From the NCBI GenBank assembly GCA_016184045.1, contig JACPDM010000003.1, positions 1-37,937 of the forward strand: a DNA stretch of 37,937 nt, read 5' to 3'. Source of the DNA: Micavibrio aeruginosavorus. Lineage in GTDB: Bacteria; Pseudomonadota; Alphaproteobacteria; Micavibrionales; Micavibrionaceae. Below the pieces are notes generated by a model. The model was not told the origin of the DNA and did no database searches. It saw only the letters and a program-made list of their open reading frames with translations. Positions 1-37,937 of the stretch are shown here, piece by piece. A program made the position numbers and the translations under genes. Positions within the stretch are counted from its first letter, which is position 1; every line of letters begins with the position of its first letter.

Positions 1-69
1 CGATTGCGCCCGGGTGGTAACCGGAAGCAGGACACCGGCAAGAAGCAGTGCAAGGATGATCCTGAGCAT
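1..69 (-). CDS. secreted protein, N-terminal signal peptide only (truncated by window edge)
   Basis: Minus strand from 69 reads MLRIILALLLAGVLLPVTTRAQS, a classic Sec signal peptide; starts 9 nt after the stop of the upstream secreted-protein gene. Confidence 0.6.
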   Translation of the reverse strand, partial: MLRIILALLLAGVLLPVTTRAQS

Positions 70-77
70 CGTTATCA

Positions 78-1160
78 TCAGGGCTGGCTCTTGACGCCGA
101 GGTTAAACGTTGCCGCTGTGACCTGACTGCTCGTCCAGGCTGCACTCGTATTCGGGTTGGTGTTCCAGACATAGCTGAAATTCTCATAACCCAGCTCTAG
201 CGGGATGTCGCTTGGCGATGTGTAATCAACGCCGCCTGTGCGCAGGGAGAACCGGAAATTCTGCGGCCCCGTCGTACTTCTTAACAACCGCCCCGATTGC
301 ACGACTGCCTGAACCGCCCAGTTTGACGACACGGGCAGAGTCGCCGGAACCGTAAACTGGGCGAGTTGCCCGGCGGTGCTTGAACTGATGAGATTCAGTT
401 CGCTAAGGATGTTCTCATTGATATCGCTGACCGCCCCGGTCCAGGCCATAGTATTGCCGTTTGCGACCGGCGCGCGCGTCAGCAATCTCATAAGCCTTGA
501 ATCGGTCGTTGAAACAATAACCTGGCTATAGAATGTCGTGGAACTAGTCTGACAACTTCCCAACTTGATCTGGGCCAGCGATGTCTGCCCGTCTGTCGTA
601 ACATCGCCGGAATAGGTGCCGATCTGATTTCCGTTCATGTAAATCGTGATCTCCCCGGCAGCGGCGTAATTGATAAAGACATCGTAAGTATGCTGCGGAT
701 TCATATCAATATTGCCGGTGGAGGTGCCTAGCAGCGTGACCGTGCCGGCGGCATCTCTTTTGTTAATGCTGATCAGGGGCGTTGCCGAGGCCGTCGTCGG
801 ACGGAGAATGAGCCTGTCAACACCGGCGCTGTCCGTAAACTTGATCCAGTCCTTGTTTGCATCGCAAGCGCCACCACTATCCAGGATGTGCCGGAAACGC
901 ACCCAGAAGAGCGATGAGTTTGCGAAAACGCCTGTTTTCAAGAACTCGCTTGCTGTATTGGGTGCAACGCCCTGCCGGGAAAATGTGTTGTCAAAATAAG
1001 TTGTGTTGCTGGTGCCTTTAATTCCACCCACGCCTTCAATCGTAAAGTCCATTTCCTCCCCGCCTGCCCACAGGATAGCTGCCGAAGCTGAATGCGCCCC
1101 AAGGAGCGTCGCGCAAAGGAAAGTGGCGACGAATAAATGTTTTAGAAAACCGTTCATCAT
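78..1160 (-). CDS. secreted protein with concanavalin/LamG-like and phage-tail-type domains
   Basis: ORF 78..1409; the likely start is the internal MMNGFLKHLFVATFLCATLLGAHSASA signal peptide at 1160. Body has a LamG-like segment (HTYDVFINYAAAGEITIYMNGNQIGTYSGD) and a C-terminus (RTGGVDYTSP...VWNTNPNTSAAWT..) resembling (pro)phage structural proteins. Confidence 0.65.
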   Translation of the reverse strand: MMNGFLKHLFVATFLCATLLGAHSASAAILWAGGEEMDFTIEGVGGIKGTSNTTYFDNTFSRQGVAPNTASEFLKTGVFANSSLFWVRFRHILDSGGACDANKDWIKFTDSAGVDRLILRPTTASATPLISINKRDAAGTVTLLGTSTGNIDMNPQHTYDVFINYAAAGEITIYMNGNQIGTYSGDVTTDGQTSLAQIKLGSCQTSSTTFYSQVIVSTTDSRLMRLLTRAPVANGNTMAWTGAVSDINENILSELNLISSSTAGQLAQFTVPATLPVSSNWAVQAVVQSGRLLRSTTGPQNFRFSLRTGGVDYTSPSDIPLELGYENFSYVWNTNPNTSAAWTSSQVTAATFNLGVKSQP

Positions 1161-1171
1161 CAGGCTCCTTG

Positions 1172-1837
1172 TTATAGTTTTATCCCGGCAAGGGTGATCG
1201 CAATATCGGCCAGCGCGGCATCGGCGGCAGCCGGAAAAACATATTCCACCAGGTCGCCCGCCGCGAAACTGATCGCCGCTGAAAATGTGAATGTGCAGGT
1301 CTTGGACGCGGCCGCCCATACGGCAGTGCCGATGGCGGTTGTCGATGCGCCGCTGATCTTGTTGAGGGTGACGGTTGTGGAGGCGCTGGCGGCGGTCTTG
1401 GCGACGCATTGCGAATTCGTCAGGTTCACCGGCAACTGCACCGCGCGCGGAATGACAATCCGGATAATCGAACTGTTATTGGGCGTGCCGGGCATGAACG
1501 CAGCGATGTCATAAACGCCGCTGCTGCTGCCGCCAATATTCGCCCAGCTTGTGCCGTTGCACCACTGGACCACGCCGCTGCTGTACCGGATTCCGCCCGC
1601 CCAGGTCGCGCTGCACGCCAACGCGGTGGTGCCAAGAATCAAAGGCTGCTGCACCCATGTTCCGCCGGAGCATGCATATAAGGCATTATTGACGGCGCTC
1701 TGCTGCGCCTGAAAGCCTTCCTCGTTAATCATCCCCGTACAGGCTCCGCCGCCGCCGACGGGCGGGAACTGCGCCAGAGCCGGGGTGGCGCAGATCAAAA
1801 AACAGGCCAGCACAAAGAACAGAGCAGCGTATTTCAT
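1172..1837 (-). CDS. secreted protein with phage-tail-like C-terminal domain
   Basis: Likely start at 1837 giving signal peptide MKYAALFFVLACFLICATPALAQ; contains IRYSSGVVQWCNGTSWANIG motif and C-terminal FAAGDLVEYVFPAAADAALADIAITLAGIKL typical of phage tail-associated proteins; GGGGG ribosome-binding site upstream. Confidence 0.65.
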   Translation of the reverse strand: MKYAALFFVLACFLICATPALAQFPPVGGGGACTGMINEEGFQAQQSAVNNALYACSGGTWVQQPLILGTTALACSATWAGGIRYSSGVVQWCNGTSWANIGGSSSGVYDIAAFMPGTPNNSSIIRIVIPRAVQLPVNLTNSQCVAKTAASASTTVTLNKISGASTTAIGTAVWAAASKTCTFTFSAAISFAAGDLVEYVFPAAADAALADIAITLAGIKL

Positions 1838-1851
1838 CGCATCCCCCATAG

Positions 1852-2060
1852 CAAAAACGGTCACCAGATTTCTCTGGCGACCGGGGATTGGAAACCGTTG
1901 AATTAGAAACGGCGTGACGGTCTTTTTGACCGAAGCCATTGGACATACACCGTCACTCCCCGGTCAAAAACCGAGAAGTGACATCCTTGGCACTACCTTT
2001 GTTAAGGACAGCACCAATCACGGCTGATGCCAGCCGCTAATTCCAAGGGGTTTCCACGCC
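1852..2060 (-). promoter_or_regulatory. candidate structured 5' leader / attenuator (or sRNA) upstream of the 1172..1837 gene
   Basis: Series of hairpins on the minus strand: 1987-2017, 1952-1982, 1918-1932, 1858-1883; the last has a GAAA loop and is followed by TTTTT. Confidence 0.5.
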
Positions 2061-2194
2061 CCGGGCCGCTCCTGCGAACGACCTTTCTAAACGATATCAG
2101 GAACGGCTTAAGAATCAATCAATATTTGTATCCGCAGACACGGGAACCCGGATATAGACCCTGTCAAATCAGATAGCGCATCGCGAACCCGCGC

Positions 2195-3511
2195 CTAAAC
2201 CCGCGGCAGCAGCGACGCCGCCGGGCTGTCTTTGGGCAGGCAGTGGGCGATGATTTTGGCGTCGTGCAGATGATAGCGCCCGAACAGGGAGCGGCGCGGG
2301 AAGGAAACCGCCCATGCGCCGCGGTCAATACGCTCGCCGAAAAACGCCGCGCTCTGGAATCCGGCGCGGATCGTGCCGTCCTGCCCGGGGTTTTTGTGCC
2401 TCTCGATCAGAAGCGGCAGGCGCAGCGTCGTTCCCCCCGGGCTTTTCAAATCGGCGTAAAGCGGCACATCGTTTTCCGCTCTTGCGCCGGAGCGGTCAGT
2501 GCGAAAGCTGAGGAGAAGCGCGACATTGACAACCGGTCCGGAGGCATCCGGCGTTTCCAGCCGCGCCCCGCCCTGCGCGGCGACGGTCATGGCCTGAGCG
2601 CCCGTTCCCGCCGCCGCGACCTGTTTCAGCCGCAGCGCCAGCGGCGCATCGTCAAGAAAACCGAAACCGGAACGAGCCATGTCGAAAACAAGTCCGGCGC
2701 GGTTGCGGATCAAATCCCCGCCGCGCGGCTTGTTATCCTGCGCCGCCATCAGGACGGCGGGAAGAATGTCATAGGGCGTCATCCCGGCAAGATCGGCGCT
2801 ATGATGCATGATCATCGCTCCGGCATGCGGTGTCGCGAACGATGTTCCGAAGATATTTCGCACAACGGCGCCCGCACGCTCCGAAGCCATCGCCGGGCTG
2901 CATCCATAGCCCCTTTGCCGCACGTGGTTGAAGAAATCGTCAAGCTCCTTCTGCGACGGATAAAACCTGAACCCGTAGCCGGGATCGAGATGGAAAGGAT
3001 GACTGCAAAGGAAAGCAGGGCCGGAGGCCTGCGATTCCGCCTGCGGGGTTCCGTCCCTTTTAGCCTCGCCGACGCGGATATAGCCTGGCAGGCTGTGGAG
3101 CATAGACAGGCTGTCATGGGCGCGCCGCGCCCTCCAGTCCGCGCCGTGGTTGCCGACGGCGCGGAGGACCAGCGTCTTATCCGCCGCAACCGCGTCCGCC
3201 GCGGGGGAATCGTGATTGTCCCGGTAACTGGTGCTGATGGTGATCAGCCGGACCGCCGGATGCGCCGCCGCCGCCCTGAAAATATCGGTGAGCGCCGCAG
3301 GGGAATCGAGCAGGCCGCAATCCCAGCCCCGCGCTTCCGCCGCCAGCGGACGGCGCAGGATTTCGGCGCAAAGCTGCCCGTGGCGCCGGATCTGCCCGCC
3401 CTCCAGCCACAGCCCGCTCTGGTATTCCATATGCAGGGCGACCGGGCGGGCATGGTCCGGGGCGCGGAGAAGCGCGCGCAGGCGCGGATCGGTAAAATAG
3501 TTGATTTCCAT
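2195..3511 (-). CDS. subtilase (S8-like) family protein, degenerate catalytic triad
   Basis: GTSFATPHAGAMI (Ser motif), RRHGQLCAEIL (His-like motif), AVGNHGAD (oxyanion Asn-like); no clear catalytic Asp motif. Confidence 0.65.
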   Translation of the reverse strand: MEINYFTDPRLRALLRAPDHARPVALHMEYQSGLWLEGGQIRRHGQLCAEILRRPLAAEARGWDCGLLDSPAALTDIFRAAAAHPAVRLITISTSYRDNHDSPAADAVAADKTLVLRAVGNHGADWRARRAHDSLSMLHSLPGYIRVGEAKRDGTPQAESQASGPAFLCSHPFHLDPGYGFRFYPSQKELDDFFNHVRQRGYGCSPAMASERAGAVVRNIFGTSFATPHAGAMIMHHSADLAGMTPYDILPAVLMAAQDNKPRGGDLIRNRAGLVFDMARSGFGFLDDAPLALRLKQVAAAGTGAQAMTVAAQGGARLETPDASGPVVNVALLLSFRTDRSGARAENDVPLYADLKSPGGTTLRLPLLIERHKNPGQDGTIRAGFQSAAFFGERIDRGAWAVSFPRRSLFGRYHLHDAKIIAHCLPKDSPAASLLPRV

Positions 3512-3667
3512 GATTTTAGCCCCCTGTCCGGACTATATTTTTCAAAAAACTATCCTAAAGCGCAATTTATGGCAATTATTTCCCTGAAACGACCCTAACC
3601 CCCTTTACCAATTCGTAAATCTCCGCTGCCAGACTGGTGTTAGGATTGCCGAGGTCAATACCGTGAC

Positions 3668-5311
3668 ATGTCTGACGAAAAGCTGAAACAGCAGCGGGAC
3701 CGCTTTCTTGCGTTCTCCTTCGCTTCCGCCGACCTTTTCATCGAGGTTGACGCGAACAGCCATATCAGCTTCGCGCTGGGGGCCGCGCGCAGCCTGACCG
3801 GCATCAACGAAAAAAGCATCATGGGCCAGCCCTGGCTCGATCTGTTCGCGCCTGCGGATCGCACGACGGTTGCGGGCATGAAAACCCGCGCGAAAATCGC
3901 CAGCCGCTGCGGCCCCTATCTGGTCAAGCTGGATGAAGCGCTCGGCGACGGACGGCAAGCCATCGTGACCGGAATCAAAATGCCGGGCAGCGAGAATTTC
4001 TATCTGACCATCGGCTTTACCAATGTGCTGATGGCCAAATACGCCCAAAGCGTACAGGCCGACGACGAACAGGTGCTGATGGACAAGGATACGTTCTTGC
4101 AGGCCGCGAAGGAAGCGCTCGACCTCGCCCGCTCTCTCGGGCAGGAACTCGATCTGACGCTGATCGACATCGACAATCTCGACGAAGTGAAAAAGCGCCT
4201 TGGCGACGATAAATGGGAGTCGTTCTCGAGCGCGATCACGCACCTTCTCAATTCGAAATCCGTCGATGGCCGCGCCGCCGCCGAGGTGAAGGAAGGCCGC
4301 TACAGCGTCATCCACGACCGCAGCATCAATTCCGAAACCCTGAAAGAGGAAATCTCGCGCCTTGCGCTGGAAAACGACCCGGATGGAAAAGGATTCAATG
4401 TAGAAAGCAAGACCGTGTCCGCCGACCTTTCCTCTTTAAGCGAACGCGACACGACCAAGGCGCTGATCTATACGATCAACGAATTCGAGCGCAAGGGAAC
4501 GTCGCTGACCATCGAAAGCCTGAACTCCGGCTTCAAAACCTATGTCAGCGCCAACGCGCAAAAAATCCTGCAATTCAAAACCATGGTTGAACAGCTCAAT
4601 TTCGATCTGCACTTCCAGCCGATCGTCGATCTGGACAGCGGCGACGTCGCGCATTTTGAAATGCTCTCCCGCTTCAAGGATCAGGGCTCGACGCAGGAAT
4701 GGATCATCTTCGGCGAGGATATCGGCATGGCCGCCGATTTCGACATCGCCGTCTGTGAACGCGCCATCAATTATCTGCTTTACAAATCGCAGGGCCACCG
4801 CACCAAATTCGCCATCAACCTGTCCGGTCAATCGATCCAGAATGAACAATTCTTTAAAACTTTGCATGCTAAACTGGCCTTAAACAAAAATCTGGCGGAA
4901 CGAGTCATTTTCGAGATCACCGAATCGACCACGATTCAGGACCTCGATATGGTCAATCACTTCGTCAAGATTCTCCAGAATGACGGCTACAAGGTCTGCT
5001 TGGACGATTTCGGCGCCGGTTCGGCGTCGTTCCAGTACCTGCACCGCCTTCATGTGAATTATGTGAAGATTGACGGCAGTTATACCAAGAAAATCCTCAC
5101 CTCGGAGCGCGACGCCATTATGGTGAAAAACCTGAGCCAGATGTGCCGCGACCTGAACATCAACGTCATCGCCGAGATGATCGAGGAGGAAGAACAGGCC
5201 GAGCGCATGCGCAGCTACGGCGTGCGTTACGGACAAGGGTATCTGTTCGCCAGACCGCAGGCCAAACCGGAATATGAGAATAAAAAACGCGCCGTGAAGA
5301 ATGTGAGCTAA
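3668..5311 (+). CDS. PAS-like / EAL domain protein (c-di-GMP phosphodiesterase-like)
   Basis: EAL domain signatures: HFEMLSRF, FAINLSGQS, FEITES, CLDDFGAGSASF, YVKIDG, YGQGYLFARPQ; N-terminal PAS-like region. Confidence 0.85.
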   Translation: MSDEKLKQQRDRFLAFSFASADLFIEVDANSHISFALGAARSLTGINEKSIMGQPWLDLFAPADRTTVAGMKTRAKIASRCGPYLVKLDEALGDGRQAIVTGIKMPGSENFYLTIGFTNVLMAKYAQSVQADDEQVLMDKDTFLQAAKEALDLARSLGQELDLTLIDIDNLDEVKKRLGDDKWESFSSAITHLLNSKSVDGRAAAEVKEGRYSVIHDRSINSETLKEEISRLALENDPDGKGFNVESKTVSADLSSLSERDTTKALIYTINEFERKGTSLTIESLNSGFKTYVSANAQKILQFKTMVEQLNFDLHFQPIVDLDSGDVAHFEMLSRFKDQGSTQEWIIFGEDIGMAADFDIAVCERAINYLLYKSQGHRTKFAINLSGQSIQNEQFFKTLHAKLALNKNLAERVIFEITESTTIQDLDMVNHFVKILQNDGYKVCLDDFGAGSASFQYLHRLHVNYVKIDGSYTKKILTSERDAIMVKNLSQMCRDLNINVIAEMIEEEEQAERMRSYGVRYGQGYLFARPQAKPEYENKKRAVKNVS

Positions 5312-5404
5312 ATCCCTTTCCGCCTTGATATAACGGCAAAAAAGGGTGATAAAGGAATCGCTGCCCGCATCGCAGGGCTGTGCTGGAAATAAGGTTGAAA
5401 GCGT

Positions 5405-6271
5405 ATGAAACTATTTGGCCTGCTGTTTGTTTTCGCGACCGTGTTCGGCGGCTATATGTGGGGCGGCGGCAAGATCGGCCCCATCCTTCACGTCCTCCCG
5501 CACGAAGGTCTGACCATCATCGGCGCGGCCATCGGCGCGTTCATCATCGCCAACCCGGTTTATGTAGTCAAGGATACGCTCAAAAATCTCAAATGCCTGG
5601 TCAAGCCCGAGGCTTATAATAAAGACTCCTACATCGAGCTTTTAAGCGTCCTCTACATGATCTTCAAACTGGCCCGAACCAAGGGCTGGCTGGCGCTGGA
5701 ACAACATATCGAACACCCGCACGAGAGCGAGCTGTTCAAGCAGTTTCCGGGTTTCTCCAGCAATCACCACGCTTCAACCTTCCTGTGCGATTACCTGCGG
5801 ATCATCTCCCTCGGCAACGAAAACCCGCATGAACTTGAAGCCCTGATGGATGAAGAAATCGAAACCATCACCCATCATGAAATGCACCCCTCCCACGTGG
5901 TCCAGACCATGGCCGACGGGATCCCGGCGCTTGGCATCGTCGCCGCCGTTCTGGGCGTGATCAAAACCATGGGCGCCATCACCGAACCGCCGGAAATCCT
6001 CGGCAAAATGATCGGCGGCGCGCTGGTCGGGACGTTCCTCGGCGTGTTCGTCGCCTACGGCATGGTTGGGCCGACCGCCGGAGCGCTGGGCGGCCTGGGA
6101 GAATCCCGCATCACCTATTACCGCTGCATGAAGGTCGCGATTCTGGCGTTCCTCAACGGCGCTGCGCCGCAGGTTGCGGTGGAGTTCGCGCGCAAATTCC
6201 TTCCCCATCACGTTCAGCCTGCGTTCCTTGAACTGGAAGACAAGCTGAACGCCTTGCCTAGCCCGGGGTAG
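5405..6271 (+). CDS. motA: flagellar motor stator protein MotA
   Basis: 288 aa; ADGIPALGIVAAVLGVIKTMGAI..., LGVFVAYGMVGPTAGAL; followed by motB. Confidence 0.93.
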   Translation: MKLFGLLFVFATVFGGYMWGGGKIGPILHVLPHEGLTIIGAAIGAFIIANPVYVVKDTLKNLKCLVKPEAYNKDSYIELLSVLYMIFKLARTKGWLALEQHIEHPHESELFKQFPGFSSNHHASTFLCDYLRIISLGNENPHELEALMDEEIETITHHEMHPSHVVQTMADGIPALGIVAAVLGVIKTMGAITEPPEILGKMIGGALVGTFLGVFVAYGMVGPTAGALGGLGESRITYYRCMKVAILAFLNGAAPQVAVEFARKFLPHHVQPAFLELEDKLNALPSPG

Positions 6272-6277
6272 GACAGC

Positions 6278-7339
6278 GTGGCAAAAAAGGGCGCAAAAAA
6301 CGAAAAAGGCGAACTCCAGCCGATTATCGTCGTCAAGAAAGTCAAAAAAGTCGCGGGCGGCCATCACGGCGGCGCATGGAAAGTCGCTTATGCCGACTTC
6401 GTGACGGCGATGATGGCGTTCTTCCTGCTGCTCTGGCTGCTTAATGTAACGACATCGGAACAGCGCGACGCTATCGCCAATTTCTTCGACCCCACCCACC
6501 CGCAGATATCCGACACGCGCAGCGGCGCTGGCGGCGTTATGGGCGGAACATCGCTTTCGACCGAGGGCGGCATGACCAGCGCCATGCAGGAAATCAGCCT
6601 GCCCAAGCAAAGCGGACAGGAAATCAAGAACCGCGATGTCGGCGACGACGGCGGCAAGGTGAAAGACCTGAAATCCGCCAAGGCTGAAGAACTCAAGGAG
6701 GAATTGCGCAACCGCGAGGAAGAGCGCTTCCACGAAGCCAAAACGAAACTGCAAAAAGAAATCGACAAGACGCCGGAGCTGGCGGAACTGAAAAAACACC
6801 TGCTGATCGACGTCACGGACGAAGGCCTGCGCATCCAGATCGTCGATCAGGAAGGCGAGCCGATGTTCCCGAGCGGCAGCGCGCAGATGTACGACAAAAC
6901 GCGCAGGCTCATCACCCTTGCCGCCGACGTCATCAAGAAGATGCCCAATGGGGTTTCCATTCGCGGCCACACCGACTCCTACCGCTACAAGGACGGCGCC
7001 GACTATACCAACTGGGAGCTGTCCGCCGACCGCGCCAACGCAACCCGCCGCGTCCTGAAATCTGCCGGGATCGCGGAGTCGCGCCTGTCCAACGTCATGG
7101 GCAAGGCCGATACCGAACATCTGGTCAAGGACAAGCCGCTGGATGCCAAGAACCGTCGCATCACCATCATCATGGAGCGCGAGTCGATGGAAACCATGCT
7201 TGCCCGCGAAGGGGCCGATGTGGCGCGGGAAATCGGCGCGCCCGAAGCGGTCGAAGCCGCCCGCGAGAGCCTGGAGCAGGAAAAGAAAGAGCCAGATAAC
7301 GGCTACCGCAGAACCAAGGGCGACGTCTATTTCCCGTAA
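6278..7339 (+). CDS. motB: flagellar motor protein MotB
   Basis: HGGAWKVAYADFVTAMMAFFLLLWLLN N-terminus plus OmpA-like peptidoglycan-binding C-terminus (SIRGHTDS...NWELSADRANATRRVL). GTG start. Confidence 0.95.
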   Translation: MAKKGAKNEKGELQPIIVVKKVKKVAGGHHGGAWKVAYADFVTAMMAFFLLLWLLNVTTSEQRDAIANFFDPTHPQISDTRSGAGGVMGGTSLSTEGGMTSAMQEISLPKQSGQEIKNRDVGDDGGKVKDLKSAKAEELKEELRNREEERFHEAKTKLQKEIDKTPELAELKKHLLIDVTDEGLRIQIVDQEGEPMFPSGSAQMYDKTRRLITLAADVIKKMPNGVSIRGHTDSYRYKDGADYTNWELSADRANATRRVLKSAGIAESRLSNVMGKADTEHLVKDKPLDAKNRRITIIMERESMETMLAREGADVAREIGAPEAVEAARESLEQEKKEPDNGYRRTKGDVYFP

Positions 7340-7398
7340 AATGAATTGTTTGCACTTCCCCTCCCGACCCGCTAAAACCCGGGTAAGGGAGAAGACGA

Positions 7399-8205
7399 AT
7401 GGGCAGTGTGATTACCCAAGGCATTGATAATAAGAATGAATTTTCCTGCCCCTACCGGACAGGACAATTGCGCAAGGTCTTTTTGATCCACGCCAGCCGC
7501 ACCGGCTCCTTTGTCCTGCGCCAGCAGATTCTTGCCGATGCCCGCGACCTGCAGGACAGGTTCCTGCCGCTTGGACTCTACAGCGGCTCCCTTTATGTGA
7601 TCGGCAATAACTGCAAGGCGTGCAAGGCCTGCGTTCCCTTGCGGGTCCGGGCGGACGGCTATCAGTTCTCAAAGAGCGAAACGCGACTCATGAAGAGGAA
7701 CGCCGACCTGACCGTCACCCTGAAACAGGCAGACGCGACTCTGGAGCACCAGACCCTGTTCATGAAATATGAAACGACCCGCCACCCCGAGAATACGCAT
7801 GAATACCCCGACGTGAATACCATGCGCACCTACATGGCGGCGCATACGCATATGCTTGAAGTTCGCAACACCGCGGGGAAACTTCTCAGCGTCGCCGTTA
7901 TCGACATCCTCGACCACGGCATCAGCGCATTCCAGACCTATTACGACCCGGAGGAATCCATCGGCAAGCGCAGCCTTGGAACGTTCTCCGACCTTAAGCT
8001 TGTCGAACTGGCACAGCGCATGAAGCGCGATCATGTCTATATCGGCGCATGGGTCGACGGCCCGTCGAAGCTGAACTACAAAAAGCGCTTCCAGAATCTT
8101 GAAGCCCTGACCGACCAAGGCTGGGTGGATTTTGACCCTGCCATCCACACCACCGGCCCGGACCTCAAGAAAAACATCCCGCCGGATGTGGTCTGGAAGC
8201 CTTAG
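7399..8205 (+). CDS. bpt: aspartate/glutamate leucyltransferase (arginyltransferase family)
   Basis: CPYRTGQLRKVFL..., NNCKACKACVPLRVRADGYQFSKSETRLMKRN and HVYIGAWVDGPSKLNYKKRFQNLEAL are characteristic of the ATE/Bpt family. Confidence 0.9.
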   Translation: MGSVITQGIDNKNEFSCPYRTGQLRKVFLIHASRTGSFVLRQQILADARDLQDRFLPLGLYSGSLYVIGNNCKACKACVPLRVRADGYQFSKSETRLMKRNADLTVTLKQADATLEHQTLFMKYETTRHPENTHEYPDVNTMRTYMAAHTHMLEVRNTAGKLLSVAVIDILDHGISAFQTYYDPEESIGKRSLGTFSDLKLVELAQRMKRDHVYIGAWVDGPSKLNYKKRFQNLEALTDQGWVDFDPAIHTTGPDLKKNIPPDVVWKP

Positions 8206-8216
8206 CTGGAAAGCGC

Positions 8217-10475
8217 TTATTCGAACCGCGGCGATTTCGGGAAGCCGTTGGGGGGAAGTTTTCCGGTTTGCGCGCGTTCGCCGACCCACGGCTTGATATC
8301 GACCTTTTTGTCCGCCCCGGCCGAGCGATAGGTAAAGCCCTGCTTCATGTTGAAGGTCTTGATGTCGGCGAGCGTGCCGTCCTTGAATTTTTGCAGGATC
8401 ACACCCTTGCCCCTCGTCATCTCCGGCACTTCGGAGAGCTTGAAGACCAGCATCTTGCGGTTCGTTCCGATGGTGGCGACGTGGTCGTGGCCGGGGGCGA
8501 CGATGGTGCAGATTTTCGCTTCGCTTTTCTCATCGACATTCAGAATCTGCTTGCCGTTCTTGGTCTGGGCCAGAACGTCGTCGCTGGAGACGACAAAACC
8601 GTGGCCGCTGTCGCTCGCCAGCAGGAATTTGATCCCCGGCGTATGTACCATGACCATCAATATGTCGGCATCGTTGGGCAGGTCGATCATCAGGCGCACC
8701 GGCTCGCCGAAGCCGCGCCCGGGCGGCAGCTTGTCGCCGCTGATGGTATAAAAACGCCCGTTGGTGGCGAAGAGGACGAATTTGTCCGTCGTCTGCCCCT
8801 CGACCACGAAGCGGCCCTTGTCGCCTTCCTTGTAGCTGAGGGCTTTGGGATCGTGCTCATGCCCCTTCATCGCCTTGATCCAGCCCTTGGCGGAGAGGAC
8901 CAGCGTGATCGGCTCGCGCTCCATCTCGGTGATCGCCTCGACAAGATTTTCGATGGCAGCGAGCGCCGGAGCCTTGCCGATTTCGGTGCGGCGCTTGCCA
9001 AGCGGCGTGGACGGGCCGTAAAGCTCCCGCACGTCGCCGATCTGCTTTTTGATCGCGGTCCATTGCCGCGCCTCGGATTTCAGCAGCGCCTGAAGGGAGT
9101 CGCGCTCCTTGCTTAAAGAGTCATGCTCCTTCTTGATCTCGATTTCCTCGAGCCTGCGCAGGGAGCGCAGGCGCATGTTCAAAATCGCCTCGGCCTGAAC
9201 GTCGGTAAGGCCGAATTTTTTCATCAGCTTCGGCTTCGGTTCATCCTCGGTGCGGATGATGCGGATGACCTCGTCGATGTTGAGATAGACGATCAAATAG
9301 CCTTCCAGCACTTCAAGGCGGTGCAAAACAGCCTCGAGCCGGTGCTGCGTGCGGCGGACCAGAACTTCTTGGCGGTGGTTGAGCCAGCATTGCAGAACCT
9401 CTTTGAGGTTCATCACCTTCGGCGTCACGCCCTGATCCAGCACGTTCATGTTGAGGCTGAAGCGCGTTTCAAGATCGCAGCTGCGGAACAGGCTTTCCAT
9501 CAGCAGTTCCGGCTCGACATTGCGGCTCTTGGGCACGAGGACAAGGCGCACGTCTTCGGCGCTTTCATCGCGCACGTCGTCGAGCAGCGGCAGTTTCTTG
9601 GCGTGAATCAGCTCGGCGATTTTTTCGATCAGTTTCGATTTCTGCACCTGATACGGGATCTCGGTGACGATAATCTGATACGCACTGCCCTTGGTTTCTT
9701 CCTTCTTCCAGCGCGCGCGCAGGCGGAACGATCCGCGCCCGGTCCTGTAGGCCTCAAGGATGTTTTCCTTCGGCTCGACCAGAATGCCGCCTGTCGGGAA
9801 ATCCGGGCCTTTGACGTGCTTCATCAATTCATCGACGCTGGCGTCCTTTTCCAGCATCAGCAGCATGGCGTCGCACAGCTCCGCCACATTATGCGGCGGG
9901 ATGTTGGTGGCCATGCCGACCGCAATCCCCGATGCGCCGTTGGCAAGCAGATTGGGGAAGTTGGAGGGCATGACGATCGGCTCCGCCCCTTCGCCGTCAT
10001 AGGTCGGGCGGAAATCGACGGCGTTTTCATCGATCCCTTCGAGCAGCAGCACGGATGTCTGGGTCAGGCGGGCTTCGGTGTAACGCATGGCGGCGGCGTT
10101 GTCGCCGTCGATATTGCCGAAATTCCCCTGCCCGTCCACCAGCGGATAGCGCACGGCAAAATCCTGCGCCAGCCGCACCAGCGCGTCATAGACGGACTGG
10201 TCGCCGTGGGGGTGGAATTTACCGATGACATCGCCGACGACGCGGGCGGATTTTTTCGGCCCGTCCTTGGGGTTCAGCTTGAGCTGGTCCATGGCGAAGA
10301 GCAAACGGCGGTGAACGGGTTTCAGGCCGTCGCGCACATCGGGCAGCGAGCGGGCCATGATGGTCGAGAGCGCATAGGACAGATACCGCTCCGACAAAAT
10401 CGTCGTCAGCGGCTGGTCAACAATGATCGATTCAGCAGGTGCAGCCCCGCCCCCGGTGTTTTTCTTGCGTGCCAT
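8217..10475 (-). CDS. parC: DNA topoisomerase IV subunit A
   Basis: 752 aa; [60 protein letters not shown]; length and C-terminus fit ParC rather than GyrA. Confidence 0.95.
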
Positions 10476-10484
10476 GGGGCGAAT

Positions 10485-11252
10485 TTAAGCGGTTTGGCCG
10501 GAGAAAACCATAGGGTTTCCGCCGTTTTCCAAGGTTTTTTTCAATCTTTCCTGAAACCGCAGCCGCGGCTCCGGCACGCCTTTCGTGTGCTGGGCGAAAA
10601 CCCAGTGTTCGAGGAAATGCCCGATCATCTCAAGCCCGCGCAGGGTTTCCGCATCGTCGATCTTCGATCCGCCGGGCTTGAGGAAATCGGGCAAGGGCAG
10701 GAGTTTGTCTTTATAGGGCTCTGCCTTCTCCGCGCTCACCGCCCGGCCCGATTTCGGGCTGACATAGGCGAGCGTCGCGGTATCACCGCCTGCAGCGCAT
10801 TTGTTCAATTCCAGCCCGAACCCCAGTTCGCGCATGAACGCGATTTCCCACAGGATATAGGCAGGCCCCCAGACCTCCCCGTCCAGCGCCTCGATCAGGG
10901 CGAGAAGACCGTGGAACAGGCCGGGATGCGCCTCGCGCTCCGGCAGGGAAACATCGCACAGGCTGCATGCGGAGATCAGCGCCGCAAGTCGCAGCGGGTC
11001 TTGCATCAACGGCGCGACCAGCGCGCGCTCCGGCTCGATGACAAAAGCCCCAAGATGATCCGAGAGCCGCGACGACCACGCGGCGGAGACAAGATTGCCC
11101 GGTTCGGCCACGCCGCGCAGTTTCGAGGACGCGATGCCGCGCACATACCCGGCATGGCGGCCATAGTTTTCGGTCAGCAGGCTGACCACCGCGCCGCTTT
11201 CGCCATGCGGGCGCACGGACAGCACAATCCCGCGATCACACCAGTTTTCCAT
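10485..11252 (-). CDS. recO: DNA repair protein RecO
   Basis: MENWCDRGIVLSVRPHGESGAVVSLLTENYGRHAGYVRGIAS..., 255 aa. Confidence 0.9.
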   Translation of the reverse strand: MENWCDRGIVLSVRPHGESGAVVSLLTENYGRHAGYVRGIASSKLRGVAEPGNLVSAAWSSRLSDHLGAFVIEPERALVAPLMQDPLRLAALISACSLCDVSLPEREAHPGLFHGLLALIEALDGEVWGPAYILWEIAFMRELGFGLELNKCAAGGDTATLAYVSPKSGRAVSAEKAEPYKDKLLPLPDFLKPGGSKIDDAETLRGLEMIGHFLEHWVFAQHTKGVPEPRLRFQERLKKTLENGGNPMVFSGQTA

Positions 11253-11290
11253 GAGATGGATTATAAAGACTTTTCAGGGCCGCCGGTATT

Positions 11291-11626
11291 TTATACTTCG
11301 GGCGCGCCCGGATGTTGCCGCCGATAAGTGTCCACCGTCGTCGGCCCGTGCCCGGGTTCGGGTAAAAGTCCCTTGATGCTGGATTTGATGCCCTCTGCGG
11401 CTTCGGTAAATGCGCTTTTTACCTGGGTTTTCAGTTCATCGGCCCGGTCTAGCCAGCTTTCCTGCTTTTTCGGTACGGCCGCCGCTTCCGGGACGGTGTC
11501 AGGCTTTGTAGCAAAGCGTTGCTGGTATTCGGCCGCGCGCCGCTCCGCGTTCAGCTTGTTTTGCTCGGCAATCCAGGCCTGCCGTCCAGCATCGTCGGCA
11601 GGCGGCGGCTTAACGGGCTCTACCAT
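11291..11626 (-). CDS. hypothetical protein
   Basis: Charged/proline-rich ~111 aa ORF just upstream of recO on the same strand; ATG at 11626. Confidence 0.5.
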   Translation of the reverse strand: MVEPVKPPPADDAGRQAWIAEQNKLNAERRAAEYQQRFATKPDTVPEAAAVPKKQESWLDRADELKTQVKSAFTEAAEGIKSSIKGLLPEPGHGPTTVDTYRRQHPGAPEV

Positions 11627-11686
11627 CAATCCCCACTGTAGTATTATGAAATATAGATACAGATTAGCCGCAGAGCATTAAGATCC

Positions 11687-11720
11687 TGTTAAAAAGGCCC
11701 CGGAAAGGGCCTTTTTAACA
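11687..11720. terminator. bidirectional intrinsic terminator
   Basis: Perfect 14-bp inverted repeat TGTTAAAAAGGCCC-CGGAAA-GGGCCTTTTTAACA just downstream of the gene ending at 11740. Confidence 0.85.
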
Positions 11721-11739
11721 GCTTGATTCAACACGAGCC

Positions 11740-12348
11740 CTACCAGTGGCGGATCTTGCCGGTATCGACATGGACGAAGTCGCTTTTGGGATAATAACCG
11801 ACCCCTCCGGCGCGCATGTCGATGGCGATGTCGCGGATGCGGCGAGTGGAATACCCGGGCAGCCGCAGATCAATCGCCTGCCCCACCATGTGCAGGGAGT
11901 TTTTGGCGACTCCGCTCCTGCTGCTGGCATTGCGGAGCATCTTGTTGGTCTTGGGCGAACGATAGCCGGAGAGAATTTCCATCGGCGTGTTTTTTTGCCC
12001 GATGCGCTGCTGGAGCATATAGACGATATCAATCGCGCGCGGATCGATGGGGAATTCCTCCCCGGTGCGAAAATCGCGCAAGGTATAATTGATCCGGCTG
12101 AAAGCGTCCGGCAGGTATTTATTGCCCACACGGTAGACGCCGTTGAAGCTGTCACCCGTATGCGCGTTGCGGAAGGAGATCTTGAAGGAGCCGTTTTCCG
12201 GCATCCGCATCCCTGCAAAAGCAGGAGGGGCCATCATTGTAACGATCCCGGTCCCCATTGCGACCAGCCCTGATTTCAGAAAACCCCGGCGGTCAAGCCA
12301 CGGCAGATCAAAAGACGCCTGCCCGGCCTCGGTTTGGTTAAAAGGCAT
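11740..12348 (-). CDS. YcbK/DUF882 family (M15-like murein endopeptidase), Tat-exported
   Basis: Twin-arginine motif DRRGFLKSG; ILSGYRSPKTNKMLR, VAKNSLHMVGQAIDLRLPG, VGYYPKSDFVHVDTG. Confidence 0.85.
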   Translation of the reverse strand: MPFNQTEAGQASFDLPWLDRRGFLKSGLVAMGTGIVTMMAPPAFAGMRMPENGSFKISFRNAHTGDSFNGVYRVGNKYLPDAFSRINYTLRDFRTGEEFPIDPRAIDIVYMLQQRIGQKNTPMEILSGYRSPKTNKMLRNASSRSGVAKNSLHMVGQAIDLRLPGYSTRRIRDIAIDMRAGGVGYYPKSDFVHVDTGKIRHW

Positions 12349-12547
12349 TCAAAAACCTTTTTGTTGTTTCAACGCATCGTGATTTTGAAGTGGGAAGGAT
12401 TAGACGGATTCGCGCAGGAGGTAAAGCCCTGCACAATAAGTGTAGGGTTTCCAGTCCCTTAAGGCAAATGTTAACGCCTTAAATTTTAACGAACGGACGC
12501 GTCAATTCCGGTGCTGGCCAGTTTAACGCTTGACTCATCGAGAATAT

Positions 12548-14206
12548 TTAAAACTGTGAGGGATAGACCAGACGACCCTCGTTATCCTGCCAGATGGTCT
12601 GGTACAGGATAAAGACGGGAATCTTTTCTGCCGCGGTGACCTCGGAGGTCTTGCCCGAGTCGATCAGCGCATTCCGGCGCGCCTCGGACCAGCCGTCATT
12701 GTCATGCAGAATAAAGTCGGCGATTTTCTCCGGCTCCGACAGGCGGATGCACCCGGAACTGGCCGCCCGGCTCGGCTTTTTGAAATATTCCGGCGCGTTC
12801 GTATCATGCAGGTAGATATCGAACGGATTGTCCATCAGCACGCGGATGCGGCCCAGCGCGTTATTGTCTCCCGCCGCCTGCACCATGCGCAGGCTTTTCA
12901 GGTCCTCGCGGGTTACGGTCGTCCAGTCGATGGCGGTCGAATCCAGCGTGATGCGCTGGCCATCGACGATCTGATAGACGTCGATCCCCTTGTTCGCCAG
13001 ATAGGCCGGGTCCTCGATCAGCTTGGGCAGGAAGTCCTTGGCCTTGATGGTGGGCGGGACCGTCCATTTCGGATTGAACCGAACGCCTGTAATTTCGGTG
13101 ATGAAACTTTTGGTCGGGCGTTCCGGGCGACCGACGATCACCGGCATTTCAAACGCGACATTGCCATCCTCGACCGCCCACAGCGTCGCCGACGGAATAT
13201 TGACCAGAACATATTTCTCCGGCTTTTCTTCCTCGATCCACCGCAGACGCTCCAGATTGACGATAATCTGCTCTATTTTGTCCTCGACGCCGGTGTTCAG
13301 CAAGGCAAGGGTCTTGCTGCCGATGATGCCGTCTGCTTCCAGTCCGTTTTCACGCTGGAAATTCATGACGGCGGCGGCCAGTTGATCGTCATATTTGCTT
13401 TCCGGGCCGTAGGCCGGATCATGTTTCAGACCAAGGCGGCCGCGCAGATTGGCAACGCCCTTGTTGAATTCGCCCGGATGCAGCAACGCCCCGCCGAAAG
13501 AAATCGGCAGGAAGCGTTCATAGGCGCGATCCGGATTTTCGGACAGGGCGACAAGCTCTTCCTGAAGACGCGCGTAAAGGGCATCGCGCGGCGCGAAAGA
13601 TTTAAGGATGCCCGCCGGATCGTCACGATCCGCGATGGTATCAAGAACAGGGCGCGCTTCCATCGGTTTGCGCCAGAATCCGGCCTCCTGACGGATGGCG
13701 GCGGGCGGCAGGCGAAAGCCCGTCAAATCATGCACATAACGCGCGACGCCGTCGCTTGCCAGCAATTCAAGCTGCGCCTTTTCGGTCGGCAGCTTCGCAT
13801 GACGCAGGGCCGTGATTTCCCGCACATGATATGTATCGGGGTTGAGGCCATGCCTCCATGATTGCTCCAGAACCGGGAGTATTTCCTCGACCCGTTCATG
13901 GTCGCTGCCCCATGTATCGATCCACAATGTCCTGCCCTCGCGCGCGGCATAAAAATCGCGCAGCGCATCTGCGTCCATGAAGGCGAGCGTGTCAATCCGC
14001 CCCTGCTGGAGCCATGAGGACAGCGACGCCAGAAGCACGCCGCGGCCACCAAGATTGAAAGAAAAGAAATCCGCCGAAACGGGCCCGGAGATCGCACTGC
14101 CGCTCTTCTCCGCGACCGCGTGCGCCGTCAGCCCGAAACCGGTCGATGCGGTTACGGCGGTAATCAGCAAAAGCTTGGTCAAACGGAAAAAACGTATGGA
14201 GGGCAT
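12548..14206 (-). CDS. L,D-transpeptidase, YcbB/LdtD family
   Basis: 552 aa; PG-binding segment (FQRENGLEADGIIGSKTLALLN) and YkuD motif HDTNAPEYFKKPSRAASSGCIRLSEP; sits next to the YcbK homologue as in E. coli ycbB-ycbK. Confidence 0.9.
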   Translation of the reverse strand: MPSIRFFRLTKLLLITAVTASTGFGLTAHAVAEKSGSAISGPVSADFFSFNLGGRGVLLASLSSWLQQGRIDTLAFMDADALRDFYAAREGRTLWIDTWGSDHERVEEILPVLEQSWRHGLNPDTYHVREITALRHAKLPTEKAQLELLASDGVARYVHDLTGFRLPPAAIRQEAGFWRKPMEARPVLDTIADRDDPAGILKSFAPRDALYARLQEELVALSENPDRAYERFLPISFGGALLHPGEFNKGVANLRGRLGLKHDPAYGPESKYDDQLAAAVMNFQRENGLEADGIIGSKTLALLNTGVEDKIEQIIVNLERLRWIEEEKPEKYVLVNIPSATLWAVEDGNVAFEMPVIVGRPERPTKSFITEITGVRFNPKWTVPPTIKAKDFLPKLIEDPAYLANKGIDVYQIVDGQRITLDSTAIDWTTVTREDLKSLRMVQAAGDNNALGRIRVLMDNPFDIYLHDTNAPEYFKKPSRAASSGCIRLSEPEKIADFILHDNDGWSEARRNALIDSGKTSEVTAAEKIPVFILYQTIWQDNEGRLVYPSQF

Positions 14207-14464
14207 GTTCTAATTCCCCTGATTCTAACCCAGTTTCATTGTCCCGCCAAACCGTTAAGAGATGTTTAGCGGCGGGGGCCGGCAGGGATTCCGTATGCGG
14301 GAACTTTTCCGACCCTTTAAATATGAAAACCCTATGCGCGCCGGAACACCCCCTTACCGCCTTGTTTTTTCAAGGAAATCGGGTCCGCTATACGGGTTGC
14401 AAAACCCGGCTCTGTCACGACGGGGAAACACTGGACATGAAAAAATATAAAAGCGCCCGGCAGC

Positions 14465-15016
14465 CTATGTCGTGCGGGCTTTTTCAATCGCCTTGCGGAA
14501 CTTGATCGGATCTTCGAGCGGAGGAAGGATGACCTCCCCCACCCCCATGCCGCGCACCATGATGCGGCCATAGTTGAAAATGCGGCCCAGAACAGTCTGG
14601 AGGACATTGACGCCCTCGATACGGTCGATGCTCATCTCACCGACATAACGGGCGACAAGGCCGCGCTTGTAGATGAGGCGCGACGTCGTGACGGCAATCT
14701 CCGTCGTGGCCTTGACCACCATCATATGCGCGAAACGGAAGACGCCCATCACGAACATGAAAAACGCCAGCAAGCGAATACCGGGATGAAGCTCCCGGAT
14801 TTTTCCGATCAGGCTGTCGCTCAGGAACATGTAGGGTTTGTGCGTGATCATCGGCCAGATATTTTCAAGGAAGTAAACCGAGCCGATCACGATGACGACC
14901 GCGCCGACGATGCCCCAGACAATCGCCATGACGGCCTGAATGTTATACATCCAGTGGAACCGCCCGATATTGATCAGTTCTTCATCCGGAGTGAGGGACT
15001 GCTGGACATATAACAC
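14465..15016 (-). CDS. PH domain-containing membrane protein (YdbS/bPH2-like)
   Basis: Two TM segments then TTEIAVTTSRLIYKRGLVARYVGEMSIDRIEGVNVLQTVLGRIFNYG. Confidence 0.8.
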   Translation of the reverse strand: MLYVQQSLTPDEELINIGRFHWMYNIQAVMAIVWGIVGAVVIVIGSVYFLENIWPMITHKPYMFLSDSLIGKIRELHPGIRLLAFFMFVMGVFRFAHMMVVKATTEIAVTTSRLIYKRGLVARYVGEMSIDRIEGVNVLQTVLGRIFNYGRIMVRGMGVGEVILPPLEDPIKFRKAIEKARTT

Positions 15017-15022
15017 GGCGGA

Positions 15023-16108
15023 TCAATCTCCCAGGGAAATACCGAGCGCTCTTGCAGTATGCACCAAGGGGCTGTTCAAATCTACATCCTGATAGGCCTT
15101 GATGGCGTCTTCGATGGCGACGTCCACGACTTCCCGGTTCTGCCAGGCCACCATGCGCCCGCATTTGCTCTGCCGCTGCCGGATCAGTTCCACCGCCTTG
15201 ACCCCGAAGGCCGAGGCCAGCAGGCGGTCATTATAGGTCGGGGGGCTGCCGCGCTGGACATGGCCCAGAACAGTGACGCGGGTCTCGGAGCCCGTCGATT
15301 CCGCCAGTTTCGCACCGATATAGTTGCCGATGCCGCCATAACGTTTCTGCCCGTCGCTGTAGGATACCTCGAATTTCGAGCCATCCACGGTCTTGACCGC
15401 CTCCGACACGACGACAAGGCCGAAATTGCGGCCCGATTCCTTGACCGCGCGGATTTTCGCGGCAATGTTCTCGATGCTGTATTTGATTTCCGGAATAAGG
15501 ATCACATCCGCACCGCCCGCGATCCCGGCGGCCAGCGCGATATGTCCGGCGTCACGGCCCATGACCTCAAGGATCATGATGCGGTCATGGCTAGCCGCCG
15601 TCGGCTGAAGCCGGTCCAAAGCTTCGGTCGCCACGGCCACCGCCGTATCGAAGCCGACCGATGTTTCCGTCATGCCGATGTCGTTGTCGATGGTCTTGGG
15701 GATGCCGACCATGTTGATCCCGCCCTGCTTGGCAAGACGCGAGAGAATGGCAAAACTGCCGTCGCCGCCGATACCGATAACAGCGTCGAGATTAAGCGCC
15801 TTGAACCCGGCGACGATCTCGCCCGAACGGTCTTTGACGCTGCCGTCCGGCATGGGGAAAGCAAACGGGTTGCCCTTGTTGGTCGTTCCCAGAATCGTGC
15901 CGCCCTGCCGCAGCAGAATGCCGTCAAATTCATTCGGCGTCAGGACGCGGTATTGCGGCGGATGGACCAGCAGCCCCGCGGTACCGTCCTGAATGCCGAC
16001 AACGTCCCATCCAAGATGATGCGCGCTATGAACCACCGCGCGAATGACCGCATTCAGGCCCGCACAGTCGCCGCCGCTTGTCAGAATGCCGATACGCTTC
16101 TTCGCCAT
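15023..16108 (-). CDS. pfkA: 6-phosphofructokinase (group III-like)
   Basis: MAKKRIGILTSGGDCAGLNAVIRAV, IGIGGDGSFAIL, GIPKTIDNDIGMTETSVGFDTAV; internal ATG at 16108 preferred over the longer ORF. Confidence 0.9.
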   Translation of the reverse strand: MAKKRIGILTSGGDCAGLNAVIRAVVHSAHHLGWDVVGIQDGTAGLLVHPPQYRVLTPNEFDGILLRQGGTILGTTNKGNPFAFPMPDGSVKDRSGEIVAGFKALNLDAVIGIGGDGSFAILSRLAKQGGINMVGIPKTIDNDIGMTETSVGFDTAVAVATEALDRLQPTAASHDRIMILEVMGRDAGHIALAAGIAGGADVILIPEIKYSIENIAAKIRAVKESGRNFGLVVVSEAVKTVDGSKFEVSYSDGQKRYGGIGNYIGAKLAESTGSETRVTVLGHVQRGSPPTYNDRLLASAFGVKAVELIRQRQSKCGRMVAWQNREVVDVAIEDAIKAYQDVDLNSPLVHTARALGISLGD

Positions 16109-16271
16109 TTCGATTTTTCCTTTAAATTCAGATGGATAAACACAAACCCTCGGGCGCAGTATGGACCAAGGCGGTTTCACGGTCAATCACCCGCGCAAAA
16201 GCCAAATTCCGTTTATCAAACAAGTCGCTATCTGGTAGAATAGATTCCTCGGGAAGGAATTATACGTAGTT

Positions 16272-16472
16272 ATGGAAGATATCGAATCGCTCCGCGAAAA
16301 GCTGATCGAGCTGCAGCGCGAACACCAGGATCTCGACGATGTCATTGACCGGCTGTCCTCACACCAGCCGGTCGATTTTCTGCAATTGCAGCGCCTGAAG
16401 AAGCGCAAATTGCAGCTCAAGGACATGATCCAGAAAATCGAAAGCCAGCTCCTGCCCGACATCATTGCCTGA
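16272..16472 (+). CDS. DUF465 (YdcH) family small protein
   Basis: 66 aa [28 protein letters not shown]...[18 protein letters not shown]. Confidence 0.85.
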
Positions 16473-16485
16473 AGGAAACAACCGG

Positions 16486-16980
16486 ATGACCGGATTATCA
16501 GATCATCCGTTGATTGGTATCATCATGGGTTCCCAGTCGGACTGGGACACGATGAAGACGGCATCGGGCGTGCTGACCGAATTCGGCGTACCGCATGAAA
16601 CCCATATCGTTTCCGCGCACCGCACACCCGACAGATTGTTTGATTACGCGAAGGGCGCAAAAGAGCGCGGCCTGAAAATCATTATCGCCGGCGCGGGCGG
16701 CGCGGCGCATCTGCCCGGCATGTGCGCGAGCATGACCCCCCTGCCTGTTCTTGGCGTACCGGTCGAGAGTAAAACGCTCAAAGGCCTTGATAGCCTTCTT
16801 TCCATCGCGCAGATGCCCGCGGGCATTCCCGTCGGCACGCTGGCCGTAGGTCAGGCCGGGGCGACGAACGCAGCCCTGCTCGCCATCTCCATTCTGGCGC
16901 TCAATGATGCGGCACTGGCGGAAAAACTTGGCGACTTTCGCGGCAAGCAAACCGCCGCCGTTTCCCAAACCCCGATTTAA
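16486..16980 (+). CDS. purE: 5-(carboxyamino)imidazole ribonucleotide mutase PurE
   Basis: [64 protein letters not shown]. Confidence 0.95.
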
Positions 16981-17240
16981 GGGACGATCTTGGCCAGCAA
17001 CACTTTGCCGCGCATCACGGGGTGGACCCGCATATGCATCTGGAATGCCCTGGCATTATTGTAATCGCTTCCCGGCAGATCAACTTCGATATGTGCGGCC
17101 TTGATATCCACATTGGAGACGGTCCCGTTGCATGTCTTGAGCGCACGATCAAGACAATCCAGCGCCTGCTGGTGAACGTCCCGGTTGGTATGCGCAACCG
17201 CCTCGGCAAAATCCCTTGTCGTCGTCAGTGAAATTTTCAT
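16977..17240 (-). CDS. small protein of unknown function, paralogue A
   Basis: 87 aa [19 protein letters not shown]...; aligns over full length with the neighbouring ORF at 17346..17612. Confidence 0.65.
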
Positions 17241-17345
17241 GATCCAATGCCTCTGTAAATATGAAACACCCCTCAGGGGAGATACCATAATTCCGAATCC
17301 GCCTGCAGGCAAATAAAAATATCCAACGATGCCGGATTTCCGGGT

Positions 17346-17612
17346 TTAAGGCAGGCGGAAGACCTGCATGACCTGCCGGCGCAGGACATAGTGCATCCGG
17401 ACAAATCCTTCAAATGCCAGCGCCACGTCATCGCTGTCGGGCATTTCGACAGCGATCTCGCCTTTTTCCTGATCGATACGGGTAATATGGGCGGCACAAT
17501 CCTCAAGAATACGATTGAGAACGCCAAATTCCCTGACGGAAATATCCTTGCTCGGGGCAGCGCCAGCAACGGCCTGCGCGAAAGCCTGCGTCGTTGTCAG
17601 AAGCAATTTCAT
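17346..17612 (-). CDS. small protein of unknown function, paralogue B
   Basis: 88 aa MKLLLTTTQAFAQAVAGAAPS...; full-length similarity to the ORF at 16977..17240. Confidence 0.65.
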   Translation of the reverse strand: MKLLLTTTQAFAQAVAGAAPSKDISVREFGVLNRILEDCAAHITRIDQEKGEIAVEMPDSDDVALAFEGFVRMHYVLRRQVMQVFRLP

Positions 17613-17724
17613 CGCACCATCTCCGCAATCAAAATCAAAGCCCCGGACCATAGGCGATTTTTCATACAGATGGCAAGAGATAAACCTTTTGGCCACTACC
17701 CTGCCCCTGTGCCATCATCCGTTC

Positions 17725-18849
17725 ATGGAGATCGTCCCAACAAAAACAATTGGAATTCTGGGCGGCGGGCAGCTCGGGCGCATGACGGCGCTGGCGGCGG
17801 CGCGACTGGGCGTGCGGGTCTGCGCCTATACGGATGAAGAAGACTCCCCCATATCGCAGGTCGTCCCCTTTACCTTCGTCGGGGCTTATAACGACAAAAC
17901 AAAGCTGAAGGAATTCGCCGCCTGCGTCGATGCGATTACCTACGAATTCGAGAACATCCCGGTTGAGACCGTGCGCTTCCTGCAACAGATCAAGCCGGTT
18001 TATCCCGACGACCGCGTGCTGGAAATCGCGCAGCACCGGGCGCGCGAGAAGCAGTTCCTCAACGACATCGGCATCGAAACCGCACGCTGGGCGGCGATCA
18101 CCAAGGCGGGACAGATCGACGTGGCGATGGAGGATTTCGGCATAGACAAGGCGATCCTGAAAACCGCGCGCTTTGGCTATGACGGCAAGGGGCAGGCTTC
18201 CTTCAGCAAGGGGCAGGACGCGCGCACCGCGTGGCGCGAACTGCAAACAACAGAAGCCGTCCTTGAAGAGAAAATCGATTTCGCCTGCGAGATTTCGGTG
18301 ATCGTCGCCCGTGACAAGTTGGGCCAGACCGCGCTTTACGGCCCGATCCTCAACGAGCACAAAAACCATATCCTCGCAAAAAGCACCGTCCCTGCGCCCA
18401 TCCCCGAGCGCGTAGCGGAGAAAGCGCGCAGCCTCACGCATCTTCTGGCCGATGCGGTCGATCTGATCGGGGTTTTGTGCCTTGAGTTTTTTGTCACGTC
18501 GGATGGCCGCCTTCTGGCCAACGAAATCGCGCCGCGCCCGCATAATTCCGGTCACTGGACCATCGAGGCCTGCACCTGCTCGCAGTTCGAGCAGCAGGTC
18601 CGCACCGTCTGCGACATGCAGGTCGGCGCGCCGAACCGCCATGCGGACGCGGTGATGATCAACCTGATCGGCCCGGAGGCCCTGCGCCTCAACCGCTACA
18701 TGGAAATGCCGAACGCCAGCGTCCATCTCTACGGCAAGCTGGAAGCCCGCGAAGGCCGCAAGATGGGGCATGTCACGATCCTGACCCCGAAAAAACAGGA
18801 CGATGCCATCGAATACCGGGAACAAACCCTGAAAAATCAGGCGTCCTAG
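17725..18849 (+). CDS. purK: 5-(carboxyamino)imidazole ribonucleotide synthase PurK
   Basis: IGILGGGQLGRMTALAAARLG, ARFGYDGKGQA, LANEIAPRPHNSGHWTIEAC; ATG at 17725. Confidence 0.95.
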   Translation: MEIVPTKTIGILGGGQLGRMTALAAARLGVRVCAYTDEEDSPISQVVPFTFVGAYNDKTKLKEFAACVDAITYEFENIPVETVRFLQQIKPVYPDDRVLEIAQHRAREKQFLNDIGIETARWAAITKAGQIDVAMEDFGIDKAILKTARFGYDGKGQASFSKGQDARTAWRELQTTEAVLEEKIDFACEISVIVARDKLGQTALYGPILNEHKNHILAKSTVPAPIPERVAEKARSLTHLLADAVDLIGVLCLEFFVTSDGRLLANEIAPRPHNSGHWTIEACTCSQFEQQVRTVCDMQVGAPNRHADAVMINLIGPEALRLNRYMEMPNASVHLYGKLEAREGRKMGHVTILTPKKQDDAIEYREQTLKNQAS

Positions 18850-19766
18850 ATCGACGGCTTCAGCGCCCGTAAAGCCTTGCGCAGGTTGTTGTCGTTTTGC
18901 TGCAAAAGTGCCCTGCCCTCATCCGCCGTCATGCCGGTGGTCAGAAGCACGGCGAGCTTGACATTACCGCTCGCGCCGCTCAGGGCCGTTTTTGCCTCAT
19001 CCGCATCGCAGCCGGTGATATCGCGCACCATGCGTTCGGAGCGACGGCGGAGTTTTTCGTTGGTCGGTTCGACATCGACCATATGCCCGTCATAAACGCG
19101 CCCAAGGCGGATCATGATAAGGGTGGACATCATCTTAAGCGCCACCGTCTGCGCCGTCCCTGCGTTCATCCGGGTCGATCCCGCCACAGGCTCCGGCCCG
19201 CTATCAGTATGTACGGCATATTCCGCCGCGTGCAGCAGCGGCGTATCCGGGTTGCTCGCAATCCCGATAGTCAGCGCCCCGGCGGCGCGGGCGGCCTTGC
19301 ACGCGGCGACGGTAAAAGGCGTCGTGCCGCTGGCGGAGATGGCAAAGCAGACATCGTTTGCGGTGAGTTTCAGGTCTCGGATGGAGTCTTCCGCCGCCTG
19401 CACATCGTCCTCCGCCCCTTCCACCGCCTGCGTCAGCGCCTTATCCTTTCCGGCGATGACAAAGGCAAGGCGCAGGCGCGACCAGCCGAAAGTCGGCGGC
19501 AATTCCGTCCCGTCCTGCACCGCAAGACGCGCCGGAGTGCCGGAGCCGATATAAACGATGCGCCCGTTTCCGCCATCGTCCTTAAGACGTAGCGCCGCAG
19601 CCTCCGCGGCCTGCGCCATGACGGGAATGGCCTTGCGGATTGCGGAAATGCTTTTCACCTGCGCGTTAAGAATTGCGCTCAGCACCTTGTCATCGGCCCA
19701 TTCGTCGATGCCCTTGTAGCGCGGTGAGGCCTGCTCGGTTTTCGGTTTCTTCGTACCCTGTGTCAT
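18846..19766 (-). CDS. murQ: N-acetylmuramic acid 6-phosphate etherase
   Basis: RYKGIDEWADDKVLSAILNAQ, AGSTRMNAGTAQTVALKMMSTLIMIRLGRVYDGHMVDVEPTNEKLRRRSERMV; start ATG at 19766; overlaps the purK stop by 4 nt in convergent orientation. Confidence 0.92.
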   Translation of the reverse strand: MTQGTKKPKTEQASPRYKGIDEWADDKVLSAILNAQVKSISAIRKAIPVMAQAAEAAALRLKDDGGNGRIVYIGSGTPARLAVQDGTELPPTFGWSRLRLAFVIAGKDKALTQAVEGAEDDVQAAEDSIRDLKLTANDVCFAISASGTTPFTVAACKAARAAGALTIGIASNPDTPLLHAAEYAVHTDSGPEPVAGSTRMNAGTAQTVALKMMSTLIMIRLGRVYDGHMVDVEPTNEKLRRRSERMVRDITGCDADEAKTALSGASGNVKLAVLLTTGMTADEGRALLQQNDNNLRKALRALKPSI

Positions 19767-19900
19767 GGGAGTGAGTATAAAGGTGAAAAACCTGAAATCA
19801 CCCCTTAAATTGTCATTTATTAACAAGAAGATAGCATACTGGAACCGCTGGCGGAGTTGTGCTAAACCGTTCTCCTTGTCCATCAATACAGGAAAACCCG

Positions 19901-21325
19901 ATGACCGCGCCCGCGAAAGCCTCGACCCACCCCGCCGCCACCCGCATTGAGACAGACTCCTTCGGGGAGATCGACGTTCCCGCAGACCGGTACTGGGGCG
20001 CGCAGACGCAGCGTTCGATACAGAATTTCCGCATCGGTGAAGAACGCATGCCAAAGCCGCTGGTCCGCGCCCTTGGCATCCAGAAGAAAGCCGCCGCCCT
20101 CGCGAATATGGACCTTGGCATTCTTGATACGCGCCTTGCGCAGGCGATCGTTCAGGCTGCCGATGAAATCATCGACGGCACGCTGGCCGGAGAATTTCCG
20201 CTGGTGGTCTGGCAGACCGGGTCCGGCACGCAAACAAACATGAACGCCAATGAAGTCATCTCCAACCGCGCCATTGAAATCCTCGGCGGCGAGATCGGCA
20301 GCAAAAAGCCGGTCCACCCCAACGATCACGTCAATATGGGCCAGTCGTCCAACGACTCCTTCCCGACCGTCATGCATATCGCCGCGGCGGAGCAGGTTCA
20401 CCATGAGCTCCTGCCCGCGCTGGAACACCTGCACGCGGCGCTGAACCGCAAGGCGGAGGAATTCGCATCCATCGTCAAAATCGGCCGCACCCATTTGCAG
20501 GACGCGACGCCGATGACACTGGGGCAGGAATTTTCCGGCTACACCAAGCAGATCGAATACGGCATCGCCCGTATGCAATCCGCCATGCCGCGCCTGATGC
20601 AACTGGCGCAAGGGGGAACCGCCGTCGGCACGGGCATTAACTGCAAAACCGGCTTTGCCGATAAATTCGCCTCGAAGGTCGCGGACATTACCGGGCTTGA
20701 TTTCGTCAGCGCCGAAAATAAATTCGAGGCCCTCGCCAGCCATGACGCGCTGGTCGAGCTTTCGGGAATGCTCAACGTCCTTGCGGTATCCCTGATGAAG
20801 ATCGCCAACGACATCCGCCTGCTCGGCTCCGGTCCGCGCTGCGGCATTGGCGAAATCAGCCTGCCGGAGAACGAACCTGGCTCCTCCATCATGCCGGGAA
20901 AAGTCAATCCGACCCAGTCCGAAGCCATGACCATGGTCTGCGCGCAGGTGATGGGCAACCACGTCACCGTCACCGTCGCGGGCAGCAATGGGCATTTCGA
21001 GCTGAACGTCTTCAAACCGGTGATTATCTTCAACGTACTGCAATCCATCCGCCTGCTGGCCGATGCCTGCAACAGCTTTACAGACAACTGCGTCATCGGC
21101 ATCGAAGCCAATACCGACCGCATCGCCAAGCTGCTGCATGAAAGCCTGATGCTGGTCACGGCGCTCAACCCGCATATCGGCTACGACAACGCCGCCAAAA
21201 TCGCCAAGAAGGCGCATAAGGACGGCACGACGCTGATGCAGGCGGGGATCGATCTCGGCCTTCTGACCGAGGAACAGTTCCGCCAGTGGATCAAGCCGGA
21301 AGACATGGTCAAGCCGCGGGATTGA
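19901..21325 (+). CDS. fumC: class II fumarate hydratase
   Basis: [59 protein letters not shown]. Confidence 0.96.
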
Positions 21326-21528
21326 TGAAAAAACATTCCGTCCGCATCGCCGGTCACGCCACCAGCATCACGCTGGAAGATCCGTTCTGGGAGGCGCTGC
21401 GCGCGATCGCGGCGGAACGCGGGCAGCCCCTCAACGACCTGATCGAAGACATCGACAACAAACGCGGCAGCGACAACCTCTCCAGCGCGATCCGGGTTTT
21501 TGTGCTGAAGCATTCCAAAGGCGGATAA
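21325..21528 (+). CDS. ribbon-helix-helix domain protein
   Basis: 67 aa [44 protein letters not shown]...SSAIRVFVLKHSKGG; ATGA overlap with the fumC stop. Confidence 0.8.
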   Translation: MKKHSVRIAGHATSITLEDPFWEALRAIAAERGQPLNDLIEDIDNKRGSDNLSSAIRVFVLKHSKGG

Positions 21529-21542
21529 AACCCCGCCTTTGG
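21515..21542. terminator. convergent bidirectional terminator-like hairpin
   Basis: Perfect inverted repeat CCAAAGGCGG-ATAAAACC-CCGCCTTTGG between the RHH gene (+) and the AsmA gene (-). Confidence 0.6.
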
Positions 21543-21544
21543 CC

Positions 21545-24500
21545 TTACTGCTTCAAAATCCCTTCCAGAACGCCCTTCATGATCTGCTCTTCCGGTGAAA
21601 GTTGTTTTTCAGCGGGAGCGGGAGCAGGTTCCTGCGGTTGCGGGGCCGGGGCGGCCTCACCGGAAGACGGGGCGATCTGCTGCTCCTGCACCGGGGCGGC
21701 CTGCTGCTGCGGGGTCGGCGCCGGGGCCGCCTGAACCGGAGCGGGTGCTGGCGCAGGCGCATTGCCGCCACCAAGAACGCTATTGAGCAGCGTATTGAGT
21801 TCGGGGTTCTTGTCACCCAGTTTTTCTCCGATCACCTTCTGAAGCTTCTGGTTCACGCGGGTGTTGATATAGGACTCCATCGCCTGCCCGGCGAACGTAT
21901 TGCCGGGATTGTCGAGCGGCCCCTGGAAGCGCACATCCAGATTGGGCGCGTCTTCCGGCTGGGCCAGATCAATCGTGCTGTTCATGTCGATATACCAGCG
22001 CGGCAGGGAGATCGTGCCTTTGTTGGCGATATTCGCCGTCGGCCCGGTCATTTGCAGGTTATCGAATTTCACGACCCCTTCCGCAATCGTGAACGGGCCT
22101 TCGATTTTTTCAAACGCCGTTTCCCCGCCGGAGAATGCCGCCCCGGCAAGGCCGGAAATATTGTCGAAGACCTTGTTCGTAGACACGAGAGAGCGCGACA
22201 TGGCCGCAAGATCGAAGCCCTGCACCACCACGTTCCGCCCGTTGACATCGCCCTTCCCGGTCAGGCCGGAAATCAGCGCCGCAGGGGAAATGCCGGTTGA
22301 GGACGCGTCGAGATCAAGCGACACATTGCCTCGCGCCTTGATGACCTTCGCGCCGCTGAACGATGCAGCCAGAGGCTCCAGCGCCACGTCCTTGAAATTC
22401 GATTTGACGGCAAAGCTCAAGGGGTCGCGCTCCTTGCCCGTCGATTTGAGGTTGGCCGTCAGGGCCATGGTTCCGCCATAGACCCTCGCGTCCATCTGTC
22501 CGATGTCGAGAACACCGTCTTTCAGCGTTGCGCCAAAGGCCGTATCGTTCAACACCCAGTGGCCGTATTCGACGGCCTTGGCGTTCACTTTCAGATCGAG
22601 ATTGAAAGCCTGCATCCACGCCGTATTGATGGCATTGCGCGACCAGCGCACATTCTCGCCGCTGGCTGTCACCTTGGAGGTCGCGGGAGAATTTCCCGTC
22701 GTCTTCGCGGTTTTATTTTTGCCAGAGAGAATGTCGAGAGGAACTGTCCCGGCCTGCAGATTGGCCGTGATATCAGGTTTCGCGCCTGACGTATTCGCCT
22801 TCACCGCCCCGGTCAGGTCCATGCCGCCGATCGCCGCCTTGAGGCCGGAAAGACTGTAGCCGTCAGACTCCATATTGATATTGGCGTAAACGTCCATGTC
22901 CTTGCGGATTCCGACCCCGGCCTTGTAGGCGGGGTTGAACTTCTGCGCCAGTTGCTCGAAATTCGGATGCGTAACCCGCAGCGAAAGCTTGTCCACCGCC
23001 GGTTTCGCCGCCAGCGCGTTCAGCAGCATCCCGTTCGCCTGCCCTTCCCCGCCGAGCGCCTTCGCGTTCGCATTGAACGCCAGCGCATCCGGCTTTTCGC
23101 CCGTCAGCGAAACGGAAAGATCCAGCGGCCCGAAATCCTTCGGCAATTTTTCCGTATCGACCTTGAACGATGACAGGAACGCAGCCCCGTCGCCGGTTTT
23201 TCCGCCCAGAGTAATATCGACGCCGCCAAGGCCGGGCAGGTCCTTGACCACGCCGCTGGCCCGCATCACGTTGCCTTGCGGATCGGTCAGCGAGGCTGTC
23301 TTAAGATCAAGCATCCCGCCTTTCAGCGATCCGTCAATGTCGAGCGCGCCATAGGTCACGCCCTGCATGGTCACATTTTTGAGCGCCGCCTTCAGCGTCA
23401 GATCGACCGGGAGATTGAGTTTCTTCAGGCTTTCCTGCATTGCCTGCGCCGCCGGTTTGGCCGGGGCCACGGGGGCCTGCACCTTGTCTTCCGGCTCGGC
23501 CTCGACCTTCTTGCCGGTGAAATGATCGAGATTGATATCCTGCCCGCTGATGCTCAGAGCCACATCGTCGCGCCCTGCAGGATCAAGCGTGTAGGACGAC
23601 GCGCCGAGATTGAGGGCGGTTTTGCCAAGCGACACCGCGCCGGATTCAACCGCGACGCGGCTGGCATGAACGGCCCCTTTGGCCGAAAGCGCGATCGGGT
23701 CTTTAAAGAGAGGCTGCATCGACTTGATCGTCGTTTCTGGAAGGAACGCGGACAGGAATTTCCCCGGCGACAACCCCCGCCTTCTCCGCCCCTTGCGAGC
23801 CGGACGCAAAGCCGAGATTGGTTGTGGCATCCAGCGTCCCGCCGCCAGGCATCTGGCCGATCTTTTCAGAAATATCGATCTGGCTGCCCTTCTTGTTCAC
23901 GGCGATTTTTACATCGCCGTATTCCGTCCCCTTGTAAGACATCCCCGCCAGCGCCAGATCGGCCTTGATATCCATCGGCACCGGGAGCTGCACCGTTTCC
24001 GGAAGGAAGGATTTGACGCCGCCGACCTTGGGCGCGTCGTTATTCGCGGCGGCCTTGACGGTCTTCACCGATTTCACCGGCATCAGGCTTTCAAGTTTGA
24101 GGATGGAGGGGCTTTGCAGAGCGGTCGTGATCTGCATCGGCGCATCTTTCACCCCCATATTGGTGACGCCGAGCGACCCGGTCGCCTCGACATCGCCAAG
24201 GGTCAACTTCATGTTCTTGACATCGGCCTGCTGCGGCTTTGCCGTCATCAACCCCTGCACCTTGAAAGGCAGCGGCGGCAGACTCGAAGCCTTGCCGCTC
24301 AGATTGGTCAGCGTTGCCGAAAGATTCCCGGTTTCAAGCGCGGTTTCACCCTGAAGGTCGAGAGTCCCGGCCGTGCCGACGACGCCGGAATAGGTCAGGC
24401 TCGCGCCGCTTGTCGGCAACTTGATAGAGGCCTGCGCGCTGATGGTTTTTGTGCCCTGATCGATCCGCCCGGTCTTCAGGTCGATATCCACTTTCTGCTT

Positions 24501-25130
24501 GTTCCAGACCAGATCGCCCTTGCCCAGGAACGGGCCGTTCAGGCTGTCGGCACTGAAGATCAGATTGACGTTCTCAAGCGATTGCTTCGTGCCTTTCGAT
24601 GCATCGCTATAGGCGATAGTGCCGTTTTCGATCTGCAATTTTTCCAGCGCGAATTTCCCCGCGCTCGCAGATGCGGCCTTGGGTGCTGCGCCGGAGGATT
24701 CCGCTCCCTGCGCGCCGCCTTGCGCCTTCGTCAGGACATCGGTCATCCAGAGTTTGCGCCCGTCGCGCGCGACCTCCAGCCGGATGGACGGTTCGACCAG
24801 ATTGACGCTGCGGACGCTGACCTCGCCGCGGAAAAGCGGCGCGAGGGCGACACTGACTTCAGCTTTTTTCAGGGCGATGACATTCATGTCTTCAACCCCG
24901 GCCTGCTCCTTCGGCACCTTGATCGCCAGATTTTCAATCGACACATGCGGGAACGGCAGCACTGCAAGCTGGATCTTGCCGCCGAAACTGACGTCATAGC
25001 CCGTTGCATCGGCAATCGCCTTCTGGATTTTGGGCTTGTGCTGCTCCCAGTCGATGAAGCCGGGCGCGACAACCGCCGCCCCCAGCGCCAGAACCACGAG
25101 CCCCGCGATTGCGTAGAGATATTTTCTCAC
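21545..25130 (-). pseudogene. asmA: AsmA family protein, reading frame interrupted by a +1 frameshift near 23750-23775
   Basis: N-terminal AsmA half in ORF 23703..25130 (MRKYLYAIAGLVVLALGAAVVAPGFIDWEQHKPKIQKAIADATGYDVSFGG) and C-terminal half in ORF 21545..23830; the two overlap in different frames. Confidence 0.8.
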
Positions 25131-25225
25131 GGCGAAAACCTTTCCAGAATGCGATCAAAAAGACGAATATGTCGTGATAATAGGAATCCACGGTGGCATT
25201 TCAAAGGCAAATTCCCCTTTGAATG

Positions 25226-25756
25226 TCACTTTTCCGTATATTTGTCCTCAAAGGATTTCACCGCTTCCAGAAACTGGTTCAGTTTCGGCAGGACGGCTTT
25301 TTGGAAACTCTCCTGCTGAACGCGGGGCAGAGATCCATGGATAATGTCATAAATATTCCGCACCACATCAAGCAGCGTTTTGACATCGGCATGGCGACTG
25401 AGCAGCGCGTTGTTGGTCTGGACAATCCGCTTCATCAGCATCGGAACGATGGCGCGCACGGTCGGGTCGCTTTTGCGCAATTTTTCCTCAAGCGTTTGGC
25501 GGGTGATGACGATAAGGTTCGTATCCTCCACCGCCTCGACCGTGGCAGAGCGTTTTTCATCGAACACCAGCGCCATCTCGCCGAAAATCTGGCCGGGGCC
25601 GAGCAGCGCAAGTTCGATATGCCGCCCGTCATGATTGACGAACACCCGCACCGATCCGGACTGGACCAGAAAGGCGCTGTTGCCCGGTTCGCCCTCGCGA
25701 ATGACGATGGTCCCTTTCGGGGCATAGCGGCGTTCGAGTATCTGGCTGTCGTTCAT
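25226..25756 (-). CDS. cyclic nucleotide-binding domain protein
   Basis: APKGTIVIREGEPGNSAFLVQSGSVRVF...LLGPGQIFGEMALVFDEKRSATVEA; no obvious HTH; ATG at 25756. Confidence 0.85.
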   Translation of the reverse strand: MNDSQILERRYAPKGTIVIREGEPGNSAFLVQSGSVRVFVNHDGRHIELALLGPGQIFGEMALVFDEKRSATVEAVEDTNLIVITRQTLEEKLRKSDPTVRAIVPMLMKRIVQTNNALLSRHADVKTLLDVVRNIYDIIHGSLPRVQQESFQKAVLPKLNQFLEAVKSFEDKYTEK

Positions 25757-25778
25757 AAGTAAACTCCGGCCCCGGATG

Positions 25779-26355
25779 TCAGGGCATATATTGCCCGCCA
25801 TTGACGCTCATGGTCGCGCCGGTGATAAAGGCAGCCTTGTCCGAGGACAGGGATTGCGTTTTCCAGCGCCAGCGCCTTGGTGAAGCCGAGCATCCCGGCC
25901 TTGGCGGCGGCATAATTGGTCTGACCGAACTGGCCCTTCTGACCGTTAATCGAGCTGATATTGACGATGCGCCCGAATTCATGGTCGCGCATATACGGCA
26001 CGACGGCGCGGCACATGTTGAAGCATGACGTCAGGTTGGTGGCGATCACTTCGTCCCACTGGCTCTTTTTCATCTTGTGCAGGACGCCGTCGCGGGTAAT
26101 CCCGGCATTGTTGACCAGAACGGCGATCGGGCCCATCGTGTCCTCGATTTGCTTGCAGACGTTCTGGCAGGCATCAAAATCCGTCACATCGACCTTGAAC
26201 GCCGTCGCGCCCGTATCGGCTTCACATTTTTTCGCTGCGGCGTCGTTGCCGTGATAAAGGGCGGCAACCCGGAAACCGTCGCTGACAAGCTGTTTGGTAA
26301 TCGCAAGGCCGATGCCACGCGTTCCGCCGGTAACAATCGCAATTCTGTCTGACAT
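25779..26355 (-). pseudogene. phaB: acetoacetyl-CoA reductase with internal out-of-frame deletion
   Basis: N-terminal SDR through ..SSINGQKGQFGQTNYAAAKAGMLGFTKALALENA, then the canonical C-terminus SLSSDKAAFITGATMSVNGGQYMP* appears in another frame ending at 25779. Confidence 0.8.
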
Positions 26356-26379
26356 TTTAAAAATTCCCTTCCCCGGGTG

Positions 26380-27591
26380 TTATGCAACTTTTTTCAAATT
26401 CATTGACTCTTCACGCTCGACGCACAGGGCGATCCCCATACCGCCGCCGATGCACAGCGTCGCAAGGCCTTTATGCACATCACGCCGCGCCATTTCATGC
26501 AGCAGCGTAACCAGAACCCGCGTCCCCGATGCGCCGATCGGATGGCCGAGCGCAATCGCACCGCCATTGACGTTGACCTTTTCCGGGTCAAGCGCAAGTT
26601 CCTTCAGCACGCAGCACGCCTGCGCCGCGAAGGCCTCGTTGGACTCGACAAGATCAAGATCCTTCACCGTCCATCCCGCTTTTTCGAGCGCCTTGCGTGC
26701 CGCCGGGATCGGCCCCGTACCCATCACCGACGGATCGACGCCCGCCGTCGCCCAGGACCGGATGGTGGCGAACACCGGAAGGCCGCGTTTTTTCGCCTCG
26801 CTCGCCCGCATCAGCACCACCGCCGCAGCGCCGTCATTGATGCCCGATGCATTTGCCGCCGTCACCGTGCCGTCCGGCTTGAAGGCCGGGCGCAAGCCGG
26901 CAAGGCTTTCCGCCGTCACGCCGGAGCGCGGGAATTCATCCTTGTCGATGGTGATTTCGTCTTTCTTCACCTTGACCGTGACCGGAACCATCTCCGCCTT
27001 GAATTTTCCGGCAGCAATGGCTTTTTCGGCCTTTTGCTGCGACCCGGCGGCGAAATTGTCCTGCATCTGGCGGGTGATCTGATACTTCTCGGCGATGTTC
27101 TCCGCCGTAATGCCCATGTGATAGCCGTTGAAAATATCCCAAAGGCCGTCGCGGATCATCGTGTCGACCATCTCGGCATTGCCCATCTTGGTGCCGTTGC
27201 GAAGATTCATGCAATGCGGAGCGAGGCTCATATTCTCCTGCCCGCCCGCGACGATGATGTCGGCATCGCCGTTCAAAATCGACTGCATCCCCATCGCCAC
27301 CGTGCGCAGGCCGGAGCCGCAGACCTGATTGATCGTCAGCGCCGTTTTGTCCGCCGGGACGCCAGCCGCCATCGCCGCCTGACGCGCCGGGTTCTGCCCC
27401 GCACCCGCGGTCAATATCTGGCCCATGATAACCTCATCGACGTCGCCCACACTGACGTTGCAATCCGCGAGGACAGCCTTGATCGCGCGGCTGCCAAGAT
27501 CGTGGGCGGGAATGCCGCTGAGGCCGCCGCCGAAAGTGCCGATCGGGGTTCTTCTGGCTGCGACGATGACGACGGGATCATGCTGGGTCAT
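26380..27591 (-). CDS. phaA: acetyl-CoA acetyltransferase
   Basis: [63 protein letters not shown]. Confidence 0.95.
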
Positions 27592-27627
27592 TTTGAGAAA
27601 TCCTTTATTTGGGAAACAGGCCAGTCA

Positions 27628-28746
27628 TTATTGACCTTCAGGCGAATTATGCAAGGGGGCGTTCAGCCAATCCAGAACGGGCCGCCACACCATCTCCGGC
27701 GCCTTGCGCCCGGCCATCAGGCTGATATGCCCGCATGGCGGCTGCATCAGGTCCGCGCCCGGAATTTGCTGCATAGCAGCAGAAGCGGATTCCGGCGGCA
27801 CCAGAATATCCTTCCCTGCCGCGACGATCAGCACCCGGTGATTATCCAGGGCCGAGAGATCGGCCCACTCCCCCCGGCCCGGCATGTTGCGCCCGTACCA
27901 GTCCATAATGCAGGCCCGCGCCACCCCGGCGGGCAGATCCTGCCCCCCGTTCAGCCAGTCTTCGACCGCAATGAAAATCTTCTGCTCGAAACTGCCTTCA
28001 GCCATTTCGAGGAAATTGGAAAATTTGTTCATGGCCAGCGCCGGATTGACGCGTGCGAAGACATTTTGAATCCAGTCCACCGGCAGGCCGGGATTTTTCT
28101 CCAGCAATTGCATGGCCGAAGCCGCCCCGGTCATCACCTGCGCCAGCATCCGGACATCCCCGGCGTGAAAATCCCACGGCGCGGAAAGCACGACCAGATC
28201 GGAAAACAAGTCAGGCTCGCGCGCTGCCGCGCCGAGCAGCAACGTGCCGCCCATGCAATAACCAAGCGATTTTACAGGCTTTCCGCTGCGCCCCTGCACG
28301 AAACGCGCGGCGCCGAGGATGCGTTCGCAAACCCCGGCGACATCCTGCAACCCCGGATCGTCCACCGGCACGCCCCAGTCGAGCAAAAACACGTCATAGC
28401 CCTGCCCCGCCATCCAGCGCACATAGGACCAGCCGGGCAGCAGGTCGAGAATTTCAGAACCGTTGATCATCGACGGGATCACCAGCAAGGCCTCGCGCCT
28501 TTCGCCAACCGCCGGGCAGAACAAAAGGCGAGCGCCCTCCGCGCGCCAGACCGTTTCAAGCCCGGAGTCCTCGCGCCGCCACGGATGCCCCTGATATTTC
28601 CGGATTCCCTCAATCATCCGGGTGACAGCCAGTTTATGCGCCTCGCGCTGCGCATCGTTCGCATTCGCATCGAGGAGCAGCATAGCCGCGCCAAGATAAA
28701 CCGAGAGCGGGCGCGGCGCGGCGCGGCTGGGGGAATCATGGGTCAT
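27628..28746 (-). CDS. short PHA synthase-like alpha/beta hydrolase (PhaC family)
   Basis: SYVRWMAGQGYDVFLLDWGVP, LGYCMGGTLL (Cys nucleophile box), AAGKDILVPP (Asp), CGHISLMAG (His); ATG at 28746; clustered with phaA, phaB and phaR. Confidence 0.8.
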   Translation of the reverse strand: MTHDSPSRAAPRPLSVYLGAAMLLLDANANDAQREAHKLAVTRMIEGIRKYQGHPWRREDSGLETVWRAEGARLLFCPAVGERREALLVIPSMINGSEILDLLPGWSYVRWMAGQGYDVFLLDWGVPVDDPGLQDVAGVCERILGAARFVQGRSGKPVKSLGYCMGGTLLLGAAAREPDLFSDLVVLSAPWDFHAGDVRMLAQVMTGAASAMQLLEKNPGLPVDWIQNVFARVNPALAMNKFSNFLEMAEGSFEQKIFIAVEDWLNGGQDLPAGVARACIMDWYGRNMPGRGEWADLSALDNHRVLIVAAGKDILVPPESASAAMQQIPGADLMQPPCGHISLMAGRKAPEMVWRPVLDWLNAPLHNSPEGQ

Positions 28747-28808
28747 GGCGTCAGCATACCCCGGCTGCGCATTTATGAAAACGGGGTCTTTGCGGCGCGG
28801 AAAAAGTG

Positions 28809-28821
28809 TGCATAATATGCA
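28809..28821. promoter_or_regulatory. palindromic TGCATAATATGCA in the phaC/phaR divergent promoter; candidate PhaR operator
   Basis: Inverted repeat TGCAT-AAT-ATGCA 40 nt upstream of phaR; PhaR homologues are known to bind TGC-rich palindromes. Confidence 0.35.
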
Positions 28822-28860
28822 TGTTTCCACAGAATCGGATCATGTAACAGGAAGTGTACC

Positions 28861-29334
28861 GTGACGAAGAACCGTTCAGACAAACCCACTGTCATCAAGA
28901 AATACGCCAACCGTCGCCTCTACGATACCGGGCGCAGCAGCTACGTCACGCTTGACGATCTCTGCACCATGGTCAAGGAAGGCCGCGATTTCGTCGTTTA
29001 CGATGCCAAGTCGGGCGAGGACCTGACCCGTTCTGTCCTGACGCAGATCATCGTCGAGCAGGAAGGCAAGGAAGGCCAGAACCTTCTGCCCATCACGTTC
29101 CTGCGCCAGCTTATCAGCTTCTACGGCGACAATATCCAGTCCGTCGTTCCGAACTATCTGGAGCAATCGCTGGAGAATTTCGTCCAGAACCAGGAACGTT
29201 TCCGCGAAATGTTCTCGATCTCGACCTTTGAGGAAATGAACCGCCAGAACATGGCGATGTTCGAGAACGCCATGCGCGCCGCATGGAGCCCCTTCACCAA
29301 CGCGACAAAGAAATCCGGCAAAGACGAGGAATAG
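28861..29334 (+). CDS. phaR: polyhydroxyalkanoate synthesis repressor PhaR
   Basis: VIKKYANRRLYDTGRSSYVTLDDLCTMVKEGRDFVVYDAKSGEDLTRSVLTQIIVEQE; GTG start. Confidence 0.93.
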   Translation: MTKNRSDKPTVIKKYANRRLYDTGRSSYVTLDDLCTMVKEGRDFVVYDAKSGEDLTRSVLTQIIVEQEGKEGQNLLPITFLRQLISFYGDNIQSVVPNYLEQSLENFVQNQERFREMFSISTFEEMNRQNMAMFENAMRAAWSPFTNATKKSGKDEE

Positions 29335-29343
29335 TCCCCCCGC

Positions 29344-31008
29344 CTAACCCCGGATCAACTCCATCAGCTCGCCATTCGTAATATCGGGGCGTTCGGCTTT
29401 CTGGCCGCTGCCGGGCGCAAGGAATTTGCGCTGGGTGTGATGTTTTGGCAGCCAGACGCGCTCGACCGACGGATAGCCGAAGACATAGCCCTGAATGTGA
29501 TGGATACCGTCGCTGGCCAGAAGTTTCGCATCCGACATGGTTTCCGCGCCCTCACCCACCGTTTCGATATCGACCCCGTCGGCCAGCGCCTGAAGCGCGC
29601 GAACGAAGAGATGGTTTTCGCTTTCCCCGATATTGCGGATAAAGGATTTGTCGATCTTGACCAGACTGATATCGAGGTCTTTCAACTGCGAGAACGCCGT
29701 ATATCCCGCGCCGAAATCGTCAAGCGCGACGCGGCAGCCGAGATCGCGCAGCGCCCGCGTCGTGCGGATGGTTTTCTTGACGTCGTTCATGACGGCGCTT
29801 TCGGTGATCTCGATAATCAGGCGAGCCGCGATATCCGGCCTGTCGCGCAAGGACGCGACAAGGCCGCGCAACCAGTCTGGGTCGGAAAGCGTCAGATGCG
29901 ATACGTTCACCGACAAGGACAACTCAGGGAACATCGACAGCTCCTCAATCGCAAGACGCATGGCATAGCGATCGACAAGGCGGGCCAGCCCAAGTTTTTC
30001 GATAGCGGGGATAAAATCGCCCGCCGTGTGCATCTTGCCATGATCGTCGAACAGGCGGATCAGGCTTTCATGAAAGGTCACATCGTTTGTCTTGCTGTTC
30101 ACCACCGGCTGGAACGCAAGGCGCACGCGGTTATCCTTGAGGGCGGAGAGGAATACGTCGCCGGACTCGAGGATCAGGCGCGTATTGGCGGATTCGCCCG
30201 CAGCTTCGTTGTAGGAAATGTAGCGCCCGCGTCCACGCTCCTTCGCCGTCTGCAAGGCCATTTCCGCCTTGGTCAGCATATCCGCCGGGTCCTTGCAGTG
30301 GCGGTTGACAAGAACGCCACCGATGGAGATGCCGACGCCGATCGGGCCCTTCGCGGTTTGCAACGGCACTTCATAAAAACTCCGCAGCAGGTGATGCGCC
30401 ACAGCCGCCATTTCCGCATGCGGCGCATTGCTGAAAAACATGGCGAACACATCGCCGTCGATCCGCGCCACCGTTCCGCCGCCGCCGATCATCTGGCGCA
30501 GGCGCTTGCCCGTAAGGTCGATGATTTCATCGGTGAATTTCGCGCCGAACCCTTCGTTGAACATCGAAAGCCGGTCGATCCCCACGGCTGCCGCTTCCTG
30601 CCCCGCGGCGCGGGCGAATTGCGCGCTGTCGTTGATCCGCAAAGATCCGCAAAGAATGGCGTGCCCGGTTTCCGGGTCTTTATGCAGGGTCGCGGATTCC
30701 GTCACGTCGATCTGCTGGCCGTTGCCGCGGCGAATCCGGTAAGCGGTGCTGAACCCCCTGCCCGCCGAAGCCCCTTCCGCCTTGAGAATGTCATGCAGGG
30801 CCGAAAGACGTTGCGGCACATCCTGAGGATTGATCAAACCGTTGAAGCGGATGCTGGTCGCGGGGGGCTGCCCGTCTTCCGTGCCAAGGATCGCGCCGAT
30901 ATCGCCGCGCCATTCGAAAATATCTGCATCCACATCCCATATATAAGCCGCCAGCCCGTTGCTGCTCAGTGTTTTGGACAGATGCTCGAACCAGACGCCT
31001 GAAGACAT
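29344..31008 (-). CDS. degenerate GGDEF / EAL domain protein
   Basis: Degenerate GGDEF (ARIDGDVFAMFF; ADMLTKAEMALQTAKERGRGRYISYNE) and EAL (TFHESLIRLFD, LSVNVSHLTLSD, IIEITES, LDDFGAGYTAFSQL, LVKIDKSFI). Confidence 0.85.
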   Translation of the reverse strand: MSSGVWFEHLSKTLSSNGLAAYIWDVDADIFEWRGDIGAILGTEDGQPPATSIRFNGLINPQDVPQRLSALHDILKAEGASAGRGFSTAYRIRRGNGQQIDVTESATLHKDPETGHAILCGSLRINDSAQFARAAGQEAAAVGIDRLSMFNEGFGAKFTDEIIDLTGKRLRQMIGGGGTVARIDGDVFAMFFSNAPHAEMAAVAHHLLRSFYEVPLQTAKGPIGVGISIGGVLVNRHCKDPADMLTKAEMALQTAKERGRGRYISYNEAAGESANTRLILESGDVFLSALKDNRVRLAFQPVVNSKTNDVTFHESLIRLFDDHGKMHTAGDFIPAIEKLGLARLVDRYAMRLAIEELSMFPELSLSVNVSHLTLSDPDWLRGLVASLRDRPDIAARLIIEITESAVMNDVKKTIRTTRALRDLGCRVALDDFGAGYTAFSQLKDLDISLVKIDKSFIRNIGESENHLFVRALQALADGVDIETVGEGAETMSDAKLLASDGIHHIQGYVFGYPSVERVWLPKHHTQRKFLAPGSGQKAERPDITNGELMELIRG

Positions 31009-31200
31009 GGAAACCCCGTTTCCCCTTTCGACCCCTCCATTCTCGCTGCAAAGGGTTAAAAGAGCATTTTTATTCGCTAATATTACATTCCCATATTAGG
31101 CATCAAATAGTTACCGTAAGATTTATAATTTTAATAAAATTTGAAATAAATTTTTCGCAAATTGCGACAGAGTTTTATATCCAGTTTACTTAAATGCAAA

Positions 31201-31218
31201 CAGCCCCGGGCGGGGCTG
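31201..31218 (-). terminator. intrinsic terminator-like hairpin downstream of the coiled-coil gene
   Basis: CAGCCCC-GGGC-GGGGCTG followed on the minus strand by TTTGCATTT. Confidence 0.6.
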
Positions 31219-31248
31219 CAGCTGGAATTGCGGATTACCTTTGCCGGA

Positions 31249-33792
31249 TTAACGCGCCGCTGTTTTTTCACCCTGCAGGACGCCGAGGATTTTATCGCGA
31301 ATGTCCATGGCGACATCCATCGATTCCGGTGCGGTTTCATGGGCGATAGTGGTGAAGGTCTTGCCGTCCAGCGTGTAGAACAGCATCGCCGCCGAAGCCC
31401 CTGCCCCGTTTTCATCGACACAGGCGATTTCATAGGCGGAAATCCGCTTGCTGCCCTGGACGTCTTCCGTCGCCGGAACGGAAGCAAACTGGCCGCCGCA
31501 ACGCGATTTTGTCTTGCCCAGATAATCGCGAACGAAGGTGTCGAACTGCGCCGTGGACTCAAGGCCCTTTTGCTCGGCGGTTCCGAACATGCCGTTCGTT
31601 TCCCAGCGATAGGCAACGCGCCCCGCGCCGGTGGCGCTGTCAAGCTGCTGCACCGCGCCGGTCGTCGTCACATCGGCCTGACGGAGCAAGCCTTCGATCT
31701 CTCCGGCACTGGCCAGTTTCACGCCGGCCGTAACAGACGTCATGCTGGTGACGGGCGCGGTTTCAACCACCTGCGCCGTGACAGGGCGAGCATTGCCCGC
31801 CGCGACTTTGGGCGCGGCCAGCGGGGCGATCTCGATATCCGGGCGGGATACGACCGTATCCGCGCGCGCGATCGAGCGCGCGGCGCGAACATCCGCCGAA
31901 GCCGGAGCGCCAGCAGCCGTATTGATCTGCGCCAGTTGCGTTGCCATCGCGGCCTTTTCACTCTGGAGATTGGCGACCTGCGCGTTCAGACTGCCGATTT
32001 CCTGTTGCAGGGCCTCGACCATTTCCTTCTGCTCTTTGAAAGCGATTTTTTCTGTGGCACCTGAATCCGCCGTCTTCGCATTGGCTCCTGCAGCCTGTTT
32101 CAATTCGCTGACCTGCTGCTCGAAAGACGCATTGCGCCGGGACAGGTCATCCAGTTTCGCTTCCAGATCCTTGATCTTCGCCGCATCCGAAGGAGATCCG
32201 GCACCGTTCAATGCCTGCTTTGCTTTCGCCAGCTCTTCTTCCAGCGTCGTCAGGCGGGAAATTTGCTCCTGATTGGCGACTTTCGGATCGAACAGCATGT
32301 ATTCAAGGTTTTTCTTTTCGACCGCGCATTTCGCACGCTCGGCCTCGACGGCGGAACCAAGACGGCGGATTTCGCGCTCTGCTTCATTAAAGCGCTGGGT
32401 CGCCTGCTCCAGATTCCAGTTTTCGGATGAAATCTTCATCCGCCCGTCTGCATCGGCCTGACTCAGGGTTTCGATCTGCGCCTTCAGCGTGTCGCGCTCG
32501 CGCATCGTGTCGGAGAGTTTTGCTTCCGCCTCTTTCAGGGCCTTGACCGTCGCCAGCGCTTTTTCCTGCTGGGTGATATCGATGGTCTGCGGCTTGGCGT
32601 TGCGCGAAGCCTTGAGGCTTTCGTTCTCGTACTCCGCAGCCTTCAGACGTTCCTGCAGCGAAGCGATTTGCGCTTCCATCGCGGCATTGATCTTGCCGTC
32701 CTGCGCCGGTTTTGCATCGGAGCCGGTCTTTTCGGCTGTCGCAAGGCGCTGCTTTTGCGCGTCCAGTTCGGCCTTGAGGCGCGTATTCTCGTTTTGCAGC
32801 GTGGTGATCTCCTCGGCCGTCCCTTTTTCAGGAACGCACGCCGCGGGAACCGCCATCACCGGCGGCATGTCGTCCGTGCTTGCTACGATCTTGCCGGCTT
32901 TGTCATCCTTGTTTTCAGCCTTTTCTTCCCGCCCGGCTTGCTGCGCGCGCAATTTGCCGTTTTCGATTTCGAGCAAGCGCAGTTTTTCACTCAGTTCCGC
33001 CGAGGCGCTGGTGTTGTCGCCCACCTTCTGGAAACGGTTTTCAAATTCGCGGCGCTCGCGCTCCAGCGCGTTGCGCAGGCGGATATTTTCTTCTTTCAGG
33101 GCCTGGACGGTATCGCCACCCTCCATCGCCGCGATCACGGGCGCTTTTTCTGCAACGGGTTTTTTCGCATCAGCCTTCTTCGCGGCTTTCGGCGCGGGAG
33201 CCGGCTCTACAGGCGCTTCCGGGGCGGCTTTCGCTTCCGGTTCTTCAGCCTTGGCTTCCGGCCGGGCTTCGCCCGCCGCCGGTTCCACAGCCTGCCCGAG
33301 GCAAGCCGAAAGATCATCGACGCCCGTCTTCACATCGGGCATGGCGAACGTAAACGCCTTGTCGGAAAGACTGACCGTGAGCTGCCCGCTTTTTTCGAGG
33401 GCTTCATAAAATGCATAGTCCTTGCCGAAGCGAACGATCACGCTGCGCTCCGACGCGGGCATGGCGTCAAAGCTGCGGGTAACGCCCTCACCGGCTTCGA
33501 AATCGATTTTCGTTGTTTTTCCCGGTTGCAGCGTCCCGCTCGGCAGATCGACGGCGAGGGAGGATTCATCGCTGGCATTGCGCGCAAAAGTAAGGACCGT
33601 ACCGTTGCCGAAGCGGCGCGAGAGCGCGCAATACGGAACGGTGCCGGGCTGCTTGGCTTCGACTTTCGACACGGCCCAGCTTCCTTGCGGCCGGATCGTT
33701 TCGGCGGCGTTTGCCTGACCTGCCGCAGCCAGCGCGAAAAGCAAAACGCTGCCGCAAAGGACCGTCGATAAAAGCTGTGAGCGCACGTGCAT
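31249..33792 (-). CDS. secreted protein: N-terminal domain shared with the neighbour, long coiled-coil, conserved C-terminal domain
   Basis: Signal peptide MHVRSQLLSTVLCGSVLLFALAAAGQANA; long heptad-rich K/E/A/Q regions; C-terminal globular segment RCGGQFASVPA..YEIACVDENG. Confidence 0.75.
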   Translation of the reverse strand: MHVRSQLLSTVLCGSVLLFALAAAGQANAAETIRPQGSWAVSKVEAKQPGTVPYCALSRRFGNGTVLTFARNASDESSLAVDLPSGTLQPGKTTKIDFEAGEGVTRSFDAMPASERSVIVRFGKDYAFYEALEKSGQLTVSLSDKAFTFAMPDVKTGVDDLSACLGQAVEPAAGEARPEAKAEEPEAKAAPEAPVEPAPAPKAAKKADAKKPVAEKAPVIAAMEGGDTVQALKEENIRLRNALERERREFENRFQKVGDNTSASAELSEKLRLLEIENGKLRAQQAGREEKAENKDDKAGKIVASTDDMPPVMAVPAACVPEKGTAEEITTLQNENTRLKAELDAQKQRLATAEKTGSDAKPAQDGKINAAMEAQIASLQERLKAAEYENESLKASRNAKPQTIDITQQEKALATVKALKEAEAKLSDTMRERDTLKAQIETLSQADADGRMKISSENWNLEQATQRFNEAEREIRRLGSAVEAERAKCAVEKKNLEYMLFDPKVANQEQISRLTTLEEELAKAKQALNGAGSPSDAAKIKDLEAKLDDLSRRNASFEQQVSELKQAAGANAKTADSGATEKIAFKEQKEMVEALQQEIGSLNAQVANLQSEKAAMATQLAQINTAAGAPASADVRAARSIARADTVVSRPDIEIAPLAAPKVAAGNARPVTAQVVETAPVTSMTSVTAGVKLASAGEIEGLLRQADVTTTGAVQQLDSATGAGRVAYRWETNGMFGTAEQKGLESTAQFDTFVRDYLGKTKSRCGGQFASVPATEDVQGSKRISAYEIACVDENGAGASAAMLFYTLDGKTFTTIAHETAPESMDVAMDIRDKILGVLQGEKTAAR

Positions 33793-33928
33793 CGTCTTAT
33801 CACTCCACTACATCAGGCCGCGAACCAAAAAATCGGGCCGGTTTGTTTTTGATTCAGGGCAGATTCCACCCGCCCTGCACATAAATGCCCTGCGAGCATA
33901 CCCTTCCGGCTTCATTCTGAAAAGTGAA

Positions 33929-35152
33929 TTATCGGGCGTCCGACAGCTCGACCACAAGAACCAGCTTGCTGGTTCCCGGTTCGCGGTAAATCCGCCCGAC
34001 CGGGCGCGGATTGCTGTCATTATATTGCTCCAGCAAGCCCTGGGTGGCGGATTCAAAGGTTCCCTGAAGGCTTAAGGACCGCTGCACGGCGAAATCCCGG
34101 CTGGAATTCCATATAAGCCGCGCCCCGCTGCCCTCCGCCCAGACGCCAAGGACTTCCCGCAGATTCGCGCCTTTGAGGGCGCGCCAGCGCATTTCCCGGC
34201 GGACATAAACTTCCTTGCCCGGCGGCTGGGCCATGACGTCGGTCGCCGTACCGGCGCGGACCTGCCGGGCATCCGTCCAGCCTTCCGCCAGTTGCTCCCC
34301 TTGCGGGGCGGGAGCCGGAGCCGCAGCAGAGGGCGCGGCAGGGCGATTATTTTGCGGGCTGCGGGCGGCAAGACTCCTTGCCGCATCCTCGGCCTCGCTC
34401 GCCATGGCGATCAGGTCGGGCGCGGCTGCCCCTTGCGGAGCCCCCTGCGGCAGGGCGGCCTGCGCGTCATCCATCATCGGGGTCAGGGCCCCGGCCTCGC
34501 GGGCGATCAGGGGGTTCTGCGGCGTTGCCGTCCGGCTGCCCTCCGGCACGGTGCCGACCATGGTCACGCCCGTGGTCGGCGGCGCGACAGGATTGGGAGC
34601 GACGGGCGGGGCCATCGGCGCGGGGCCGTGAATGCTGGGGTTATAGCAGATTTCCATGCGCTCAAACCCGTCATCCAGCCCGATCAGCGCCAAGGGCAAG
34701 GTGGTATCGCCGATCTTGACGTTCATGACCTCCGCCTCTTTCAGCACGGCGTAAAGGTCGGGAATTTTCTGGAGGTTGAAGATCAGCGTGCTTTCATCGA
34801 ACGCCGCCCCGGAAACGACCTGAAAAAACTGCCCCGGCACGGAAAGCTCGACATCGTATTTCTGGCGCGGCTTAAAACTTTTCTGCTTCACATCGATGGC
34901 GAGCGCCATCAGCTTGTTGTCCCCGCCGGAAAAACGCAGGACCGCGCCGTTATTGTACTGGTTGGCGACGACGCAGGGAATCTTGGAGGAGATATTGCCG
35001 ATATTGGCGGCAAGGCTTGCCGGTCCGACAAGCCACGCGCTGGTCGGAACGAACGGGTTTTGATCCTGCGCCAGCGCAGGGGCGGCGAAAACCGCCATCG
35101 CGACCAGACCGGCCAAGGGAATGAAATGCTTCACCCGTCTGTTATGCCGCAT
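33929..35152 (-). CDS. secreted protein with C-terminal TcpQ/PilL-like domain
   Basis: Signal peptide HFIPLAGLVAMAVFAAPALAQ; C-terminus RREMRWRALKGANLREVLGVWAEGSGARLIWNSSRDFAVQRSLSLQGTFESATQGLLEQYND resembles TcpQ/PilL C-terminal domains. Start could also be the GTG at 35134. Confidence 0.75.
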   Translation of the reverse strand: MRHNRRVKHFIPLAGLVAMAVFAAPALAQDQNPFVPTSAWLVGPASLAANIGNISSKIPCVVANQYNNGAVLRFSGGDNKLMALAIDVKQKSFKPRQKYDVELSVPGQFFQVVSGAAFDESTLIFNLQKIPDLYAVLKEAEVMNVKIGDTTLPLALIGLDDGFERMEICYNPSIHGPAPMAPPVAPNPVAPPTTGVTMVGTVPEGSRTATPQNPLIAREAGALTPMMDDAQAALPQGAPQGAAAPDLIAMASEAEDAARSLAARSPQNNRPAAPSAAAPAPAPQGEQLAEGWTDARQVRAGTATDVMAQPPGKEVYVRREMRWRALKGANLREVLGVWAEGSGARLIWNSSRDFAVQRSLSLQGTFESATQGLLEQYNDSNPRPVGRIYREPGTSKLVLVVELSDAR

Positions 35153-36267
35153 CATGCCCCTTGTCATCAAGCCCCAGACCGTGGGCCAGCGCCGATTCAA
35201 GGAAACGGTCGAGATCCCCGTCCAGAACCCGGAAAGCGTCGGTGTTCTCGGTCCCCGTGCGCAGGTCTTTAACCATTTGATAGGGCTGGAGAACATAGGA
35301 CCGGATCTGGTGGCCCCAGCCGATATCCGATTTCTCGCTATGGGCGGCGTTGGCGGCTTCGGCCCGCTTTTCCAGCTCCATCTCGTAAATCCGGGCGCGC
35401 AGCATGGAATAGGCCGTCGCGCGGTTCTTGTGCTGGGAACGCTCCGCCTGACAGGCGACGACGATCCCGGTCGGGATGTGCGTGAGGCGAATGGCGGAAT
35501 CGGTGGTGTTGACGTGCTGCCCCCCCGCCCCGCTGGAGCGGTAGGTGTCCATCTTCACGTCTTTTTCGTTGATCTCGACATTGATGGTGTCGTCGATTTC
35601 CGGCGACACCGAAACCGATGAAAAACTGGTATGGCGGCGGGCGTTGGAATCGAACGGCGAGATCCGCACCAGGCGGTGTACCCCGTTTTCGGATTTGAGC
35701 CAGCCATAAGCCTTGTCGCCGACGATATGGATGGAGGCGGATTTAACCCCGGCTTCCTCCCCTTCGCTGCGCGCCATCAGGGATACTTTATAGCCGTGCT
35801 GCTCGGCCCAGCGCGTGTACATGCGCAAGAGCATCTCGGCCCAGTCCTGCGCCTCGGTCCCGCCCGATCCGGCATGGACTTCAAGGAAGGCGTTGTTGCT
35901 GTCCACCTCGCCGGAGAGCAAGCTTTCGATCTGCATCTTCTCCGCTTCCTTGCGGAGGGAGAGGAGAGACTCTTCCGCCTCCCCGACGATCTCCAGATCG
36001 CCCTCGGCCTCGCCCATCTCGATCAGGCCGATGGAATCGTTCATGCGGTTTTCAAGCGCGCGAATGGACTGGATCTGCTGATCCAGTCCGTTGCGTTCTT
36101 TCATGATCGCCTGGGCTTTTTCGGGATTGGACCAGAGATTGGAATCTTCGGTCAGGCTGTTGAGCTCGGCAAAGCGGCTGAGGGCGTTTTCCCAGTCAAA
36201 GATGCCTCCTCAGCAATCCAAGGGATTGCCGGATATCATTGACGACGGTTTCGACCTCAGCCTTCAT
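35142..36267 (-). CDS. prfB: peptide chain release factor 2 (with programmed +1 frameshift)
   Basis: GAGGQHVNTTDSAIRLTHIPTG; N-terminus MKAEVETVVNDIRQSLGLLRRHL-UGA then +1 frame DWENALSRFAELNSLTEDSNLWSNPEKAQAIMKERN. Confidence 0.95.
36195..36210 (-). promoter_or_regulatory. RF2 programmed frameshift site
   Basis: Minus strand AGGAGG-CAT-CTT-TGA-C: internal SD-like sequence and slippery CUU UGA C. Confidence 0.92.
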
Positions 36268-36273
36268 CGTTTG

Positions 36274-36756
36274 TTATGCCGCTTCCGGGATCTGGACGTC
36301 CTGCTGCGCCAGGAACGGGACGATGGCCGCAATATCCTCGGCCGTTTCAACAACCATCAGGTTGTCATGCATGGAAACATCGGTGTTCTGGCCCGCGAAA
36401 TCAAGCACGGACACGGCATCGCCGAACATCACGACTTTCTTTCCGGCGGACATGAAGCTGTTGACGATGCGCTTGGTGTGCGCCGTGGTTTTCAGTTTGT
36501 CCATGCTGCGCTGGCCGCCCGGGATCACCAGCATGTCGAAATCCGCGCCCAGCGCGGTGGCAAGCTGCTGATCCACCGGGAAATGGTGGCCCCAGCCGGT
36601 TCCTTCCCAGCCATTGACGAGGCCCTGATCCGGGCTGACCACTTTCACGCCCGCGCCGGCGGCGTTGAGGAGTTTCTGGGTTTCGGTGAAGTCTTGCTGA
36701 TTGAACCCGTTGGAAACGAGAATGGCGACTTTAAGTCCTTGCAGTGTTTTACGCAT
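36274..36756 (-). CDS. DJ-1/PfpI family protein, nucleophile Cys absent
   Basis: LKVAILVSNGFNQQDFTETQKLLNAAGAGVKVVSPDQG...FDMLVIPGGQRSMDKL...AGKKVVMFGDAVSVL. Confidence 0.8.
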   Translation of the reverse strand: MRKTLQGLKVAILVSNGFNQQDFTETQKLLNAAGAGVKVVSPDQGLVNGWEGTGWGHHFPVDQQLATALGADFDMLVIPGGQRSMDKLKTTAHTKRIVNSFMSAGKKVVMFGDAVSVLDFAGQNTDVSMHDNLMVVETAEDIAAIVPFLAQQDVQIPEAA

Positions 36757-37021
36757 AGGTGAGAGCCCTCAAGCATTGTGGAAGTTATTGTTTTATCTTT
36801 GCTTTCCGGGTCTGGGACGCCCGGTATCCGCTGAAGCTGGGGGGAAGATGCTTCCTCCGCCCCCGGCTTGTCAAGAAAAACCCGCCAACACCCTGAAAAT
36901 CCTTGTGTACACGGCGTCACACTCTTCAGCTCGACCGTGTTTCCTCACCGTCATCCCGGCTTGTCCGGGTGATGACGTGTGGGCGAGTTTCTTCATCAAT
37001 GGGGCCGCATAATCAATATCA

Positions 37022-37055
37022 ATGCAAAATCGAATCAAATGCAAAACCGAATCAA
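37022..37055 (+). repeat. 17-nt tandem direct repeat, 2 copies
   Basis: TGCAAAATCGAATCAAA / TGCAAAACCGAATCAAA, one mismatch. Confidence 0.8.
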
Positions 37056-37261
37056 AAGTGTCAGATTAAATTGAAAGACAGATAGAATGGCATGATTTTA
37101 ATTTGATCTGAACGCTATTTGAAGACCACAAACCCGATGAAGCGCCTTGCTGTCGACTCTCTGGCGCGCAGCAATCCGCTCCCCGTCACCGTGTCCCTTA
37201 CAGAAGTCCCTTACAAAGGCAAACGCCGAAAGTCCAAAGCGTTCTAACCATTTGATTCCAT

Positions 37262-37337
37262 TGGAGCGGGCAACGGGTCTCGAACCCGCGACCTGCAGCT
37301 TGGGAAGCTGCCGCTCTACCAACTGAGCTATGCCCGC
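37262..37337 (-). tRNA. tRNA-Gly (anticodon CCC), encoded CCA
   Basis: GCGGGCATAGCTCAGTTGGTAGAGCGGCAGCTTCCCAAGCTGCAGGTCGCGGGTTCGAGACCCGTTGCCCGCTCCA; cloverleaf arms and 7-nt loop TTCCCAA. Confidence 0.95.
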
Positions 37338-37515
37338 GCCCCTTGTGGGATTCCATGGTTTTAAAGGGAAACCGGGCCCTTCGCAAGCCCCCCGAAAAGT
37401 CAGTGTATTTTCCGTTCAACAGGCCTTTACTTTCCAAATCAGTTGTCTATAAAGTCAGACCCTGACAGGCGGAGAGCGCCTTGAAAAAACAGGTTTTTCT
37501 AAGGAGATTAATACG

Positions 37516-37937
37516 ATGAAGCTGCGCGGAATTGTTCTGGCAGGTCTGACACTGACCCTCGCCGCGTGCTCCGGTTTTGGCAAACACAGCGAAATTCAGG
37601 CGCTGAATGAAGTGCAGCCGGTCGGCAGCCCCTTTACCCAAAGCCTCGCGGCCGAATATCGTGACTTCGCCAACCGCGAAAATTCGCAGATGTTCGATTA
37701 TCCGGACGCCATCCACTTCGCGCGCAAGGGCCTTGCCGCCGCCGCCGGTGACGTCGTGATGCCCGAGCCGATCAGCGACTGGAACCTCACCCCGGCGCAT
37801 ATGGAAGAGCTCGGCACCGCGCGCGGCCGCCTGATCACCGCGTTTGATCTCGGCGCCCGCGACATCGCGCCGCAACTCTCCGCCGTGGCGCAAGCCCGCT
37901 TCGACTGCTGGATCGAGCAGCAGGAAGAAAACTGGCA
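37516..37937 (+). CDS. lipoprotein, probable OmpA-family envelope protein (truncated by window end)
   Basis: AAGGAG RBS at 37501; MKLRGIVLAGLTLTLAACSGFG with lipobox LAAC; open to the window end, hence absent from the ORF track. Confidence 0.8.
   Translation, partial: MKLRGIVLAGLTLTLAACSGFGKHSEIQALNEVQPVGSPFTQSLAAEYRDFANRENSQMFDYPDAIHFARKGLAAAAGDVVMPEPISDWNLTPAHMEELGTARGRLITAFDLGARDIAPQLSAVAQARFDCWIEQQEENW

What the first reader, a model, noticed from the sequence alone, without database searches (positions are those of the whole stretch)
1852..2060. Strongly structured minus-strand leader ending in a terminator-like hairpin: candidate attenuator, riboswitch or sRNA
On the minus strand, hairpins follow one another: TTGGTGCTGTCCTT-AACA-AAGGTAGTGCCAA (1987-2017, one bulged U), GTCACTTCTCGGT-TTTTG-ACCGGGGAGTGAC (1952-1982), CGGTC-AAAAA-GACCG (1918-1932) and CGGTCGCCAGA-GAAA-TCTGGTGACCG (1858-1883). 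The last has a GNRA tetraloop, is followed directly by TTTTTGC, and lies ~15 nt upstream of the likely ATG at 1837. Every imperfect pair in these stems is G.U on the minus strand and would be A.C on the plus strand, which argues that the minus-strand RNA is the functional molecule. I could not match it to a riboswitch class I know.
Basis: partly seen in the sequence, partly recalled or inferred. Interest (0 to 1): 0.68.

Follow-up and report, generated by a model that had tools for sequence, protein, structure and literature searches.

The report
Phage-immunity-type antisense RNA leader
A 212-base RNA leader in front of a secreted-protein gene carries a small antisense RNA and its own matching target, the layout that bacteriophages use to keep their antirepressor genes silent; this chromosomal version has its own transcription terminator and sits in many copies in front of unrelated genes across a group of predatory bacteria.

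Summary
The hairpins are real and belong to one larger RNA (minus strand ~2083-1853) that ends in a terminator 15 nt before the ATG of a secreted protein (1837-1175). The 3' half (1965-1879) is a distant, sub-threshold relative of sRNA-Xcc1 (RF02221). Homologues occur in 104 of 142 Micavibrionales genomes, 1-9 copies each, nearly always directly upstream of an SD+ORF; the genes are unrelated to one another. Covariation supports a three-way-junction core shaped like the C4/CI antisense RNAs of phages P1/P4, plus a two-part upstream target (b1 loop, a1 site) complementary to the core. That complementarity is locus-specific (own -30 vs foreign -16 kcal/mol; own best in 21/22); all 22 a1 sites differ, and G-U pairs are ~1% there against 3-29% in other helices. 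The same core motif occurs in 31 viral-contig stretches; 9 of 10 viral next genes tested are antirepressor-family. Viral loci lack the terminator (0/22), which 16/37 genomic loci have. I conclude: a C4-like self-targeting antisense leader, shared with phages, probably working by attenuation. Anatomy and covariation are shown; termination control is inferred. Not a metabolite riboswitch on present evidence. New variant of a known kind.

The parts
2091..2122 (-). sigma-70-like promoter: -35 TTGATT (2118-2113, or the overlapping copy 2122-2117), -10 TATCGT (2096-2091); start near 2083
   Evidence: in 19 of 22 homologues the best -10 ends 20-36 nt upstream of the target hairpin; for the window itself 15% of shuffles score as high, so the promoter is inferred mainly from conserved position
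2064..2083 (-). 5' hairpin P0 (GGTCG..GAGCGGCC)
   Evidence: MFE fold; a differently sequenced hairpin occupies this position in homologues
2047..2062 (-). target hairpin GGGG-[CGTGGAAA]-CCCC; its loop with the following CC is the b1 site (2056-2049)
   Evidence: 3 of 4 stem pairs show double changes; b1 pairs with core 1896-1889, 98.9% of cells paired, 13/10/12 of 22 sequences double-changed at three positions
2037..2044 (-). a1 site GGAATTAG, complementary to the loop of core hairpin P3c (1906-1900)
   Evidence: perfect 7-10 bp complement in all 22 homologues, all 22 different, 1.0% G-U
2021..2036 (-). hairpin A CGGCTG-GCAT-CAGCCG
   Evidence: 100% of cells paired, one double-changed pair
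   Evidence: 7 of 8 pairs double-changed, 90.9% paired
   Evidence: 89.7% paired, 8 of 13 pairs double-changed; mutually exclusive with P1c
1879..1965 (-). antisense core, distant sRNA-Xcc1 (RF02221) relative: three-way junction P1c (1965-1957 with 1887-1879), P2c (1956-1950 with 1920-1914), P3c (1913-1894), single-stranded J3/1
   Evidence: RF02221 match 1871-1965, 27.2 bits against threshold 53; P1c 94.9%, P2c 100%, P3c 96.2% paired with double changes
1853..1883 (-). intrinsic terminator CGGTCGCCAGA-GAAA-TCTGGTGACCG-TTTTT; its basal pairs share bases with the P1c 3' strand
   Evidence: 93.2% paired, 5 pairs double-changed; -20.7 kcal/mol with the shared strand, -8.2 without
1841..1847 (-). 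Shine-Dalgarno region GGGGGAT
   Evidence: sequence; can pair with core TCCCC, but only weak locus-specific signal in this clade
1175..1837 (-). regulated gene (inferred): 221-aa secreted protein, no family match
   Evidence: signal-peptide-like N-terminus read from sequence
78..1160 (-). second secreted protein (360 aa), 11 nt after the first gene's stop, possibly in the same operon
   Evidence: no family match

Best explanation
This is a 5' leader that works like the C4 (phage P1/P7) and CI (phage P4) immunity RNAs. A short antisense RNA core, a distant relative of sRNA-Xcc1, is transcribed with its own two-part target just upstream and an intrinsic terminator just downstream, followed by the SD and the cargo gene. 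By default the leader pairs target with core in cis. This leaves the base of the terminator free to form the full 9-11 bp hairpin, so transcription mostly stops and the gene stays off. The released short RNA (~230 nt, perhaps processed to a ~90-nt core) can pair in trans preferentially with its own target sequence. If the core instead folds as a free three-way junction, its P1c helix takes the lower 4-5 bp of the terminator, which predicts read-through and gene expression. What moves the leader between states (target occupied by another core copy, RNA dosage, a protein, Rho) is unknown. Shown: anatomy, covariation of both folds, locus-specific target-core complementarity, shared-strand competition, position before genes, kinship with RF02221 and with phage loci. 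Inferred: transcription start and termination in vivo, direction of control, trans action.
For: RF02221 matches full length (1-87) in all 17 Micavibrionales genomes tested, at the element loci, up to 48.6 bits. P1 c4 and P4 CI match RF01695, and P1 is annotated promoter-a1-b1-C4-a2-b2-icd-ant. The core fold has 96.3% of cells paired and 23 of 40 pairs with double changes, 0 of 500 shuffles; slid controls reach 29-55%. The target-core helix is 98.9% paired with double changes and almost no G-U. Own-versus-foreign pairing: -30.2 vs -16.3 kcal/mol, own best 21/22; independent loci -42.3 vs -30.4; paralogues within a genome -42.8 vs -32.5, p 9e-8. sRNA-Xcc1 loci across Pseudomonadota have the same upstream sites and SD-overlapping downstream sites. 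The same core motif is in 31 viral-contig stretches, and 9 of 10 tested viral next genes are P22_AR_N/ORF6N/Bro-N. Terminator: lower stem shared with P1c in most homologues; the target-core fold is 14-38 kcal/mol more stable in 22/22 and keeps 7-10 terminator bp in 20 of them. SD+ORF within 75 nt in 25 of 28.
Against: No expression data for this locus; promoter score alone is weak. The trans step is not shown: cis pairing is so stable that the upstream helix could be a purely structural part of the leader. SD-overlapping a2/b2 sites, present in phage loci, are weak or lost in the Micavibrionales set (a-loop energy p 0.69; J3/1 p 0.007), so translational control as in P1 C4 is not supported here. 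The direction of control rests on folding energies. RF02221 and RF01695 thresholds are not reached in the window.
Confidence: 0.72

Rival explanations
1. A stand-alone trans-acting sRNA gene with its own terminator; the gene behind it is there by chance or uses another promoter, and the RNA regulates unlinked mRNAs.
For: Promoter, compact RNA and terminator form a complete sRNA gene; sRNA-Xcc1 is described as an 88-nt sRNA (PMC2996969) and homologues are expressed in Xylella (PMC12189769).
Against: SD+ORF directly behind in 25 of 28 and in most of 63, same strand; terminator-SD spacing is short; the complementary target lies in the same leader.
Confidence: 0.12
2. A metabolite- or ion-binding riboswitch with the multi-helix domain as aptamer.
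For: Complex conserved fold, terminator sharing a strand with the domain, many loci.
Against: Downstream genes share no pathway; the a1 site is different in all 22 sequences although its pairing is perfect; no Rfam riboswitch match; phage relatives precede antirepressors.
Confidence: 0.06
3. An RNA antitoxin or addiction module (type I/III-like) guarding a toxic product downstream.
For: RNA-terminator-ORF layout; in Xanthomonas integrons sRNA-Xcc1 lies upstream of symE (PMC12444791).
Against: Cargo includes outer-membrane barrels, lipoproteins, surface proteins and a type I methyltransferase, not a toxin family.
Confidence: 0.05
4. A DNA-level structure: an attC-like recombination site or end of a mobile element, with perfect inverted repeats kept by template switching rather than by RNA pairing.
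For: Near absence of G-U in a1/b1 helices; sRNA-Xcc1 occurs in integrons; own genome has one strong integron-integrase match on another contig.
Against: The other helices carry many G-U pairs on one strand only (228 G-U vs 21 A-C); seven related genomes tested have elements but no integron integrase over cut-off; promoter and terminator placement.
Confidence: 0.03

Closest known systems
sRNA-Xcc1 (RF02221)
   Same: Core three-way junction with the same P1/P2/P3 order and J3/1; full-length sub-threshold matches at the element loci; its loci also have complementary sites upstream and lie before accessory or phage genes.
   Different: Here the core has a different P2 (GUAUGUCCAA..UAAAG), is followed by an intrinsic terminator, hairpin C competes with P1c, and downstream SD sites are mostly lost. 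Score 27.2 bits against threshold 53.
C4 antisense RNA of phages P1/P7 and CI RNA of P4 (RF01695, with c4-a1b1 RF03163 and isrK RF01394)
   Same: Order promoter - target hairpin with b1 in its loop - a1 - antisense core - gene; three-helix core with target-binding loop and junction. P4 CI acts by transcription termination (PMC4825925).
   Different: No RF01695 match in the window; one relative (G001:C2) scores 31.2 bits, below threshold 45. Cargo is not an antirepressor or replication operon; the terminator lies after the core.
C4-like Group 1 sRNAs of Acinetobacter baumannii (PMC5320573)
   Same: Many C4-type copies in one chromosome, variable target-binding loop.
   Different: Those match RF01695 and are treated as sRNAs processed from longer transcripts, not as terminator-ended leaders of diverse cargo genes.

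Membership tests
sRNA-Xcc1 (RF02221) | Match over the curated gathering score (53 bits) | tested here: not met
   27.2 bits in the window; best relative 48.6
sRNA-Xcc1 (RF02221) | Same consensus structure: P1, two inner hairpins, J3/1, over the full model | tested here: met
   Full-length alignment 1-87; P1c/P2c/P3c supported by covariation
C4 antisense RNA (RF01695) | Match over the curated gathering score (45 bits) | tested here: not met
   No match in window or own genome
C4 antisense RNA (RF01695) | Complementary target sites a1/b1 upstream of the core on the same transcript | tested here: met
   (sequence complementarity; co-transcription inferred)
C4 antisense RNA (RF01695) | Target sites a2/b2 at the ribosome-binding site of the controlled gene | tested here: inconclusive
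   clear in RF02221 loci, weak in Micavibrionales
C4 antisense RNA (RF01695) | Processing from a precursor and antisense action shown experimentally | not testable with these tools
   needs RNA mapping and reporters
C4 antisense RNA (RF01695) | Controls a phage antirepressor or immunity gene | tested here: not met
   cargo here is a secreted protein without family; met in viral relatives
Metabolite riboswitch | Conserved ligand-binding domain with regulon of one pathway | tested here: not met
   diverse cargo, hypervariable pairing site
Integron attC site | attC in an array next to an integron integrase | tested here: not met
   no integron-integrase match on the window's contig C157; seven related genomes with elements lack one over cut-off

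The most novel reading that the evidence does not exclude
A phage immunity circuit has become a portable silencing leader: each cargo gene carries its own orthogonal antisense/target/terminator unit, so every copy in a genome is regulated only by itself. Such a gene would be expressed in a cell that lacks its RNA (for example just after transfer) and shut off as the RNA accumulates, giving self/non-self control of acquired genes. The sRNA-Xcc1 family as a whole would then be C4-like self-targeting RNA rather than a virulence sRNA with many unlinked targets.
Probability: 0.3. Interest if true: 0.85.

Novelty: new variant of a known kind. Interest (0 to 1): 0.72.

Why it matters
It links an unlisted, multi-copy leader family of predatory bacteria to phage immunity RNAs, gives a concrete self-targeting explanation for the poorly understood sRNA-Xcc1 family, and predicts dozens of mutually orthogonal, naturally evolved RNA attenuators whose specificity can be read from sequence. 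It also offers a handle on how accessory surface genes of Micavibrio are switched.

Tried and rejected
Rfam search at gathering and relaxed thresholds: only sRNA-Xcc1 is meaningful; engA, mir-101 and SAM-III hits are chance-level. Repeat in own genome: none, single copy. SD-site complementarity (a2/b2) as the main mechanism in this clade: tested, weak. Nested closing helix (columns 1-6/245-250) as the main P1: fails in 5 of 22 at column 245 where P1c pairs in 22 of 22. Defence-gene cargo as a general rule: only one clear type I methyltransferase among ten tested. Integron hypothesis: not supported. The 2011 sRNA-Xcc1 paper (PMC3256417) is not held. In the papers searched I found no report of sRNA-Xcc1 as a C4-like RNA, but that library lacks most subscription journals.

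Full report
OBSERVATION. The region folds far better than shuffled sequence (-124.1 against -87.1 kcal/mol, z -7.7). The fold shows they are parts of one domain closed by long-range pairing between about 2037-2064 and 1881-1906. G-U cells outnumber A-C cells 228 to 21 across the family, so the minus-strand RNA is most likely the functional form.

FAMILY. BLASTN found homologues in 43 of 95 relatives. The complete genomes G002 and G003 have the sizes I recall for M. aeruginosavorus ARL-13 and EPB, so the genus is probably Micavibrio; a named Micavibrio sp. UBA2020 contig carries an element. A profile of the first homologues matched some 63 elements in the loci fetched by then. A covariance model of core plus terminator (R1) finds 104 of 142 Micavibrionales genomes (80 of 98 good-quality ones) with 1-9 copies, and 31 of 192 alphaproteobacterial genomes with up to 11. 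The window's genome has one copy. The order name rests on the genus identification.

CORE AND KINSHIP. The window matches sRNA-Xcc1 (RF02221) over its whole length but at 27.2 bits against a threshold of 53. The same family matches element after element in 17 of 17 genomes, up to 48.6 bits. Covariation supports a three-way junction: P1c 94.9%, P2c 100%, P3c 96.2% of cells paired, with double changes; whole fold 96.3% with 92 double-changed cells against 26 in shuffles, and 29-55% when slid.

TARGET. Upstream lie a small hairpin whose loop (b1) is complementary to junction J3/1, and an a1 site complementary to the P3c loop. b1 x J3/1 is 98.9% paired with double changes in 13, 10 and 12 of 22 sequences at three positions. 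a1 is a perfect 7-10 bp complement in all 22, all 22 are different (mean identity 0.34), and G-U pairs make up 1.0%; in b1 0.6%, in other helices 3-29%. Own target beats foreign targets: -30.2 against -16.3 kcal/mol, best in 21 of 22; in an independent set -42.3 against -30.4; among paralogues of one genome -42.8 against -32.5. A purely structural stem could covary too, but would be expected to pass through G-U; strict Watson-Crick, hypervariable pairing is what a specificity-determining antisense contact predicts. This is an inference.

COMPARISON WITH PHAGE SYSTEMS. Phage P1 is annotated promoter - a1 - b1 - C4 - a2 - b2 - icd - ant. P1 C4 and the P4 CI region match RF01695, with RF03163 (a1,b1 targets) or RF01394 (isrK) upstream. 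P4 CI acts by premature transcription termination through upstream and downstream target sites (PMC4825925). Testing 24 RF02221 loci from across Pseudomonadota, I find the same plan: own upstream pairing -31.9 against -25.9, own downstream pairing at the next gene's SD -23.1 against -18.7; several next genes look like phage regulators by reading. The Micavibrio core motif occurs in 31 viral-contig stretches and 38 alphaproteobacterial ones. Nine of ten tested viral next genes are P22_AR_N, ORF6N or Bro-N. A terminator-like hairpin follows the core in 16 of 37 genomic and 0 of 22 viral loci. So there is a phage form (antirepressor, SD sites, no terminator) and a cargo form (terminator, diverse genes); the window is the cargo form. 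Direction of transfer between phage and chromosome was not tested.

SWITCH. The lower 4-5 bp of the terminator use the 3' strand of P1c in most of the 22; losing them drops the hairpin from about -18 to about -10 kcal/mol (window -20.7 to -8.2). The terminator itself covaries. Forcing target-core pairing is 14-38 kcal/mol more stable than forcing the free core in all 22, and keeps the terminator long (7-10 bp) in all but L010 and L040. For the window, prefix folding reaches the target-core fold before the terminator is made. Default termination follows from energies alone and is not shown in cells. Hairpin C, which traps the core's 5' strand, is also conserved.

CARGO. Directly behind the terminator is an SD and an ORF in 25 of 28 and in most of 63 elements. 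Cargo includes outer-membrane barrels, Lcl_C and laminin-G surface proteins, lipoproteins, GIY-YIG, a PD-(D/E)XK-like protein, CpXC, an HTH protein and a type I methyltransferase; about half have no family. Here it is a 221-aa secreted protein without a family.

WEIGHING. The family, its fold, its specific self-complementarity and its kinship with sRNA-Xcc1 and phage loci are computed results. That it attenuates transcription, that it acts in trans, and which way it switches are inferences. SD sites are weak in this clade, so I favour termination over translation control. It is not a member of RF01695 (threshold not met) and not a confident member of RF02221 (threshold not met, structure met), but it works like them. 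Novelty: a new variant of a known kind.

Noticed in passing
G000:C35:4-1200: The window's own genome has an integron-integrase match over the curated cut-off (321.9 bits) on another contig; seven related genomes do not.
   Followed up: no
L035, L048, L052, L062: A second subfamily of elements with an sRNA-Xcc1-like P2 (AAUAUAAUAGCGC..) and the best RF02221 scores (45-48.6 bits), also before cargo genes.
   Followed up: partly
L029:2964-3546, L030:2445-3076, L126:6015-6324: Tandem copies of the element a few hundred bases apart in the M. aeruginosavorus-like genomes and Nitratireductor indicus; in L029 the second copy's core pairs better with the first copy's upstream region (-47.1) than with its own (-35.1).
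   Followed up: partly
L129, L141, L145, L155, L161, L168, L170: A recurrent 76-90 aa protein (RRxYxAxWKFRIGQAVRxGELxAIVLSRxRSAMG) directly behind the core motif in viral contigs and a Rhizobium; no Pfam match for the one tested.
   Followed up: partly
window 2021-2036 and 1979-1986: The loop and 3' side of hairpin A (GGCATC) are complementary to the GATGCC-type sequence before hairpin C in homologues, with some covariation (L026, L056): possible pseudoknot or further alternative pairing, not counted formally.
   Followed up: no
L048:4103-4201 minus: A DUF3800-V RNA (RF02964, 44.8 bits, over threshold) lies about 1 kb from an element.
   Followed up: no
window 2195-3511 minus: Subtilase-like protein (weak Peptidase_S8 match) upstream of the leader, next to an EAL-domain gene on the other strand.
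   Followed up: no
L101 (Acinetobacter phage 4316): An unannotated sRNA-Xcc1-like RNA 41 nt upstream of a KilA-N gene.
   Followed up: partly
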